Assembly (NCBI GenBank): GCA_014584395.1
Contig: JACTMY010000004.1
Span: 124,001-188,000 of the forward strand
Source: Planctomycetota bacterium
Lineage (GTDB): Bacteria > Planctomycetota > Planctomycetia > Gemmatales > HRBIN36
Length of the DNA stretch: 64,000 nt
Reading direction: 5' to 3'
The position numbers were made by a program, and so were the translations under genes. Under the pieces are notes generated by a model. That model saw nothing but the letters and a program-made list of their open reading frames with translations. It searched no databases and was not told the origin of the DNA. Numbering within the stretch: the first letter of the stretch is position 1; each line of letters begins with the position of its first letter. This document shows positions 1 through 64,000 of the stretch, in pieces.

Positions 1-2454
1 GCCATCAGCGAAACGGCTGCCGTTCGTGAAACCGCTCGGCGGTATCTTTGGGAACACGCCAAATGGCGGATCGAACGTGCCGCGTCGTTGCCCGAAGGGC
101 AGGGCCTCGAGTTCAAGGACTATTTCAACTTCAGCGATTCCATCCGCCACATCGCCCCGCATCGGGTCTTCACCATCCTTCGCGGAGAAAAATCCGGCGC
201 CTTGACCATCCATTTGGACTTCTCCTGGGAACAACTCGAACCGTTGCTTTTGGAAAAGCTTCATCTGGCCGATCACCCGCATCAAGAGTTGGTGAGCGCG
301 GTGGCCGTGCAAGGTTTGCGCCAGTTCCTGATTCCAAGCCTGGAGAAGGAAATTCGCCGCGATTTGATGGATAAAGCCGAGGAATATGGGTTGCAGGTCT
401 ATGCGCGGAATTTCCGCAGGCTCTTGATGCAGCCTCCCGTCCACAAATCCGTCTTGGCCATTGATCCGGGTTATCGGAATGGCTGTCGCCTGGCAGCCCT
501 GGACGCGGAAGGCCATTTTCTGACCAGCGCCGTGATCTTTCCCATGGCCGTCATAGAGCGAGAAAAGAAAGACGGCAAAAAGGCCAAGGGCAATGCCCCG
601 CTGGCCGCCGGAGCAGCGAGCGCGGCGGCGACGGCTACGCCTGCCGCACAAGAGTCGGCTGCTTCGGCAACGGCGTCGCCCTCGCCTTTGGATGGAGTGA
701 AGCCATCGGCTGATGCACAGCCGGCTTCGACAGAAACCCCAGCGGCAGAGGAAGCCGGCGCCTTGCCCGCGATGGAAGCAGTCGTCCCCGAAGGACCGCA
801 ACCGGAGAAAACCGAAGCGGCCGCGCCAGCCCCGCCGAGCGGCTCGCCCTCCAGTCCGCCGCCTCCCGCGGGGCCAACGCCGGAGGAACAGCGTGCGGAA
901 GCCAAGCGCGTCATTGTCGAAATGGTTCGCAAACATCAACTGCAAGTGGCGGCTATTGGCAGCGGCATGGGCAGTCGGGACGTCGAGGAATTGCTCAGCG
1001 AATTGATCGCCAATGAGTTGCCCGACTTTGAATACCACGTGGTCATGGAGGCTGGGGCCAACGCTTACGCCCTGGGCAGCGTGGGCCGCGAGGAATTTCC
1101 ACATCAGGAGGTGGCCGTCCGCGCCGCCATCACGATCGGCCGCCGCTTGCAGGATCCGCTGCGTGAATTCGCCAAGCTCGATCCCGTTCACGTCAGCACG
1201 GGCTTGGCCCATTATGACTTGGCGGAAAAGCGGCTCAAGGAAGCCTTAACGGCCGTGCTCGAATCCTGCATCAATCACGTTGGTGTCCATCTCAACCGCG
1301 CCACGGTGCATGAATTGAAATACGTCGCGGGGCTGAATCCGATCCTGGCCCAAGCAATCGTGCATCATCGCCAGCAGCAAGGTCCGTTTCTGAGCCGGGA
1401 AGGGCTGAAGCAAGTTCCTGGAATGAACGACCTGGCCTATCGCCAGGCCGCGGCTTTCGTGCGCGTGCCAGATGCGGAAAACATCCTGGATCGCACTTGG
1501 GTGCATCCCGAACAGGCCGAGATCGTGCACCATTTGCTGGCGGAGCTTGGAGCGAGTCTCGAAGCCTTGACTCAAGAGGATCAGCTCGAGCGCTTAAGGC
1601 AGAAGTTCGCGGAATTAAATCTCGATGAATATGCGCGCAAATACCAGCTTAGCGCCGTGCAGTTCGATGACCTTTTGCATGCCCTGGCTCGGCCCGGCAA
1701 GGATCCGCGCATGGATCAACCAGCGCCGCTCATGAAAAAGAAGCTACTCAAGCTGGAAGACATGTATCCGGGCATGGAGCTCAAGGGCACCGTGCTCAAC
1801 GTCGTGGATTTTGGGGCTTTCGTCGACGTTGGCCTCAAAGACAGCGGTCTCGTACACATCAGCCAACTTGCCAACAAGTACATCAAGAGTCCTTACGACC
1901 ATGTTTCGGTGGGCGACGTGGCGACTGTATGGGTCATGAACGTGGACATGGATCGCAAACGCGTGTCGCTGACGATGATTCCGCCCGGCACGGATCGCAA
2001 ACCCGCCGAGCGCAAGCCCGCGCCGGCTCAACGCGAGCGGCGGGAAGCCCCCTCGGATCGGGGCCAGCGTCCGCCCAAGCCGCGCTATCCCGCACAAGTG
2101 GCTTCGCCTGGCAAGCCCTCAGCGGCCAACCAATTGCCGCCTCCGCCTCCACGGTCGGGCGGCAGGCCGCCCAGCGAATCGGGGTCGCGTGCACCGGTCC
2201 GATACACGCAGCCGCCGCGCAAGCCCAAACCGCCGCCGAAGTTGTCCGAGGAAGCCTTGAAGGGCAGCACGCCTCTTCGAACCTTCTCGGAGTTGAAAGC
2301 CCTTTATGAGGCCAAGAAGCCGGGGTCCGAACCGGCTTCGCCTCCGGCGCCGACCGATCAGATGGAAGCGCCCGCACTACCAACTACGCCTCTGAAGGAC
2401 GAAGACGCCTCGACGGCGACCGTGCCGCCAGCCACTCCCGAAGCAGGGAGCTAA
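1..2454 (+). CDS. tex: Tex-family RNA-binding transcription accessory protein (5' end outside window)
   Basis: The reading frame is open from base 1, so the start lies upstream; a TTG at 88 is internal and not a real start. The visible part contains a YqgF/RNase H-like fold beginning near base 445 (AIDPGYRNGC), then GSGMGSRDVEE and a MEAGANAYALGS segment typical of Tex. A helix-hairpin-helix region follows (ELKYVAGLNP, QVPGMND). An S1 RNA-binding domain lies at about 1758-1975 (LKGTVLNVVDFGAFVDVGLK). Tex proteins bind nucleic acid and influence transcription. Roughly 190 N-terminal residues are probably missing compared with a usual Tex of about 770 residues. Two low-complexity Ala/Pro/Glu-rich stretches are unusual: one of about 110 residues inside the YqgF fold (about 559-880) and a long Pro-rich tail after S1. 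The family call is firm; the role of the inserts is unknown. Confidence 0.93.
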   Translation, partial: AISETAAVRETARRYLWEHAKWRIERAASLPEGQGLEFKDYFNFSDSIRHIAPHRVFTILRGEKSGALTIHLDFSWEQLEPLLLEKLHLADHPHQELVSAVAVQGLRQFLIPSLEKEIRRDLMDKAEEYGLQVYARNFRRLLMQPPVHKSVLAIDPGYRNGCRLAALDAEGHFLTSAVIFPMAVIEREKKDGKKAKGNAPLAAGAASAAATATPAAQESAASATASPSPLDGVKPSADAQPASTETPAAEEAGALPAMEAVVPEGPQPEKTEAAAPAPPSGSPSSPPPPAGPTPEEQRAEAKRVIVEMVRKHQLQVAAIGSGMGSRDVEELLSELIANELPDFEYHVVMEAGANAYALGSVGREEFPHQEVAVRAAITIGRRLQDPLREFAKLDPVHVSTGLAHYDLAEKRLKEALTAVLESCINHVGVHLNRATVHELKYVAGLNPILAQAIVHHRQQQGPFLSREGLKQVPGMNDLAYRQAAAFVRVPDAENILDRTWVHPEQAEIVHHLLAELGASLEALTQEDQLERLRQKFAELNLDEYARKYQLSAVQFDDLLHALARPGKDPRMDQPAPLMKKKLLKLEDMYPGMELKGTVLNVVDFGAFVDVGLKDSGLVHISQLANKYIKSPYDHVSVGDVATVWVMNVDMDRKRVSLTMIPPGTDRKPAERKPAPAQRERREAPSDRGQRPPKPRYPAQVASPGKPSAANQLPPPPPRSGGRPPSESGSRAPVRYTQPPRKPKPPPKLSEEALKGSTPLRTFSELKALYEAKKPGSEPASPPAPTDQMEAPALPTTPLKDEDASTATVPPATPEAGS

Positions 2455-2482
2455 TCGTTGCCTCGGAAATGGCGGCAACGAT
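2454..2482 (+). terminator. Hairpin between convergent tex and GNAT genes
   Basis: A perfect 9-bp inverted repeat (ATCGTTGCC at 2454-2462, GGCAACGAT at 2474-2482) with an 11-base loop sits just after the tex stop codon. No T-run follows on either strand, so it may be a weak terminator or an RNA 3'-end stabilising hairpin rather than a classic intrinsic terminator. Confidence 0.35.
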
Positions 2483-2507
2483 CATCATGAAAGGCGGATG
2501 ACTGAAA

Positions 2508-2978
2508 TCACCGCTGGCCGGCCCGCTCTAGTGCGGGGCCGGTCAAGCGGTAGGTGATCCATTCTTCCAGCGGTTCAGCGTCAAAACGGCGATAAAAATC
2601 CAGGGCAGGCTCATTCCACCGCAGCACGGCCCATTCCATGCGGCAGCAGCCCCGGTCATGGGCCAATTTGGCGAGCGCCTGAAACAAAGCCTTGCCGAGC
2701 CCCCGGCCGCGCATGGCAGGCTCCACAAACAAGTCCTCAAGATACAATCCTGGACGCGCTTTGAACGTGGAGTAATTGTGGAAAAACAGGGCGAAGCCGG
2801 CGACGCGACCCTCCACCTCCGCGATCAAGACTTCGGCTCGAGGCTCCTTTCCGAAAAGATGCTCATGCAATCGGGATTCATCCAACGCCAAGGCATCGGT
2901 CAATTTTTCATATTCCGCCAAGGCTCGAATAAGCCGGGCAATATCGGGAATATCCGCGGGAAGGGCCGTTCGGATCAT
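2508..2978 (-). CDS. GNAT family N-acetyltransferase, diamine/thialysine acetyltransferase-like
   Basis: The 156-residue protein has the GNAT fold order: an N-terminal strand-helix (MIRTALPADIPDIARLIRAL), the central acceptor-side strands, the LYLEDLFVEP strand, and an acetyl-CoA loop RGRGLGKALF that matches the Q/RxxGxG/A signature. The YLEDLFV segment and the motif NEPALDFYRRFDAEP closely resemble spermidine/spermine or thialysine N-acetyltransferases, so the likely reaction is acetylation of a small amine using acetyl-CoA in the cytoplasm. The substrate cannot be read from sequence. The gene converges with tex, and its start is 146 bp from the divergently transcribed DUF1501 gene. Length is normal for the family. 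Confidence 0.85.
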   Translation of the reverse strand: MIRTALPADIPDIARLIRALAEYEKLTDALALDESRLHEHLFGKEPRAEVLIAEVEGRVAGFALFFHNYSTFKARPGLYLEDLFVEPAMRGRGLGKALFQALAKLAHDRGCCRMEWAVLRWNEPALDFYRRFDAEPLEEWITYRLTGPALERAGQR

Positions 2979-3000
2979 GGGGGAATCTCGGCTTTCTGGA

Positions 3001-3028
3001 TTGATCCATTCGGAACTCGAGTTATAAT
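3001..3028 (+). promoter_or_regulatory. Sigma70-type promoter for the DUF1501 gene
   Basis: TTGATC at 3001-3006 is followed after 16 bp by a perfect TATAAT at 3023-3028, about 95 bp before the ATG at 3125. A good Shine-Dalgarno (AAGGAG, 3112-3117) precedes that ATG. Consensus match only; no experimental support. Confidence 0.6.
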
Positions 3029-3124
3029 AGCAACGCTGCCGGGAAACGAAAGCCTCACCGCGTCCCTTCCAGAGGATGCACGTTTCCCATGAGAGTTTCC
3101 TCCCTCCCTCTAAGGAGCTGATTC

Positions 3125-4474
3125 ATGCTCACCCTCTTCGGTCGTGCCTCCCGTTTATGTGATGGCCTGTCGAGACGAAGTTTTCTCCACATTGGCGGGT
3201 TGGCGTTGGGAGCCAAGATGCTTACCCTCTCCGACGTCCTTCGTGCCGAAGCGTCGACGCCGGCCTCGCCCCAGCGCCGCCATAAGGCGATCATTAATAT
3301 TTTTCTCGGGGGCGGCCCGCCGCATTTGGACATGTGGGATCCCAAGCCTGACGCTCCCAAGGAAATCCGCGGCGAATTCAAAGCTATCAACACCCAGGTG
3401 CCGGGGATACAAGTGACCGAGTGCTTCCCTCGGATCGCCGGTTTGATGAACCATTGTGCGATCATTCGCTCCATCGTCGGCTCTTTTGGCCACCATTGGT
3501 CGTATCAATGCATGACCGGCTGGGATGAACGCTCGCTGGCGCCGATCGGGGGACGACCGAGCATCGGTTCCGCCTTGGCTCGGCTGCAAGGGCCGGTCGA
3601 TGCGTCCGTGCCTCCCTTCGTGGGCCTGGCCGCGCGGACGTCCCATCAACCCTGGTCCGACCCTGGTACGCCGGGCTTCCTGGGCAAGCCGTATGCTGCC
3701 TTCAAGCCCGATGGTCCGGGGCTGGCGAACATGAAGCTGCGCAACGTCACCTTGGAACAGCTCGCAGATCGCAAGCATTTACAGCATCAATTTGATGGAT
3801 TGAAGCAGGAAGCGGATGCCACGGGTTTATTGGCGGGAGCCGATGCCGCATCGGCCCGTGCCTTTGACGTGCTCACTTCCAGCCGCCTGGTGGACGCCCT
3901 CGATCTCAGCAAGGAAGACCCCCGAGTTCGTGAACGGTATGGCGATGGCAAGCCCTACAAGTATCAATACGACGGCGCCCCCACGGCCAACGAGCAGTTG
4001 TTAATGGCGCGAAGGTTGATCGAGGCGGGCGTGCGGTGCGTGACGCTGTCTTATGGGCGCTGGGACAGCCACGGCGCCAATTTCGACCTGGTTCGCGACC
4101 ATGGCGGCAAGCTGGATCAATGCCTTAGCGCTCTCATCGAGGATCTGCACGTTCGCGGCATGCTCGATGACGTCTGCATCATCGCCTGGGGCGAATTCGG
4201 CCGGACGCCGCGCGTCAACAAGGATGCGGGCCGCGATCATTGGCCGCAAGTCAACAGCGCGATTCTTGCCGGGGGCGGCCTCCGAACCGGGCAAGTCATT
4301 GGGGCCACGAATCGGTTGGGGGAATACGCCAAAGAGAGGCCGGTTCACTTCCAGGAAGTCGTGGCCACGCTGTATCACGCTTTGGGCGTGGATACCACAC
4401 AGACCACTCTCACCGATCCCACGGGGCGTCCGCAATATTTGGTCGATGAAAAACCGATGCGGGAATTGGTCTAG
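3125..4474 (+). CDS. DUF1501 domain protein, Tat-exported
   Basis: This 449-residue protein belongs to the DUF1501 family, which is hugely expanded in planctomycetes and is thought to have an alkaline-phosphatase/sulfatase-like fold. The N-terminus carries a twin-arginine signal (SRRSFLHIGGLALGAK, residues about 17-32), so export in the folded state is expected. Family landmarks include IFLGGGPPHLDMWDPKPDAP, SYGRWDSHGANF, IAWGEFGRTPRVN and AGRDHWPQVNS, the last two holding Asp/His residues that look like metal ligands. The start is set by AAGGAG 7 bases upstream. The gene is monocistronic between a promoter and a terminator. Its usual DUF1549/DUF1553 cytochrome partner is not next to it. The biochemical activity of the family is not established. 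Confidence 0.92.
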   Translation: MLTLFGRASRLCDGLSRRSFLHIGGLALGAKMLTLSDVLRAEASTPASPQRRHKAIINIFLGGGPPHLDMWDPKPDAPKEIRGEFKAINTQVPGIQVTECFPRIAGLMNHCAIIRSIVGSFGHHWSYQCMTGWDERSLAPIGGRPSIGSALARLQGPVDASVPPFVGLAARTSHQPWSDPGTPGFLGKPYAAFKPDGPGLANMKLRNVTLEQLADRKHLQHQFDGLKQEADATGLLAGADAASARAFDVLTSSRLVDALDLSKEDPRVRERYGDGKPYKYQYDGAPTANEQLLMARRLIEAGVRCVTLSYGRWDSHGANFDLVRDHGGKLDQCLSALIEDLHVRGMLDDVCIIAWGEFGRTPRVNKDAGRDHWPQVNSAILAGGGLRTGQVIGATNRLGEYAKERPVHFQEVVATLYHALGVDTTQTTLTDPTGRPQYLVDEKPMRELV

Positions 4475-4500
4475 TTCGTAAGCAGATCATCGTTAACTAG

Positions 4501-4539
4501 ACAGTCCGGGTGCGCAGCGCCGCCCGGGCTGTGGCTTTT
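4501..4539 (+). terminator. Intrinsic terminator after the DUF1501 gene
   Basis: Inverted repeat ACAGTCCGGG (4501-4510) and CCCGGGCTGT (4523-4532), 10 bp with one G-T wobble and a 12-base loop, followed by GGCTTTT. It lies 26 bp after the stop codon and just before the convergent SRPBCC gene, so it may serve both directions. Confidence 0.65.
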
Positions 4540-4544
4540 CCCTG

Positions 4545-5090
4545 CTATGGCTCCACGGCTTTCTGGAATGCGGCCAAGACGCGCGGCCAGGCGGCCCCCA
4601 AGTAGACGCGCGTGCCCTTCCATTCCTCAAGATCATCGGGCGCTTCCGCTGCCCGTTCGGCAAAGCCTCGCTGCGTCAGCCGGAGGCGCGTTTTGCCGCC
4701 TGGAAGGGCCTCGAAGCGCAACACGACAAAGGTCGTCTTGGCGCGGGCCTTCGGATACTTGGGCGGGGCGTTCCACTCGAACGCCAACATTTCTTGTGGC
4801 AGATATGCCAACACTTTTAAGCCTTCGGCGCCTCTTTGTCCCGCTGGGGCATCGGGGGCGAACCAGACTTCCAAACGGCCTTCGGGCTTCAGTTCGATGA
4901 CGGCCTTCGAGGCCAAGAAAGACTGTAATCCCTCGTTGGTGGTCCACAACTTCCAGGCGCGGTCGAGCGGCGCCTGCACTTCCACGCTCAGGTCGATGGG
5001 CTTTAAAGCTTCATCGTCGGCATGGCACGGGTGGGCCATGGAGATCAGTGATATCCCAACCAGTGCAGCTATTCTTATCCGCATGATCAT
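4545..5090 (-). CDS. Exported SRPBCC/AHSA1-like protein
   Basis: The protein has an N-terminal signal peptide (MIMRIRIAALVGISLISM, cleavage likely after PCHA) followed by an SRPBCC domain of about 150 residues. Recognisable elements are the start of the fold (VEVQAPLDRAWKLWTTNEGLQSFL), the FVVLRFEALPGGKTRLRLTQ strands and a C-terminal helix (GAAWPRVLAAFQKAVE). The upstream ATG at 5117 is in frame, but AAAGGA lies 5 bases before the ATG at 5090, which places the start right at the signal peptide. SRPBCC proteins bind hydrophobic ligands or act as chaperone-like activators; the ligand here is unknown. It is the last gene of the ArsR-led operon. An exported SRPBCC paralogue in the same operon as a cytoplasmic one is uncommon. 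Confidence 0.8.
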   Translation of the reverse strand: MIMRIRIAALVGISLISMAHPCHADDEALKPIDLSVEVQAPLDRAWKLWTTNEGLQSFLASKAVIELKPEGRLEVWFAPDAPAGQRGAEGLKVLAYLPQEMLAFEWNAPPKYPKARAKTTFVVLRFEALPGGKTRLRLTQRGFAERAAEAPDDLEEWKGTRVYLGAAWPRVLAAFQKAVEP

Positions 5091-5119
5091 GGTTCCTTTG
5101 ATGGTCGAAGCAGTCATGT

Positions 5120-5689
5120 TTACGAAGCTTCATACGCTTGTTTGAGCCAGCCCACCAACACATCGTCGACGTCCGCTGCCTTTTCCACGCGCACACGGTG
5201 GGACACCATGGCGTTGAAACTCCCCGAAGCCTCCAAACGAGCCGTTGGCTTGACGCCCTTGAGTTGAATGCCCACGTCCAGCCGCGTGGCGGTTGAGGGC
5301 TGGATGAGAGCAAACTGCTTGTTGCGCCGCAAGCTGACATAGGTCTTCTTGGGAGCGATTTCGACGTCGCCGCCAAATAGCTGAACGCGCTTGATCAAGG
5401 CATCATACCAGGGTTTCAGCGCCGCCTTGGCTCCCGCATATTGGCCAGCCACCAAGTCCTCGCCTGCATCCATGGCATGCGATGAGGAAGATGGCAGCGC
5501 CTCATGAGCCGCCAGATTGGCATAGCCATGCCCCATGCCAAATTCCGACTTCAACCATTTGACCATCTCCCCGTGCTTCATGGGCAGCTTGGCTTGCACC
5601 AGTTTGAGCCATTCGGGGAGTGCTTTCCCGGTTTTTTCCTTGAAGTTGGCGATCATCGTCGCCAGGGAGGCATCAGGCGAAGCGGGCAT
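5120..5689 (-). CDS. DUF4287/DUF5655 domain protein
   Basis: The 189-residue protein has an N-terminal DUF4287-like segment (FKEKTGKALPEWLKLVQ ... HGEMVKWLKSEFGMGHGYANLAAH) and a C-terminal DUF5655-like segment (about residues 80-185, with YVSLRRNKQFALIQPSTATRLDVGIQLKG). These domains often occur together in short soluble proteins encoded beside ArsR/SRPBCC genes. Their function is unknown; DUF5655 has been labelled a predicted transport protein in some databases without biochemical proof. No signal peptide or membrane helix is present. The gene starts 15 bp after the SRPBCC stop upstream, consistent with co-transcription. Confidence 0.82.
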   Translation of the reverse strand: MPASPDASLATMIANFKEKTGKALPEWLKLVQAKLPMKHGEMVKWLKSEFGMGHGYANLAAHEALPSSSSHAMDAGEDLVAGQYAGAKAALKPWYDALIKRVQLFGGDVEIAPKKTYVSLRRNKQFALIQPSTATRLDVGIQLKGVKPTARLEASGSFNAMVSHRVRVEKAADVDDVLVGWLKQAYEAS

Positions 5690-5704
5690 TTCGAACTCCT
5701 TCGT

Positions 5705-6235
5705 TTAACGATCAGGGTTTTCCAGTGGCCAGTATTCGACGCGGGTTTTCTTCGGCGACATGAGGGGTTCGAACCACCCCAGCATGCGATACAGAACGCG
5801 AACGCCGAAGCTCGGCCGTCCCGTTTCCACCACGGATTTCAGCGTGCCGATGATCCATGTTCCACCTTGCTGCATTTGCTTGGTTGTCTTCGTTCCCTTG
5901 GTCATTTGATCCAGGATCATGGTGAACTCCACGCCATTGGTCACCGGTTTCAGTTCATAAGTCACCACGCAAGGGGGATCATCATGCTGAGTAAAGCGAA
6001 AGGTATGGGAGTAGCGATGCGGCGGATCGAATTCGAGCACTTCGCCGACGGCGCCAACGAAACGATTGCTTTTGGTGCGCATCTGTATGGATTGCCCCGG
6101 CTTCAGACCTGGCGTGTGCAACTGCATGTTGAAGAAACAAGCCTGCGGCTCGTCCGTTTTCGTGATCTCGCGCCAGACTTGCTCGATCGAACCGCGAATA
6201 AAAATCTTGAATACCGATCGTTCTGTTTCAGCCAT
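5705..6235 (-). CDS. SRPBCC/AHSA1 family protein (cytoplasmic)
   Basis: The 176-residue protein shows the AHSA1-type SRPBCC pattern: a first strand (VFKIFIRGSIEQVWREITKTDEPQ), a GQSIQMRTKSN segment, GEVLEFDPPHRYSHTFRF and VTYELKPVTNGVEFTMILDQM. It lacks a signal peptide. Its ATG at 6235 lies inside the end of the ArsR gene (8-bp overlap), so translation is probably coupled. ArsR plus SRPBCC pairs are widespread, and the SRPBCC member is often controlled by the adjacent ArsR protein. The C-terminal part (WFEPLMSPKKTRVEYWP) extends beyond the minimal fold. Ligand unknown. Confidence 0.87.
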   Translation of the reverse strand: MAETERSVFKIFIRGSIEQVWREITKTDEPQACFFNMQLHTPGLKPGQSIQMRTKSNRFVGAVGEVLEFDPPHRYSHTFRFTQHDDPPCVVTYELKPVTNGVEFTMILDQMTKGTKTTKQMQQGGTWIIGTLKSVVETGRPSFGVRVLYRMLGWFEPLMSPKKTRVEYWPLENPDR

Positions 6236-6584
6236 GTTTCTGCTTTCTCTTGGATGGCGTGGAGGTCGTTTCCACCTGGTATTTGAGCCGCGTCAGCTTG
6301 CCCGCCCAGAGGCTGCTGAAGTCGGTGGTCCAGCGTTCGTGAATCAATTGCAACGGCACGACATTGAGATACAGCCTTCGCTGCCGGCCCTGTTTTTCCG
6401 AATGAAGCAACTGCGCCCGCTCCAGGACCCGGAGATGCTTGAGCAAGGCGATTCGGCTAAATGGAAACTGATCCTCCAAATCGCGCGGGCAGCACCCCGG
6501 ATGCGCCCGTACCAGATCCAGCATCCGACGGCGATCGCGATGGCCCAGGGCCAGGAAGACAGCATCCATATCGTCGGGCAGCAT
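6228..6584 (-). CDS. ArsR-family winged-helix transcriptional regulator
   Basis: The 118-residue protein has the ArsR winged-helix pattern: DAVFLALGHRDRRRMLDLVRAHPGCCPRDLEDQFPFSRIALLKHLRVLERAQLLHSEKQGRQRRLYLNVVPL. The recognition helix is FSRIALLKHLRVLE and the wing is EKQGRQRRLY. The classical metal-binding ELCVCDL motif is absent, so this looks like the non-metal ArsR type that pairs with SRPBCC proteins. It is the first gene of a four-gene operon with two SRPBCC genes and a DUF4287/DUF5655 gene. An inverted repeat right before its ATG is a good candidate for its own operator, implying autoregulation. Confidence 0.9.
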   Translation of the reverse strand: MLPDDMDAVFLALGHRDRRRMLDLVRAHPGCCPRDLEDQFPFSRIALLKHLRVLERAQLLHSEKQGRQRRLYLNVVPLQLIHERWTTDFSSLWAGKLTRLKYQVETTSTPSKRKQKHG

Positions 6585-6586
6585 AA

Positions 6587-6623
6587 GTAACTAAAAGGTT
6601 ACCTATTTAAGGCACGTTGTCAA
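6587..6623 (-). promoter_or_regulatory. Promoter and candidate ArsR operator
   Basis: On the minus strand a perfect TTGACA (6623-6618) is followed 16 bp later by TAACCT as a weak -10. Overlapping this is an inverted repeat GTAAC-N6-GTTAC (6587-6602), immediately upstream of the ArsR ATG. Binding here would block RNA polymerase, as is usual for ArsR repressors. The -10 is poor and the leader would be very short. Confidence 0.5.
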
Positions 6624-6688
6624 TTGAAAAAAGAAAGGAAGACTGAATTCGTGACGAATGGACCGGGAGGGGATCGCTCAGGCCGCGG

Positions 6689-7519
6689 CTAGGGCTGCTT
6701 GAACGCGGCCAGGCTGAAACAACCCAGGAAGATCACCAAGAGGGCGGCCCAAGCCACGCGCCGCCGCCAGGATTGGCCAAAGTCGCGTTCGAGTTGCGGC
6801 GGGTTAAAGGCCAAGAGCCAACGAGCGATGAGGAAGACTAGTAAGCCCACGAGGGCCACGCAGGACATGAGTTTCCAAGGCATGAGCGGACGCGCTGCAT
6901 CGGGGGAGCCAAAATCCAACCAGACCCACCCGCCTTGCGGCACGCTGATCATGATTGCGAGCACGGGAAGAAGGGACAGCATGATCACCGCCGATAAATC
7001 CATCCACCACTCGATGGACCAGGTCATCATCTCCCTGAAACCAGGCCTGAGTCGGCCAAGGGCCTCCTTGGCGGCTGAACCCAACTGCGGATGGTTTTGC
7101 AAGGCGTTGAGCAGCGGCCAGGCGGCGCCGGCGTCGCTGCCCATTTGCCCCAAGAGTTGGATGAGCGTGAGCCGATAGGCCGCGTCCTCGGGCAGAGTGG
7201 TTCGCAATGAAATGAGCATGCCCGGCACCGCCCGGCTGCGCCAGACGAGGAGAACTTGCTTGGCCGCTTGCTGCGCATCGGGATCGGGATCCTTGAGCGC
7301 GCTCAGGACCGTGTCGAACACCTCATGTTCAGATGGCATGGCCATTTGGCCAAGCATGCGAATCACATAGGCGCGAGTCTGGCCCGAGGGGTGCTGCGCG
7401 GCCCATTGACACAATTGGGCCAAGATCTCCGCCGGCGAGGCAGCGGGGTTCAATTCCAGGGGCGACGCTTCCGAGCAAGCGGGAGCTTCTTGCAGCAAGC
7501 GAAGCGTCTCAAGCTGCAT
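6689..7519 (-). CDS. HEAT-repeat protein with C-terminal membrane segments
   Basis: The 276-residue protein has an N-terminal half (about 28-160) of alpha-helical HEAT-like repeats (TRAYVIRMLGQMAMPSEHEV, DPDAQQAAKQVLLVWRSRAV, YRLTLIQLLGQMGSDAGAAW). It is followed by about three hydrophobic helices: LSAVIMLSLLPVLAIMI, LMSCVALVGLLVFLIARWLL and VAWAALLVIFLGCFSLAA. It is probably a membrane-anchored scaffold with a cytoplasmic repeat domain. I do not recognise a specific family. It lies 148 bp downstream of the five-module secreted protein on the same strand, so the two may be co-transcribed. Function unknown. Confidence 0.75.
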   Translation of the reverse strand: MQLETLRLLQEAPACSEASPLELNPAASPAEILAQLCQWAAQHPSGQTRAYVIRMLGQMAMPSEHEVFDTVLSALKDPDPDAQQAAKQVLLVWRSRAVPGMLISLRTTLPEDAAYRLTLIQLLGQMGSDAGAAWPLLNALQNHPQLGSAAKEALGRLRPGFREMMTWSIEWWMDLSAVIMLSLLPVLAIMISVPQGGWVWLDFGSPDAARPLMPWKLMSCVALVGLLVFLIARWLLAFNPPQLERDFGQSWRRRVAWAALLVIFLGCFSLAAFKQP

Positions 7520-7667
7520 GCGTGGAACTCCTCAAGATCAACGAAGCGTCAGGGCGAGGTCGATACGGTGCCCCGCGGGGCAAGGCCGAACGGTCCGCTG
7601 CCAAGTCTCCCTTCAACCGCTGACGAAACAAAGTCGCAACGGAAAAAGGCTTCCCGTCGCAATAACA

Positions 7668-9299
7668 TCACTCTTTGGTGGCTTTCCACGTCCACTTGTG
7701 ATTCTTGATATTGCTAGCGGTGCCTTCGATGGTGTTGCCCATCAAGGTGCCGCGATATTCCGAAAAGCGGTTGTTCATCTCCATGTAAATCTGGTTGCCG
7801 GTCTGTTTCCACGTGGCCGTGGTGGAGGTTTTACCGGTGGTGATGGATGTAAATTCCAAGGTGCCGTCCGGTCGGAAATGGAAAGTGTATTCATCGCCAT
7901 CGGAGTCGCGGCTCTTCCATTTGGTTCCCGCAAGGCTGGCGGCCTTGGCATCGACGCGCTTGAGTTTCCAAGTCCAGGATTTGTTGTTGCGGTTCGTGGC
8001 CGAGCCTTCCATGGTGTCCGCAGTTATAGTGCCGCGGTATTCGGAGAATTGGTTGTTGATCTCAATGTAAATGTCCGAGCCGGTCAGCTTCCAGGTCGCG
8101 TTTTTATTGCGGACTTCGCGGTCTTGTTTGGCATCATAGCGCGTGACCTCCAAGCTGCCGTCGGCGAAGAATTGGAAGGAAAACTCGTCGCCATCCGAGT
8201 CCTCTCCTTTCCAGGTGCTGCCGGCCAAGGAGGGGGCCGGAACGGACTCTTCCTTGAAGATCGAGGGGCCCGCGGTTTTCCGCAATTTCCACGTCCACTT
8301 CAAGCCGCGCACGTTGGAAGCGCTGCCTTCCATTTGTTCGCCGCTGATTTTGCCGACGTAGGTGGAGAAGCGGTTGCCAATCTCGACCGTGACCGTGTCG
8401 CCCTTGATCGTGAACGTGCCCGTCTTGGTTTCCTTGTTAGGTCTCAGGGCATCCACCTTGCCGTCGTCCCCGAAGCGGAAGCTGAATTCTTCGCCATCGG
8501 AATCGCTGCCGGACCAGGTGGTGCCGGCGAGATGAATCGTGCGGGATGGCTGTGTGATCGGCGTCTTTGGGCCATCGCTCGTCTTGGGTTTGTCGGCGGG
8601 TGTGGTTTTGAACTGAAAAGCGTCCGGTTTTTGCGTCAGCTTCCAGGTCCATTTCAAGTTGTTCTTGTTCGATGCGGAACCCTCCATGACCAGTCCCTTG
8701 ATGGTACCCTTGTATTCGGAGAACTGGTTATTGATTTCGACGTAGATTTCTTCATCCTCTTGGTTCCAGGTGCCCACCTTGGCAGCGGAGTTGGGTCGAA
8801 TCAGCTCGACGACGCGGCGCACGCCATCATCCGCGGGTTCCAGCTTGAAACGGAACGCGAAAGCATCGCCATCCGAATCGGTCCCCTCCCATAGGGTGTT
8901 GCTCAAATTGGGGATCGGACCGACGTCCTCCAGCACCCCGGACTTTTTCACGCTCCATGTCCAGGTTAATTGATTCACATTTTTAGCGTTGCCCTTGATC
9001 TCCGTGCCGTCCAGGACGCCTTCATAGATGGCGTATCCCAGGTTGGTTTGATAGTAGACTTTATTCCCTTCCTGCAGCCAGGTGGCGTTGCGAAAGGTGC
9101 CGGTGGGAGTGGTGTAGCTCAGGATCCCGCCCTTGATGAAGCGCAGGGTCAGTTCACGCTCGCCATCGGTTCCTTGCCAAATGGTTCCTTCGACTTTTTC
9201 CGCCATCGAGCCCAGCGCGGCGCGCCCCGTTGCGTGGCCGATGGGCGCTAAGACCAGAAGCGACAATCCAAGCCCAAGCCATCCAAACCCGAAACGCAT
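7668..9299 (-). CDS. Secreted protein of five tandem beta-rich modules (DSDGDE repeat)
   Basis: The 543-residue protein has a signal peptide (MRFGFGWLGLGLSLLVLAPIGHA) and five copies of a module of about 80-90 residues, at roughly 38-116, 134-220, 259-340, 360-446 and 458-540. Each copy reads GTxWxGxDSDGDEFxFxF, then GTWxxxGxxIYxEINNxFSEYxGTI, then MEGSASNxxxxKWTWKL. The pattern suggests a small beta-barrel or beta-sandwich; the acidic DSDGDE loop could bind a cation. The frame stays open far upstream, but the ATG at 9299 is preceded by GGAG at 8 bases and begins the signal peptide. The first module has the most degenerate acidic loop (GTDGEREL). The gene is divergent from the FG-GAP/ASPIC gene and upstream of the HEAT gene. 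No named domain family was recognised and the role is unknown. Confidence 0.85.
   Translation of the reverse strand: MRFGFGWLGLGLSLLVLAPIGHATGRAALGSMAEKVEGTIWQGTDGERELTLRFIKGGILSYTTPTGTFRNATWLQEGNKVYYQTNLGYAIYEGVLDGTEIKGNAKNVNQLTWTWSVKKSGVLEDVGPIPNLSNTLWEGTDSDGDAFAFRFKLEPADDGVRRVVELIRPNSAAKVGTWNQEDEEIYVEINNQFSEYKGTIKGLVMEGSASNKNNLKWTWKLTQKPDAFQFKTTPADKPKTSDGPKTPITQPSRTIHLAGTTWSGSDSDGEEFSFRFGDDGKVDALRPNKETKTGTFTIKGDTVTVEIGNRFSTYVGKISGEQMEGSASNVRGLKWTWKLRKTAGPSIFKEESVPAPSLAGSTWKGEDSDGDEFSFQFFADGSLEVTRYDAKQDREVRNKNATWKLTGSDIYIEINNQFSEYRGTITADTMEGSATNRNNKSWTWKLKRVDAKAASLAGTKWKSRDSDGDEYTFHFRPDGTLEFTSITTGKTSTTATWKQTGNQIYMEMNNRFSEYRGTLMGNTIEGTASNIKNHKWTWKATKE
7680..9188 (-). repeat. Five tandem coding modules of about 250-280 bp
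   Basis: Five successive in-frame modules in the secreted protein share the landmarks DSDGDE, INNxFSEY and GSASN...WTWK. They diverge at most other positions, indicating old duplication rather than a recent DNA repeat. Linkers between modules are Pro/Lys/Thr-rich and vary in length. Confidence 0.8.
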
Positions 9300-9416
9300 G
9301 GTCTTCATCTCCAAATCAAGATCAGCGAGGGGACTTCGAACCTCCGAATGACTATCTTGAAGAGAAACAGCCCCGGACGCAACGATTTTGTCGCCAACCT
9401 TCGATAGAAAGCCCGC

Positions 9417-10781
9417 ATGTTTCAAGATCGCTCCGAGCTGATTCAGGAGAACGACCCGCGGCTCCACTATGGCGTGGCCGTCAGCGACGTGGACGGCGAT
9501 GGAGCGTTCGAGTGGGTGGTCGCCGGTTATGGCGATCCCAATCGCGTCCTGAAATGGAACGGCGCGGTGCTGCTCGACGCCACTCCCCGCGAGCTTCGGG
9601 ACGAGCAGCGGCAAGCCATCGGCGTGGCGGCGGGCGACTTGGATGGCTCGGGCCGTGAAGCGCTTTACTTTCTCAATACCGACGCCTTCGCCGGCCCCAA
9701 GCAGACCAGCGATCGGCTCTACGTTCATCGCAATGGGCGGTGGCTCGATTTCTTCGAGACGCCGGCCGGTCGAGGCGTGGCCAACCCCACGGCCGGTCGA
9801 TCGGTCGTGGCCATCGATCGCCTGGGGCAAGGCCGCTATGGCTTTTTCGTGGCCAATTATGGCGGCCCCTATCGACTGTATGAATGGCAGAAGGGTTCCT
9901 TAAGGGAGGTTGCGGCGGATGCGGGTTTGGCCGCGACCACGGGAGGGCGCGGCGTCGTGGTGGTTCCCCTTTTCGAGGCCAAGTCGGATCTCTTCGCGGT
10001 CAATGAAGGGGGACCGAATCTCTATTTTCGCAACGTGGGTGAAGGCTGCTTTGTCGAGATAGCCGAGCAATTAAAGCTGCACGATCCACAGGAGCATGCC
10101 CGCGGGGTGGCCGTGTTGGATCATCCCGAAGTCGAACCGTTTGCTTTCGTTGTGGGCAATTGGGAAGGTTTGCATCGTCTCTACGTCGATCCGCACGGCA
10201 ACTCCTTTCAGAATCAAGCCACCGCTGCGATGGCTATGCCCTCGCGCATTCGGACGGTCCTCGTGGCGGATTTCGACAACGATGGTTTCCAGGAAATTTT
10301 CTTCCACAACCATGGCGAGCCGAATCGATTGTTTGGCTACCGCGGCCAGCGCTGGACGCCCATCGACCTGGGAGAAGCGCTCGAACCGGATGGCTTGGGA
10401 ACGGGTGGGGCCGTGGCGGACGTGGACGGTGATGGCCGATTGGAATTGCTGCTGGCGCGCGGCGAGGCCGCCGCGCAGCCCTTGTCGCTCTACCACGCTC
10501 CCGCCAACGGGCATCACTGGCTGCGGATTCTACCGCAGACGCATGCCGGGGCGCCGGCCCGGGGAGCAAAGGTCACGCTTCAATGCGCGGGCCGCACTCA
10601 GAAGCGCGTGATCGATGGCGGCAGCGGCTATCTTTGTCAGATGGAGCCGGTGGCTCATTTTGGCTTGGGGAATCAATCAGCCGTGGATCAGGTCACGGTG
10701 CAGTGGCCGGGTAAAGAAAAAATACAATTTACGCCCAAGGGCGTCGATCAGTTGATTCGCGTTCCCTTTCCAACAAAATAG
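9417..10781 (+). CDS. FG-GAP/VCBS repeat protein with ASPIC/UnbV C-terminus
   Basis: The 454-residue protein carries repeated VCBS/FG-GAP units with acidic Ca-binding-like loops: SDVDGDGAFEWVVAG, GDLDGSGREALYFL, ADFDNDGFQEIFFHN and ADVDGDGRLELLLAR. These are followed by an ASPIC/UnbV domain near the end (GAPARGAKVTLQCAGRTQKRVIDGGSGYLCQMEP, HFGLGNQSAVDQVTVQWPG). This is the CRTAC1-like architecture common in planctomycetes, predicted to form a beta-propeller. No signal peptide is visible at this start (MFQDRSELIQEN), which is odd for a family that is normally secreted; a start further upstream was not found. The 117-bp divergent spacer separates it from the five-module gene. Function unknown. 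Confidence 0.85.
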   Translation: MFQDRSELIQENDPRLHYGVAVSDVDGDGAFEWVVAGYGDPNRVLKWNGAVLLDATPRELRDEQRQAIGVAAGDLDGSGREALYFLNTDAFAGPKQTSDRLYVHRNGRWLDFFETPAGRGVANPTAGRSVVAIDRLGQGRYGFFVANYGGPYRLYEWQKGSLREVAADAGLAATTGGRGVVVVPLFEAKSDLFAVNEGGPNLYFRNVGEGCFVEIAEQLKLHDPQEHARGVAVLDHPEVEPFAFVVGNWEGLHRLYVDPHGNSFQNQATAAMAMPSRIRTVLVADFDNDGFQEIFFHNHGEPNRLFGYRGQRWTPIDLGEALEPDGLGTGGAVADVDGDGRLELLLARGEAAAQPLSLYHAPANGHHWLRILPQTHAGAPARGAKVTLQCAGRTQKRVIDGGSGYLCQMEPVAHFGLGNQSAVDQVTVQWPGKEKIQFTPKGVDQLIRVPFPTK

Positions 10782-10851
10782 GCATCGTTCATCTATGGTT
10801 TGCGCTCGTTGAGTTGGCTGTGTGGGCTTGATGCGTAGGGGGGATGGATTC

Positions 10852-11970
10852 ATGGCCGAAACAGGAATCGTGGCTGCCATGGTCGGCGTTCGGCAGCCGT
10901 TTCAAATACAGCGTTGGCCCGTGCCCGAACCTGAGCCGGGAGCCGTGCTGGTCAAGGTTCGACTGGCCAACATCTGCGGCAGCGACTTGCACCTATGGAA
11001 GGGCCATTACATCCCCGCCGATCCGGGTACGCCGAAGCTGCGCAGCGTCGGCCATGAGATGTGCGGCAGCGTGGCCAAGCTGGGCGAGGGCGTCACCCAC
11101 GACAGCGCGGGACAGCCGCTGAAGGAAGGGGATCGGGTTGTTTACTGCTATTTCGTGCCCTGCCGGCATTGCCGAGTTTGCTTGAAACAGCAGACGCCGC
11201 ATTGCCCGCATGGCATGCGTTTCCGTTTGCCTCCGGACCGCTGGCCCCATTTCAACGCCGCTTATGGCCAGTATTATTACCTGCGGCCCGGACAGGCCCT
11301 TTTCAAAATTCCCGACAACGTCAGTGACGATTTGGCCGCTCCCGCGAATTGTGCCTTGGCCCAAGTGATCGATGGACTGGAAGAGGCCAACGCGGGGTTC
11401 GGCGATTCCGTGGTCATTCAAGGCGCGGGCGGCTTGGGCGTGGCAGCGGCAGCCGTGGCTCGGGAGCGGGGCGTCCGACAAACCATTGTCATCGACCGCG
11501 TCGATGATCGGCTCCAAATGGCCCTCGCCTTCGGCGCGGATCACGTCATCGACATGAAAATCTTCACCTCGCCGGAACAGCGCATCGCACAGGTCAAGAA
11601 ACTGACCGATGGCTGGGGAGCGGACGTCGTCTTGGAAGTCACCGGCCGGGCGGAAGCGGTGCCCGAAGGGATCGAAATGCTCGGCGGCGGCGGAGTCTAC
11701 GCCGAGATCGGCTGCATCTGCGAAAAAGAAATGTGCACCATCGACCCTTCAGCCCTCGTTCTCGGCGGCAAGAAAGTCCTCGGCCTGATGTGGTATAAAA
11801 CGGAAAGCCTGCTCAAGGCCATGCACTTCCTCGCCGCGCATCAGGGGACCTATCCCTTCAACCAACTGATCGCCAAGCGTTATCCCCTGACGGCGATCAA
11901 CGAGGCCATGGCCGCTCAGGATGCTGGGAAGGTGCATCGTTCTTCGTTGGACCCCTGGCTGGAAGTGTAA
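10852..11970 (+). CDS. Zinc-dependent medium-chain alcohol dehydrogenase
   Basis: The 372-residue MDR-family dehydrogenase has catalytic zinc ligands in NICGSDLH (Cys42) and GHE (His68-Glu69). It also has a complete structural zinc lobe with Cys104, Cys107, Cys110 and Cys118 (CRHCRVCLKQQTPHC), and an NAD(P) Rossmann motif IQGAGGLGVAAAAVA. The expected activity is NAD(P)-dependent oxidation of an alcohol or polyol in the cytoplasm; the substrate cannot be told. The start at 10852 is favoured over 10822 because AGGGGGG lies 8 bases upstream and the protein then begins at the usual place. It converges with the Nif3-type gene. Confidence 0.9.
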   Translation: MAETGIVAAMVGVRQPFQIQRWPVPEPEPGAVLVKVRLANICGSDLHLWKGHYIPADPGTPKLRSVGHEMCGSVAKLGEGVTHDSAGQPLKEGDRVVYCYFVPCRHCRVCLKQQTPHCPHGMRFRLPPDRWPHFNAAYGQYYYLRPGQALFKIPDNVSDDLAAPANCALAQVIDGLEEANAGFGDSVVIQGAGGLGVAAAAVARERGVRQTIVIDRVDDRLQMALAFGADHVIDMKIFTSPEQRIAQVKKLTDGWGADVVLEVTGRAEAVPEGIEMLGGGGVYAEIGCICEKEMCTIDPSALVLGGKKVLGLMWYKTESLLKAMHFLAAHQGTYPFNQLIAKRYPLTAINEAMAAQDAGKVHRSSLDPWLEV

Positions 11971-11976
11971 GCACGG

Positions 11977-12645
11977 TTACCGCGCTCGCAGAGGGTCGCA
12001 TTCCATCTCGCTGGCCCAAACGGTCAGCGCGGGGAAAGCGTCTTGCAACCGCTTAGCCAGGATCTCCATTCCGGGACGCTCCGTGGCATAATGGCCAGGC
12101 AGTACGACGGCCATCCGTTTCGCCTTGGCGGCAAGCAGATCGTGAAACCGCATCTCGCCCGTGAAAAAAAGGTCCGCCCCGGCCTGGACTGCTGCCGGGA
12201 ATAGACTGCCTCCGGCGCCGCACACAATGGCCACCTTCCGAATCATCTGTTGCGGTTCTCCCGCAAAGGTGAGGGCCGAGAATTGAAACGCCTCGCGCCA
12301 GCGATCAATCAAGGCTTGCAGTGGAACGGGTTGGTCCAAAGCTCCGACCCTGCCGATGCCCGGGCCGTGGGAGATGGCGTGCAAGGGATAAACGTCGATG
12401 GCGGGTTCCTCATAGGAATGGGCTTGTCGCAACGCGGCAAGGACAGCCGCGAGCTTGGCCTGAGGACATACGACTTCTAGCCGCCATTCCTGCACTTCTT
12501 CGTGCTGACCCTTCGTGCCGAGGGTGGGTTGGCTCTGGTCGTTGCCCCGGAAGGTGCCAATGCCGGCCAGTCGGAAACTGCATTCGTCATAGTTGCCAAT
12601 CCGGCCTGCCCCCGCCGTGAACAGGGCGCTGCTGACCTGGTTCAA
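11977..12645 (-). CDS. Nif3/YqfO-family protein, C-terminal part (split gene)
   Basis: The 222-residue frame holds two thirds of a Nif3-type (DUF34, formerly GTP cyclohydrolase I type 2) protein. First comes the inserted PII/CutA-like domain (GAGRIGNYDECSF, GTFRGNDQSQPTLG, AHSYEEPAIDVYPL), then the C-terminal half of the dinuclear-metal domain (VCGAGGSL, FTGEMRFHDLLAA, LPGHYATERPG) with conserved His and Glu ligands. The frame begins with TTG in a TTGA overlap with the stop of the N-terminal part, one base behind the upstream frame. Either translational coupling, a -1 shift, or gene decay is possible. About 40 residues expected between the two halves are absent. Function of the family is uncertain; members bind two metal ions. 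Confidence 0.75.
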   Translation of the reverse strand: MNQVSSALFTAGAGRIGNYDECSFRLAGIGTFRGNDQSQPTLGTKGQHEEVQEWRLEVVCPQAKLAAVLAALRQAHSYEEPAIDVYPLHAISHGPGIGRVGALDQPVPLQALIDRWREAFQFSALTFAGEPQQMIRKVAIVCGAGGSLFPAAVQAGADLFFTGEMRFHDLLAAKAKRMAVVLPGHYATERPGMEILAKRLQDAFPALTVWASEMECDPLRAR

Positions 12646-12962
12646 GCGTTGTCATAGGCGGTATGGGCGCTGTACACCGCGATTCCATGCCGCAAGAGGG
12701 GCAGCAGGCACTGGCCAGCTTCATCATCCAGGGTCAAGCGTTGCACGGGCTTGAAGAGCACGGGATGATGACTGACGATCAGGTTGGCCTGACGCTCGAC
12801 CGCTTCCCTCACGGTCGCGGGCGTCACGGTCAGGCACGTCATGATTCGTTCGATGGCCGACGCAGCATCTCCCAAGAGCAGCCCCACGTTATCCCATGGC
12901 TCCGCCAAGGCCAGCGGTGCGATGCGCTGAAGTTGTTCCACGATTGTTGATAGAGGCGGCAT
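12642..12962 (-). CDS. Nif3/YqfO-family protein, N-terminal part (split gene)
   Basis: The 106-residue frame encodes the start of a Nif3-family dinuclear metal protein: LEPWDNVGLLLG-like AEPWDNVGLLLGD, TVTPATVREAVERQANLIVSHHPVLFKPVQRLT with the paired His ligands, and YSAHTAYDN with the Asp ligand. It stops with TGA at 12644-12642, exactly where a normal Nif3 continues with an N-D-x-L-A-E segment. The C-terminal part follows in the -1 frame. Together the halves would give about 328 residues against roughly 370 in homologues carrying the PII-like insert. All metal-ligand positions remain, so the product might still assemble, but a pseudogene is equally possible. Confidence 0.75.
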   Translation of the reverse strand: MPPLSTIVEQLQRIAPLALAEPWDNVGLLLGDAASAIERIMTCLTVTPATVREAVERQANLIVSHHPVLFKPVQRLTLDDEAGQCLLPLLRHGIAVYSAHTAYDNA

Positions 12963-13085
12963 GCGTGAAACCTCCCACGGATTCGGAGTTCGTGTTGAAT
13001 GTGCTGTTAGAACAGGCGTAATTCATATCGGGAGTGTATAGCCACACTCTTTTCAAGCAAAGCAAGATCATCTACACTCAGCCAC

Positions 13086-14816
13086 ATGGATGCACATGAG
13101 ATCGCCAAGGTGTTGTCCGAGATGGGGACCTTGCTCGAGCTGCAAGGTGAAAACGCCTTTCGCTGCAACGCCTACCACAACGCCGCTCGTGCTTTGGAGC
13201 AATTCACAGGCAACTTCGCCGAATGGGTCGAACAGCATCGCCTGGCGGAAATTCCCGGCATCGGCAAAACGCTTCAGGAGAAGATCACCACGCTGGCCAA
13301 GACCGGCCGCTTGCAGGAATTCGAGGAATTGAAGGCTACGATTCCCGAAGGCCTCTTGCAAATGCTCCGCATCCCAGGCTTGGGGCCAAAGAAAGTCAAA
13401 GCCCTGTTCGACACGCTGCACGTCGACTCGCTGGACAAGTTGAAAGCCGCTTGTGAAAAAGATCAGATTGCCAAGCTCAAAGGTTTTGGCGTCAAAACGC
13501 AGCAAAAGATACTCGAGGGGCTGGCCTTCATCGAAACCGTGGGCCAGCGTTATCTCATCTCCGAAGCGGAGGAGATGGGCCAGCAGTTGGTGGACGCCTT
13601 CGCCCATTTCCCCGGCGTGCAGCGGCTCAGCCTGTGCGGGTCGCTGCGCCGCCGCAAGGAAACCGTTGGCGATCTCGACCTCCTGGTGAGTTCGTCCGAC
13701 CCCGGCCCGCTCTTCAAGGCCTTTACCGAACATCCCAAGGTAGCCAAGGTGTTGGCTCATGGAGAAACCAGAGCCAGCGTGGTTTTGCACAACGGGCTGC
13801 AAGCGGACCTGCGCGTCGTGAGCGATGAGCAATATCCATTCGCCTTGCACTACTTCACTGGCAGCAAGGAACACAATATCCAGATGCGCGCCCGCGCCCA
13901 GGCTCATGGACTCAAGCTCAACGAATATGGCCTGGTCGGTGCAAACAAAAGCGTGGCCTGCCGGGAAGAGGCGGACATCTTCAAGGCCCTGGGACTGGAC
14001 GACATCCCCCCCGAACTCCGCGAAGGCACCGGGGAAATGGAAGCGGCTGAACGGCATGAACTCCCCAAGCTGATCTGCACCCAAGACCTCCATGGCGTGT
14101 TCCATTGTCACACTGATTGGAGCGATGGCATCGACACCCTCGAAGCCATGGTCCTGGGGGCCAAGGCCATGGGTTGGCAGTACTTTGGCATCGGCGACCA
14201 TTCCCCATCCCTCAAAGTGGCCAACGGACTGTCCCCGGAACGGGTGCAAGAACAGTGGCGGCAGATCGATGCGTTGAATCAGCGACTCAAGCCGTTTCAC
14301 GTCTTCAAGGGCACGGAATGCGACATCCTGCCCGACGGCAGCCTGGATTACGACGACGAATGGCTTGAACAGTTCGATTACGTCGTGGCCAGCGTGCACA
14401 CCCACATGACGCAGAAAAAAGAGGAAATGACCCGGCGCATCCTGCGGGCCTTGGAGCATCCGCGCGTGACTATGCTCGGCCATCCGACGGGGCGGCTATT
14501 GCTCAAGCGCGACAGTTATGCCCTGGACCTCGAAGCGGTTTTGGAAGCCGCCGTTCGACACCGGACACTGATCGAAATCAACGCCCATCCGGCCCGGCTC
14601 GATTTGGATTGGGTGCACGTGAAAAAGGCCAAGCAGATGGGGGCCCGGTTTGTCATCAACCCTGACGCCCATGCGGTGGCGGAACTTAAATTGACCCGCT
14701 TCGGCGTGGACGTGGCCCGGCGCGGTTGGCTGACCGCCGAGGACGTCCTCAACACAAAGTCCCTGCATGGGCTGCAATCAGCGATGAAAAAGGGCAAGGG
14801 CAAGATTTGGTGGTGA
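13086..14816 (+). CDS. polX: DNA polymerase X family with C-terminal PHP domain
   Basis: The 576-residue protein has the bacterial PolX layout. An N-terminal 8-kDa/HhH region (AEIPGIGKTLQEKI, LRIPGLGPKKVKALF, LKGFGVKTQQKIL) comes first. A pol-beta palm follows, with GSLRRRKETVGDLDLLVS (Asp196, Asp198) and ADLRVV (Asp241). The PHP domain starts at GVFHCHTDWSDG (His340, His342) and continues through GIGDHSPS, GTECDIL, ASVHTHM, GHPTGR, EINAHP and NPDAHA, a full set of metal ligands. PolX enzymes fill short gaps in base-excision repair, and the PHP domain gives 3'-5' exonuclease or AP-endonuclease activity in characterised members. Length is typical. The gene converges with the ECF sigma gene, leaving 10 bp between stops. 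Confidence 0.95.
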   Translation: MDAHEIAKVLSEMGTLLELQGENAFRCNAYHNAARALEQFTGNFAEWVEQHRLAEIPGIGKTLQEKITTLAKTGRLQEFEELKATIPEGLLQMLRIPGLGPKKVKALFDTLHVDSLDKLKAACEKDQIAKLKGFGVKTQQKILEGLAFIETVGQRYLISEAEEMGQQLVDAFAHFPGVQRLSLCGSLRRRKETVGDLDLLVSSSDPGPLFKAFTEHPKVAKVLAHGETRASVVLHNGLQADLRVVSDEQYPFALHYFTGSKEHNIQMRARAQAHGLKLNEYGLVGANKSVACREEADIFKALGLDDIPPELREGTGEMEAAERHELPKLICTQDLHGVFHCHTDWSDGIDTLEAMVLGAKAMGWQYFGIGDHSPSLKVANGLSPERVQEQWRQIDALNQRLKPFHVFKGTECDILPDGSLDYDDEWLEQFDYVVASVHTHMTQKKEEMTRRILRALEHPRVTMLGHPTGRLLLKRDSYALDLEAVLEAAVRHRTLIEINAHPARLDLDWVHVKKAKQMGARFVINPDAHAVAELKLTRFGVDVARRGWLTAEDVLNTKSLHGLQSAMKKGKGKIWW

Positions 14817-14826
14817 TCGTGACGGT

Positions 14827-15438
14827 TCACCATTGCATTTGCTGATTGACGCGCTCGATGGCCCGGTCGATTTTTTTCCGCAGCGCCTCAGGGCTGGTTC
14901 CTAATTCCGCGGCGAGCGTGGCCCAATCCACTCCATGCGTCCGTTTTTCGACGACCCAACGCTCTTCTTCGGTCAAGTATTTCAGCACCTCAGCAACCAA
15001 TTCGCGTTTGCCGACGATGCTGCTGGGCGTCGAAATGTCGGCGGGCAAGGCGCGCAGGCAATCCTCGCCGTCCGGGATCATTTTTTGCTGGCTGCGCCGG
15101 GCTGCCATGTAGCGGCGGCTTTCATCCGTGACTTTGTTTTTCGCCATGGTCAGCAGCAATTGCCGCACTTGCTGCGGTTCGCGCAGCTCGTAGGGGCCGC
15201 CCACCACGCGCTCGAAAAAACTGGCGAACACGGTCTGGCAAATGTCCATCGGATCGATAATGGTTTGCAAACCCAGACCGATTAGCGGCAGCCGGACTTG
15301 CCGGTAGATTTCAGTTTGAAACATGGCGACCAGCTGCGTGCAGGCTTCTTGATCCTTGGCCTTGACCTTGCGCATGAGTCGGCGGAATTGTTTGCGAGCG
15401 GCGCGTTGGGGATCGTCGGAAGGAGTCGTTTCGGGCAT
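14827..15438 (-). CDS. ECF-type RNA polymerase sigma factor
   Basis: The 203-residue protein has a sigma-2 region (LVAMFQTEIYRQVRLPLIG ... IIDPMDICQTVFASFFERV) and a sigma-4 helix-turn-helix (YLTEEERWVVEKRTHGVDWATLAAELGTSPEALRKKIDRAIERV). A linker rich in Pro/Ser (ALPADISTPSSIVGKRE) separates them. This matches planctomycete ECF-like sigma factors. No anti-sigma gene is adjacent; the nearest anti-sigma-like gene is about 5 kb away. The 219 bp upstream (15439-15657) hold no gene. The regulon is unknown. Confidence 0.9.
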   Translation of the reverse strand: MPETTPSDDPQRAARKQFRRLMRKVKAKDQEACTQLVAMFQTEIYRQVRLPLIGLGLQTIIDPMDICQTVFASFFERVVGGPYELREPQQVRQLLLTMAKNKVTDESRRYMAARRSQQKMIPDGEDCLRALPADISTPSSIVGKRELVAEVLKYLTEEERWVVEKRTHGVDWATLAAELGTSPEALRKKIDRAIERVNQQMQW

Positions 15439-15657
15439 AATGATGCCAGCGCCTGGAGCGGTCGATCGTGTCTAAAAGGTTTCTGGAGTGGATCGACCAT
15501 AAAGAGGAACCATGATCGCAGCCTAATCCGTCTGGGCGGGAATCGCAAGGAAAAACTGGGAGAGAGCCATCCGCAAATTGAGCCATGATGTTGGTTTTGA
15601 TGCGCAAATCTTGAACCAACAATGAAGGATCAAACTTCCATCATGGGCGCTTTCTAG

Positions 15658-16041
15658 TCACTGAGTCACAAAGTGTCGGAGATTTGGTATCAAATCGAAA
15701 TGTGGATCGATGGAATAGACTTGAAGGTCGCGAGACAAGGCAACGGCTGCAACCATTAAATCACTGATCGGCAGCGAATGACCTTTCGCCATCAAATCGC
15801 GTCCTAGCCGTGCTGCTTCACGACATTCCTTCAAACTGACATCATGCCAGCGCAGCCCCTTCATCAAAGATACAACTCAATCGGCGTGATGATGATTGCG
15901 AAAGCCAAGGAGAACTTCAACGAGGATTGGGCATATCAAGACGACATGATCATCATCAAGCAATCTATCTACAATCCTTTTATCATTTGATTGTGGAGGA
16001 TTAAAAAATTGCACCCAGATACATGTGTCAATCAACACCAT
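15658..16041 (-). pseudogene. vapC: vapC-type PIN toxin gene with in-frame TGA
   Basis: Reading from ATG at 16041 gives MVLIDTCIWVQFFN, a PIN-domain start, and continues to LICPILVEVLLGFRNHHHAD at codon 54. A TGA (15879-15877) is codon 55. The same frame then resumes VVSLMKGLRWHDVSLKECREAARL and ends SDLMVAAVALSRDL...SIDPHFD, the C-terminal half of a PIN nuclease. All four acidic positions (Asp5, Glu42 and the two C-terminal Asp) are kept, and the length without the stop would be a normal 127 residues. A single CGA-to-TGA transition would explain it. It overlaps the vapB stop by 14 bp, the usual antitoxin-toxin order. The TTG at 15867 could start a 69-residue fragment, unlikely to be active alone. 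Confidence 0.85.
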
Positions 16042-16261
16042 GGTCAGACCTAACATTGAGATGGTTCACCTTGTTGTCCTCGAGTTGTTTCCAATTGTCC
16101 TCCATCGTCACTTGACCCGAAAGTTTCTTGAGCTGGAGCCTGCGGGCAAGTCTTAAATATTCAAACATGGCCATGCGAATGGCGGCTTCAGGATTGGCTT
16201 CCTTGGTGAAAGCTTTTAATTCAGATAATTCCTCGTCGGTGAGTTCAACGTTCGTCGACAT
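16028..16261 (-). CDS. vapB: VapB-type antitoxin
   Basis: The 77-residue protein begins MSTNVELTDEELSELKAFTKEANPEAAIRMAMFEYLRLARRLQLKKLSGQV, the pattern of VapB antitoxins of the DUF2191-like group, with a basic C-terminal arm that would wrap the toxin. The start at 16261 is set by GAGGAGG 7 bases upstream; a longer in-frame extension to 16333 has no ribosome site. It overlaps the ATG of the PIN toxin by 14 bp. The pair sits in a stretch visibly richer in A/T than its neighbours, suggesting acquisition. Since the toxin is broken by a stop, the antitoxin may be a leftover or may act on other VapC proteins. Confidence 0.82.
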   Translation of the reverse strand: MSTNVELTDEELSELKAFTKEANPEAAIRMAMFEYLRLARRLQLKKLSGQVTMEDNWKQLEDNKVNHLNVRSDHGVD

Positions 16262-16352
16262 TTGTTTTCCTCCTCGGTCTGTATTACCTTTTATTGCATT
16301 ATTGTTTGCCGACGATCGTAGTTGAATTACCAATAACCATCGTTTTCATGGT

Positions 16353-17492
16353 TTACTTCATCAAAGCATCCAATTCGTTTAATCGTAACCGAACACTGAC
16401 AATGTAGGGCGGCTCGCCTGGGGACCAATGGCCGTAAGTCGTGGCGACAAAGGTGCCGTCGGGCAGCAACTCCAGTCCGGGATAGGCACAGTCCCAGGCA
16501 TGATGATTGTCCATGAGGCGTAGGCGATACTGGCCAGGCTTTCCGGAATGAAGGTCCTGATAACGGCCGACCCAGGCGATCCAATCCCCCCGCGTGGGTG
16601 AATCCTTGGCCATGTCCCGAAAGGTGATGAACAAGCGACCGTCTGGAGCATAGCGAGCGACGTGGCGATCGCCCGTCAGGGCCAGGGGTAGTTCGCGCGG
16701 CGGCGTCCAACTTTTCCCTTCATCCGAGGAGAAGATGACATGGGCATTTTTCTTCCGGGAGTTTTCGCGGAGGAGGACAGCGATCTCCTTGCCATCGGGC
16801 GACCGGACCGCGCCGGGTTCGCAGAGGTGTACTTCCTGGCTCGCATGGATCGCTTGCGGGGTAGACCAGGTGAGTCCGCCGTCGGTCGATAAGGTTTGAT
16901 AGAGCGTGAACGTAACCGGGCGCGTGGGCGTGGCGGGTCTTTGAAAATAACGGCCATCGTCGTGGAAGAGGGCCAGATAATGGCCTTGGCCGGTCTTCAA
17001 TGCCACCAGCGAACTCATGGCCACGATGCCGCCAAAGGGGCCGATCGGTTCCAAGGCCGACCAGGTGGTTCCTAAATCCTCCGACACGCTCATGCGGATG
17101 GGGTAGAGGCCTGAGAAAAGAAGCAGCCGATATTTGCCTTGGGCGTCCACCACGGGATAAATCGTCGGTGTCTCTTGCGACGTCGTCCAATTCGGCGGCG
17201 TGGGAAGCCGATCGGACCAGGTTTTGCCGCCGTCGGTGCTGCGCTTCATCAGGATCGATCCCTTGCCGTGCCCCTTGGGGTAGACGATGAGGATCGTTTT
17301 TTGATCGGGCAGCAAGACCGTGGTCGGGTGGCCCAAGTATTGACCGGGTTCGCGATCCACGATGACCTGTCGTTCGGTTTGCGATGCCAAATCGATCCAA
17401 GGAATGCCAAAGGGAAGGTGGCTGTTGTTCTGTTGCTGAGGGGCGATCAGAAACAATAGGCACAAAGAGAGATTCAATAAAACAATCTTCAT
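16353..17492 (-). CDS. Exported sialidase/BNR-repeat (Asp-box) protein
   Basis: The 379-residue protein has a signal peptide (MKIVLLNLSLCLLFLIAP) and four Asp-box motifs (STDGGKTW, SEDLGTTW, STDGGLTW, SSDEGKSW) characteristic of six-bladed sialidase-fold propellers. An RxP-like start (DREPGQYLGHPTTVLLPD) and Arg residues near the blades (LLRENSR, ARYAPDGRL) fit an exo-sialidase arrangement. Planctomycete members are often of unknown substrate. The TTG at 17510 is in frame, but GAGG 7 bases before ATG 17492 and the signal peptide favour the later start. It lies 31 bp downstream of pdxJ on the same strand and may be read from the pdxJ transcript. Confidence 0.85.
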   Translation of the reverse strand: MKIVLLNLSLCLLFLIAPQQQNNSHLPFGIPWIDLASQTERQVIVDREPGQYLGHPTTVLLPDQKTILIVYPKGHGKGSILMKRSTDGGKTWSDRLPTPPNWTTSQETPTIYPVVDAQGKYRLLLFSGLYPIRMSVSEDLGTTWSALEPIGPFGGIVAMSSLVALKTGQGHYLALFHDDGRYFQRPATPTRPVTFTLYQTLSTDGGLTWSTPQAIHASQEVHLCEPGAVRSPDGKEIAVLLRENSRKKNAHVIFSSDEGKSWTPPRELPLALTGDRHVARYAPDGRLFITFRDMAKDSPTRGDWIAWVGRYQDLHSGKPGQYRLRLMDNHHAWDCAYPGLELLPDGTFVATTYGHWSPGEPPYIVSVRLRLNELDALMK

Positions 17493-17523
17493 GGGCTGCC
17501 TCGTGTTCAACCAAGGATGCAGT

Positions 17524-18249
17524 TTAACGGATAGCAGAGAGGATCAAGTCCTTCATTTCCCGGACAGCTCGTTCCAAACCCACAAGAACGGCGCGGGAAA
17601 CGATGCTATGGCCGATGTTCAGTTCTTCAACGTGTGGAATCCGGGCGACGTCCTGCACGTTTAGGTAATTCAAGCCATGGCCCATGTGCACGTGCAGCTT
17701 GGCCTCATGGGCCAACTCGGCGGCGGTGGTCAATTCGCGGAGCCGTTCCTGACGATCGGTATGAGAGCGGGCTTCAGCATACTGACCGGTATGAAACTCC
17801 ACGGCCGCCACCTTCAGGTCATGGGCTTCGCGGATTTGCCGCGGATCGGGGTCGATGAACAGGGACACTGCGATGCCAGCTTGATGCAACTGTTCGACGG
17901 CCTGATTTACGGCGTGAACGTGCTTGACCACGTCGAGACCGCCCTCGGTGGTGATTTCCTGCCTTCGTTCAGGAACGAGCGTGACCACGTCAGGCTTGGC
18001 CTGACAAGCGATCCGGACGATCTCGGGAACGGTTGCCATCTCCAGATTGAGCCGTCCGGGAACGGTGGGCCGCAACCGCAAGAGATCGCTGTCTTGAATG
18101 TGCCGACGGTCTTCCCGGAGATGCAGGGTGATGCCGTCGGCGCCGCCAAGCTGGGCGAGCACGGCGGCCCAGATGGGATCCGGTTCGGTGCCCCGGCGAG
18201 CTTGCCGGAGCGTGGCCACGTGATCGATGTTGACGCCCAGTCGCACCAT
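17524..18249 (-). CDS. pdxJ: Pyridoxine 5'-phosphate synthase
   Basis: The 241-residue protein matches PdxJ throughout: [91 protein letters not shown] and [19 protein letters not shown]. PdxJ condenses 1-deoxy-D-xylulose 5-phosphate with 3-amino-2-oxopropyl phosphate to form pyridoxine 5'-phosphate in the DXP-dependent vitamin B6 pathway. The frame is open further upstream, but GAGGTGG precedes ATG 18249 and the protein then has the usual length of about 240. No other B6 gene is in the window. Confidence 0.97.
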
Positions 18250-18381
18250 GTTCCACCTCAAAGGGGTGAGTTTGAAGACGATGATCGTTGACTGGCAACA
18301 GCCCTCCCCCATGCTTCGTTTCAATCCTTGGATGAAAGGAAGTTGAGGGATCATCAGTGGCGATTTTATTCGAGAGAGAGA

Positions 18382-19122
18382 TCAGGAACGATAGCGCAAA
18401 CAAAATTCGTAATAACGGCGGATTTCCCGGTCGACGATTTTGTAGCTGACGTAAAGAAGGATAAGATCCACCACGATGCTGAAAATGCCAAGCTGAACGG
18501 CCGGGAGCATCCAGCCGATGAAGGGGCTGAGTTTGGGCCAAACCAGAACGAGAAAGAGGCTCAAAAGGGGCACAATGCGGAAGGTCCAGGTGGTGACATA
18601 GCCCGGATCACGCAGCAAACGGGTGAGCATCCTCATGTCCCACAGGATGTCGCGCAAGAGCGAGCTTTCGGGCACCACGGCGCCGATGAGCCGCATCGCC
18701 GGGCCTGACTTGGAGGTCAGGCTGGGGGGCGTCGGTTTCGGGGCGATCGGCGGGAGTTGAAATTCCGCAAGCGTGGCCACCGGAGGAGAGGAGGGCCGCT
18801 CCACCCGCGCACTTCGAGTTTCCATCAAGGGAGGAGCCTCAACCTGGTCGACGATCGCGCGTTTGGGCAAGCTCTCCACGGGTGGCAGCAGGATATCCGT
18901 TTGCGTCATCCGCGTCGTGACTTGTTGAACGATCCGCTCCTCGAGTTGCTTGGTGTCGCAGAGGATGGCCACCACGTCCTCCAAACGCTGTAGACGGTCC
19001 GCGACCTCTTCTTCCGGTTGAGGAGTCGGAAGTTGATCGGGGTTCTGTGGTTTGGAGGTGAAGCTGTTCACGGTCGACTCCTGTTCGGGGCGCAACCTCA
19101 GCGACTGAGAGCGCTCCCTCAT
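18382..19122 (-). CDS. Hypothetical protein with coiled coil and two membrane helices
   Basis: The 246-residue protein has a short N-terminal coiled coil (ADRLQRLEDVVAILCDTKQLEERIVQQVTTRM), a Pro-rich linker (about 80-140), then a conserved-looking block (LLRDILWDMRMLTRLLRDPGYVTTWTFRIVPLL). Two hydrophobic helices follow, ending in a basic/aromatic tail (YKIVDREIRRYYEFCLRYRS). It is probably an inner-membrane protein with the coiled coil in the cytoplasm. I do not recognise a family. It stands alone between pdxJ and the C45 acylase; the 296 bp upstream (19123-19418) are a divergent intergenic region with no gene. Confidence 0.7.
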   Translation of the reverse strand: MRERSQSLRLRPEQESTVNSFTSKPQNPDQLPTPQPEEEVADRLQRLEDVVAILCDTKQLEERIVQQVTTRMTQTDILLPPVESLPKRAIVDQVEAPPLMETRSARVERPSSPPVATLAEFQLPPIAPKPTPPSLTSKSGPAMRLIGAVVPESSLLRDILWDMRMLTRLLRDPGYVTTWTFRIVPLLSLFLVLVWPKLSPFIGWMLPAVQLGIFSIVVDLILLYVSYKIVDREIRRYYEFCLRYRS

Positions 19123-19418
19123 CTTATTCGTCTACTATCTCCCGCCATCGTCATGAAATCAACGATATCTTTGATGCCGCATTGAAAGGACATAAATGGA
19201 CGCTAAACGGTGACCTCTTTTCAGCTTCTAGGTCTCAGGAAAGATGGGGGATTTGGCTGACTCGGACGGTCCTTCGTTCATGATGCGCTGCACCGCATGG
19301 AAAGGGATGAAGTCGTTGGCCTTTGGGAGTAGCCGTTTATCTTTTTCGACCTTCGGCGTATGATGATGGAAGAAAGGGATGTGGTCAGCGGCATCGCAAT
19401 TGCAGGGCAAGAGGAGCT

Positions 19419-20609
19419 ATGAAAACGTCATTCCGCTGGTTAGGGTTGGCCGTCATGCTCGGACTGGCCTGGACGTGCTGGGCCGGGGCAGGCGAGTCGT
19501 TTCGATACCCGGAAAGCAAACAAGGCCAGGGCGAGCTGCGCTGGATCAACGATCTGCCCATCTTGATCGTGGCAGGTGAAAACGAAGCGATCGGGCAGCA
19601 AATCGGCGCTTTGGCTCTCCGGCACGCCCAACGCCTGCCCCATTATCCTAAGGACTTGCTGCGTGCGTTCAAAATGGACTGGAGTTGGCCCACGCTGCTC
19701 GGCATGGGGAAACGCATGCTCCCGCAAATCCCCGAAGCGTATCGCAAGGAAATGCAGGCTCTGGCCGAGGCCTCGGGCGTCGATCATGATCTCCTCATCG
19801 CCGGCAACACGTTCTTCGACATCAAGAAAATGTTCGCCTGTTCGGCCATTCTTGTGGAGCCAGATCGAAGCCAAACGGGCCAGGTGCTGTTTGGCCGCAA
19901 TCTGGATTTTCCCTCCATGGGTTATCTGCATCATTACAGCCTCGTGACCGTGTACCGACCCGGCGGCAAGCTGGCTCACGTTTCCGTGGGCTTTCCCGGC
20001 ATGGTGGGTTGTCTGACCGGGATGAATGAAAAGGGCTTGTGCCTGGCCATCAACGAAGTGTACAGCGGCGGCGACCGTTCGCCGACTTTTGACGCCAAGG
20101 GGATTCCTTATGCCATTTGCCTGCGGCAGATGCTCGAGGAGTGTTCATCGGTGTCGGAAGCGATCGCGTTTTTATCCAAGCAGCCGCGGACGACGTGCTA
20201 CAACCTCTCCATTGCGGATCGAGAGCAAGTGGGCGTGCTGGAGGTCACGACGAAGCACGTGGTCTTTCGACCGGCCCAAGCGGGCATCTGCACCGCGACG
20301 AACCATTTTCTCTCGCGGGAACTGGCCTTGCCGCAGCAAAACAACATCTACGACACCCTCGAACGCTTGTCCAAATTGGACGGTTTTCGGAGCCATGGCA
20401 AATTGGGTTTAAAGGACGTCGCCCAGGCATTGCATGAAGCGAATCTGGCCCATCATACGTTGCAAACGATCGTGTTCGAACCCTCTCGCTTGACCATGCA
20501 CGTCGCTTTTGGGCAAACGCCCAGTTCCGCGATGCCCCTTAAGGCCATCGATTGCAAGCCGCTTTTTCAACCCCAACCGCAAGAAGTCACCCCGAAAAAG
20601 AAGGGTTGA
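19419..20609 (+). CDS. Exported C45-type autoproteolytic acyltransferase/hydrolase
   Basis: The 396-residue protein has a signal peptide (MKTSFRWLGLAVMLGLAWTCWAGA). Its core resembles peptidase family C45 (isopenicillin N acyltransferase-like, Ntn hydrolase fold). The probable nucleophile is Cys141 in FACSAILVEP, which becomes the new N-terminus after self-cleavage in the family. It is followed by GQVLFGRNLDFPS and GFPGMVGCLTGMNEKGLCLAIN, matching the Ntn core. Such enzymes cleave or transfer amide-linked acyl groups; the substrate here is unknown. GAGGAG lies 5 bases before ATG 19419, and earlier in-frame starts are rejected. It stands alone on its strand. Confidence 0.85.
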   Translation: MKTSFRWLGLAVMLGLAWTCWAGAGESFRYPESKQGQGELRWINDLPILIVAGENEAIGQQIGALALRHAQRLPHYPKDLLRAFKMDWSWPTLLGMGKRMLPQIPEAYRKEMQALAEASGVDHDLLIAGNTFFDIKKMFACSAILVEPDRSQTGQVLFGRNLDFPSMGYLHHYSLVTVYRPGGKLAHVSVGFPGMVGCLTGMNEKGLCLAINEVYSGGDRSPTFDAKGIPYAICLRQMLEECSSVSEAIAFLSKQPRTTCYNLSIADREQVGVLEVTTKHVVFRPAQAGICTATNHFLSRELALPQQNNIYDTLERLSKLDGFRSHGKLGLKDVAQALHEANLAHHTLQTIVFEPSRLTMHVAFGQTPSSAMPLKAIDCKPLFQPQPQEVTPKKKG

Positions 20610-20785
20610 TATTCACCATCTCCGAGGCCCGCAGGGTTAGTGTGCATTCATGCCCTCCATGAATATGGCTCATTGAGAGGTGGCACTTTTCGACTCATCG
20701 TGGTAAACTATTTCTTCATCAGGCTTTAATGCCATTTCGAGCGTGAAAGTTCGCATTGAACTTTTCTCGAGTCCTATGGCCTTAG

Positions 20786-21217
20786 ATGAAGCGAATGAAC
20801 ATGGCGATGAACAACGTTACCCAGGAAGACTTGCAAGGCTACTTGGATGAAGCCCTTAGCGAAGCCGATTTGGCCCGCGTGGAACAGGCGCTGCGCGATT
20901 CGCCGTCCTTGCAACAGATTTTAAAGCGTCTTTTGCAAGAGCGGGATCGAGGCGAACATAGTTTGGGAGCCATCTGGCGGCGTGCTCGGCTCAGTTGCCC
21001 GACGCGGGATCAATGGGGCAGTTACCTATTGGGCGTCTTGGACGAGGATTTGGCGGATTACATGCAGTTTCATTTAGAGATGATTCATTGTCCCTACTGC
21101 CAAGCCAACCTCTTGGACCTGCAAAGCCGGCGGCGCGAATCCCCCAAGCAAGTGGATCAAAGGCGGCACAAGTTGTTCACTTCGAGCGTGGGGACCTTTC
21201 GCTCCGTCCACAAATGA
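20786..21217 (+). CDS. Putative zinc-finger anti-sigma-like protein
   Basis: The 143-residue protein starts with a helical segment (EDLQGYLDEALSEADLARVEQALRDSPSLQQILKRLLQ), resembling the N-terminal domain of planctomycete anti-sigma proteins. It later has HLEMIHCPYCQANL, an H-x5-C-x2-C arrangement like zinc-binding anti-sigma (ZAS) proteins. The tail is basic and no membrane helix is present, so it would be soluble. It ends 101 bp before the kinase gene on the same strand, and pairs of this kind are common in Gemmata-like genomes. It may control the kinase or a sigma factor; this is inference. Starts at codons 5 or 7 are also possible; no clear ribosome site decides. Confidence 0.7.
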   Translation: MKRMNMAMNNVTQEDLQGYLDEALSEADLARVEQALRDSPSLQQILKRLLQERDRGEHSLGAIWRRARLSCPTRDQWGSYLLGVLDEDLADYMQFHLEMIHCPYCQANLLDLQSRRRESPKQVDQRRHKLFTSSVGTFRSVHK

Positions 21218-21318
21218 CGGTCAAGGCTCCGTGGCCTTAGTTTCAACTGGACTCCCATTGGAAAATCACTTAGGCTGATGGTTTAACCTTTCTCGGACAA
21301 GGCTGCGAGACTCCACGC

Positions 21319-24075
21319 ATGAGTCGAGGTCCATCCGGTCAATCGTCACCCCAAGACGGGGCCGCTTCCACGGTTCGGGAACCGGGAGCCTCCCCCTTGC
21401 CTGGCTATCGCTTGCTGGAGCCGTTGGGCCGAGGCGGGTTTGGCGAAGTCTGGAAGTGCGAAGCGCCCGGCGGCATCCTCAAAGCCATCAAGTTCATCAA
21501 AGGCAGCGTTAGCAGCGCCACGACCGGCGTGCAGGCGGCCCAGGAATACAACGCTCTCAAGAAAATCGTCGGCATTCGCCATCCCTTTTTGCTGTCCATG
21601 GATCGCATCGAGGAGGTGGAACACGAACTGCTGATCGTCATGGAACTGGCCGATCAGACCCTTTTCGATTTGTTCGAAGCCTATCGCCGAGCGGGCTACG
21701 CGGGCATTCCCCGGGATGAATTGATCGGCTACATCAGCGAGGCTGCCGAAGCCCTCGATCTGATGAACGGGCAGTACAATTTACAGCACCTGGACATCAA
21801 GCCCGGGAACTTGTTCCTGGTGGCCAATCACGTGAAAGTGGCCGATTTTGGCCTCGTGGGCGACCTGGGCCAATTGTCCACCTCGGAAGCCGATGGCGTC
21901 ATCGAGCCGATCGGGATCACGCCCCTGTACGTGGCCCCGGAAGTGCTTCATGGCAAGCCCAGCGCCTTTAGCGATCAATACAGCCTGGCCATCGTCTATC
22001 AGGAATTGCTCACCGGCACGCTGCCCTTCATGGGTAAAAACAGCCGCTCGCTGGCCATGCAGCACGTCATGGCCGATCCTGCCTTGGAGGCCTTGCCCGT
22101 CAAGGATGCGCCGATCATTGGCCGGGCCTTGAGCAAAGAACCAACCAAGCGGTTTCCCTCATGCCTGGCCTTTGTGCAAGCGCTCATCACTGGCGAAGTC
22201 AGCCCGTCGGCCGCGAAGGGCAGCATGACCCGCAGCATGTCGATCATCCGCGTCCCCGGCATGGAAACCAAGGGCGAGATCAATCTCCTGTCCGAGGAAA
22301 CCAAGCCCAGCGGCGCGATCACGACGCCAGTGTCGGGTCAACTGCACCGCACGACTGAGCGGTTCCAGGACGTCCCGCGCAACACCGCTTTGAATCCTCC
22401 CTCGTCGCTGCTCGGCGAGGAAGAAGTGCTGCCCGGCTATCAATACCTGGACCTGGTCGGCCGCAGCCCCTTGGGCGAATTATGGAAGGTCAAAGCACCC
22501 GACCAGAAGAAGAAGTTGGCCAAGATCGTCACCGGGTTCGAAGGGCAGGACACGAAAGAGGAAGCCCGCGCCGTGGCCATGCTCGGTTCCATCCGGCATC
22601 AAGGCATCATGCCCCATGAAGTGTCCTACAAAGGGCCTGGCCGCTTGGCGTTGATTTACGAAGTGGTCGAGGAAACCCTGTGGGATCGTTTCCAGTCCTA
22701 TCGCTCCCAACGCTTGCAAGGCATTCCGCGGCACGAGTTGATCAACTACATCAAGGAAGCAGCGGAGACTCTGGACGATCTGCGCGAACGGCTCGAATTG
22801 CTGCACTTGGCGCTCAATCCGCGGACCATGATGCTGCCGGAGAACGATGCGCTGCGCTTGGCCGATTTTGGCCTGGCCCATTTGCTCTGGTTTCAGGCGG
22901 GGCAGCCGGTCGCTCCCCTCAATCAGCGCTACGCCGCGCCGGAACTGGCGGAGAACCAGATCGCGCGCAGCACCGATCAGTACAGTCTGGCGGTGATCTA
23001 TCAGGAGCTACTGACGGGCGTCCACCCGTTCAAGAAGTATCTCTCGGTTCGACCCGGCGGCATGACCCGCGGCAACCGCGGCCCCGCCAAGGTGATCCAG
23101 CCCGAATTGGACCCCTTGCCCGCGCCGGATCGGCCGATAATCATGCAAGCTCTGCATCCCGACCCCGAACAGCGGTTCCAAAGCTGCCTCGAATTCGTCG
23201 AGCTGCTCGAAATGCAAGACGCCGCGATGGAGGATCAGCGCCGGACGCGCATGTCCCTCTCGCAGATGGAGGTTTCCAGCGCTACCTGGTTTGATCTGCC
23301 CCAGGAAGGCGAAACCGACACGCAAGCCGCGATTCGCGTGGTGAACGACCTGGTGCAGTCGCTGGCGGCCCATTGGCCCATCGAAACGCACGGAGGCATG
23401 CGCTACATCCACCGGGCTGGGGAAACGATCATCCACCGCTGCGGCGCCATGCTTCCCGCGGGGTTGGCGCAGGCCAAATTGGAAGGTTTTCGGCAATCCT
23501 GCGGCGCCCAACTGGTCCGAGGGGATGATCAATTTTACGTCTTCAAGATCAACAAGCCGCGCAGCTTCTGGCAAACCGTTCGCGGCGTCCAGCCCGGCTT
23601 GGAAGTCAGCTTGCGTCTGCTCCATCCCACCTCCAAGGCCGCCATGCTCACGGAAGTCACGGTGCAGATCACGCCGATCAACTGCGAACCGGAAGAAGGG
23701 GCGGAACTGCTCAAGAACCTGGGGCCGAAAATCATTGAACAAGTGCGCACCTATTTACAAGCCACTCAGGAGCGGCACAACAACGAACGCTACGACTACA
23801 GCCTGCCTTTCGCCATTCAGCCCGTCTACCCTCGAGGCGAGATGGGTGAACTGATCCAATGCCAGGGCAAGGACATTTCCGTGGGCGGCATGAGCTTTTA
23901 CTCGCCGATCGAACTGCCCACGCCGCAGATGGTGATCCACCTTATGGGACTGCAATCCCAGGTCAGCACTCCTGTGCCGGCTTGCGTCGTGCGCACCTCG
24001 CCGTGCCAGGACAGCGGTTGGTATGAAGTGGGCATCAAGTTCTTGTTCGATGGCGTGGTGGGCCATTACGAATAA
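21319..24075 (+). CDS. Ser/Thr kinase, pseudokinase and PilZ fusion protein
   Basis: The 918-residue protein has three parts. Kinase 1 (about 27-290) looks active: glycine loop LGRGGFGEVW, Lys58, HLDIKPGN with catalytic Asp159, DFG at 176-178 and APE at 206-208. Kinase 2 (about 371-632) repeats the fold, but the catalytic loop is HLALNPRTM (Asp replaced by Ala498, Lys by Asn500) and the glycine loop is GRSPLGELW; DFG (516-518) remains. It should be a pseudokinase. The C-terminal end (about 819-912) looks like a PilZ domain: Arg819 and Arg824, DISVGGMSF (852-860) and YEVGIKF, matching the c-di-GMP-binding pattern. A middle region (660-815) is not recognised. No membrane helix is present, so it is probably cytoplasmic. 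An anti-sigma-like gene lies just upstream. Confidence 0.88.
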   Translation: MSRGPSGQSSPQDGAASTVREPGASPLPGYRLLEPLGRGGFGEVWKCEAPGGILKAIKFIKGSVSSATTGVQAAQEYNALKKIVGIRHPFLLSMDRIEEVEHELLIVMELADQTLFDLFEAYRRAGYAGIPRDELIGYISEAAEALDLMNGQYNLQHLDIKPGNLFLVANHVKVADFGLVGDLGQLSTSEADGVIEPIGITPLYVAPEVLHGKPSAFSDQYSLAIVYQELLTGTLPFMGKNSRSLAMQHVMADPALEALPVKDAPIIGRALSKEPTKRFPSCLAFVQALITGEVSPSAAKGSMTRSMSIIRVPGMETKGEINLLSEETKPSGAITTPVSGQLHRTTERFQDVPRNTALNPPSSLLGEEEVLPGYQYLDLVGRSPLGELWKVKAPDQKKKLAKIVTGFEGQDTKEEARAVAMLGSIRHQGIMPHEVSYKGPGRLALIYEVVEETLWDRFQSYRSQRLQGIPRHELINYIKEAAETLDDLRERLELLHLALNPRTMMLPENDALRLADFGLAHLLWFQAGQPVAPLNQRYAAPELAENQIARSTDQYSLAVIYQELLTGVHPFKKYLSVRPGGMTRGNRGPAKVIQPELDPLPAPDRPIIMQALHPDPEQRFQSCLEFVELLEMQDAAMEDQRRTRMSLSQMEVSSATWFDLPQEGETDTQAAIRVVNDLVQSLAAHWPIETHGGMRYIHRAGETIIHRCGAMLPAGLAQAKLEGFRQSCGAQLVRGDDQFYVFKINKPRSFWQTVRGVQPGLEVSLRLLHPTSKAAMLTEVTVQITPINCEPEEGAELLKNLGPKIIEQVRTYLQATQERHNNERYDYSLPFAIQPVYPRGEMGELIQCQGKDISVGGMSFYSPIELPTPQMVIHLMGLQSQVSTPVPACVVRTSPCQDSGWYEVGIKFLFDGVVGHYE

Positions 24076-24168
24076 CCCTTGGACCGGAGCGGGAACTCAG
24101 CTTCCGGGGTCCGAAAAACCATCTTCCTTCCGATGCAATTCAATCCAAAAAACAAGGGCGGACAGGCC

Positions 24169-24993
24169 ATGAACGCCGAATGGAAAGACCGATATATGCG
24201 GGGGCTGGATGCCGCCCATGAAGCCGGCCGCAAGGCCTTGGAGTTTTTTGATCGCCCGCTCACCGTGGAATGGAAGGCAAACGAAAGCCCGGTGACTGTC
24301 GCGGATCGCGAAGCGGAACAAGTGCTCAAAACCAAGCTGCTCAACCGCTTCCCGGAAGATGGCTTCATCGGCGAGGAATTCGGCACGACCGAGGGCCGAT
24401 CCGATTACACCTGGATCGTCGATCCCGTCGATGGCACGAGGAGTTTCGTCCGCGGGATTCCGTTCTGGGGCACGCTCGTGGGACTGCTCTACCGCGGCGA
24501 GCCGATCGCCGGCATCTGCTACATTCCTCCCCTCAACATCACCTATCGGGCCTTGCGCGGCGACGGCGCTTACCGCGACCATCGCAAGCTGTCCGTCTCC
24601 TCGGTGGAACGCTGGCCCGAGAGCCAGGTCTTCTTCTCCAATCTGACGCTGTTCATGGTCGATTCCGCGCGCGAGGGGTTCTTGGCGGTTCTCAACCAGG
24701 CGCAGCGAACGCGGGGGTATGGAGATTTCTACGGCTTCATGCTCGTCGCCCAGGGATCGGGCGAAGTCATGTTGGAATATGGCGTTAGTCCCTGGGATGT
24801 GGCGGCCTTGGTTCCCATCGTCGAGGAAGCGGGGGGGACCTTCTCGGATTGGGATGGTCAGCCCACGATTTACCGGCCCGACGTCCTGGCCACCAACGGC
24901 AAGATGCATCAACCAGCCTTGGAACTCTTGCAAAAGCATCGCGGCCCCGACTGGCGGCAAGCCTTGCAAAAACACCAGGCTAAAATCGTCTAG
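24169..24993 (+). CDS. hisN: Inositol monophosphatase-family histidinol-phosphatase
   Basis: The 274-residue protein has the inositol-monophosphatase metal motifs: GEEFG (Glu69-Glu70), IVDPVDGTRSF (Asp85, Asp88) and PWDVAALVPIVEEAGG near the C-terminus. The DPVDGTRSFVRGIPFWGTLVGL wording is closest to HisN-type histidinol-phosphate phosphatases, which carry out the penultimate step of histidine synthesis. Inositol or other sugar phosphates are alternative substrates. No other his biosynthesis gene is nearby. The start is uncertain: ATG 24169 fits the family start, while 24133 and 24079 are also in frame and none has a strong ribosome site. Confidence 0.82.
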   Translation: MNAEWKDRYMRGLDAAHEAGRKALEFFDRPLTVEWKANESPVTVADREAEQVLKTKLLNRFPEDGFIGEEFGTTEGRSDYTWIVDPVDGTRSFVRGIPFWGTLVGLLYRGEPIAGICYIPPLNITYRALRGDGAYRDHRKLSVSSVERWPESQVFFSNLTLFMVDSAREGFLAVLNQAQRTRGYGDFYGFMLVAQGSGEVMLEYGVSPWDVAALVPIVEEAGGTFSDWDGQPTIYRPDVLATNGKMHQPALELLQKHRGPDWRQALQKHQAKIV

Positions 24994-25105
24994 GGTGAAT
25001 AGACAGACCTTTCCCCGCACATGGGACCGATTCACTCCAGTTCAGTTGATCGGAGAACCGATATTGAATAAGATGAGGTAGACGTGTTACCATGAGAACG
25101 TGACG

Positions 25106-25543
25106 ATGTTCATGCGATCCATCCATGCCTTGATACTCATAGCGGGCAGCCTGCTTTTGCTGCCAGGGGGATGGTGCTGCACATGGTTTACTTGCTGCGG
25201 AACTTCTTCCTCCTGCAACCTCCGTTGCGAAAAGTCAGCATCTTGCTGCGAACCTCTTGCTGATGAAGCAACTTCGACGACGTGCCCCTGCTGCCCATCG
25301 CAAGAGGAGCCTGGTCAGCCCGCTCCACCTAAATCTCCCGAACCATGCCAGTGTTGTGCGCCTCGTCCCGTGACGACCCCGTCCAATGCGCAGCCGTTTA
25401 AAATGGTCATCGATGGGCCGCTGGTCGAAATTTTGACCTTTGATTCATTGTGCATTACGCCCGTCTTAGCCCACTGGCAAGAAAATAGTTGGAACGGACG
25501 ACCACCGCCGCTCTATCTCATCCTGCAATTCTTCCGCTGTTAA
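25106..25543 (+). CDS. Cysteine-rich exported protein
   Basis: The 145-residue protein has a hydrophobic N-terminal signal (MFMRSIHALILIAGSLLLLPGG) followed by a segment dense in cysteine pairs and triplets (WCCTWFTCC, RCEKSASCC, TCPCC, CQCC), 16 Cys in all. A Pro-rich linker and a short hydrophobic end (PPLYLILQFFRC) follow. It is not a recognised family. The cysteine pattern suggests metal or redox binding outside the cytoplasm. The next gene on the same strand is another cysteine-rich protein, and an 18-bp palindrome lies between them. Start choice among GTG 25100, ATG 25106 and ATG 25112 is open. Confidence 0.65.
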   Translation: MFMRSIHALILIAGSLLLLPGGWCCTWFTCCGTSSSCNLRCEKSASCCEPLADEATSTTCPCCPSQEEPGQPAPPKSPEPCQCCAPRPVTTPSNAQPFKMVIDGPLVEILTFDSLCITPVLAHWQENSWNGRPPPLYLILQFFRC

Positions 25544-25572
25544 TCGCTTCGGCTTACGCTATTTCACATTCC

Positions 25573-25590
25573 TGACCATGATCATGGTCA
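25573..25590. promoter_or_regulatory. Perfect 18-bp palindrome, candidate operator
   Basis: TGACCATGATCATGGTCA is a perfect palindrome located 30 bp after the first cysteine-rich gene and 95 bp before the second. It is not followed by a T-run and has no loop, so it looks like a protein-binding site rather than a terminator. A metal-responsive regulator is a plausible binder given the neighbours, but no regulator gene is adjacent. Confidence 0.45.
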
Positions 25591-25685
25591 TGAACGAACC
25601 TCCGTCCTTGGAGCGGAACATCACGATCCGTTGCTTGGACCTTTCCCTGACCTTTTGTCACGTTAAAAAATGAAGGAGAAAATCC

Positions 25686-26108
25686 ATGATGGCGAAAGTT
25701 TTCGTTGGCTTAATGATGGCCGTGGGCTTGATCGGCTTGACCTCGGTCACCGAGGGCGAGAAAACCGCTACCCAGCCGGCCGGCTGCTGTGCTTGCTGTG
25801 AACCTGGCTGTTTCTGCTGCGTGGATGGTCAATGCGGCTGCGCCAACTGTTGCTGCTGCGACGCCCAATGCTGCGATGCCGCGGCTTCAGCTGACAAAAA
25901 AGAAACGGTGAAGCCGACCTTGGCCGCGGATAGCTGCTGTGCTTGTTGCGAAGCTGGCTGCTTCTGCTGCTTCGATGGCGTTTGCGGATGTGCAGAATGC
26001 TGCTGCGTTTGCGACGGCGCGGGCTGCTGCGCGGCGAAGGCCGCCCAGGCTCCGGCCAAAGCGCCGGCCAAGGCCAAGAAGTGCTGCGCGGGCGGCTGCG
26101 GCAAGTAA
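25686..26108 (+). CDS. Two-repeat cysteine-rich (metallothionein-like) exported protein
   Basis: The 140-residue protein has an N-terminal hydrophobic segment (MMAKVFVGLMMAVGLIGLT) that may be a signal peptide. Two tandem cysteine-rich modules follow (about 33-66 and 83-117), both with the core CCACCExGCFCCxDGxCGCAxCCC, plus a Lys/Ala/Pro tail and a last CC-x3-C. There are 33 Cys in 140 residues. The spacing resembles metallothioneins in density but not in any named family pattern I know. AAGGAG 9 bases upstream supports ATG 25686 (25689 is also possible). A strong terminator follows. Probable role: metal binding or storage in the cell envelope; inference only. Confidence 0.72.
   Translation: MMAKVFVGLMMAVGLIGLTSVTEGEKTATQPAGCCACCEPGCFCCVDGQCGCANCCCCDAQCCDAAASADKKETVKPTLAADSCCACCEAGCFCCFDGVCGCAECCCVCDGAGCCAAKAAQAPAKAPAKAKKCCAGGCGK
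25782..26036 (+). repeat. Two tandem cysteine-rich coding modules
   Basis: Two modules of about 34 residues share CCACC, GCFCC, CGCA and CCC landmarks, with 15 Cys each, separated by a Lys/Ala/Thr linker of 16 residues. This indicates internal duplication within the gene. Confidence 0.75.
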
Positions 26109-26152
26109 CGCCGACAAACTGTCCCATTTCTCTGACCCTTAAAAACGAACTG

Positions 26153-26188
26153 CGGCCATTTGGAGATTCCAAGTGGCCGTTTTTTTTT
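26153..26188 (+). terminator. Strong intrinsic terminator after the cysteine-rich genes
   Basis: CGGCCATTTGGA (26153-26164) pairs with TCCAAGTGGCCG (26168-26179) across a 3-base loop, 12 bp with one wobble, followed by nine T (26180-26188). This is a textbook Rho-independent terminator separating the cysteine-rich genes from the Tad locus. Confidence 0.9.
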
Positions 26189-26261
26189 AGGTTTGCGATT
26201 CTCTTTAACTTGAACTATCATTGATTCATTCAACTTAAGCCCAATTTTCAGGTGTCAACTT

Positions 26262-26960
26262 ATGCCGTTGGCTTTCATAGGTTCGCTTGCCGCCGATCAG
26301 TCGGCGGCGTTGATCTTCTTGTGCGTGGTGCTGATCATCGAGGCGTGGATTGATCTCACGCAATTGCGCGTGCCCAACCGGATCACCTATCCCATGATCC
26401 TTGCGGGGTGGGCGTATGCGTTTGGCCGGGCCTTCGTGGTGGCGCCGAGCGATGGACCGCCGATAGAAATGTACCTTTGGCCGTTCGGTCCGGAATTCAC
26501 GCTGAGCCAAACTCCATTGGCCGAGGGATTGCTTGGCTTGTGGTATTCCTTCAAGCTCACGGTGCTGGGCTTCCTACTGCTGATCTTCATGTACGCCATC
26601 GGCGGCATGGGGGCAGGGGACGTGAAGATGCAGATGGGATTCGGCGCTTGGGTGGCGCCGATCTTCGGCTATAGCCATGGCCTCATGATCGTGTTCTGGG
26701 GATGGATTTTTGCCGTGCTCATTGGCGGCGTGATCTCCGCCATCATGATCTGGTGGCGGGGCGACTTCCGACAAAATCGCCAAAATGTCAAGGACATCGT
26801 CGGCGATCTCGTGTCGGGCAAGTCCGTCGGGCAGATCGCGGACCGCGCCGCGGAGCGCAAGCCCAGAATGCACTTGCTGCCCTATGGCGTGCCGCTGTGC
26901 CTGGGCTTTATCGGTTACATTGTGCTCGATCATTTGCAGATGTGGCCCAAGCTATGGTAA
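26262..26960 (+). CDS. cpaA: Prepilin peptidase of the Tad system (A24 family)
   Basis: The 232-residue membrane protein has the two catalytic aspartates of aspartic prepilin peptidases: Asp31 in EAWIDLTQLRVPN and Asp120 in GGMGAGDVKMQ. Several hydrophobic helices surround them. It lacks the N-terminal methyltransferase zinc domain of type IV PilD, matching the shorter TadV/CpaA group. It would cleave prepilin and pseudopilin leader peptides at the cytoplasmic membrane face. The end (about 170-215) has an extra soluble loop (DIVGDLVSGKSVGQIADRAAERKP) between helices, not typical of small TadV. It is the first gene of the Tad locus. Confidence 0.92.
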   Translation: MPLAFIGSLAADQSAALIFLCVVLIIEAWIDLTQLRVPNRITYPMILAGWAYAFGRAFVVAPSDGPPIEMYLWPFGPEFTLSQTPLAEGLLGLWYSFKLTVLGFLLLIFMYAIGGMGAGDVKMQMGFGAWVAPIFGYSHGLMIVFWGWIFAVLIGGVISAIMIWWRGDFRQNRQNVKDIVGDLVSGKSVGQIADRAAERKPRMHLLPYGVPLCLGFIGYIVLDHLQMWPKLW

Positions 26961-27293
26961 TCTGGAACAGATTGGATGGCGGGGAGGGCTGTTAGGCAGA
27001 TTCTCCAAGCTTCCTGAAAGCACCAGGTTCGCTCATTTGCGGCAAGATTGGAAAATCACATACAAAGCAAATATTCCTCATAGGCGCAAAAGTTGAAGTA
27101 GGCAGCACTATTTAGTCGAAATAAGCGGCAAGGGATGGTAGTCGTAATGGATCGGATCAGGTTACACTGAGTCGTTTGTGTGTCTTGAACCAGTGCAAGC
27201 CGCGTGAGGCTTGCTTGCGGAATTGAATCATGAAGTCTTCAGCGATCGCCCCCGGATACACCCTGAATCACATCTCTTAGTGGAGGACAAACC
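26961..27293 (+). other. Intergenic region before cpaB, no gene seen
   Basis: 333 bp between cpaA and cpaB. I see no convincing ORF (only a 16-codon frame at 27230) and no pilin-like coding. A weak promoter candidate is TTGCGG at 27038 followed by TACAAA after 18 bp. GGAGG at 27283-27287 is the cpaB ribosome site. Confidence 0.5.
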
Positions 27294-28292
27294 ATGCAAT
27301 CGCGGACGTTAACGTTAATGGTCATCGCTCTTGCCTGCGGGTTGGGGGCGGCTTATCTCGCATGGAAATACGCGGGCGGCGGTGCGGATAAAAACGTCGT
27401 CATGAAGAAGGTCCTGGTGCCCAAGGAAGACATCAAGGGTCTAACTCGGCTGAACATCCAGGAATTGTTCCACGAAAAGGAAGTCAAGGAATCGAGTCTG
27501 CGCGATGTTAACGACGTCGTCACCACCTTTGACGAAGTCAAGGACATGCGCAACAAGGATTTCACCTTGTCCAAGGAAATGCCCATCTACAAGAGCGATC
27601 TGGTGAAGTACAGGGAATCGAGCATCATTTCGCGATTGAAGGAAGGGGAACGGGCCGTGACCGTGCCCGTTGACGCGGCCATGGCGGGCAGCGGCCACAT
27701 CGAGATCGGCTCGCGCGTGGATATCATCACGCAAATTCCCACCACCGGGGCGGATCAAAAAGTGCGCTTCAAGGTCGTGTTCCAAAACATTGAAGTCCTG
27801 GGCGTCAACACGGATTCAGCTCCTTCACCGGATGGACAACCCAAGCCAGCCAATACGCTGACGCTGCGCATGAAGAACGAAGATGCCCCGGCCATGACCG
27901 CTTATCGGACGCGCGGTCAGATCTTCCACGTGGTTCTGCGGAATCCCGGCGATGACAAAATCTACGACTATAAGGAATTCGTGCTGGGCGATGAAAAGAC
28001 GGGCGCGGGCGAAAGCGATCAACCCAAGGAAGTCGCCATCACCGACCCTCCGGTACAAGCACCGCCTCCGGCTCCGGTGGTTCAACCATCGGTTCCCACG
28101 CCCGTGGAAACCAAGCCGGAAGTGACACCGGTGGAAACGAAGCCCGCCGTCGTGGAAATCGACAATGAACCGAAGTGGATCACGACGCGCATCGTTGGCG
28201 ACGGCCCCACGGTGAAGACGATCAAGACTGAGATCAAGAAGGAAGAAAAGAAGCCAGAAAAGAGCGAGGAACCCGCGGGTTCATCGCACTAA
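27294..28292 (+). CDS. cpaB: Flp pilus assembly protein CpaB (RcpC)
   Basis: The 332-residue protein starts with a membrane anchor (LTLMVIALACGLGAAYLAWKYA), then a SAF-type domain (VLVPKEDIKGLTRLNIQELF ... NKDFTLSKEMPIYKSDLV). The RcpC/CpaB core follows, with EGERAVTVPVDAAMAGSGHIEIGSRVDIITQIP and VVFQNIEVLGVNTD. The C-terminal 80 residues are Pro/Val/Lys-rich and low complexity, probably a flexible periplasmic arm. CpaB works with the secretin in building the outer-membrane channel for the Tad pilus. Start set by GGAGG 6 bases upstream. The secretin gene follows after 268 bp. Confidence 0.93.
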   Translation: MQSRTLTLMVIALACGLGAAYLAWKYAGGGADKNVVMKKVLVPKEDIKGLTRLNIQELFHEKEVKESSLRDVNDVVTTFDEVKDMRNKDFTLSKEMPIYKSDLVKYRESSIISRLKEGERAVTVPVDAAMAGSGHIEIGSRVDIITQIPTTGADQKVRFKVVFQNIEVLGVNTDSAPSPDGQPKPANTLTLRMKNEDAPAMTAYRTRGQIFHVVLRNPGDDKIYDYKEFVLGDEKTGAGESDQPKEVAITDPPVQAPPPAPVVQPSVPTPVETKPEVTPVETKPAVVEIDNEPKWITTRIVGDGPTVKTIKTEIKKEEKKPEKSEEPAGSSH

Positions 28293-28316
28293 CGTCCAGG
28301 CCCGCGCAAGGAAAAG

Positions 28317-28352
28317 ACAGAGCGAGCGGATCGCTGTCGTCTCGCTCTGTCG
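28317..28352 (+). other. Perfect 11-bp inverted repeat between cpaB and cpaC
   Basis: GACAGAGCGAG (28317-28327) and CTCGCTCTGTC (28342-28352) are perfect complements across a 14-base loop, 25 bp after the cpaB stop. There is no T-run. It may stabilise the 3' end of the cpaB message or attenuate reading into the secretin gene. Confidence 0.45.
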
Positions 28353-28560
28353 TCGAGGTTCGAGTGTTCGTCGATGGCTTAAGTTTGGGTGGATCTTCGT
28401 AAACAAAAGCCGCGTGTCCGCGCACTTTGGGGGAAACGGGTTGTTCAAAATCGCGGCGCATCATGGTCGATGCCGCCGCGATGGAACAGACGACTCGTGC
28501 GGTTACGGCAGCACCCCGGGACCAACCCGTCGGACCGTCATTTGAAGAAGAGGTGAAAGG

Positions 28561-30525
28561 ATGCACGCTCTCAGGACATGGATGAAAGGCAAGCACCGGC
28601 TGATGGGCGCCGGTCTCGTGACCGCGCTTTTGTCTTGCCCTGTCGCCTGGACGCAGCCGCCGGACATGGCGGGGGGGCCGCCGCAAGCCACCGATACGGG
28701 CGGCGCCACGGGACAGGCCTTGCGGGCTGATATCTCGTGCCAAATCAACGAAACGATCACCCTGCGCCACAGCACGGGATTGCCTCTTAAGGAAATCCTC
28801 GTCTCGCGCGAGGGCGTCATCGGGGACATCGTCAAAGTCCAACCGGACGATGCCAGCCTGTGGAAAGCCACGGGCAAGACCGTCGGCGTGACCCAGGTCA
28901 CCCTGGTCACCACGGATGGGCAAAGCGAAATCAAGCTCATCCGCGTCGACCCCGACTTGAACTATATCCGCTCCTTGCTGGCCAAGAACTTCCCCACCGC
29001 CAATTTAACGTTGATTCCAGGCGGCCAACAAGGCTCCCTGATCGTCGGCGGCTGGTTGGAATCTCCCGAAGACGTTCAGCCCATCCTGACCTATCTTCGC
29101 GGCTTCGTGCCCGGCAATAACCCAAATCTGATCACCAATGCTATGCGGGTTTCGGGCGTGCAGCAAGTGAAGCTGGAAGTCTGCGTGGCTCGCGTGCAAC
29201 GCACTGATTTCCGCAACATGGGCTTCAGCTTCTTCCGCCTTGATCAAGAAAAAGCGTTGCTTAGCTCCATTGGTGGAACGCCGCTCTCGCTGCAAGAAGG
29301 CATCCTGCGTCCGCCTGGCGTTCTGGCCACCAATCCGAGCAGCGTGATTCAATTCGTGCTGACGGAACCGAATTCCGCGTTTGTCGGCTTCCTGCAAGCC
29401 TTGAAGCAAGAAGGCGTGGGCAAAATCTTGGCCCAGCCCTCGATCACGACCATGTCCGGCCGCGAAGCGGCCTTCCTGGTCGGTGGTGAAGTGCCTGCCG
29501 TGGTCGCTGGCGGCGGCGCTCAGGGCGGTCAAGGCGGCGTGGGCGGCGGCGGCGGCGCGATTCAATTCCGCCCCTTCGGCACCCGCGTCAGCTTCCTGCC
29601 CGTCGTGCTGGGCGATGGCCGCATCCGCTTGCAAGTGCAGGCCGAAGTGAGCCAGGTTGCGGGCACCGTGACGCAAGCCTTCTTCACGGCCCCCTCCTTC
29701 GTCATCAGCCAGGTGCAGAGCACCATCGAGATGGAAAACAAGCAGAGCTTCATCCTCGGCGGCTTGCTGCAGACGGAACTCAACGGCACGACCAGCAAAT
29801 TGCCAGTCCTTGGCGAATTGCCCTTCGTCGGCGCTGCATTCCGATCCGTGGAACTGCGCGAGATCGAAACCGAGCTCGTCGTGATGGTCACGGTGTCTTT
29901 GGTGGATGCCTTGGATAGCCATCAGAAGCCATGCATGTTGCCCGGCCAGGAAACCCGCAAGGCCACGGACTTTGAACTGTTCCTCGAAGGCATCATGGAA
30001 GCACCGCGCGGGCCTCGTGAACTGTTCCCGAATAACAAGTACGTGCCTGCTCATAAGTTGGCTCCTCCTTACGGCGTGCCGATGGGGGATGGCTGCAACG
30101 GCAATGGTTGGGGTTCGAGTTGCGGCAAAGTCGGCTGCACGACGGGCTGCACCAGTTGCACACCGTGCGGCAGCGCTCCTGTGCAAACGGCTCCCGCGCC
30201 GATGCCCGCTCCGCAGCAAAGCGTGAGCCGAGCCGCGGCCAAGGATGACCCCATGATGACGCCCATAGTCAAGGATGTGAAGCCGATGCCGATGAACCGG
30301 GCGGAAACAAAACCCATGCCGGTGCGGCAGCCGGAAGTCAAGCCGCCGGTCATGCCGGCCAGCAGCGAGGCCATGGTGATCGTTGAAGCGCCCAAGGCTC
30401 CCGTGGTGCCTGCCGCGGCGCCGCCGGCCCCAACGGCTCCGAGTTTGCCGCCGCTCCCGGCCGACGCGAAACGCGAAGGTTCCAGCACCAGCGAGGTGCC
30501 GCCTTTGCCGGAAATTCCGAAGTAA
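28561..30525 (+). CDS. cpaC: Tad secretin CpaC (RcpA)
   Basis: The 654-residue protein has a signal peptide (about 1-31, LLSCPVAW), an N-terminal pilus-assembly domain (ETITLRHSTGLPLKEILVSREGVIGDIVKVQ), a BON-like segment (IPGGQQGSLIVGGWLESPEDVQPILTYL) and the secretin core (ILAQPSITTMSGREAAFLVGGEVP through NKQSFILGGLLQTE and LGELPFVGAAFRS). It would form the outer-membrane channel of the Tad system. A Gly-rich loop (VVAGGGAQGGQGGVGGGGG) sits inside the core, and the tail is long, Pro-rich and includes a Cys cluster (CGKVGCTTGCTSCTPCGS). The ribosome site GAGGTGAAAGG precedes the ATG. A second secretin lies at 47.5 kb. Confidence 0.93.
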   Translation: MHALRTWMKGKHRLMGAGLVTALLSCPVAWTQPPDMAGGPPQATDTGGATGQALRADISCQINETITLRHSTGLPLKEILVSREGVIGDIVKVQPDDASLWKATGKTVGVTQVTLVTTDGQSEIKLIRVDPDLNYIRSLLAKNFPTANLTLIPGGQQGSLIVGGWLESPEDVQPILTYLRGFVPGNNPNLITNAMRVSGVQQVKLEVCVARVQRTDFRNMGFSFFRLDQEKALLSSIGGTPLSLQEGILRPPGVLATNPSSVIQFVLTEPNSAFVGFLQALKQEGVGKILAQPSITTMSGREAAFLVGGEVPAVVAGGGAQGGQGGVGGGGGAIQFRPFGTRVSFLPVVLGDGRIRLQVQAEVSQVAGTVTQAFFTAPSFVISQVQSTIEMENKQSFILGGLLQTELNGTTSKLPVLGELPFVGAAFRSVELREIETELVVMVTVSLVDALDSHQKPCMLPGQETRKATDFELFLEGIMEAPRGPRELFPNNKYVPAHKLAPPYGVPMGDGCNGNGWGSSCGKVGCTTGCTSCTPCGSAPVQTAPAPMPAPQQSVSRAAAKDDPMMTPIVKDVKPMPMNRAETKPMPVRQPEVKPPVMPASSEAMVIVEAPKAPVVPAAAPPAPTAPSLPPLPADAKREGSSTSEVPPLPEIPK

Positions 30526-30834
30526 TCTTCCCCAAGCGGGGAAATCAAGGACCGAATCGTTGCCAAGGATGGGCCAAGCCGAGTCGTTACGATCGGCTTG
30601 GCTTTTCCATTCTGGAGGAAGAATTCTGCGACAGAGCCGTTGCTCAGACTGATGATCCTGTTCATAATGGATGGGGTTGTTCTCGCCGTTTCCCGCCATG
30701 CGGACTCGCGGGCGCGTCTGTTGGCGTGCCGGTAGCAACCGCCGCTTCAAGGGGGAAATGGAGTTTGGGAAAGTGTTCGAAGAGAGTGGGCTGATACCGA
30801 TACGACATTCATCGCAACCAACCGGTACGACATC
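30526..30834 (+). other. Intergenic region between cpaC and cpaE
   Basis: 309 bp with a terminator in its first third (30573-30606). The rest holds no ORF I can support and no ribosome site close to the cpaE ATG. A promoter for cpaE is expected here but none is clear by eye. Confidence 0.5.
30573..30606 (+). terminator. Intrinsic terminator after cpaC
   Basis: GCCAAGCCGA (30573-30582) pairs perfectly with TCGGCTTGGC (30593-30602); the 10-base loop can itself close by TCG/CGA. TTTTCC follows. It lies 47 bp after the secretin stop and would split the Tad genes into at least two transcripts. Confidence 0.75.
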
Positions 30835-32064
30835 ATGATAGAAGCGCGACGATTAGCCATCTGTGATCCGTCCAATGCGACGCGCGAGCCGCTGCGCAAC
30901 TTGCTCCTGGGCATGGACGGCGTATCCCTGGAAGCGGAATCCAATCGCTACGAATATTTCAGCGACGTGGTGGAACAATATCAGCCTGACACCGCGATTA
31001 TCTGCCTGGATACTGATCCGACGCGCGGCTTGCAACTGATCGCTCAATTGGCGCGCAGCGCCCCGCACATGGCGATTCTGGCCGTGAGTTCGCGCTCCGA
31101 TGGTCCGTTCATCTTGCAGACCCTGCGCACGGGAGCGCGCGAGTTTTTGCCCCAGCCGATCCAATTCGAAGAATTGCAAGCCGCCATCGACCGGGTGCGG
31201 ACGATGGTTCCCTCGCCGCCCGGCACGGAAATCAACGCCGCGGCGCCCGTGATGCCGCGGGTCTCCAGCCTGGCAACCTCGAAGATCATCGCCATCGCCG
31301 GATCGCGGGGCGGCATTGGCTGCACCAGCATCGGCGTGAACCTGGCCTGCTGCTTGGCCCAGGACAAGGAAAACCGGGTGGTCTATGTCGACCTCGATCT
31401 GGCCCTCGGCGATTCCGACGTTACGCTCGACATCATTCCCAGCTACACGCTGGCCGACATCGCCATGAACATTCAGGAGATCGACCCCAAATTCCTGAAG
31501 GGAGCGCTCAGCCGGCATGAATCGGGGCTGTATCTGCTGCCCCATCCCATGCAACTCGACGACGTCGGCCTGATCCATGAAGAACATTTGCAGCGGTTGC
31601 TGGCCTTGCTGCGCACCGGGCATACGCACATTATCGTAGATTTGAGCAAGAGTTTCCGGCCGACGGATTTCACGGCCCTGCAAATGGCCGACATCATTCT
31701 CTTGGTCGCCCAACTGGAACTCACCAGCATCCGCAACTGCGTGCGGCTGCTTCAATCCATGGGCAACGTCGAGGGGCTCTCAGAGAAAATTTATCTGCTC
31801 ATGAACCGCGTCGGCGCGGACGACCAGGACATCAGCATCCAACGCGCCGAGGAAACAATTAGCCGCAGGGTCTTTTTCGTGATTCCCAACGACAGCAAGG
31901 CGATGCTCAGTTCCCGCAACGTCGGAAAACCATTGATTCAATTTGCCCCGAAGTCGAAAGCATGCCAAGCTTTCATACAACTGGCGAACGTGTTGTCCGG
32001 GAAGGAAGAGATGCCTTCCAACGTCTATGTGAAGACCAAGAAGAAATCCGGTTGGTTTAGCTAA
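30835..32064 (+). CDS. cpaE: Tad locus ATPase-like protein CpaE/TadZ
   Basis: The 409-residue protein has an N-terminal receiver-like domain (about 5-122, with IICLDTD at the usual phospho-site) and a MinD/ParA-type ATPase domain from about 150. The receiver lacks the conserved Lys (LPQP instead of LxKP), so phosphorylation is doubtful. The deviant Walker A reads SRGGIGCTS (157-165): both lysines usual in KGGxGKS are missing, as in several TadZ proteins. Asp residues of the switch region remain (VVYVDLDLALGDSDVTLDI). TadZ localises the Tad machine at the inner membrane or pole. The start has no clear ribosome site. cpaF follows after 82 bp. Confidence 0.9.
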   Translation: MIEARRLAICDPSNATREPLRNLLLGMDGVSLEAESNRYEYFSDVVEQYQPDTAIICLDTDPTRGLQLIAQLARSAPHMAILAVSSRSDGPFILQTLRTGAREFLPQPIQFEELQAAIDRVRTMVPSPPGTEINAAAPVMPRVSSLATSKIIAIAGSRGGIGCTSIGVNLACCLAQDKENRVVYVDLDLALGDSDVTLDIIPSYTLADIAMNIQEIDPKFLKGALSRHESGLYLLPHPMQLDDVGLIHEEHLQRLLALLRTGHTHIIVDLSKSFRPTDFTALQMADIILLVAQLELTSIRNCVRLLQSMGNVEGLSEKIYLLMNRVGADDQDISIQRAEETISRRVFFVIPNDSKAMLSSRNVGKPLIQFAPKSKACQAFIQLANVLSGKEEMPSNVYVKTKKKSGWFS

Positions 32065-32146
32065 GGAAATGGCTATAGGGGCCGACTCCTTGGGGGAGCG
32101 GTTCAAGGCTTGAAACCGAGGATGCACTAGCGAAAGAAGGCCGACC

Positions 32147-33589
32147 ATGTCCAAGTTTCCATCGCGTGGAGGCATGCCTCCCAGTCATTTGCCGGGTCTG
32201 ACGTCGACCTCCTCCCCCTCCCTGCCCCCCGGGCGGACTTCGGGAGGCCTTCCCAACTTGCCCTCCCGCAGCATCAACACCAGCGGCACCTCCTTGGCCG
32301 CCGGCACCGCGAATAAAAGTTTTGACGACCTCAAACGCATCATTCACGGCAAGCTGGTCGAGAAACTCGATCTGTCCAAAGTCAGCGATTTGCAAGGCGA
32401 TGTGCTGCGCCGCGAAATCCGCCTGGTCGTTGAACGCTTGTGCGACACGGAAAATCCCTTACTTAACCGCATGGAGCGCGAGCGCCTCATCGACGAAGTG
32501 CTCGATGAAACCTTCGGCTTCGGGCCGCTCGAAATTCTGCTCAAGGACCCGACCATCAGCGATATCATGATCAACGGCCCGCATCGCATCTACGTTGAGC
32601 GCCGCGGCAAGACCGAGAAGACCGACGTCAAGTTCCGCGACAATCAACACCTGTTGCAAATCATCGACCGCATCGTCTCGAAGGTGGGCCGGCGCGTCGA
32701 CGAAACCACGCCCATGGCCGACGCCCGTTTGCCCGACGGCTCGCGCGTGAACGTCATCATTCCCCCCTTGGCCCTGGACGGCCCAGCGATGTCCATTCGC
32801 CGCTTTGGCTCGGTCCCCCTTAAACTCGAGGATTTGCTCAACTTCAACGCCTTCACCAAGGAAATGGCAATCCTCATGGAAGCCGCCATCAAGGCTCGGC
32901 TCAACATCATCATCAGCGGCGGCACCGGCAGCGGTAAGACGACTCTGCTCAACACCCTCTCCAGCTTCATCCCCGGCCACGAGCGCATCATCACCATCGA
33001 GGACGCCGCGGAACTGCAGCTACAGCAGGAGCACGTGGTCCGGCTCGAAACGCGGCCGCCCAACATCGAGGGCAAAGGGCAAATCACCTGCCGCGACCTG
33101 GTGCGCAACGCCTTGCGCATGCGGCCCGAACGCATCATCATCGGCGAATGCCGCGGCGGCGAAGCGCTCGACATGCTCCAGGCCATGAACACCGGCCACG
33201 AAGGCTCGATGACCACGCTGCACGCCAATAGCCCCCGCGACGCCTTGGCCCGCTTGGAAACCATGGTCATGATGGCGGGGTTCGAAATGCCGGTGAAAGC
33301 CATGCGGCAGCAAATCTCCTCGGCGGTGGACTTGATCATTCAAACCAATCGCCTCCAGGGAGGGCCGCGCAAAATCACCAGTGTGTCGGAAATCGTTGGC
33401 ATGGAACAGGAAATCATCGTCATGCAGGAAGTCTTCCGCTTCAAGCAAATGGGCATTGATCAAAACGGCCGCGCCTTCGGCCAGTTCGAATGCAGCGGCG
33501 TTCGACCCACGTTCTTGCCCAAGCTGGAAGCTGCGGGAATTAAGTTGCCATCGAATTTGTTCCAGGAGCGCATTCTACTTCGCGATTAA
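32147..33589 (+). CDS. cpaF: Tad pilus secretion ATPase CpaF/TadA
   Basis: The 480-residue protein is a type II/IV secretion ATPase of the CpaF group. After a Ser/Pro/Gly-rich leader of about 55 residues come the N-terminal helical domain ([12 protein letters not shown] ... [25 protein letters not shown]), the Walker [10 protein letters not shown] (258-266), the Asp box region ([12 protein letters not shown]), Walker B ([20 protein letters not shown]) and the His box ([14 protein letters not shown]). It powers pilin assembly at the cytoplasmic face with TadB and TadC. AAGAAGG precedes the ATG. Length is within the family range. Confidence 0.96.
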
Positions 33590-33681
33590 AACACCACGAA
33601 GAGGCGCGACGCCGCGGCTGCGGGAACCAGGACCGGCCAGCGTCGGCCACGCGATCCGCCTCGGACCCCAGGGGAGCCATC

Positions 33682-34668
33682 ATGCTCAATCTCCAAACAT
33701 TGACCGACCCGTTGATTTTGATTCCCTTCCTTGCCTTTGCCTCGGCCGTGGCGTTGGTCTTGGCCGTGGGCTTCATCGCCAAGGGCAGGGTAAGCAGCGC
33801 CGAGAGCCGGCTCGAGATCTTCGCGCGCAAAAGCAGCAAGAATACCTCCTCCAGCCAATCCATCGAAATCTGGAAAGATGCGATGGAGCTCAACAAGAAG
33901 TCGCTGGTGGAGCAGATCGCCCCGAACATTCCCTCGCTGGACCGCATCTTCGAGCAAGCGGAGGTGAACATCCGGCCGAGCGCCGTGATGGGCTTGTCCG
34001 CCTTGCTGTTCCTCGTGGCTTCTATCGCCAGCTACGCCGTGGGCGCGCCCGTGGCCGTGGCCTTGATCCCGGGCTTGATCTTCGGCATCGCTCCCTGGTG
34101 GTGGGTGTTTTACATGCGCAAGAAGCGGCTGGATAAATTCCAGGCGCAAATGCCCGACGCGATGGAATTGCTGGCCCGCGCCTTGCGCGCCGGTCAAAGC
34201 TTCCAGGCAGGCTTGCACATCATTGCCGAGGAAATGCCGCCGCCCATCGCCACGGAATTTGGCCGCGCTTATGAAGAGCAAAACTTGGGCGTTACCGTTG
34301 AAGACGCCCTTAAGGCCATGTGCGAACGCGTGCCCAACCTCGATCTGAAATTCTTCGTCACCAGCGTGCTCATTCAGCGTCAAACCGGCGGCGACTTGTC
34401 GGAAATTCTCGACAAGATCGGCTACGTCATCCGCGAACGGTTCAAGATTCTCGGCATGGTCCAAGCCCTTACCGGCGAAGGTCGTTTGAGCGGCAACGTT
34501 TTGATCGCATTGCCCTTCGTGATGTTGCTCGCGGTCATGCACATCAATTACGACTACGTCAAGGTGCTCTGGACCACGGAAACGGGCCAGCGGTGGTGCG
34601 TGTACGGTCTCATCATGCAGCTCATGGGAGCCTACGTCATTCGCCGTATCGTGAACATCAAGGTGTAA
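33682..34668 (+). CDS. tadB: Tad inner-membrane platform protein TadB
   Basis: The 328-residue protein has an N-terminal helix, a pair of helices near 95-130 (VMGLSALLFLVASIASYAVG, VALIPGLIFGIAPWWWVFYM), a T2SSF domain (about 145-260, DAMELLARALRAGQSFQAGLHIIAEEMP ... RQTGGDLSEILDKI) and two C-terminal helices. This is the GspF/PilC-like platform with which CpaF works. GGGGAG lies 6 bases upstream of the ATG. The order cpaF-tadB-tadC is the conserved core of Tad loci. Confidence 0.93.
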   Translation: MLNLQTLTDPLILIPFLAFASAVALVLAVGFIAKGRVSSAESRLEIFARKSSKNTSSSQSIEIWKDAMELNKKSLVEQIAPNIPSLDRIFEQAEVNIRPSAVMGLSALLFLVASIASYAVGAPVAVALIPGLIFGIAPWWWVFYMRKKRLDKFQAQMPDAMELLARALRAGQSFQAGLHIIAEEMPPPIATEFGRAYEEQNLGVTVEDALKAMCERVPNLDLKFFVTSVLIQRQTGGDLSEILDKIGYVIRERFKILGMVQALTGEGRLSGNVLIALPFVMLLAVMHINYDYVKVLWTTETGQRWCVYGLIMQLMGAYVIRRIVNIKV

Positions 34669-34781
34669 CCACCAGGCAACATCGAATGGGTCGTCGTCGG
34701 CCCAATCCCATGGAAGGAAAAACGTCAGCTCGCAGGCCCAAGGAAACACATCAAAGTAGATCAAGTTGAGGAGCCTTGCTC

Positions 34782-35759
34782 ATGGATACATCGCTATTTA
34801 GTGACCTGTTACCCGTGGTGGTGGCCTTTGTCTTGCCCCTCGGGCTGCTCTTTTTGGTCCTGACCCTCTTCTCGAAGCGGAATACTCAGGCGGAAGAACG
34901 GTTGGCCCGCTTGAATCGGCCCGTTTCAATGATGGATATCGAACCGCCTTCGTCTGGTGGATTGGACCACAAGATGAAGGACATCATCGACCGCTTTTCA
35001 GGTCTGGCCAAACCTCTGCAACCAAAATCGGAATTTGAAGTTTCCCAGCTTCGCCAAAGACTCGCCAATGGAGGGTTCCGCTCGGAAAAGGCTGTCCAGG
35101 TCTATTTGGGCATTCGTTTTGCCTCGATGTTGCTGGGCTTTGCCGTGCTGGCCTCCCTGATCCCGGTCTATTGGACGGGGAACGTCATGGACCTTTTCCA
35201 AGGGGGAGCTGGAATCATCCTGTCCGTAACCCTGGCTTTGGGGTTGTTCGCCCCGGAATGGATTCTCAGTTACATCATCTCCAAGCGAAAAGAAGCGATT
35301 TTTTTGGCTTTGCCCGATGTTCTTGATCTGATGGTGGTTTGCGTCGAATCTGGGCTAGGTTTGGACGCCGCCATGCGGAAAGTTTGCGAAGAAATGAAGG
35401 ACCATCACCCCGTAATTACCGAAGAAATAAATATAGCGAACTTCCAGCTTCAGATGGGGCGTCCCAAACGGGATGTATTGCATGACTTGGGGGTTCGCAC
35501 CGGCGTGGATGACATGAGAAGCTTGGCAGCCGTGTTAATTCAGGCCGACCGTTTTGGGTCAAGCGTGGCTCAGGCGTTGCGCGTGCAATCCGATTCTTTG
35601 CGAACTCGGCGCCGCCAAATTGCCGAAGAAAAAGCAGCCAAGACGGCGGTCAAACTGATTTTCCCGCTCGTGTTGTTCATCTTCCCGGGTATTTTCATCG
35701 TGTTAGCGGGACCCGCGGCGATCCAAATCCAGGAACAGCTCCTGGGGACGCCCATGTAA
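34782..35759 (+). CDS. tadC: Tad inner-membrane platform protein TadC
   Basis: The 325-residue protein is the second T2SSF platform protein: an N-terminal helix (LLPVVVAFVLPLGLLFLVLTLF), two central helices, the T2SSF domain (ALPDVLDLMVVCVESGLGLDAAMRKVCEEMK ... QADRFGSSVAQALRVQSDSLRTRRRQIAEEKAAK) and a C-terminal helix (LIFPLVLFIFPGIFIVLAGPAAI). The AEEKAAKTAVKLIFPL segment is typical of TadC. A TTG at 34776 is in frame, but GAGGAG sits 8 bases before ATG 34782. TadB and TadC probably form a heteromeric platform. Confidence 0.93.
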   Translation: MDTSLFSDLLPVVVAFVLPLGLLFLVLTLFSKRNTQAEERLARLNRPVSMMDIEPPSSGGLDHKMKDIIDRFSGLAKPLQPKSEFEVSQLRQRLANGGFRSEKAVQVYLGIRFASMLLGFAVLASLIPVYWTGNVMDLFQGGAGIILSVTLALGLFAPEWILSYIISKRKEAIFLALPDVLDLMVVCVESGLGLDAAMRKVCEEMKDHHPVITEEINIANFQLQMGRPKRDVLHDLGVRTGVDDMRSLAAVLIQADRFGSSVAQALRVQSDSLRTRRRQIAEEKAAKTAVKLIFPLVLFIFPGIFIVLAGPAAIQIQEQLLGTPM

Positions 35760-35905
35760 GCGGTTGATCAGGAGATCAGCCCGATATAGTCCGCGACGCT
35801 CCGACGGACGCGGTGCCATGTGAACTCAAGCACACTCCGCCAGTTGGGGCAAACATGAGGTTTGCCCGGCGGTCAGTGGGAGACAATCAAGGAGGATTGG
35901 TGATC

Positions 35906-36541
35906 ATGACCCTCAAGTCCAAGAATGCCATCCTGGCGGGCGTGTTGGCGACCGGGATGGTCTCCTTAACCGGTTGCGTGGGAACCTACAGCGACATCGT
36001 CGATCCCTGCTATCCGGATCGATACAACTGCATGGCCCGGGAAACGGTCATTGTGCCGCAAACCACCATGGCCGAGAATGGCACGGCCTTGGAACAAACC
36101 GTTTACAATTACCACTTCCGTGAAGGCAGCGATGAATTGCTGCCTGGCGGGAAATCGCTGCTGATTCGCCTGGCGCGCCGCCGTCCCCAACCGGACACGC
36201 GCATCTATGTGCAAGCGACCAATGATGAATCTGTGCTGGGGAATCGCAATCTAGAAGAAATCGGCGCTAAGCGAAAGGAACTCAACGAAAAGCGGGTTGC
36301 CGCAGTGGCCGAGTTCCTCAAGGCCATTCGTCCCGACGTGGGCTTCACGATCGCCGTGCATGACCCGAGCAAGATCGGCATCTTCTCTGAAGAAGCTCGC
36401 TCCGCCATTAGCGACATGCACAGTTCCGCGACCGGCAACATGCAGCTTCAAGGGCCTGGAGGTGTTGCCGCGGGCGGCGGTGGCGGCGGCGAACAGGGCG
36501 GTGGCGGACAAGGCGGCGGTGGTGGTGGAGCGCCTCGCTAA
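35906..36541 (+). CDS. Gly-tailed lipoprotein with OmpA-like core, Tad locus
   Basis: The 211-residue protein has a lipoprotein signal (MTLKSKNAILAGVLATGMVSLTGC, lipobox LTGC), a core that weakly resembles OmpA/MotB-type peptidoglycan-binding folds (YNYHFREGSDELLPGGKSLLIRLARRRPQPDTRIYVQAT ... RKELNEKRVAAVAEFLKAI), and a C-terminal run of Gly with a few Gln. AAGGAGG precedes; ATG 35906 matches the signal peptide, GTG 35900 is possible. It resembles the lipoprotein at 49520 in having a lipobox, a similar core and a Gly-rich tail. It may connect the secretin to the cell wall. A terminator follows, closing this transcript. Confidence 0.72.
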   Translation: MTLKSKNAILAGVLATGMVSLTGCVGTYSDIVDPCYPDRYNCMARETVIVPQTTMAENGTALEQTVYNYHFREGSDELLPGGKSLLIRLARRRPQPDTRIYVQATNDESVLGNRNLEEIGAKRKELNEKRVAAVAEFLKAIRPDVGFTIAVHDPSKIGIFSEEARSAISDMHSSATGNMQLQGPGGVAAGGGGGGEQGGGGQGGGGGGAPR

Positions 36542-36578
36542 AAGCCAAGGACTTTTACGTCAATCAAAATATTCCTAT

Positions 36579-36616
36579 GCCCCGTGCGGAAATTTCGCGC
36601 GGGGCTGTGTTTTTTT
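36579..36616 (+). terminator. Intrinsic terminator after tadC/lipoprotein
   Basis: GCCCCGTGCG (36579-36588) pairs with CGCGCGGGGC (36596-36605), 10 bp with one wobble and a 7-base loop, followed by TGTG and seven T up to 36616. It lies 38 bp after the lipoprotein stop. Confidence 0.88.
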
Positions 36617-36663
36617 CAAAATATGTTATGATGGTGAGGTAGGATGTTAATGGGGAGTTCCAC

Positions 36664-36957
36664 ATGAAGATAAAGCAGTTATGGTTTGGTTGGCTGGTCC
36701 TTGGCTTGCTATTACTAGCGCCGCCACGCTGGCCAGCCGCCGAACTCATCGCTTCTCATCGGTCCTCTTCCTCGTCGGTGACGATGAACCCTGTAGCCGT
36801 CATGAGTCTTTATGGAGGCTTTTGGGATTGGTGGGATGACACCAAACAGTGGTTCTCTCAACAAGCTTCGAATCGCACCCGCGTCGTCCAATTTGGATTG
36901 GCGGGAATGGTGATTGCGCTTTTTATCCTTTGGAGTGCCAGTCAGCGGAAGCGATAA
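36664..36957 (+). CDS. Small protein with signal peptide and one membrane helix
   Basis: The 97-residue protein has an N-terminal hydrophobic segment (LWFGWLVLGLLLLAPPRWPAAE, probably a cleaved signal), a short polar middle rich in Ser and Trp (GGFWDWWDDTKQWFSQQ) and a C-terminal helix (VVQFGLAGMVIALFILW) with a basic end. GGGGAG precedes the ATG. It lies between the Tad core and the AAA ATPase gene. It is not a Flp pilin: there is no G/E cleavage motif before a hydrophobic stretch. Function unknown; a small Tad accessory protein is possible. Confidence 0.62.
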   Translation: MKIKQLWFGWLVLGLLLLAPPRWPAAELIASHRSSSSSVTMNPVAVMSLYGGFWDWWDDTKQWFSQQASNRTRVVQFGLAGMVIALFILWSASQRKR

Positions 36958-37058
36958 TCCTAATCGCGGAAGAATGATCCGAGCAGTGATCCTTCAACGC
37001 GCCTAGTCCTGGGCCTTTTGACGATACCCGCAGCAGCAACTTTAGATGGGCCGATGTC

Positions 37059-38447
37059 ATGTCACAATTCAATTCCCGCAACGCCGTTTCCCTGGCCGCA
37101 CTCGCTAACAAAAACGCCATGATGGATTGGGATACCTCCGACATGCCGGAGGCGCCATCCACGCCGGAAACCCTGAAAGAGGCGGGCCTCACTCTCAGCT
37201 TTCTCAATGACATGTTGTTGCGGTCGCTGCTTATTCGCGGCACCATGCTGGGAATCGACCTGTGCAAACTGTTGTGCTTACCCTTCCGCGTTCTGCAAGA
37301 TTCGCTTGAATTTCTGAAGGCCGAAAAGTGCATCGAAGTGACGGGCGGCGACTTGATCGGCCAGGTCTCCTATCGGTTCACGCTCACAGATTTGGGCCGC
37401 ACGCGCGCCCAGGCAGCGTTCAAAATGTGCAGTTACATCGGCCCCGCGCCGGTGCCGCTCGAAGATTACGTCGAGCAGGCCTACCGCCAGGCGGTCACGG
37501 GCATCCATTGCACCCCGGAAACTCTGCGCATCAGTTTCACTCACTTGGTTGTGCCCGACGACCTGTTCATGGCCATTGGTCCCGCCGTCGTCAGCGGCAA
37601 GTCCATCTTCATCTATGGCCCGCCCGGCAACGGCAAAACGGCCATGGCCACGGCCATCGGCGACTTCATGAACCGCAGCGGCGGGTCGATCTACGTCCCC
37701 TATTCCTTCCATGCCGACGGCGGCATCGTCACCGTCTACGATCCCACCATTCACCAACTCGCCGATGACCCGGCCAATGAGCGAATCGACGACAACGAAG
37801 CCACGATTCGCCGCCTGCTCAACACCAACACGGTTGATGCGCGCTGGGTCCGCATTCGCCGGCCGGTCGTGATCACGGGTGGTGAATTGAACCTGGACAT
37901 GCTCGACTTGCGCTACAATACCGACGCCAACTTCTACCAGGCGCCGCTGCACGTCAAAGCCAATGGCGGCGTCTTCCTCATCGACGATTTCGGCCGGCAA
38001 TTGGTCAGCCCCAAGGAGTTGCTCAATCGTTGGATTCTGCCCCTGGAAAACCGCCACGATTACCTGACCCTGGCCACAGGCAAGAAGATCGAAGTCCCCT
38101 TTGAACAGCTCATCATCTTCTCCACGAATTTGGATCCCAAGGACCTGGTCGATGACGCCTTCTTGCGGCGTATTCGCCACAAAGTGGCCATCAACGCTCC
38201 CGCCCGGGAAGTCTATACCAAAATCTTTGAGATGAACTGCAAGCGGCTGGGCATGAACTCCAGTCCCGAGGCCATCGATTACCTCTATGACCGGTATTAC
38301 GACCGGGGTCGGTCGCCGCGTGCCAGCGATTGTCGAGATTTATTGGAGATTGTGCAGGCGATTTGCCGATATAGAAAACAGCCTGTGCGCCTGACGCCGC
38401 AACTCGTTGCGGAAGCCGCTGGACAGTTCATCGCCGAATTTCAATAA
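37059..38447 (+). CDS. AAA ATPase with N-terminal winged helix, Tad-associated
   Basis: The 462-residue protein has an N-terminal helical/winged-helix-like region (about 40-115, DLCKLLCLPFRVLQDSLEFLKAEKCIEVTGGD ... YRFTLTDLG), then an AAA-type ATPase domain with Walker A GPPGNGKTA (187-195), Walker B-like GGVFLIDDFGRQ and a sensor segment IIFSTNLDPKDLVDDAFLRRI with an Arg finger candidate. The C-terminal part is a helical lid. It resembles MoxR-like or zeta-free AAA proteins rather than secretion ATPases. In planctomycetes similar genes occur beside Tad clusters; I infer a role in assembly or regulation of the pilus. No membrane helix is present. Confidence 0.8.
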   Translation: MSQFNSRNAVSLAALANKNAMMDWDTSDMPEAPSTPETLKEAGLTLSFLNDMLLRSLLIRGTMLGIDLCKLLCLPFRVLQDSLEFLKAEKCIEVTGGDLIGQVSYRFTLTDLGRTRAQAAFKMCSYIGPAPVPLEDYVEQAYRQAVTGIHCTPETLRISFTHLVVPDDLFMAIGPAVVSGKSIFIYGPPGNGKTAMATAIGDFMNRSGGSIYVPYSFHADGGIVTVYDPTIHQLADDPANERIDDNEATIRRLLNTNTVDARWVRIRRPVVITGGELNLDMLDLRYNTDANFYQAPLHVKANGGVFLIDDFGRQLVSPKELLNRWILPLENRHDYLTLATGKKIEVPFEQLIIFSTNLDPKDLVDDAFLRRIRHKVAINAPAREVYTKIFEMNCKRLGMNSSPEAIDYLYDRYYDRGRSPRASDCRDLLEIVQAICRYRKQPVRLTPQLVAEAAGQFIAEFQ

Positions 38448-38669
38448 AGCTCGGTGGACTGGGGCAATGGGGGAAGCCAGCCCGGCGGCGAACCTTGGTG
38501 AAACGCATTACTCCTTCCACAAACGGTGTGGACCGCATTTACCAGTCGCGCCAGGCCACGGCTGGACCGTGGGATCGCGCGGCAGCGATGAGGTTACTCA
38601 AGTCCAAGCGCAGCGCCCTACCACGATCCACGAGACCAGTCGATCAGCCATGCAATAGGCCAAACGGCC

Positions 38670-39536
38670 ATGGGGGCAAGGATGCGCCGGCAATGGGTGG
38701 GAATGGTGTTATTGAGCGGCTTGGCCTTCTCCCTGGGGTGCACCCGGCATCAAACGCTCGTGCCCCCGAATATGAATCTCGGGCCGGAGTATCAGTCCAG
38801 CACAACTAACACGGCCACCTCCGTCATTCCCGATCTGCCCGGCAAGCCCAAGACGCCCCAGGCCAGCACTTGCATCGCGTTCGGCGACTGGATGATCACC
38901 GCTGGCGACAACGCCCGCAATCACGCCCACAAGGCGGCCTCCGACGAACAACGGCAGCAATTCCTCGATCAGTCCAGCCGCTGTTACGAAAACGCCAAGC
39001 AGCTATATCATCAGGCCCTCAAGCTCGACGCCAAGGATATGCGCGCTTATCTTGGATTGGCCAAGCTAGCCCAGTATGAAAAGCGTTTTGACCAGGCCAA
39101 TGAGCACTATCAACGCGTGCTCAAGGAATACCCCAAGGACGCTTCTATTTGGTTCGAATACGGGCTGTGTCTGGCCAAGCAGAAACAGTGGAATGAGTCT
39201 TTGGAATGCATGCAAAAGGCGTGTCAACTGGACGGCAAGAACACGAATTATACCTCGCAATATGCTTGGGCCTTGGCTCGCGTCGGACGCTTCGAGGAAA
39301 GTTGGAACCTATTCCGCGGCCTCTACGGCGATGGCCCGGCTTACCTCCGAGTCGCCCAGATGGCCATGCACCTCGGTCAATGGGATAAGAGCAAACACTT
39401 TGCTCAATTAGCGCTTCAAATCGATCCTGAATTGGCGCAGGCTCGCGAATTGCTCATTCATTTGAACAATCCGGCCGCGCAAGCCGAAGCGCAGTCCGCC
39501 ATTCAGCAGATTCAATACGTTCCACCACCCCATTAA
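38670..39536 (+). CDS. TPR lipoprotein, TadD-like
   Basis: The 288-residue protein has a lipoprotein signal (MRRQWVGMVLLSGLAFSLGC, lipobox FSLGC) followed by about five tetratricopeptide repeats (YENAKQLYHQALKLDAKDMRAYLGLAKLAQYEKRFDQANEHYQRVLKEYPKDASIWFEYGLCLAKQKQWNESLECMQKACQLDGK and so on). TadD-type TPR lipoproteins help assemble the Tad secretin. The start could be ATG 38670 or ATG 38682; the latter gives the tighter signal peptide. The 222 bp before it hold no gene I can support. It is the last gene of the Tad locus and converges with hemH. A paralogue lies at 50200. Confidence 0.85.
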   Translation: MGARMRRQWVGMVLLSGLAFSLGCTRHQTLVPPNMNLGPEYQSSTTNTATSVIPDLPGKPKTPQASTCIAFGDWMITAGDNARNHAHKAASDEQRQQFLDQSSRCYENAKQLYHQALKLDAKDMRAYLGLAKLAQYEKRFDQANEHYQRVLKEYPKDASIWFEYGLCLAKQKQWNESLECMQKACQLDGKNTNYTSQYAWALARVGRFEESWNLFRGLYGDGPAYLRVAQMAMHLGQWDKSKHFAQLALQIDPELAQARELLIHLNNPAAQAEAQSAIQQIQYVPPPH

Positions 39537-39544
39537 TGCCGGGG

Positions 39545-40591
39545 CTAGGTCGGTTGGGGGACTTCTTGGTCCGGCGTCCATTGAGCAGATTCGAAGTTGA
39601 CGCCGCCGCGCCAAGCAGGCTCCTCATGCGTTTCCCGGACCAAGCGTGCCATTCCCTGAATCCAGCGTGGATCGTCGTTCAAGCAGGGACAGCGATGCAG
39701 CCATCCGCCTCCGGCTTCGGCGAAGACGACGGCGGCCTCGTGCCCGATTTCATCGATGGTCTCGAGGCAATCGGTCGTGAAGCCTGGCGTCGCCACGAAG
39801 ACGCGGCGGCGACCCTGCCGCGCCAGTTCCTTCAGTTTCTCTTCCGTGTAGGGGCCTAGCCACTTGTCTCGGCCAAAGAGGCTTTGATAGGTTCTGGACC
39901 ATGCACCCTTAGGCCAACCCGCGTCGGCGACGAGGGCCTGCGTGGTGCGCTCCACGTGCGTGGCGTAGGGATCGCCTTTCTGGGCGTAACGCCGAGGGAT
40001 GCCGTGATACGAAAGCAAGTAATAATCGGGAAGATCGGGGCATTGGCTCAGGGATTCTCGCAAGAGGGCAGCCATCGGGCCGAGGAAGGCGGGGTGGTCG
40101 TAATACGGCGGCACTACTTTGATCGCGGGGATGCGCCGCTCTTTCATCAATGCCAGGAACAAGCCATCGAGGGCTGAGGCGGTCGTTGTCGCCGAATACT
40201 GCGGATACATGGGCAGCGCCACGATGGTCTCCACACCGTCGCGCACCAACTCCGGAACGACCTCCCGGAGGTTGGGTTGACCGTATCGCATGCCCAGGCG
40301 AACCAGCCAATCGGACCCTAAGGCTTGCTGCAACAGGTCGACTTGCCGCTGCGAATAATGCAGCAAGGGCATGCCCGTTTCCGGCGACCAAATGCGGCGG
40401 TACTTGGCGGCCGACTGCGCAGGCCGCGTGCGCAAAATGACGCCATGCAGCAGCAGCCACCATAAGAAGCGATTGGCTTCGATAATGCGGCGATCAGACA
40501 AAAATTCCGCCAGATAGCGGCGCACGGCCGGAACGGAGGCGTCGTCGGGCGTGCCAAGCTGCAGGATAAGAACGGCTTTGCGTGGTTTCAT
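39545..40591 (-). CDS. hemH: Ferrochelatase
   Basis: The 348-residue protein matches ferrochelatase: AVLILQLGTPDDAS, LSDRRIIE, ALPMYPQYSATTTAS, YYLLSYHGIPRRYAQKGDPY with the metal-binding His196, WSRTYQSLFGRDKWLGPYTEE and PGFTTDCLETIDEIG with the catalytic Glu281. It inserts ferrous iron into protoporphyrin IX, the last step of protohaem synthesis, or coproporphyrin in the alternative pathway. ATG 40591 places MKPRKAVLILQLG at the usual position; a longer in-frame start at 40660 is possible. It is the last gene of the minus-strand cluster with aguA and aguB; the link between them is probably only positional. Confidence 0.95.
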   Translation of the reverse strand: MKPRKAVLILQLGTPDDASVPAVRRYLAEFLSDRRIIEANRFLWWLLLHGVILRTRPAQSAAKYRRIWSPETGMPLLHYSQRQVDLLQQALGSDWLVRLGMRYGQPNLREVVPELVRDGVETIVALPMYPQYSATTTASALDGLFLALMKERRIPAIKVVPPYYDHPAFLGPMAALLRESLSQCPDLPDYYLLSYHGIPRRYAQKGDPYATHVERTTQALVADAGWPKGAWSRTYQSLFGRDKWLGPYTEEKLKELARQGRRRVFVATPGFTTDCLETIDEIGHEAAVVFAEAGGGWLHRCPCLNDDPRWIQGMARLVRETHEEPAWRGGVNFESAQWTPDQEVPQPT

Positions 40592-40702
40592 GCTGATCGT
40601 CTTGGTCCCGTGATGCAGGGGAAGCTTATCGGACCGATCCATCTCAGGGGGTTCAACCATTATACAACCGGCGACCCTGGATGCGGACAACCTTCCCGCG
40701 AA

Positions 40703-41749
40703 TCAACCCAAGGCGGGTTGCTGCATCGTCATGCAATGGAGCGTGCCCAAGCCCCAGACTAAATCCAGGGCGTGAATGCCCACGATGCGCCGCTCCGGAA
40801 ACGCTTCGGCTAATAGGTTCAGCACGCGCCGATCGTTCGGGTCATTGAACGTGGGAACCAACACGAGGCCATTGGCGATATAAAAATTGGCATAGCTGGC
40901 TGGCAGCCGCTGCCCATCGAAATAGACTGGTTTGGGCATGGGCAGGGAAATGACGCGCAGCGGTTCGCCATCGGCATTGGTTTGTCCTTGCAAACGCTCC
41001 AAATTCTCGCGGAGGGGTTCATAATTTTCATCCGCGGGGTCATCTTCCACGGCCAGGAGAACGGTTTGCCGATCAACAAACCGGGCCAAGTCGTCCACGT
41101 GGCCGTGTGTGTCGTCGCCGACGATGCCGCGCTGGAGCCAGATCACCTTGCGAATGCCCATGGCCTGGGCCAGGACCGATTCGTAATCCTCGCGGGTCAT
41201 GCCCGGGTTGCGGCATTGGACGGAGCTAAGCAGGCACTCTTCCGAGGTCAGCACGGTGCCTGCGCCATTGCCGTCGATGCTGCCCCCTTCCAGAACGACG
41301 GGCTGTCCCTTGAACTGCGGCGACTCAACCCCCGCATCGGTCCAATCCGCCATGGCTCGTCCTGCTTCCTCGTCCTGCTCCCAGTTTTCATATTTGGCCC
41401 ATGCGTTGAACCGCCATTTGACGGCCAACGCTTGTCCGGCCTGGTCGATCCAAAGGGGACCGAAATCACGCGTCCACACCCGATCCGTGGGCAAGGGGAC
41501 GAACTCGATGCTAGCGCCATCGGCCTCCATCCCGCAGCGGCGCAGGGCGCTGACCGCCGCCAGATGGCTATGCTCGCTGACCAGCACTTTGACCTTTTCA
41601 TGCTGGCGAAGGTGCCCGATGATCGATGCGTAGACCCAAGGAATGGGTTCGAACTTATCGGGCCAATCCGCCTCATTGTGCGGCCAGGCGAGCCACGTGG
41701 CGGCATGAGGTTCCCATTCCGCAGGCCAGCGTCGCTTGTGGGTGGGCAT
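40703..41749 (-). CDS. aguA: Agmatine deiminase
   Basis: The 348-residue protein belongs to the peptidylarginine deiminase/agmatine deiminase family: TWLAWPHNEADWPDKF, RVWTRDFGP, LEGGSIDGNGAGT, GDDTHGHVDDLARF and a C-terminal GTLHCMTMQQP with the nucleophilic Cys339. It hydrolyses agmatine to N-carbamoylputrescine and ammonia. The gene directly downstream of aguB in the same operon, with a 35-bp gap, encodes this first step while aguB encodes the next, so together they make putrescine from agmatine. No arginine decarboxylase gene is in the window. Length typical. Confidence 0.95.
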   Translation of the reverse strand: MPTHKRRWPAEWEPHAATWLAWPHNEADWPDKFEPIPWVYASIIGHLRQHEKVKVLVSEHSHLAAVSALRRCGMEADGASIEFVPLPTDRVWTRDFGPLWIDQAGQALAVKWRFNAWAKYENWEQDEEAGRAMADWTDAGVESPQFKGQPVVLEGGSIDGNGAGTVLTSEECLLSSVQCRNPGMTREDYESVLAQAMGIRKVIWLQRGIVGDDTHGHVDDLARFVDRQTVLLAVEDDPADENYEPLRENLERLQGQTNADGEPLRVISLPMPKPVYFDGQRLPASYANFYIANGLVLVPTFNDPNDRRVLNLLAEAFPERRIVGIHALDLVWGLGTLHCMTMQQPALG

Positions 41750-41784
41750 CAGGGGTTGTCTCCAATCGGATCGTCGGCGAAAGA

Positions 41785-42666
41785 TCAGGAAGGATCGATA
41801 AACCGTTGCGTCAAAGAATGGAAGGCATCAACGCGGCGATCGCGCAGGAAAGGCCAATGACGACGCGTCTCTTCCTGCCGGCTCAGGTCGCATTCGACCA
41901 GGATGACTTCTTCCCGATCATGGCTGGCCCGATACAGCAATCGTCCGAAGGGGTCGTAAACAAAAGAGGCGCCCCAAAACTCCAAACCGCCGTCGGGGGG
42001 GCCTTCATGACCGACGCGATTGACCGTGGCGACAAAAACGCCGTTGGCGATGGCGTGGCCGCGCTGGATCGCCTCCCAGGCTTGATGTTGATCAACGCCA
42101 AACGCCGCTTTCTCCTTTGGATGCCAGCCGATGGCCGTGGGGTAGAAGATGATCTGCGCGCCGGTGAGCGCAGTCAGCCGGGCCGCTTCGGGATACCATT
42201 GATCCCAGCAGATGAGTGTGCCTACCTGGGCTGCGGCCGTCTGGAACGAGCGGAATCCCAAGTCGCCGGGGGTGAAATAGTATTTTTCATAATAGAGCGG
42301 GTCGTCGGGGATGTGCATCTTGCGATAAAGACCCAGCGATTGGCCGTTCTGATCCAGGACCACGACGGTGTTGTGATACAGCCCGGCCTGCCGGCGTTCA
42401 AACAGGGAACCGACGATGACCATGCGCGTCTGCCGAGCGATCGCGCTCAATCGCTGGCTCGTGGGACCGGGGATCGGCTCGGCCAGATCGAACAGGGCAG
42501 GGTCTTCCCTTTGACAAAAATAAGGGGTGCGAAACAGCTCAGGCAGGCAAGCGATCTTGGCGCCCTTGGCGGCCGCTTCGCGCAGCATGGCTTCTGCCTT
42601 GTCGACGTTGGCCTCGGCTTCCGGGCCGCAACGCATCTGGATGAGGGCAATGGGCACGAGGTCCAT
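41785..42666 (-). CDS. aguB: N-carbamoylputrescine amidase
   Basis: The 293-residue nitrilase-superfamily protein has the Glu-Lys-Cys triad: Glu43 in CLPELFRTPYF, Lys in LYRKMHIPDD and Cys in LICWDQWYPEAARLTALTGAQI. The CQREDPALFDLAE and DPLYYEKYYFTPGD segments are typical of N-carbamoylputrescine amidohydrolases. It converts N-carbamoylputrescine to putrescine, CO2 and ammonia. It is 40 bp downstream of rdgB and 35 bp upstream of aguA, consistent with one operon. The call is firm because of the neighbouring agmatine deiminase. Confidence 0.96.
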   Translation of the reverse strand: MDLVPIALIQMRCGPEAEANVDKAEAMLREAAAKGAKIACLPELFRTPYFCQREDPALFDLAEPIPGPTSQRLSAIARQTRMVIVGSLFERRQAGLYHNTVVVLDQNGQSLGLYRKMHIPDDPLYYEKYYFTPGDLGFRSFQTAAAQVGTLICWDQWYPEAARLTALTGAQIIFYPTAIGWHPKEKAAFGVDQHQAWEAIQRGHAIANGVFVATVNRVGHEGPPDGGLEFWGASFVYDPFGRLLYRASHDREEVILVECDLSRQEETRRHWPFLRDRRVDAFHSLTQRFIDPS

Positions 42667-42706
42667 GATGATTCACTCGATGAATAAATAGCCGCTGGGA
42701 ACGCTC

Positions 42707-43336
42707 TCAGCCGGCCCCTGTCGGTTGAGTTGCCTTTAAGCCCATGTGTTCGATGAACTTGGGCCGCATGGCTGAAATGGCTCGAGACCGGTGACTGAGA
42801 ACGCGCTTGACCAGAGGACTCAGTTCGCCAAACGACCGATGATATTCCGGAATGAGGAACAACGGATCGTAACCGAAACCGGCTTGGCCGCGCCGTTCGT
42901 GGAGGAGCTGGCCATGGCATCGCCCTTCGGTCAAGGCCACGACGTCTCCCTTGGGGTTGGCCAAGGCCGCTACACAAACATAATAGGCTTGCCTTTGGTT
43001 GTCGGGGACGATGGCCATTTTTTTCAACAATTTATCGTTGTTCGCTTCGTCGTCGCCATGCGTTCCCGCATAAAGGGCGGAATGCACGCCGGGTTCGCCC
43101 CCCAAGGCAGGGACGACCAGGCCGCTGTCTTCCGCCAAAGTCCATTGCTGACTCTGCCGAGCGACCTCGCTGGCCTTTTTGCGCGCATTTTCCTCGAACG
43201 TCCTGCCATCCTCGTGCACTTCCTTGACCTCGGGATAGTCCGACACGGTTTGCAACAGCAGCGGCAGATCGGCCAACAGGGGCCGCATTTCCTCGACTTT
43301 CTTGCGATTGCGGGTTCCGAGCACCAGCGGGGTCAT
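42707..43336 (-). CDS. rdgB: RdgB/HAM1 XTP/dITP pyrophosphatase
   Basis: The 209-residue protein matches the HAM1 family: LVLGTRNRKKVEEMRPLL, TFEENARKKASEVARQS, AEDSGLVVPALGGEPGVHSALYAG with the metal-binding Asp, and GFGYDPLFLIPEYHRSFGEL. It cleaves non-canonical purine triphosphates (XTP, ITP, dITP) to monophosphates, keeping them out of nucleic acids. Its ATG overlaps the stop of the GT87 gene as ATGA (43333-43336), so translation is coupled. Length typical. Confidence 0.96.
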   Translation of the reverse strand: MTPLVLGTRNRKKVEEMRPLLADLPLLLQTVSDYPEVKEVHEDGRTFEENARKKASEVARQSQQWTLAEDSGLVVPALGGEPGVHSALYAGTHGDDEANNDKLLKKMAIVPDNQRQAYYVCVAALANPKGDVVALTEGRCHGQLLHERRGQAGFGYDPLFLIPEYHRSFGELSPLVKRVLSHRSRAISAMRPKFIEHMGLKATQPTGAG

Positions 43337-45117
43337 GAACTGGCATCCCTCGTGGGTTCGATTAGACGAATGTGACTCCTATCCGCCGATGGCGCCCTTA
43401 TCTCCCCTGGGATGTCAACGGCGCCGTCGGCCATGGCCATTGTCTGGCGGGGTTTTTCGAATGCCGCGGCCAGGCAGGTCCAGAGCCACAACAGTAGCAT
43501 CGCAAAGGTCTCGAAAGGCAGTCGAACAATCCCGCGGGGATACATCATATCCTGATTGCACAGGGCCATGAAACCAAGGATGACGAGTAGAAACAGCCGG
43601 TTGGGCCAGCGCAGGTTCGGCCAATCAGCTAACAGAAGGCATATGGGTAACACGAAAATGAGCAAGTCGTAGTGCATGAAATGGAAGCAGGTCAAGCCGC
43701 CAGTAATCAGGAGCAGGGCCGCTCGGCGAGTCGTCGCAGGGTTGATGGACGGGTTCTCCGGGCCATGCCATAGACGCCGGATCGCCAAGGCTAACACCGC
43801 GGCCGCGGCCAATCCCGCGAGCAGGGCCTTGCCGATCAGCCCAGGCCCTTCGCCCTTGTTAATCCGCTGCAATTCATCGAGAACGTAGTCGTCCAAGGTC
43901 ACTTCGTCGCTGCCATAACCGGCGATGTCCACGCCCTTGACGTAGCGTTGGTAAAGGTAATGGCCATGTTCCTTAATTGAATTTCGTTGCCAGATGTCCC
44001 GCCGGGGCAGGCCGGTGACGTCGCGGCTCATCCAGATCCAGTTGCGGTCGTAGTCGTACATCATCGCCGCGTGTTTGCCGACGATGAGCCAGCGCTCCCA
44101 GGGATTGGTTTGGTGCACGTTGTAGAAAGTGATGGCGGGTTTGTCCCGGAAGGGGATCAATCGCTCCAAGCCCGTCACGCCGACCCAGGGCAGCGTCGCC
44201 AAGACAAACCATCCGCCGCTCAGGATATAGCCCATCGTCATCCGCAGCGAGGGCAAGAGGATCGGCACAAGCATCATCGAGACGGCAAAAACCGGTTTGT
44301 ACGCCAGTAAACCCCAAACCAGCCCCGCCAGGAAGGGCCGGCGATGGAATAGGCACCACCAGCCCAGGACGAGGATCGTGAGGGTCAACATGCTGTTTTG
44401 ACCCAGGAGCTGCGCCTGGAAGAAATTGGGGAAGGTGATCATGATCAGTGCGGCCTCGCCCCATTGGATGCGCCGCGACGTGATCACGCTGATGAGATAA
44501 CCATTCAGTATAAGGAAGATGAAGTAGAGCAGGGTGATGGTCATGTGGGCGGCCTTGGGCGGCAGCCACATGATCGGAGCGAAGAGCAGGCCCGCCGTGG
44601 GCGGATACAGTGCGCCCTCGATGAGAGGATCGCTGAGGTGGAACTTGCCTGATTCCACCAGGCGGACGATCTCCAAGGGCGAAAATAACATCGGCCATGC
44701 CATGAGCGAGGGCGTGGGCGGCAGCCACGCCTGATCGCGCAGGACATCCGAGGTGGCATAGTAGCCTTTGCGGAGAATGTCATTGGTCATGGATTGATGT
44801 TCTTTGGGCGCCGGATACCCATAAACAAAAACCTTCTTCTGCGGCTGGACCAGATACAGGTCCTTGGCGGAAAAGGCGGGATCGACGAACATCCGGCCCA
44901 TCAGCCATTGCCCGGCGAAGTCGCAGGTGACGTGCCCATCGACTTCCCACGCATTCCACCAAAAATGATGGGCGATTCCCAATGTAATCCACCAGGCGAT
45001 GACGTGCCGGGCGATGCGCCAAAACTTCGGACTGGTGAACAGCCCATAAATCGTGTCGAGCCACCAATCCTCCGAGAAGGGGTTGAACTGATCCGACCTA
45101 AGGGACCATCTGGACAT
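43333..45117 (-). CDS. GT87-like polytopic membrane glycosyltransferase (DUF2029)
   Basis: The 594-residue protein has about ten or more hydrophobic helices and the GT87/DUF2029 pattern: DFAGQWLMGRMF near the N-terminus (the DF in the GT-C first loop), YPPTAGLLFAPIMWLPPKAAHM, LGQNSMLTLTILVLGWW, and the LAGLVWGLLAYKP motif. GT87 proteins are polyprenyl-phosphate-mannose-type or similar GT-C enzymes working at the outer face of the inner membrane. A soluble loop (about 365-445) interrupts the helices. It starts a cluster with rdgB, aguB, aguA and hemH. The acceptor is unknown. Confidence 0.82.
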   Translation of the reverse strand: MSRWSLRSDQFNPFSEDWWLDTIYGLFTSPKFWRIARHVIAWWITLGIAHHFWWNAWEVDGHVTCDFAGQWLMGRMFVDPAFSAKDLYLVQPQKKVFVYGYPAPKEHQSMTNDILRKGYYATSDVLRDQAWLPPTPSLMAWPMLFSPLEIVRLVESGKFHLSDPLIEGALYPPTAGLLFAPIMWLPPKAAHMTITLLYFIFLILNGYLISVITSRRIQWGEAALIMITFPNFFQAQLLGQNSMLTLTILVLGWWCLFHRRPFLAGLVWGLLAYKPVFAVSMMLVPILLPSLRMTMGYILSGGWFVLATLPWVGVTGLERLIPFRDKPAITFYNVHQTNPWERWLIVGKHAAMMYDYDRNWIWMSRDVTGLPRRDIWQRNSIKEHGHYLYQRYVKGVDIAGYGSDEVTLDDYVLDELQRINKGEGPGLIGKALLAGLAAAAVLALAIRRLWHGPENPSINPATTRRAALLLITGGLTCFHFMHYDLLIFVLPICLLLADWPNLRWPNRLFLLVILGFMALCNQDMMYPRGIVRLPFETFAMLLLWLWTCLAAAFEKPRQTMAMADGAVDIPGEIRAPSADRSHIRLIEPTRDASS

Positions 45118-45253
45118 GAATGAGACGCCTGGACCTGAGAGTGAAGGGCTTCAATCCAAGTTTATTCGAAGCGTTCAGAGCCGTCACGGGGCATCTTGCC
45201 GCCGTCGAGGATGGCCAATGCCGTGAGAGGACTCCGAGGCCGGGTAAGGTCTG

Positions 45254-45856
45254 TCAAACATCGATGCGGTCTTTCTCCGTGGTCGGTTCCTTTTGCACCA
45301 TGGGCGGCGGCTCACGCTTGGCCAGCCATGCGGCCAAGCCCAATGCCGCGATCACGGCCAGGCCGATCAAAATTTTGATCCACAACGTGTCAAAATATTC
45401 CTGGCGCGTCGGCCCCTCGCTCACGATTTGACTCGTGGCTATGGGGTCGGCGGCGTCTTGGCTGGGCCTGGCCATGCTGGCCGTGGAGGTATGCGGGGTG
45501 CCGCGCGGGCCGGCGCCGAAGGGTGGTTGGTTCAGCGCGACTTCCATCGCCGCAGGGATCACGACTTTTTTTGAAGCCTTGTGGCCAAGACCCGCGTTGA
45601 CGCTGACCTGATACGTCCCCGATTCGGGCCGCGGCGTTCGCCACGTGCCGCGCTGATCCGTCTTGCCTTGGGCCAGGATTTCTCCGCTGGGCTTTTCCAG
45701 CCGAGCCTCGGCGTCCACGGCCGGCGTGTCGTCATCAAAATAGGCCTCCACGATCAAATGCGCTTTGTCAACACGCACGTCGATCAGCAGTCCATGCCAA
45801 CCGGCCATGCCCATCATTGAGCCGCTGAGGCACGTCCATAGCAGCCATTTAATCAT
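45254..45856 (-). CDS. Membrane-anchored protein with carboxypeptidase-regulatory-like domain
   Basis: The 200-residue protein has an N-terminal signal or anchor (MIKWLLWTCLSGSMMGMAGWHGLL), a beta-sandwich-like domain (VEAYFDDDTPAVDAEARLEKPSGEILAQGKTDQRGTWRTPRPESGTYQVSVNAG) resembling carboxypeptidase-regulatory or nickel-transport accessory domains, a Ser/Pro-rich linker and a C-terminal helix (WIKILIGLAVIAALGLAAWLA). The ATG at 45856 overlaps the antiporter stop by 8 bp and has AGGA 8 bases upstream, so it is read from the antiporter operon. It may be an extracytoplasmic sensor of the antiporter; this is inference. Confidence 0.7.
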   Translation of the reverse strand: MIKWLLWTCLSGSMMGMAGWHGLLIDVRVDKAHLIVEAYFDDDTPAVDAEARLEKPSGEILAQGKTDQRGTWRTPRPESGTYQVSVNAGLGHKASKKVVIPAAMEVALNQPPFGAGPRGTPHTSTASMARPSQDAADPIATSQIVSEGPTRQEYFDTLWIKILIGLAVIAALGLAAWLAKREPPPMVQKEPTTEKDRIDV

Positions 45857-47183
45857 CCCGCGGTCCTCGCTGTTCCAGCCACGCTGAACCGGGTTGTCCA
45901 AAGCCGCTTTGCCGAATCCACGGCTCCAGCTCGGTCCCCTTATGCAGCCAAAGCAGGATTGGCGTGGTCATGATCGTGGTTATCAAGGCCATAAAAACCA
46001 ACATGGTGAAGACGGATTGTTCAATCACTCCCAAGTCAAAACCGACGTTGATGACGATCAATTCCATCAAGGCGCGGGTATTCATCAGGATACCAATGCA
46101 ACTCGCCTCGCGCCAGGAAAAACCGGCCCAGCGGGCGGCCAAGGCGCAGCCACCCCATTTCCCGCTGATGGCCATGAGCAAGACCATTCCTGCCATGAAC
46201 CAGGCCACCCCGCCATGAAGCGTGCCGACGTCGGTGCGCATTCCGGTGAAGGTGAAAAAGATTGGCAGGAAAAAGGCCCCCACGAAATAGTGGAACGGCC
46301 CCGACAGAGTCTCGCGCAGCCGGGTTTCATCCGACAGCAAGGCGCCGAGGAGAAAAGCCCCAAATATGGCGAAGATGCCGATCAGGTGCGTCGCCAAGGA
46401 TGCAAGGAACAGCAGGATCAAGAGCACGGCCATGCCGTTGATCTCCAGCCTGCCATCCGTCTTTTGCAAATACCAGGCGATCGACCGCTTTAGACCAGGC
46501 CGAATGATAAACCGCATGCCGATGAAAAACAGGATGGTCAGGAGCAGCATGCGCAGCGTAAGCCAGGGATCGAACCCGACCCGAACCGCTCCCGCTACCG
46601 TGGCCAGTATGATCCAGGCTGAAGCGTCGTCGATGGCCGCGGCGGTGATCGTCACCACGCCCAGATGGGTGCGGGTCACGTTCAGTTCGATCATCATGCG
46701 GCCCAGGATGGGCAAGGCTGTGATGGACATGGCCGTTCCTAGGAAGAGCCAAAAACCGGTGGGATCGACCTTCAACTCCAGCGCATGATGCATCCAGGGG
46801 GCGAGCAGGGCGCCCATGGAGAAGGGAAGCACAATGCCCGACAGGGAAATGGCCAGCGCCGCCTTGCCCATTTGCCGTAGATGTTGAAAATCAAATTCCA
46901 GCCCGACGATGAACAGCAACAGAATCAAGCCAATTTCCTTCATGACGCCGAAGATGGGGCTGGCGTCGTGGATGATCCCCTGCCAATCTTGCCACAGCCA
47001 GGTCAACCCTAGCCCAGCGGCCAGCGGTTGAAAGACAGAAGGACCAAGGACTAATCCGCCCGCGATTTCACCGACCACGGCCGGTTGCCGCAGCCGTCGA
47101 AAGAGCCAAGCGAACAAGCGGGCGATCGTGATGATGACGATGAGCTGAATGATGACACTCTTCAGGACGTGTTCCGTATCCAT
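45849..47183 (-). CDS. CPA2-family cation/proton antiporter
   Basis: The 444-residue protein has about twelve hydrophobic helices and CPA2 (KefB-like) motifs: LRQPAVVGEIAGGLVLGPSVF, LILLFIVGLEFDFQHLR, ATAMSITALPILGRMM and AAAIDDASAWIILA, with the Asp pair typical of the cation site. There is no C-terminal TrkA-N domain, unlike KefB/KefC. It exchanges Na+ or K+ for protons across the inner membrane. The start is ATG 47183; a TTG at 47195 is in frame but has no ribosome site. It is the first of two genes with the carboxypeptidase-regulatory-like protein. Confidence 0.9.
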   Translation of the reverse strand: MDTEHVLKSVIIQLIVIITIARLFAWLFRRLRQPAVVGEIAGGLVLGPSVFQPLAAGLGLTWLWQDWQGIIHDASPIFGVMKEIGLILLLFIVGLEFDFQHLRQMGKAALAISLSGIVLPFSMGALLAPWMHHALELKVDPTGFWLFLGTAMSITALPILGRMMIELNVTRTHLGVVTITAAAIDDASAWIILATVAGAVRVGFDPWLTLRMLLLTILFFIGMRFIIRPGLKRSIAWYLQKTDGRLEINGMAVLLILLFLASLATHLIGIFAIFGAFLLGALLSDETRLRETLSGPFHYFVGAFFLPIFFTFTGMRTDVGTLHGGVAWFMAGMVLLMAISGKWGGCALAARWAGFSWREASCIGILMNTRALMELIVINVGFDLGVIEQSVFTMLVFMALITTIMTTPILLWLHKGTELEPWIRQSGFGQPGSAWLEQRGPRDD

Positions 47184-47485
47184 CCATTCTTCCAATGTGT
47201 CATGGTTCTGTGCAAGGCCATTCGCAGCGGGTGAAACAAACTGGCGAGCGGTTCTTTAATCAAATCTCTTATCTGTTTTAGCGATCTTGCCATACCCTGT
47301 CTGCTTAACGTCAACGGCTGTCTTTTCGCCATAAACCGCACAAGTTCCCGGCGCGGGATAACCGATACTAGCTGCAAGGATGACTGCGCGTCGGATTCGG
47401 TCTCGCATTGGAGACCAGGCAGCTTTCCCCCCGGGTGGCTGCGATCAGGGAAAACGAGGCGTCGAACTGTCAAGGGGCCAGCACG
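47184..47485. other. Divergent intergenic region, no gene seen
   Basis: 302 bp between the antiporter (minus) and the second secretin (plus). It must hold two promoters but none is clear. No ORF, repeat or hairpin stood out. The plus-strand frame of the secretin stays open back to 47408, with no ribosome site there. Confidence 0.45.
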
Positions 47486-49408
47486 ATGCGATCAGCGACG
47501 TCGGTAAGGAACGCTAAGCCCATGTCGAGTCGGTCCAGTCGCTTACAGGCCTGGAAAGATCGATGGATGGGACTGTGCATGGCGGGTGTCATGGTCATTC
47601 AGCCATCCCCCAGCGAAGCGCAAACGCTCCCCAAGCTATCGGCGCCGATTCAGAAGAACAGCCAGGCCGAACCACCCCGCTTTCCCGAACGCGTGCCGCC
47701 GATTCCAAACCTGCCCAAGGACCCGGCTGACAAGCTGGGGGGAAGCAGCGAAGCGGCGCGAACGCCGCCCGCAGAGGTTCCTTTTCAAAATCAACGCCGC
47801 TTGCCGGAATTGGGCGTGCCCAAGCTCGGCACGCCGCCCAAGATGACCCCCGAGATCCTGCAAAAGTACAATCAGTTCGTCGGCTCCATCGTCGATCCCG
47901 ACAATACGTTGAACCTGGTCGTGGGCCGGCCGCGATTGCTGCAACTCAAGACGCAGCCTCGCCGCGTGCAGATCGCGGATGAAGCCGTGGCCGAATATGG
48001 CTTCATCACGGACAAACAGGTCTCCATTCAAGGCCGCCAGGTCGGCACGACCGTGCTCAATCTGTGGTTTGCCGATCCCGCGAATCCCAATGAGGAAGTG
48101 ATCCTCAGCTATTTGCTGCACATCCTGCCCGATACCCAGGCCAAGGAACGGCTTGAAAACGTTTACAAAGCGCTTGAGGAAGAGATCAATCGCGCCTTTC
48201 CGGACAGCAGCATCTGCTTGGGGCTGGTGGGTGATAAAATCGCCGTCTCCGGGCAAGCCAAGGACATCGCCGAGGCCACGGCCATACTCCGCATCGTTCG
48301 GGCCAACGCTCCTGGCGGCAATGACGGGCCCGACGCCGCCCAGATTCCGGTGCAAAATATCTCCCTCAACGTCAACGCGGACATGAACCCGCAAGACCCC
48401 GCCGCGCCGCCCGCCCTCAGGGATTTCCTGCTGGCAGGCGGCCCGAATGTCATCAATCTCATCCGCGTGCCCGGTGAACAGCAAGTGATGTTGAAGGTGA
48501 CCGTTGCGGAAGTGAACCGCGCCGCGGCGCGCAGCATTGGCCTGAATTTCACCCTGGTCAACAACAATGGCGTGCCCATCTTCAGCCAGCTCACGGGCGG
48601 CATCCTGGGCGCCGGTCCGCAAGTCAACAACATGCCCGTGTTCCTCGATTCCGGACAAGTCGCCTTGGCCATCAATGCCTTGCGAACCTTGCAGTTCGCT
48701 CGGACTTACGCCGAACCGATGCTGACGACCATGAACGGCCGACCCGCTTCCTTCCAGGCGGGGGGACAATTTCCCGTGCCCGTCGTCACCGGCTTCACCA
48801 ACGCCGGGCTGCAGGGCGTCCAGTTCGTGCCCTTCGGCGTGCAGCTTTCCTTCACGCCTTTTATCACGGACAAGGATCGCATTCGCCTGGTCATCAATGC
48901 CGAAGTCAGCGCCAGGGATTTGCAATCGGGACAAACCAACATCGGCGGCGCCCAAGTCCCCAGCCTGACGACGCGGAACTTCAGCACCACGGTCGAGCTG
49001 CGCGAAGGCCAGACCTTCGCCGTGGCAGGGTTGATCCAAACCAATTACGGCGCGAATGCCGACCGCGTCCCCTATTTTGGGGATCTGCCGTTTGTCGGCC
49101 GGGCGTTCGCCTTCGATCGCACGACGTCGGGCGAGCAGGAATTGGTCATCCTGATCACGCCGCAACTGGTGCATCCATTGGAATGCAAGGACGTGCCGCC
49201 GCTGCCCGGCTCCGACGTCTTTGAACCGGGCGACATCGAATTCTACCTCCGAGGCTTGCTCGAGAGCCGGCGGGCGACCGATTATCGAGCCTCGACCCGG
49301 ACCGACATCGAACGGATGCGCAGCTACCGCCGCTGCGAGAACATCTTCATCGTCGGACCGCATGGGTTCGTGGATCAGGCGCTGCCGCCGGCGACGGGGA
49401 ATCGATAA
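47486..49408 (+). CDS. Second Tad-type secretin
   Basis: The 640-residue protein has a basic N-terminus with a hydrophobic stretch (WMGLCMAGVMVIQPSPSEA), a Pro-rich linker, a pilus-assembly N-domain (LNLVVGRPRLLQLKTQPRRVQIADEAVAEYGFITDKQVSIQGRQVGTTVLNLWFAD), a BON-like segment (SICLGLVGDKIAVSGQAKDIAEATAIL) and the secretin core (YAEPMLTTMNGRPASFQAGGQFPVP through EGQTFAVAGLIQTN and FGDLPFVGRAFAF). Like the CpaC at 28.6 kb it ends in a PG...D-E...L-x-G tail (PGSDVFEPGDIEFYLRGLLESRR). No CpaB, ATPase or platform genes are nearby. It starts a module with a Gly-rich lipoprotein and a TPR lipoprotein. Start 47486 or 47522. Confidence 0.9.
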   Translation: MRSATSVRNAKPMSSRSSRLQAWKDRWMGLCMAGVMVIQPSPSEAQTLPKLSAPIQKNSQAEPPRFPERVPPIPNLPKDPADKLGGSSEAARTPPAEVPFQNQRRLPELGVPKLGTPPKMTPEILQKYNQFVGSIVDPDNTLNLVVGRPRLLQLKTQPRRVQIADEAVAEYGFITDKQVSIQGRQVGTTVLNLWFADPANPNEEVILSYLLHILPDTQAKERLENVYKALEEEINRAFPDSSICLGLVGDKIAVSGQAKDIAEATAILRIVRANAPGGNDGPDAAQIPVQNISLNVNADMNPQDPAAPPALRDFLLAGGPNVINLIRVPGEQQVMLKVTVAEVNRAAARSIGLNFTLVNNNGVPIFSQLTGGILGAGPQVNNMPVFLDSGQVALAINALRTLQFARTYAEPMLTTMNGRPASFQAGGQFPVPVVTGFTNAGLQGVQFVPFGVQLSFTPFITDKDRIRLVINAEVSARDLQSGQTNIGGAQVPSLTTRNFSTTVELREGQTFAVAGLIQTNYGANADRVPYFGDLPFVGRAFAFDRTTSGEQELVILITPQLVHPLECKDVPPLPGSDVFEPGDIEFYLRGLLESRRATDYRASTRTDIERMRSYRRCENIFIVGPHGFVDQALPPATGNR

Positions 49409-49519
49409 TTGGCCGCGATGGCTCGCGCCGCGGCTGCATGCACCGGCGGACCGTCGTGTGGAAGAAAACATGCACTCCGTTCACATGGACGGAACCTTGA
49501 GTCTCATAGGAACGGCCCC

Positions 49520-50137
49520 ATGAAACAAAAATCATCCGCGAACTCGTGGTGGTTAGCCTCCCTGGCGATTGCACTGCCCGGGCTGCTCAATGGATGCGCC
49601 ACGGAAGCCAACTGGGATCGTTGTGCCACCATTCCGCCCGGCGCCATGCCGGCTCCTGTGGGGACGAACGTCAATCGCATCGTCGATGCCCAGGCGGCGC
49701 GCGCCGAGGCCGATGATTTCGTCATCTACCACCATGAATGGTATCTGGGCGGCGTGACCCTCGGACCTTATGGACAGTATCACGTGCAGCAAATCGCCCA
49801 ACGTCTGCCCACCGTGCCGTTCAACGTCACCATCCAAGCCACGCCCGATCAGCAACTGAACGAAACCCGCCGAAAAGTTGTCGTCAGCGCCTTGACCGCC
49901 GCTGGCTTGACCGACGTGGACATCCGTGTGGCCGTGGGGTATCCCGAAGCCGAAGGCCTATACGGCGAAGAAGCGGAACGGGCTTACCAGTTCATGCAGC
50001 AAGGGGGGGGCAACAACTTTGGCGGCTTCGGCATGGGCGGCATGGGCGGCTTTGGCCGCGGCTTCGGCAACTTCTTTGGCGGCGGGCGCAACTTCTTCCG
50101 CGGCAACCTGGGGTTGGGCAGCGGTCCGTTCTTTTAA
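49520..50137 (+). CDS. Gly/Phe-tailed lipoprotein, secretin module 2
   Basis: The 205-residue protein has a lipoprotein signal (MKQKSSANSWWLASLAIALPGLLNGC) and a core with alternating strands and helices (DDFVIYHHEWYLGGVTLGPYGQYHVQQIAQRLPTVPFNVTIQATPDQQLNETRRKVVVSALTAAGL), probably OmpA-like in outline. The C-terminal tail is rich in Gly and Phe (FGGFGMGGMGGFGRGFGNFFGGG). It resembles the lipoprotein at 35906 in signal, core outline and Gly-rich tail. AGGA precedes the ATG by 9 bases. It lies between the second secretin and the TPR lipoprotein. Confidence 0.75.
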   Translation: MKQKSSANSWWLASLAIALPGLLNGCATEANWDRCATIPPGAMPAPVGTNVNRIVDAQAARAEADDFVIYHHEWYLGGVTLGPYGQYHVQQIAQRLPTVPFNVTIQATPDQQLNETRRKVVVSALTAAGLTDVDIRVAVGYPEAEGLYGEEAERAYQFMQQGGGNNFGGFGMGGMGGFGRGFGNFFGGGRNFFRGNLGLGSGPFF

Positions 50138-50199
50138 TCGCATCGGCCATGTGGCGCAGGAAACGAGTGGTTCCCAAGGTAGCTGAGGAGTCTCACGCC

Positions 50200-51222
50200 A
50201 TGATCAAGCCCATCGATCGCTCATGGCGTGGCGGACTGAAGTTCCGGCTCTGGGTCAAGCCCCTCAGTTTGATCCTGCTTGGCGTCATGACCAGCGGCTG
50301 CCAATCGTTCGGTTCCGTCTCCATGCCATGGTCCTCGACTGACTCCGCCGCGACCACTCGCGCCGACGTGCCGCCATTGGGCATTCAGCCCGAAAGCAAA
50401 CCCGTTGCATTGCCCAAAGATAAGGCTGCCCAGGCTTGCTTGCTCGTGGCCGAGAGCCTGGAAGCCAACGAACATTTCCGAGAAGCCATTCTGCAGTACG
50501 AACTGGCTCGGCAATATCAACCTCAGTTGCCTGGACTGGACCGCAAGCTGGGCCGGCTCTATGAGCAGGCCGGCGACTACGACAAGGCCCTTGCGGAATA
50601 TGAAAAAGTCCTCAAGGCCAGCCCTCAGAACGCGGAATTGATGAACGACGTCGGCTACATCCATTGGCGGAAGGGCAACGGCGGCGAAGCGGAAAAGTGG
50701 TTTCGGCAAGCCTTGGCCTTGCAGCCCAGCCTGAAGCGGGCACAGATCAACTTGGGTCTGGCCTTGGGGCAGCAGGGGAAGTTCGATGAAAGCCTGGCGG
50801 CGTTTCGGGTGGTCTTGCCCGAAGCGGAGAGCCGCTGCAATTTGGCATTTATCCATCTGCAGCAAGGGCGGGTGGCCGAGGCTCGTCAGGAATACCGCAT
50901 GGCTCTAGCGCTCAACCCGCAACTGCAACTGGCCAAGGATCGCCTGGCAGACCTGGAGCGCGTGGAGATGAAGATCATGCAATCGTCGTTGGCCAAGAGT
51001 GAGCCGGCCCGGTTGCCTCAATCGCCAATGACCTCGACCTCTGCGCCCTCGCGCTTGAATGAAACCAAGCCCCCAGTCGCCGCGAACGTGGATTATCCTC
51101 CTGCGCCGATCATGCAAGTCGACTGGCGGCCGGCCGGTGCGCCTGTTCCTGCCCCTTCCGAATCAACCCTGCCAACAGCCTCTCCTCGCATCAGGCTCGG
51201 CCTGCCGCAACAGATGAAATGA
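50200..51222 (+). CDS. TPR lipoprotein, secretin module 2
   Basis: The 340-residue protein has a lipoprotein signal (VKPLSLILLGVMTSGC) and about five TPR units (ACLLVAESLEANEHFREAILQYELARQYQPQLPGLDRKLGRLYEQAGDYDKALAEYEKVLKASPQNAELMNDVGYIHWRKGNGGEAEKWFRQALALQPS and more), then a Pro/Ser-rich tail. It is a paralogue of the TPR lipoprotein at 38670. GAGGAG lies 10 bases before ATG 50200; the frame is open further upstream but overlaps the previous gene. It closes the second secretin module and converges with the LolA-like gene. Confidence 0.85.
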   Translation: MIKPIDRSWRGGLKFRLWVKPLSLILLGVMTSGCQSFGSVSMPWSSTDSAATTRADVPPLGIQPESKPVALPKDKAAQACLLVAESLEANEHFREAILQYELARQYQPQLPGLDRKLGRLYEQAGDYDKALAEYEKVLKASPQNAELMNDVGYIHWRKGNGGEAEKWFRQALALQPSLKRAQINLGLALGQQGKFDESLAAFRVVLPEAESRCNLAFIHLQQGRVAEARQEYRMALALNPQLQLAKDRLADLERVEMKIMQSSLAKSEPARLPQSPMTSTSAPSRLNETKPPVAANVDYPPAPIMQVDWRPAGAPVPAPSESTLPTASPRIRLGLPQQMK

Positions 51223-51238
51223 GACTAGGCCGCATGGC

Positions 51239-51982
51239 TCAGGGTTTGCGGAATTCCTTGTCATCAATCTTGTCGAGAAACTCCACATTCACGACCTGGC
51301 TGACCAGATAGCGATTGCCTTCGTGGTAGATCACCGTCTGATGGGGATAGGCCACGCCCTGGACTTCGCGATAATCCGATACGAATACTTCCTGTTGGAC
51401 CCATCGACCAAAATTGGCGTCCTTGATGCGATATTCGTACTTGACGGGCAAGAACGTGGCGGCGTCGCAATACAGGATGAAATCGGGCCGATCCTTGGCG
51501 GTGATTTTGACGCCAAGAGCCATCTGGCCATCGATCCGCCGCGGGGGAAGAGCATGAAGCTCGTGGCCCCCATCGCGAATCTCGAGCAGATGGATCAGCC
51601 GCGTGATGTACAAATCCTGCTTGCGCGCGGCCAATTCATCCGGCGACAAGTCCCGCGGCGGCTGGTCTTGATCCTGCTCCCAGCCCTGATCGCCATCGAT
51701 GACGCAGAGCGAACGGTCTTCGCCTCTTAGCGACGGTTGGAGATAGGTCATCTTCATGCGGTGGGGAAGATGAATGAGGGTTTCGATTTGAAACGTGGTC
51801 TCCTTCAATCCCAGACGCAGGGTGCCCTTTTGCGTTTCTCTCATGAGCATCAGTTTTTTGAGCACCGCGGCGCCGCCCCGCGCCTCGATCGCCCGGGCCA
51901 AAATCTCCTGGGGCGCGGGCGGTTCGAGCCGCATCGGATCAGGGCACCAGGGAATCAACAAGACCATCAAGAGCGTCGTCAT
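51239..51982 (-). CDS. LolA-like exported protein
   Basis: The 247-residue protein has a short hydrophobic N-terminus (MTTLLMVLLIPW) and a LolA/LppX-like lipoprotein-carrier fold: ILARAIEARGGAAVLKKLMLMRETQKGTLRLGL, IETLIHLPHRMKMTYLQPS, CVIDGDQGWEQDQ, FILYCDAATFLPVKYEYRI and QGVAYPHQTVIYHEGNRYLVSQVVNVEFLDKIDDKEFRKP. The final motif (VNxxxDDxxFxKP) is common in these proteins. It may carry or bind lipid in the periplasm; not proved for planctomycete members. Its ATG overlaps the Nudix stop as ATGA (51979-51982), so translation is coupled. Confidence 0.7.
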   Translation of the reverse strand: MTTLLMVLLIPWCPDPMRLEPPAPQEILARAIEARGGAAVLKKLMLMRETQKGTLRLGLKETTFQIETLIHLPHRMKMTYLQPSLRGEDRSLCVIDGDQGWEQDQDQPPRDLSPDELAARKQDLYITRLIHLLEIRDGGHELHALPPRRIDGQMALGVKITAKDRPDFILYCDAATFLPVKYEYRIKDANFGRWVQQEVFVSDYREVQGVAYPHQTVIYHEGNRYLVSQVVNVEFLDKIDDKEFRKP

Positions 51983-52509
51983 GGCAGTTCGTCCCTTCCT
52001 TGCTTACGTAGGCGGTCCCAGTACAGCAGCGCGAACAGCGTTTTGCCATCCTGAATTGTCCCATCCATGACCCAAGCGATGGCTTCGTCCCAGGGAACGA
52101 GCAGCGATTCCAGTTCTTCACCCTCGGCCAATTGGGCTGGCCCCGGGACCAAATCCTCGGCCAGATACAAGTGTATGACTTCGCTCAGCAGTCCCGGCGA
52201 GGGGAAAAAACGCCGCACCAGGGTCAACTTGCGAACCAGGTAGCCGGTTTCCTCTTGGAGCTCGCGCTGGGCCGTCGCCTCTGGCGGCTCCTCAGGTTCG
52301 AGCGTCCCGGCGGGCAGTTCCAGCAGCCATTGGCCCACGGCCCGACGATGATTGCGGACCATGCAAATCGTCTTGGCGTCGACGAAAGGCAGCAGCAGCA
52401 CCGCCCCGGGATGGCGCAGAAAGACGCGCTGATGGGGTTGTCCATTGGCGGTCATCACGGTTTGTTGAACCAGTTGGCACTTGCGTCCTGCATAGAGGAT
52501 TTTTTCCAT
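51979..52509 (-). CDS. Nudix hydrolase, ADP-ribose pyrophosphatase-like
   Basis: The 176-residue protein has a complete Nudix box at about 68-90 (GTLEPEEPPEATAQRELQEETGY, fitting G-x5-E-x7-R-E-U-x-E-E-x-G-U). The flanking sequence (VRNHRRAVGQWLLELPAG before it, FFPSPGLLSEVIHLYLAEDL after it) is that of the ADP-ribose pyrophosphatase group. It would hydrolyse ADP-ribose or a related nucleotide-sugar to AMP and a sugar phosphate. Its stop overlaps the LolA-like start by four bases. Substrate inferred only. Confidence 0.88.
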   Translation of the reverse strand: MEKILYAGRKCQLVQQTVMTANGQPHQRVFLRHPGAVLLLPFVDAKTICMVRNHRRAVGQWLLELPAGTLEPEEPPEATAQRELQEETGYLVRKLTLVRRFFPSPGLLSEVIHLYLAEDLVPGPAQLAEGEELESLLVPWDEAIAWVMDGTIQDGKTLFALLYWDRLRKQGRDELP

Positions 52510-52615
52510 GGTCGGGACAGCCGGGGTGGAGGTGCTATTTGCGTCTTTGCCTCTTGGATGATAAAATGACGGGCGTTAGGATGCAATCGAACCTCGACTG
52601 TGTGATGAAATCCAC

Positions 52616-53683
52616 ATGAACGATGCGCTAAGCTGGTCGCTTCCCATTGGCCGTTATTTCGGGATAAACGTCCGGGTTCACCTGACGTTCTTCCTGATCT
52701 CGATCCCCGCTATTTTGCGGGTATACGCCAAGGCGCCGGGCTATGTCCTTGATGCCATTGCGATTCAGCTTCTCTTTTTCGTCTCGGTCCTGCTGCATGA
52801 ATTCGGCCATTGCTTTGCCGCGCGCTACGTGGATGGCGACGCCGATGAAATCCTGATGTGGCCCCTGGGCGGGTTGGCTTCCTGCCAGATCCCCAATACA
52901 CCCCGGGCCAATTTCATCACCACGGCGGGTGGACCGGCCGTCAACGTGATCCTGTGCCTCTTGAGCGCGGGCGGGCTGGCCATTTTCGGCCTGATCCCGC
53001 CTCTCAACCCCCTGTGGCATCCCATCCCCGTGGCTCGCGAGGATGCCCTGTACCAATTCGCTTCTGGACAATGGGTCAACGATCTTTCCTGGGTCGCCCT
53101 CCTCTTCGCTCGGCTCTTCTACGTCAATTGGCTCCTCTTCTGGTTCAACATTGTGCTGATCGGCTTCCCCCTGGATGGCGGCCGACTGGTCCAAGCCTTC
53201 TTGTGGCCCCGGGTGGGGTTCGCCTCCGCCACACGCTTCGTCATCTTCACGGGCAATGTGATCGCCGTGGCCATCGTGCTCCTCGTCTTGATCTTCGCTG
53301 AGAAACAGCCGGTCAACGGGCTGATCATGTTTTCCCTGGCCATCTTTATCTACATCTCATGCCGGCAGCAATCGATCATGCTGGAAACGGGCGGTCTGGT
53401 GGACGACACCTTCATGGGCTACGATTTCTCCCAGGGGTACACCAGCCTCGAACGCACCAGCGGCAAGGCGAGTCCGCCCCGGCAGCCCTTCTGGAAACGC
53501 TGGCTGGAACGCCGGGCCGAGGCCAAACGGCAGCGCGAACAGCAGCAATTCGAGGCCGATCAATCGCGCGTCGATGATTTGCTTGCCAAGGTCAAGGAGT
53601 TCGGCATGCAGTCCTTGACGACCGAAGAGCAACGCTTTCTCAAACGCTTCTCGGCCAAGCTCAAAGATAAAAACCGCTCGTAG
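52616..53683 (+). CDS. Site-2-type intramembrane metalloprotease (M50)
   Basis: The 355-residue protein has the zinc motif HEFGH (His61-His65) in a membrane helix and the second motif FPLDGGRLVQAFLW in a later helix, with at least five hydrophobic segments. This is the M50/site-2 protease pattern without a PDZ domain. The C-terminal 90 residues are soluble and basic, with a coiled coil (WLERRAEAKRQREQQQFEADQSRVDDLLAKVKEFGMQSLTTEEQRFLKRFS) found in planctomycete and related rhomboid/S2P proteins. It probably cleaves a membrane anchor protein in signalling; no anti-sigma substrate gene is adjacent. Confidence 0.9.
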   Translation: MNDALSWSLPIGRYFGINVRVHLTFFLISIPAILRVYAKAPGYVLDAIAIQLLFFVSVLLHEFGHCFAARYVDGDADEILMWPLGGLASCQIPNTPRANFITTAGGPAVNVILCLLSAGGLAIFGLIPPLNPLWHPIPVAREDALYQFASGQWVNDLSWVALLFARLFYVNWLLFWFNIVLIGFPLDGGRLVQAFLWPRVGFASATRFVIFTGNVIAVAIVLLVLIFAEKQPVNGLIMFSLAIFIYISCRQQSIMLETGGLVDDTFMGYDFSQGYTSLERTSGKASPPRQPFWKRWLERRAEAKRQREQQQFEADQSRVDDLLAKVKEFGMQSLTTEEQRFLKRFSAKLKDKNRS

Positions 53684-53843
53684 ATCACTTCAACGGCTGC
53701 CCATTGCCAAAGCGGCAGAGCAAGCGTAAGCAGATAGACAGACCCCTGGTCAGAGCGATGAGCCGCAGAGTGGCCGTCAAAGGCTGCACCAGGCGGCGTC
53801 CTGAGGGGTGGACATCGATATTTCATTAAGGCGAGAGAATCCC

Positions 53844-55172
53844 TTGGCAGACAAACTCATCGAGCCGCGCACTTTGAAGGGCTTTCGTGATTACGTGCCC
53901 ACGCTGATGATTCCCCGCGAGCAGCTCATGGAAACCGCCCGCCGGGTTTACCGCTCCTTTGGGTTCGTACCCATCGATACTCCGGCCCTCGAATACACGG
54001 AGATTCTGTTGGGCAAGGGCAGCGAGGAAACCGACAAGCAGCTTTACCGCTTCCGTGATCATGGCGACCGGGACGTGGCTTTGCGGTTCGATCTGACGGT
54101 GCCCTTCGCCCGGTTCGCCGCCGAGCATATCGGCCAGTTGGGAGTGCCCTTCAAGCGGTATCACATCGCCCCGGTTTGGCGCGGCGAGAACACGCAGCGC
54201 GGCAGGTATCGCGAATTCGTACAGTGCGACTTTGACACCATCGGCACAACTAGCAACGCCGCGGACATCGAAGTGGCCCTGGTCATTCACGACCTGATGG
54301 CCGCCCTGGGGTTTGAACGGTTCGTGATCCACATCAACAATCGCATGATCCTCAACGGTTTGTTGGAGGAGATGCAGCTCACGCCGCAGACGCCGCTGCT
54401 CCTGCGCGCCCTGGATAAATTGCCCAAGATCGGCAAGGAGGCCGTGGTGGCTGAGATGAAGGAACGGACCGGGGTCAGCGCGGAGCAGGCACTCAAGATC
54501 ATCCATTTGGCCGAACTTTCCGGGCAAAACGAAGCGATCCTGGATCAACTCACTCGTGACTTTGGCCAAAACCCCAAGGCGGCGGAGGGCATCGCGCGGC
54601 TGCGGGAACTGGTCCAGGTGGTGCACGCGGCGGGGGTGCCCGATGAACGCATCCAAATCGATGTCTCGATTGCCCGGGGTTTGGATTACTACACGGGGAC
54701 GGTCTTCGAGACCTTCCTGACCGATCTGCCCAACATCGGCAGCGTCTGTTCGGGCGGCAGGTACGATAACCTGGCCAGCCTGTACACCAAGCAGGTTCTG
54801 CCCGGCGTGGGCGCTTCCTTGGGGCTGGACCGCTTGTTAGCGGCCATGGAGGAGTTAAAGCTGCTGTCCCGTGAAGCCACCGCGGCGCCGATCTTCATGG
54901 TGCAGTTCGCCAAGGAATATCTTGGACGCTATGAGCAGATGGCGCGGCACCTCCGCCAGGCTGGAATGGGGGTGGAGGTTTTCCCCGAAGCCAAGAAGCT
55001 GGGGCAGCAGCTTTCCTATGCGGACAAGCGCGGCTTCCGCGTGGCCCTGATCGCTGGGCCGGATGATTTCGCCAAAGCCGTCTGGCAGGTGAAAGACCTC
55101 CGGGCCAACGCGAGCCAGACGGTCGCGGAGGCGGAGCTGATCGACCACTTGCGTCTGCACCTTGAAAAATAG
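53844..55172 (+). CDS. hisS: Histidyl-tRNA synthetase
   Basis: The 442-residue protein matches class II HisRS: RTLKGFRDYVP, motif 2 (RYHIAPVWRGENTQRGRYREFVQCDFDTIG), the His-A motif (SIARGLDYYTGTVFE), motif 3 (GVGASLGLDRLLAAMEEL), and a C-terminal anticodon-binding domain (FMVQFAKEYLGRYEQMARHLRQAGMGVEVF). It charges tRNA-His. TTG 53844 with AAGGCGAG 8 bases upstream puts LADKLIEPRTLKGFRDY at the usual start; a GTG at 53808 is in frame but its ribosome site would touch the codon. Length typical. Confidence 0.96.
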   Translation: MADKLIEPRTLKGFRDYVPTLMIPREQLMETARRVYRSFGFVPIDTPALEYTEILLGKGSEETDKQLYRFRDHGDRDVALRFDLTVPFARFAAEHIGQLGVPFKRYHIAPVWRGENTQRGRYREFVQCDFDTIGTTSNAADIEVALVIHDLMAALGFERFVIHINNRMILNGLLEEMQLTPQTPLLLRALDKLPKIGKEAVVAEMKERTGVSAEQALKIIHLAELSGQNEAILDQLTRDFGQNPKAAEGIARLRELVQVVHAAGVPDERIQIDVSIARGLDYYTGTVFETFLTDLPNIGSVCSGGRYDNLASLYTKQVLPGVGASLGLDRLLAAMEELKLLSREATAAPIFMVQFAKEYLGRYEQMARHLRQAGMGVEVFPEAKKLGQQLSYADKRGFRVALIAGPDDFAKAVWQVKDLRANASQTVAEAELIDHLRLHLEK

Positions 55173-55257
55173 GCGAACCCATGGCGATGCGGCCCGGTGG
55201 ATGGTAAAGTGGCGTGCACGATCAACCATCCCTGGGCCAGGCGCGCTAGGAGTCGTC

Positions 55258-56307
55258 ATGTCCGCGGAAGCATTCCCTTCGACCCCTTCCAACATCCCGT
55301 CTTTTGACGTGCATCCCTATCAACCCGACGGCGGGTACAGCAGTTTGGGTTCGGCGCTGTGCATCGTCATGGCGTTGATTGCCGCGGCCATCATGGGCTT
55401 CGTCACGAGCTGGATCGGACAGCATTTTTATCTGATTATTCTTTTCCCAATCGGGGTTGGCGTCGTCGTCGGCTTCACCCTGAACTTTGCCATCCGCTTG
55501 GGCAAAGTCCGCAGTCCATGGCTGGGCGGCGTGGCGGGCTTGATGGGCGGAGCGCTCTCCACGGTCATGATGCTGTTCTTCGATTATCAGCGGCAATTAA
55601 GCCAGGTGGCTCAGGTCGATCCCCAAGTATGGGATCGAGTTGAGTTGTTCGAGAAGCTGGGCATGGACAAACAAAAACCGAGGGACATGGAGCAAGCCGA
55701 ATGGAACGAGTGGAAGCTGCTCATCAAGGTAAGGAAAGTGGATACCTTTCTGAAATACATCGACTACGCGGCGGAAGAAGGCGTGTCGATTGGCCGGGGG
55801 AGCAGCAAGGGCTTCAACCTTGGCTATTATGGCACGTTGATCTATTACGGCGTGGAGATGCTGATCATCGGTTTCGTCGCGTTCGCCATCGGCAGGTCGG
55901 CAGCGGCGGAGCCTTATTGCACGGCATGCAACCAATGGAAAGTTTCAAAACAACTAAGCGATTTCGTGGTCCGTGCCGATCGGGTCAATGAATGGCTGGA
56001 TGCGATCCGACTAGGAACGCCATTGCCCCGCAAGGATTTCGATGTGTTTAATGCGGAGGGGGCACGTTACGTGACGACTCTTTATCGATGCCCTGCTTGT
56101 GGCAACAGCAATCCCGTGGACGTGAAAGTGGAAGAAGTCACCATCGGCAACAAAGGACAAGAGCAAAAGGCCGAAAAGGTCTTTGTGACTTATCCCGGTG
56201 AGGCGGAGCCAGTACTAGAAGCCCTTATGGAAGAGCCGACCGTCGTCGAACCGGACGCGCCGCCGCCACCACCGCCGCCCGCTGCGTCCGCTGAACAGGT
56301 CGAGTGA
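55258..56307 (+). CDS. Membrane protein with C-terminal zinc-ribbon-like region
   Basis: The 349-residue protein has four hydrophobic helices: two near 35-80 (ALCIVMALIAAAIMGFV, FYLIILFPIGVGVVVGFTL), one near 88-105 (LGGVAGLMGGALSTVMML) and one near 205 (VEMLIIGFVAFAIG). They are followed by a soluble domain with two Cys pairs (YCTACNQW, YRCPACGNSN) that would form a zinc ribbon, and a Pro-rich end. AGGAG lies 5 bases before ATG 55258. Not a named family. It follows hisS after 85 bp but has its own ribosome site. Confidence 0.68.
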   Translation: MSAEAFPSTPSNIPSFDVHPYQPDGGYSSLGSALCIVMALIAAAIMGFVTSWIGQHFYLIILFPIGVGVVVGFTLNFAIRLGKVRSPWLGGVAGLMGGALSTVMMLFFDYQRQLSQVAQVDPQVWDRVELFEKLGMDKQKPRDMEQAEWNEWKLLIKVRKVDTFLKYIDYAAEEGVSIGRGSSKGFNLGYYGTLIYYGVEMLIIGFVAFAIGRSAAAEPYCTACNQWKVSKQLSDFVVRADRVNEWLDAIRLGTPLPRKDFDVFNAEGARYVTTLYRCPACGNSNPVDVKVEEVTIGNKGQEQKAEKVFVTYPGEAEPVLEALMEEPTVVEPDAPPPPPPPAASAEQVE

Positions 56308-56323
56308 CGCCTTACTCCCCGTC

Positions 56324-57388
56324 TTAGGGCTTGCGCGGCCGCTTGACCATGCGTCGAGGGTGCGGTGCGGTCTGGAATAAAGGTTCGGCATCCAAATCCA
56401 AGGGAGCGCTGTCGCCGCGCCGCCATTTCTCGACGGCCAAGGCGGCCATGGCAGCGTTGTCGGTGCACATCGACAAGGGGGGGATGATGAGTTGCCCTCC
56501 TTGCTTGGCCATCATTTTTTCCAGTGCAGCGCGGAAGCATTGATTGGCCGTGACGCCTCCCCCGACGGCCAAGGTCGTCAATCCGGTCTGCTTTAGGGCT
56601 TGTCGGCACTTGGCGACCAGGACCTCCACTACGGCCTGCTGGAAACTCGCGGCGACGTCGGCTTTAAGCCGCGCGGTCGGCTCCTTGCCTTCGTCGAGCA
56701 GATCACGCCACTTGTAACGCACGGCCGTTTTGAGGCCGCTAAAGCTAAAGTCCAACCGTTCCTCATGCAGGAAGGAGCGGGGGAATGGGAACGCCTTGGC
56801 ATTTCCTCCCTTGGCGCATTGTTCAATGGCGGGACCGCCTGGGAACCCGAGATCGAGGATTGCCGCGACCTTGTCGAACGCCTCTCCAGCGGCATCATCG
56901 ATGGTGCCGCCGAGCCATTCGAAGCGCAAGGCGTCATGGCAATGAAACAGGCTCGTGTGCCCGCCGCTGACGACGAGGCCAACGCATGGGAAAATGTCGC
57001 GCTGCGCCGTCATGCGGCAAGCGTAGATATGGGCTTCGAGATGATTGACGGCAAACAAGGGGATATCCAAGGTGACGGCCAGCATCTTGGCCGCGCTGAC
57101 GCCGACGAGGAGTGCCCCGACCAGGCCAGGCTGGTTCATGACCGCCACCGCGCTCAGGTCCTTGAGGGCAACCTGAGCGTCGGTCAGTGCTTGTTCCATG
57201 ACTGGTAATAGCTGAGTCAGATGAGCACGAGCCGCGATCTCGGGGACCACGCCGCCGAAGCGTTCATGTTGCTTGAGTTGAGAGGCCACCACGCTCGAGC
57301 GCACATGGAGTTGGTCGTCAAAAACGGCCGCGGCGGTTTCGTCGCAGGAAGTCTCCAAGGCTAGGAAAAGCGTTCGGCTCATGCCCAT
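56324..57388 (-). CDS. tsaD: tRNA t6A threonylcarbamoyltransferase
   Basis: The 354-residue protein matches TsaD (Gcp/YgjD): LALETSCDETAAAV, VVPEIAARAHLTQLLPVM, VNHLEAHIYA with the iron-binding His pair, VSGGHTSLFHC, TIDDAAGEAFDKVAAILDLGFPGGPAIEQCAKGGN, DFSFSGLKTAV and GGGVTANQCFRAAL. It transfers the threonylcarbamoyl group to A37 of ANN-decoding tRNAs together with TsaB, TsaC and TsaE, none of which is in the window. Start at ATG 57388 or 57382. A gene for a C-terminal processing protease lies 48 bp upstream on the same strand. Confidence 0.96.
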   Translation of the reverse strand: MGMSRTLFLALETSCDETAAAVFDDQLHVRSSVVASQLKQHERFGGVVPEIAARAHLTQLLPVMEQALTDAQVALKDLSAVAVMNQPGLVGALLVGVSAAKMLAVTLDIPLFAVNHLEAHIYACRMTAQRDIFPCVGLVVSGGHTSLFHCHDALRFEWLGGTIDDAAGEAFDKVAAILDLGFPGGPAIEQCAKGGNAKAFPFPRSFLHEERLDFSFSGLKTAVRYKWRDLLDEGKEPTARLKADVAASFQQAVVEVLVAKCRQALKQTGLTTLAVGGGVTANQCFRAALEKMMAKQGGQLIIPPLSMCTDNAAMAALAVEKWRRGDSAPLDLDAEPLFQTAPHPRRMVKRPRKP

Positions 57389-57436
57389 GATGGTTAAAGA
57401 GTGATGACGGCCTTGGACCCGCTGGCGGGGCCAGCC

Positions 57437-58936
57437 TTACCCTTGCTTGACGGCGTTGCTTGTTTGTTGCTGTTGACGCCGGAGATATTCCAGAGCTTTG
57501 TCGAGAACCCGGTCTTGGCCATGGGTCTTGGGGGCGGGCAGCGGCTCACAAGCCTGGATCAACGAATAAAGATTCCATGTCATTCCGGAGGGGCTGGGGT
57601 GGACCCATAGACTGGCCCATGGTCGAATGACGTCCGCCAGGATTTCCCCTTGTTCTTGCGGCGACAATGGAACGCGGATCACATCCCGGTCTCTTCGACT
57701 CAGCCAGTAGGCCAACTCTTCTTGCGGCGACAGTTTGACTTCCGCGTCCGGCCGAACACCCCAGTCTTCGTCATCCTTGCTGTTGGGAAACCGGTGAATG
57801 TTCTTGCCATTGGGCCGCAGGTATTTGGCAATGGTCAATTTCAGCGCCGTGGTGCCGCCTTCCATTTGAATCAAGCTTTGCACGCTGCCCTTGCCGTAAG
57901 TGCGTTCGCCAACGACATAGGCCCGCTCCCAGTCCTGCAGGGCCGCCGCGACGATTTCACTGGCGCTGGCGCTGCCTTCATTGACCAGCAGCACCATGGG
58001 ATGCTGATCGCGGTTCTTGAACAGGGCCAGTTCGGGGATGGCGTCGTAATATTCGGGGTTATGCGTGCGGCCCTCGACGCTGACAATGCGGCCTCGGTCC
58101 AAAAACAGGCGGGCCACGTCCACGGCCGCCGTCAGCGAACCGCCGGGGTTGCCCCGCAGATCGAGGATCAGGCCGCGCACTTGCTGTTCTTGCAAGTGCA
58201 GGAGGGCTTTTTTCAACTCCTCCCCCGTCTTGCGGCCGAACACGGTGATGCGCACGTAACCGATGCGATGTTCCTTGTCGATCATGTAGTCCCATTGCTG
58301 CTGGTGGTCCCGGCGATCGCCCATTACGCTTTCGACCTCGATGATCTCGCGGATCAACTTGACGTCGCGGGTCCGAAACGCGCCGCGCGAGCGGATGGAC
58401 AGAACGACCGCTTCGCCTGGCGGACCTTGGATTTTGTCGACGGCTTCATCGCTGGTCATCCCTTTCGTGCTCACGCCATTGATCTTGTCGATCTCATCCC
58501 CGGGCTTGATGCCCGCTCGATAAGCGGGAGAGCCGGCAATGGGACTGACGACGGTGAGCTTTTTCGTGTCGCGCGCCACGTTCAAACTGATGCCGACGCC
58601 GCCAAAGCTCCCTTCGGTGGTCTTAGCGAAGGTCCGATATTCCCGGGCGTTCATGAAGCCGGAGTGTTCATCCAAACCCTGCAGGCCCGATTGAATGGCG
58701 GCTTCGACGAACTTGCGGCGCTCTTCCTTGCTCAATTCGTGGACATATTGGGCTTCCACGTGTTGGAGGACGTCGATGAACAGGCTCACATTTTCATAAT
58801 CTTGAAAATGGCCGGGCATGCCTTTCAGATAGCGCAAGGGTCCGTGCGGACCCGCCAAAGAACCTTGCGCGATGAACCAACCGAAGGCGCAGAGTGTCAA
58901 GCATCCAAGTAACCAGCGCAAGTTTTGCCGCGGCAT
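57437..58936 (-). CDS. C-terminal processing protease (S41, PDZ)
   Basis: The 499-residue protein has a signal peptide (RWLLGCLTLCAFGWFIAQG), a PDZ domain (GSFGGVGISLNVARDTKKLTVVSPIAGSPAYRAGIKPGDEIDKINGVSTKGM) and an S41 protease domain with the nucleophilic Ser in NEGSASASEIVAAAL and the Lys base in GERTYGKGSVQ. RGNPGGSLTAAVDVARLFL is the typical S41 strand. It cleaves proteins at the C-terminus in the periplasm. AAGGAG 8 bases before ATG 58936 sets the start. The C-terminal 90 residues extend beyond the minimal S41 domain. Confidence 0.95.
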   Translation of the reverse strand: MPRQNLRWLLGCLTLCAFGWFIAQGSLAGPHGPLRYLKGMPGHFQDYENVSLFIDVLQHVEAQYVHELSKEERRKFVEAAIQSGLQGLDEHSGFMNAREYRTFAKTTEGSFGGVGISLNVARDTKKLTVVSPIAGSPAYRAGIKPGDEIDKINGVSTKGMTSDEAVDKIQGPPGEAVVLSIRSRGAFRTRDVKLIREIIEVESVMGDRRDHQQQWDYMIDKEHRIGYVRITVFGRKTGEELKKALLHLQEQQVRGLILDLRGNPGGSLTAAVDVARLFLDRGRIVSVEGRTHNPEYYDAIPELALFKNRDQHPMVLLVNEGSASASEIVAAALQDWERAYVVGERTYGKGSVQSLIQMEGGTTALKLTIAKYLRPNGKNIHRFPNSKDDEDWGVRPDAEVKLSPQEELAYWLSRRDRDVIRVPLSPQEQGEILADVIRPWASLWVHPSPSGMTWNLYSLIQACEPLPAPKTHGQDRVLDKALEYLRRQQQQTSNAVKQG

Positions 58937-59134
58937 GAGCCAAACTCCTTGTGAGGGTTCCATCCCAGGGGGCATTGCCATGTGAAATTATAAATGGAAG
59001 GCCAAAAAGGAACAATCCGAGCCAGGCGTGTTTCGATGCAACAGGCATGTTTATGGTGAGGGGCCAAGTCAGCGGCAACCCTCTAATCGGTTTGAGAGGG
59101 CCATCTTGGAGCATTTGAAATCATAGAGGCCCTC

Positions 59135-59162
59135 TTGCTCCCCTTGGGGGGACGTGTATAAT
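59135..59162 (+). promoter_or_regulatory. Promoter for tRNA-Gly
   Basis: TTGCTC (59135-59140) and a perfect TATAAT (59157-59162) are 16 bp apart, with the tRNA starting 20 bases after the -10. Confidence 0.65.
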
Positions 59163-59182
59163 TCCGGTTGCCAGCAAATGGT

Positions 59183-59254
<72 letters not shown>

Positions 59255-59301
59255 CTTGTAGGAATTCGGTCCTGCCAACCCGAATTCCGGGGTTAGGACG
59301 A

Positions 59302-59341
59302 GGCCGGTTCGGCCAAGCGTAATGGCCGGCCCGGCTCTTTT
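59302..59341 (+). terminator. Possible terminator or attenuator between tRNA-Gly and tig
   Basis: A GC-rich imperfect hairpin (59302-59336, one mismatch and two wobbles) is followed by CTTTTCG. Another perfect 9-bp repeat (GGAATTCGG at 59261-59269, CCGAATTCC at 59280-59288) lies just upstream and may mark the tRNA 3' end. The T-run is short, so reading through into tig is possible. Confidence 0.45.
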
Positions 59342-59368
59342 CGTCTTTCAACGCCAGAGGATGTCAAC

Positions 59369-60874
59369 ATGACGGATGAGCTTAAAGACACAGGCAGCTC
59401 CACTCTCGATGACGTGAACGCCAAAACCGAGGCCGACGACCAGACGGTGGAGCCGTCAGGTGAAGAAAAAAAAGAGCGGCTCAACCAAAACGTCCTCATC
59501 CACGATGTCGGCCCATGCCGCAAGCGCATCAACGTAATCATCAACCGCGGCGACATCGATAAGCGGCTGAACGAGAAGTTCAAGGAAATTGCCCCCGAAG
59601 CGCAAATTCCCGGATATCGACCGGGCAAAGTGCCCCGCAAACTGTTGCAAAAGCACTATTTCAAGGAAGTCAGCGATCAAATCAAGGCGGAACTGGTTCT
59701 GCAAAGCCTCGAACAATTGGCGGAAGATCACAAGCTGACGCCGATCGCCCAACCCAACATCGATCCCTTCAAGATTCAATTGCCGGACGCGGGGGATTTG
59801 ACTTACGAATTTGAAGTGGAAGTGGCGCCGGAATTCGAGCTGCCGCAGTACAAGGGGTTAACGCTCAAGCGGCCCGTGAAGGACATCACCGATGCCGACG
59901 TCGATGACGCTTTCAAGAAGTTTTTGCGCCGGATGGGAACGCTGATTCCCAAGGACGGACCGGTGGAATTGGAAGATTACATCGAATGCGACATGACGAT
60001 CCGGCATGAAGACAAAGTGATCAATGAGTTCAAGGACTTGGTGCTGAGGGTGGAACCCCAATTAGCATTCAAGGATGGCATGGCCGAGGCATTTGGCGAG
60101 AAAATCAAGGGGGCCAAGGCTGGAGACGAACGCGACATCAGCGTGCAGCTTTCTCCCTCCTTGATGGATGATGCCCTGCGTGGGAAGTTAGTCCAAGGCC
60201 GCGTTCTCGTTAAAAATGTCAAGCAAATTCAACTTCCCGAACTCAATAGCGACTTGTTCAGCATGATGGGCGTGGAAGCTGAAGAGGAGCTGCGAGATCG
60301 CGTTCGCAGCGCCTTGGAGCAGCAGTTGGAGCATGCTCAGCGGCAGAGCGCTCGTGAACAAGTCTTGGGGCACATCGCGGAGGTTTCCACCTGGGATCTA
60401 CCCCATGATCTGCTGCATCGGCAGGCGCGCCGCACCCTGCAGCGCCGCGTGTTCGAGCTGCGCAACGCCGGCTACAGCGAAGAGGACGTGCGCAAACAGA
60501 TCACCATTCTACAACAAGACTCTCTAGCCACGACGGCCAAGGCGCTCAAGGAGCATTTCGTCCTGCAGAAGATCGCCGAAGTGGAGAACATCGACGTGAA
60601 CGATGACGATATTCAAGAGGAAATCGAGAGCATCGCCGAACGATCCGATGAATCGCCGCGCAAGGTGCGGGCCCGCTTGGAGCGCGAGGACATGATGGAA
60701 AGTTTGGTCATGGAAATCTTGGAGCGGAAAGCCCTGGATCTGGTCCTGGAACACGCCACCTATGAAGATGTTCCCATGGCCTCGGCGGGGCCAAAGCTGG
60801 AAGCCATTGAAGCCTCCGCCAGCGGCGTGGAAGAAACACCGCCGCCTCCGGTGACGCCGCCGACGGAAGAGTAA
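59369..60874 (+). CDS. tig: Trigger factor
   Basis: The 501-residue protein has the ribosome-binding N-domain signature (RKRINVIINRGDIDKRLNEKFKEIAPEAQIPGYRPGKVPRKLLQKHY), a middle FKBP-like region that is poorly conserved (about 175-265) and a long helical C-terminal arm (VRSALEQQLEHAQRQSAREQVLGHI ...). It is the ribosome-associated folding chaperone. A 45-residue acidic leader precedes the N-domain, longer than in Escherichia coli. GAGGA lies 8 bases upstream of the ATG. The usual downstream clpP is absent. Confidence 0.94.
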   Translation: MTDELKDTGSSTLDDVNAKTEADDQTVEPSGEEKKERLNQNVLIHDVGPCRKRINVIINRGDIDKRLNEKFKEIAPEAQIPGYRPGKVPRKLLQKHYFKEVSDQIKAELVLQSLEQLAEDHKLTPIAQPNIDPFKIQLPDAGDLTYEFEVEVAPEFELPQYKGLTLKRPVKDITDADVDDAFKKFLRRMGTLIPKDGPVELEDYIECDMTIRHEDKVINEFKDLVLRVEPQLAFKDGMAEAFGEKIKGAKAGDERDISVQLSPSLMDDALRGKLVQGRVLVKNVKQIQLPELNSDLFSMMGVEAEEELRDRVRSALEQQLEHAQRQSAREQVLGHIAEVSTWDLPHDLLHRQARRTLQRRVFELRNAGYSEEDVRKQITILQQDSLATTAKALKEHFVLQKIAEVENIDVNDDDIQEEIESIAERSDESPRKVRARLEREDMMESLVMEILERKALDLVLEHATYEDVPMASAGPKLEAIEASASGVEETPPPPVTPPTEE

Positions 60875-60897
60875 TCGTCAAATTACAAGGAATCAGT

Positions 60898-60929
60898 AGA
60901 CCCGAGGGTGACCTCTCGGGTCTTTATTT
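60898..60929 (+). terminator. Intrinsic terminator after tig
   Basis: AGACCCGAG (60898-60906) pairs perfectly with CTCGGGTCT (60915-60923) across an 8-base loop, followed by TTATTTTTT. It lies 24 bp after the tig stop and before the convergent coiled-coil gene. Confidence 0.88.
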
Positions 60930-60939
60930 TTTCAGCGGA

Positions 60940-62607
60940 TCAGGCGGATTCTTGCTCCCAGGTGGCTTTCAAATCCTGCATCCTTAACCGCAGGATTTCG
61001 ACCTGTTCCATGATCACGGCGCGGTTCTTGGTCATGGATTTAATGATCTTGTCCGAGTTGTTGTGGATCGTGGTGGCCCAGGTGTGGATTTCTTCCAATT
61101 TTTCGCTGCGCTGTTCTATTTCGTTGATGGCCTTCTCCATTCCGGTGAAGTCGGCCGTGCAGGCTTCCAGATGCTTCGCCTTGCGGGTGCACAAGGCGCG
61201 GGCGACCATGAGCGCGGCTTGCAGATATAAATCCGTGCGCGCATCCTCGCTGTCCCACACCACGAATAGGTCATCCCCCTGCCGTTGAAACGGCTCGATG
61301 CCGGCCGGCGCGGTTTTGGCCGAGAAGACGAATACGCCCACGCCGGCATCGCGATTCTTGCGCGCTTCGACGATTTCCAATCGAGCCTTGTCCAAGCGAT
61401 AGCTCGCATCTTCTTTGGCTTCGAACACGATCCTGGCGCCGGCCGCCGCGGCATCCGCTCCTAGCTCGATGACAATATCTCCCACCTTGGCCTTGGCGAT
61501 CAAACCCGCTTCATGGCCGACGAAGCTGGCCACTTCACCGTGGGCTTGGGCTTCTTGCTGGAGCAGGGCGTAGACGCTTTGCTCGAACGAGCGGCCATGC
61601 AGGGTCGAACGCTCCGAGACTTCCTTGGCCTTGCGCATCTCGGCCAAGGCCACCTTGACTTCCTCCTGGAACTTTTGCGCCGTTTCATGGTGTTTGTACA
61701 GCATTTCGGTCAGTTCGCGCTTCAGCCGCGCAAGGGCCGAGGTTTCCTTGTCGAGGGTCAGGTGATCATCGATTTTCTCGGAAGCGGAGGCGAGCTGCAT
61801 TTGCATCCGCGACATGGCCGAGTCGGGATTATCGAGCGAAAATTGGTGGTGAATGCTGTCCTTGGCCTTCGTGACTTCCTCCACGAGTCGGCTCAGGGCG
61901 GAGTCCTTTTTGTCGAGGGAAAATTCCTTGACCACGTCATCGATGCGGGACTGCAAGTTTTTGGTCAGGCCGGCGTTGTTTTCCGTCAAATGTTGGATCA
62001 AGCGGCTGAGCGCGCTCTCTTTGTTGTCGAGTGAAAATTCCGTCAGTACTTTCGCCCGCTGATCCATCAAGGCGTTGCTGATCGTGTCGTTGAGCAGACG
62101 CAGCAACCCTTCCGACTCTTTGGGACTTAACATTTTCATCAAGGGGCTTTCGTGGCCGAAGTGGTTGAGCAGCGTCTTGTGCAGCTCCGAATCGTTTTGG
62201 CCGATTTGCCGCCGCAGGACCTCCTCCAACTCGCCGTCCTTGCGAATCAGCCGCGTAATGCGTTCTTGCAGCCGGCCGCTTTCCGGATCGAAATACTCCT
62301 TGAGAGAACTGGCGAGTTGCTGGGTCAAACCATGCGCATGGTGTTGCAATCGGCTATCCAATTCTTGAAGCAGTCGATCGCCGGCGCGCTGCACGCTTTC
62401 GGCATCGATTTGACCGCGTGCTTGTTGCAACGCCAGAAGGCCAATTTTAAGGGCGCGAACCGCGTACTCCTCTCTCGCTCGGCCTTCGGGATGAGCCGTT
62501 AATTCGCGTATCATCTCCGCATCTTGAAGGACCAGTTCGAGATGCAACGCCAGGGGCAAATGGCCATCCGGGGTTGCCGGTGACGCGTCGATCGTCGGTG
62601 TGGACAT
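60940..62607 (-). CDS. Coiled-coil protein with PD-(D/E)XK-like core
   Basis: The 555-residue protein is mostly helical. Residues about 190-300 hold four spaced repeats of FSLDxxxSALSRLxxxL (FSLD at 191, 229 and 256; LTLD at 283), interleaved with coiled coil. A folded region (about 337-455) has GRSFEQSVYALLQQE, VGDIVIELG (Asp377), ARIVFEAKE (Glu396, Lys398) and EARKNRDAGVGVFVFSAK, the D...ExK spacing of restriction-endonuclease-like folds, similar to DUF2130 and RmuC-type proteins. The C-terminus is helical again. No membrane helix. It may be a nucleic-acid-associated nuclease or a structural protein; function unknown. Start ATG 62607 is favoured over 62646. Confidence 0.75.
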   Translation of the reverse strand: MSTPTIDASPATPDGHLPLALHLELVLQDAEMIRELTAHPEGRAREEYAVRALKIGLLALQQARGQIDAESVQRAGDRLLQELDSRLQHHAHGLTQQLASSLKEYFDPESGRLQERITRLIRKDGELEEVLRRQIGQNDSELHKTLLNHFGHESPLMKMLSPKESEGLLRLLNDTISNALMDQRAKVLTEFSLDNKESALSRLIQHLTENNAGLTKNLQSRIDDVVKEFSLDKKDSALSRLVEEVTKAKDSIHHQFSLDNPDSAMSRMQMQLASASEKIDDHLTLDKETSALARLKRELTEMLYKHHETAQKFQEEVKVALAEMRKAKEVSERSTLHGRSFEQSVYALLQQEAQAHGEVASFVGHEAGLIAKAKVGDIVIELGADAAAAGARIVFEAKEDASYRLDKARLEIVEARKNRDAGVGVFVFSAKTAPAGIEPFQRQGDDLFVVWDSEDARTDLYLQAALMVARALCTRKAKHLEACTADFTGMEKAINEIEQRSEKLEEIHTWATTIHNNSDKIIKSMTKNRAVIMEQVEILRLRMQDLKATWEQESA

Positions 62608-62740
62608 CTTCCATGCCTTTTCATTGATGGATGAGAGTGATGGCAATATCTCGGTGCATGCCGATTAGTCTTTGATCTTCCATCATACGCCCTGAGCAGA
62701 CCAAATAACAGCGACTCTCCAAGAGCGGTCGATGGAGGCA

Positions 62741-64000
62741 TTATCGGCGGGCTTGGATTAAGCCGAGCAGTTCGCGATTGAAGGCGTCGAGCATCAAAGA
62801 CTTGGAAAAATGTTGATGATACACTTCGAAACAATGCTGCTGCATTTGACGGAGCGCGGCAGGCTCCTTGCTCAGCTTTAGAAGGATGTCCGCCAGGCTT
62901 TCTTCCTGGCCTACTTCCAGATGCCATCCCACCTGGTATTCCCGAATCCAGCGAGCAATACTGGCATGCGCGTCACCCGCAAACAGCACGGGGCGCCCCG
63001 CGGCCAAGGAGCCAAAGAATTTGGACGGCACCACGATCCCCGTCCATTGGGGTCTCAGACTGGCGAGGTGAATGTCAGCCGCGGCGAGATGCTGGGCGAG
63101 TTCGGCTTCCTCGGCAAAGGGAGCCAAGCGGATGTTCGTATCGTCCGGCGTGATCGCGGCCCGGAGTTCATCCACGCGGTTGCCTCTCACGGCGAACGTG
63201 AACGCCACTCCTGCGCCGCGCAGCAAACGCGCCAATTTGAGGATGGAGTCATGTGCATGAGCGCGGCCGAAATTGCCTGAGTACAACAAGGCCAGACGGG
63301 CTTGGCCAAACAGCTTATCCCGAAGCCTGGGCTCCGCTGGCTCCACTTGGGCGGGTTCCGAAATGCCCCAAGGGACCAAGGTCACCTTGCGGCACGCATG
63401 GTCATATTTTTCCAATTGCTCGCGCATGCACGGACCAAGGTCGGCGATCCAGTCGCAGGAATGATAGGCCCACCGGAGCAGGCGGGTCATCCAGCGAACG
63501 AGAAGACGGTTTGGCTTCAGCATGCCGTCGGCCAGGGGGGCTTCCGGATAGAGATCGTGCGCCCAATGAGCGATTTTCACTTGCGGACGCAGAGTCTTAA
63601 AGACGCCAGCGACCAGCACGCTCAAGACGGGATCCGTACCCATCAAGAGGACGTCGGGGAGTTGCCGACCTCGGCGGAACGCCAGCAGGGACCAGGCGCC
63701 AATCATGTAGAGGGCATTGGCGAGGCGGCCCAGGGAGGAGGACTGCTTCCAGCGCGGCCGCCAAACCCGGCGGATGCGGACGCCCTTCCATTCCTCGCGG
63801 AGCGGGTAACGTTGGCGATCATCGCGGCAGCCCCGATTGCAAGGCAGAGCTTCAACGTCCCAGCCGCGTTGCACCAGCGCTTCCGCCAGGTCGGAAAAGT
63901 TGCGCGCCGAAATGACGTCATCGGGATGAAAGTAATGATAGAGCAGGACAATATGGGGTCGACGGGGGGGCGGTGAAGAGTCGGCTCCGGCGCGGCTCAT
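62741..64000 (-). CDS. Glycosyltransferase family 4 (group 1)
   Basis: The 419-residue protein has the GT-B family 4 pattern: an N-terminal Rossmann (HIVLLYHYFHPDDVISARNFSDLAEALVQRGWDVEALP), a linker, ARLALLYSGNFGRAHAHDSILKLARLL, and the C-terminal donor-binding region (VPSKFFGSLAAGRPVLFAGDAHASIARWIREYQVGWHLEVGQEESLADILLKL). It transfers a sugar from a nucleotide donor, probably in cell-surface polysaccharide synthesis. ATG at 64000 is the last base of the window, so an upstream start cannot be excluded. No other polysaccharide gene is in view. Confidence 0.88.
   Translation of the reverse strand: MSRAGADSSPPPRRPHIVLLYHYFHPDDVISARNFSDLAEALVQRGWDVEALPCNRGCRDDRQRYPLREEWKGVRIRRVWRPRWKQSSSLGRLANALYMIGAWSLLAFRRGRQLPDVLLMGTDPVLSVLVAGVFKTLRPQVKIAHWAHDLYPEAPLADGMLKPNRLLVRWMTRLLRWAYHSCDWIADLGPCMREQLEKYDHACRKVTLVPWGISEPAQVEPAEPRLRDKLFGQARLALLYSGNFGRAHAHDSILKLARLLRGAGVAFTFAVRGNRVDELRAAITPDDTNIRLAPFAEEAELAQHLAAADIHLASLRPQWTGIVVPSKFFGSLAAGRPVLFAGDAHASIARWIREYQVGWHLEVGQEESLADILLKLSKEPAALRQMQQHCFEVYHQHFSKSLMLDAFNRELLGLIQARR

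Follow-up and report, generated by a model that had tools for sequence, protein, structure and literature searches.

A family of Gemmatales proteins joining a Ser/Thr kinase, a pseudokinase, a domain X and a PilZ domain as a candidate link between c-di-GMP and phosphorylation

An open reading frame in a 64,000-nucleotide stretch of a Planctomycetota genome (Gemmatales, HRBIN36; assembly GCA_014584395.1, contig JACTMY010000004.1, positions 124,001 to 188,000; this whole stretch is hereafter the window) raises the question of why a single polypeptide should carry an apparently active kinase, a kinase stripped of its catalytic residues and a C-terminus that looks like a c-di-GMP receptor. A preliminary description had proposed that, if all three parts work, the protein could link c-di-GMP binding to Ser/Thr phosphorylation with the pseudokinase as regulator. 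The frame translates into 918 aa with no internal stop, and Pfam matches Pkinase in two stretches of the product (1.4e-49). As described below, this protein is one member of a conserved planctomycete family and not an isolated oddity. The features of the gene are collected in Table 1.

Table 1. Features of the kinase gene, in window coordinates, with the evidence for each.
Feature	Coordinates	Strand	Evidence
918-aa protein, kinase–pseudokinase–X–PilZ	21319..24075	+	ORF translation, Pfam
Kinase 1 (aa ~25-292), intact	21391..22194	+	Pfam, residue check
Linker (aa 293-369), predicted disordered (pLDDT about 20-30)	22195..22425	+	AlphaFold2 model
Kinase 2, pseudokinase (aa 371-632)	22429..23214	+	Pfam, residue check
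A498-L499-N500, lost catalytic Asp and Lys	22810..22818	+	residue check; Asp gone in 24/24 proteins of this layout
Domain X (aa ~690-813), beta-alpha-beta4-alpha, KA1-like predicted fold	23386..23757	+	model, Foldseek, profile comparison
PilZ domain (aa ~818-910)	23770..24048	+	Pfam, AlphaFold2, Foldseek
R819-H820-N-N-E-R824, shifted RxxxR c-di-GMP motif	23773..23790	+	alignment, residue check
D852-I-S854-V-G-G857, intact [DN]xSxxG	23872..23889	+	alignment, residue check

Kinase 1 combines the Pkinase profile with the Lys, Glu, HxD, Asn and DFG residues that characterize an active Ser/Thr kinase. Its catalytic set is complete (G-loop 37-44, K58, E76, H157-L-D159-I-K161, N164 and D176-F-G), and Lys58, Asp159 and DFG are found exactly where the preliminary description had numbered them. 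From these intact residues we infer that kinase 1 is active. The domain reads HLD and not HRD and is therefore of the non-RD type; control of non-RD kinases is usually exerted by means other than phosphorylation of the activation loop. In kinase 2 the corresponding loop is H496-L-A498-L-N500-P-R-T503, and the translation confirms the replacement of the catalytic Asp by Ala498 and of the Lys by Asn500 that had been reported earlier, with the Asn also changed, to T503. K402, E415 and D516-F-G are kept. A kinase fold from which the HRD Asp has been lost is a pseudokinase, and kinase 2 is accordingly predicted to be catalytically dead; unusual chemistry, as in SelO, is possible. Structure prediction was confined to the window and three further loci, with shallow alignments, and because the full-length model of the window protein is of low confidence (pTM 0.36), no contact between domains is visible in it.

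A search for relatives, followed by order-wide searches of 102 Gemmatales genomes in which the loci were fetched and their domains assigned, places this protein in a larger set. Full-length orthologues share 36-57% identity with it. Domain X, a stretch of about 125 aa between the pseudokinase and the PilZ domain that was absent from the preliminary description, is carried by 86 distinct proteins of the order. Among these, 24 (from 18 genomes and 15 genera) have the full kinase–pseudokinase–X–PilZ layout, 41 are active kinase–X–PilZ proteins, 11 are pseudokinase–X–PilZ cassettes whose ORF encodes no active kinase (two, L091 and L095, extend to the edge of their contig and are possibly incomplete) and 2 are kinase–X proteins lacking PilZ; the remainder are truncated, split or without a recognised domain. 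Kinases with a canonical HRD, a C-terminal X and no PilZ are encoded at L209 (2131-3435) and L210 (1659-2990), and at L084 (G046:C1) a gene of the full layout is apparently split into ORFs of 593 and 361 aa, by a frameshift or an assembly error.

In all 24 proteins of the full layout the first kinase reads HLD with its Asp present and the second has lost the Asp (the second domain scores weakly as a kinase in three of them, L201, L204 and L206), and the reversed order never occurs. Relatives with an intact HRD in the second kinase, which the preliminary description had named as the finding that would speak against it, are thus lacking from this set. Since the division between kinase and pseudokinase is kept in every case, it has been maintained by selection and does not reflect decay of the gene. 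An artefact or a single decayed gene is ruled out as the source of the layout by the existence of a 24-member family. The catalytic Asp is also missing from the 11 cassettes without kinase 1. In the family to which the window's genome belongs, a second one of the order beside Gemmataceae, each of the seven genomes has one such cassette, an open frame of 547-602 aa (L085, on a 318-kb contig, in the window's own genome), which makes pseudokinase–X–PilZ a module in its own right. The X–PilZ module was not found outside Gemmatales among the listed matches from 392 genomes of the phylum and 298 of the class (the class sample includes Gemmatales); the listed matches outside the order have either PilZ alone or X alone.

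The pseudokinase itself is variable in its chemistry. At the position of the catalytic Asp the 24 second domains have A, S, G, M, C, N, E or L, the VAIK Lys is present in 9 of them, and roughly half retain the Asp of DFG. With nucleotide-binding residues this variable among members, an ATP-sensing step shared by all of them cannot be asserted; ATP binding by kinase 2 of the window protein is possible, not as a family rule. The core of the fold is largely conserved (HLxLxP, APE and DQYSLA). A maximum-likelihood tree built from 63 kinase domains groups every second kinase, together with a few stand-alone cassettes, in one clade (99/96), and a 100/100 branch in it divides all pseudokinases from all active kinases. 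The simplest reading of this tree is that the catalytic Asp was probably lost once, with long retention of the pseudokinase thereafter.

The preliminary description had made its proposal depend beforehand on a PilZ domain at residues 815-918, and the domain is there. PilZ (PF07238) matches at aa 819-909 with 28.5 bits against a gathering score of 22.5 (2.1e-6; 2e-7 when the C-terminal 250 aa are searched alone), AlphaFold2 predicts a six-stranded beta barrel, and Foldseek finds this barrel to resemble the solved c-di-GMP-binding PilZ proteins MrkH, PlzA, YcgR, VCA0042 and Alg44. A profile match above the gathering score together with the beta-barrel fold assigns the domain to the PilZ family. 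The ligand motifs reported with it stand only in part: of the PilZ-type Arg residues and the DISVGGMSF segment, the DxSxxG motif is intact (D852, S854 and G857), whereas the window protein has no canonical RxxxR, as His occupies the first Arg position (H820) and R819 lies one position off. In the family as a whole, RxxxR is present in 43 of 46 aligned members and both motifs are complete in 41; the other five lack the Ser (two), lack both motifs (one) or have the first Arg shifted (two, namely the window protein and its closest relative L065, each with DxSxxG intact). As 41 of 46 members carry both motifs, the family is a strong candidate for c-di-GMP binding.

For the window protein H820 makes the link to c-di-GMP weaker, and binding may be altered or lost. 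It may also be that its PilZ domain no longer binds c-di-GMP and serves for protein interaction only, an explanation which concerns the window protein alone and is compatible with c-di-GMP control of the other members. There is a precedent in Myxococcus xanthus Pkn1 (MXAN_1467), a Ser/Thr kinase–PilZ protein whose PilZ domain is predicted not to bind c-di-GMP and which is nevertheless needed for development (PMC8316039). The R819/H820 shift in the window protein and its closest relative is in keeping with such a loss, whereas the presence of R819, R824 and the entire DxSxxG motif, and the strict conservation that is the trend of the family, argue against it. On balance we consider loss of binding in this protein a serious possibility that falls somewhat short of being probable.

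Domain X has no match in Pfam or among PDB sequences. Its model, of moderate confidence (pLDDT about 60-86), gives target TM-scores of 0.52-0.60 with 5wi2, 4yom and 1v5s in Foldseek, the KA1 structures matched being those of Chk1, SAD and MARK3 kinases, and Bet v 1-like folds match as well. No sequence-profile link between X and KA1 was found, with the KA1 profile (PF02149) matching none of 15 domain X members at E up to 10. A relationship emerges with a domain found at the end of HD-GYP–PAS–GGDEF proteins (diguanylate cyclases) in other Planctomycetia; X aligns to this domain in hhalign with 97.7% probability and a score of 71, the best of 100 column-shuffled controls reaching 19. The GGDEF signature lies in the same reading frame in 14 of the 15 proteins of the tail-domain alignment, and a search with the tail domain as query gave matches in 50 of the 79 genomes surrounding one carrier. 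This profile evidence makes X a homologue of the domain that ends planctomycete HD-GYP–PAS–GGDEF proteins, and X seems to be a domain of c-di-GMP signalling that has not been described before. Proteins of this X-ended HD-GYP–PAS–GGDEF family are widespread in planctomycetes (L132, where X is C-terminal in a 761-aa ORF, L133 and L212-L230).

In the genome of the window (87% complete) a single GGDEF protein was detected, whose N-terminus is receiver-like and whose GGEEF is intact; no EAL domain was found, and there are four HD_5 (HD-GYP-type) domains and four detected PilZ domains, two of which sit in X–PilZ cassettes. The kinase gene is preceded, about 100 bp upstream, by a gene for a 143-aa zf-HC2 (anti-sigma-type zinc finger) protein (20786-21217), with which it may be co-transcribed, and followed by an inositol-monophosphatase family gene and, from 2.2 kb downstream, a Tad/Flp pilus cluster (26262-34668) comprising a prepilin peptidase, CpaB/RcpC, a secretin, a receiver-domain CpaE-like protein, a CpaF ATPase and a TadB-type T2SSF protein. 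A functional link to the Tad/Flp pilus was considered and dropped, as the window's genes do not stand beside the relatives examined; with no conserved neighbourhood, the surroundings of the gene do not suggest a substrate. Outside Gemmatales, a GAF-HD-PilZ gene overlaps a gene for an FHA-kinase (L118, 442-1854 and 1824-3344; overlapping kinase genes also at L108 and L116), a further physical link between c-di-GMP-type and Ser/Thr kinase signalling.

Taken as a family, the link to c-di-GMP is well supported by sequence because 41 of 46 members have the complete motif, X is common to GGDEF proteins and the genome encodes a GGDEF protein with GGEEF intact. The connection between c-di-GMP and Ser/Thr phosphorylation drawn in the preliminary description thus gains from a real layout and from its family, and is weakened in the very protein for which it was proposed. 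The explanation we favor, to which we would assign about even chances, is that of a cytoplasmic Ser/Thr kinase which its own C-terminal half controls allosterically, as a c-di-GMP read-out. The PilZ domain would sense c-di-GMP, pseudokinase–X–PilZ would work as a regulatory cassette for kinase 1, and X together with the dead kinase would either transmit a change of conformation to kinase 1 or provide docking sites for its partners. Regulation of kinase 1 by kinase 2 is plausible as a candidate role. We infer that c-di-GMP is bound, that the pseudokinase relays the signal and which way control runs. A more specific version, in which Gemmatales would have a bacterial counterpart of tandem kinase–pseudokinase proteins, the dead kinase relaying c-di-GMP binding by PilZ to the Ser/Thr kinase and X being a new planctomycete adaptor placed on the enzymes that make or degrade c-di-GMP as well as on the kinases that read it, is tentative and seems rather doubtful in full.

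The main rival to allosteric control is that the C-terminal cassette serves for localisation or as a scaffold, placing the kinase at the membrane, at a pole or in a diguanylate cyclase complex with no gating by c-di-GMP, and X being a docking domain common to cyclases and effectors. The likeness of the X model to KA1 domains, which contribute to membrane binding in MARK/SAD kinases (PMC4686854), would fit this role, as would the sharing of X with GGDEF proteins, the occurrence of pseudokinase–X–PilZ without an active kinase and the two kinase–X proteins that lack PilZ. A pure scaffold, however, would have no need of the c-di-GMP motif that most members present, and the KA1 likeness has no counterpart in the sequence profiles, so that we judge this explanation possible, if on the unlikely side. 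That the second kinase is instead a functionless, decaying duplicate, as its lost catalytic residues and the variable VAIK and DFG residues of the family might suggest, is highly improbable given that it is kept in the same order in 15 genera from one origin, has much of its fold core intact and stands also without kinase 1.

Several known systems invite comparison. In the JAK/TYK2 proteins of eukaryotes a dead and an active kinase domain likewise stand in tandem on one chain; these are tyrosine kinases in which the pseudokinase precedes the active kinase and PilZ is absent, and the comparison is one of analogy only. A drug acting on the pseudokinase of TYK2 controls the active domain, according to a 2025 review (PMC12599244). 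The same review presents the bacterial families ActPs1-3, GLW, CP1, DYD and DLHK, which resemble kinase 2 as Ser/Thr-type pseudokinases with degraded catalytic motifs, and in it PilZ, c-di-GMP and Planctomycetes go unmentioned, while the sections covered here present no tandem with an active kinase. YcgR, MrkH and PlzA share a PilZ barrel with a c-di-GMP motif placed after another domain, but they have no kinase, and sequence similarity to the window protein was not found outside PilZ. The KA1 domains of MARK, SAD and Chk1 are, like X, C-terminal and kinase-associated, and may have the predicted topology of X, but differ in that X is followed by PilZ. Pkn1 unites a Ser/Thr kinase and PilZ as the window protein does, but its published description names these two domains alone, with no pseudokinase (PMC8316039). 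Within the open-access literature, Pkn1 and the pseudokinase review were the only descriptions found that bear on kinase–PilZ proteins or planctomycete pseudokinases, and none was found of the kinase–pseudokinase–X–PilZ layout. The earlier remark that no protein of this kind had been described thus needs qualification for the kinase–PilZ fusion, and holds in that search for the pseudokinase and X in between.

Signalling by c-di-GMP and by Ser/Thr phosphorylation have mostly been studied separately, and the family described here suggests a direct link between them. Within one order, a conserved c-di-GMP motif occurs beside an intact kinase, with or without a conserved pseudokinase, in contrast to Pkn1, the one published kinase–PilZ fusion found, with its predicted lack of binding. 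The kinase–X–PilZ, kinase–pseudokinase–X–PilZ and pseudokinase–X–PilZ proteins are matched natural variants with which the role of a bacterial pseudokinase may be probed, and domain X, common to both, connects the kinases of Gemmatales with GGDEF proteins of the same class, the Planctomycetia.
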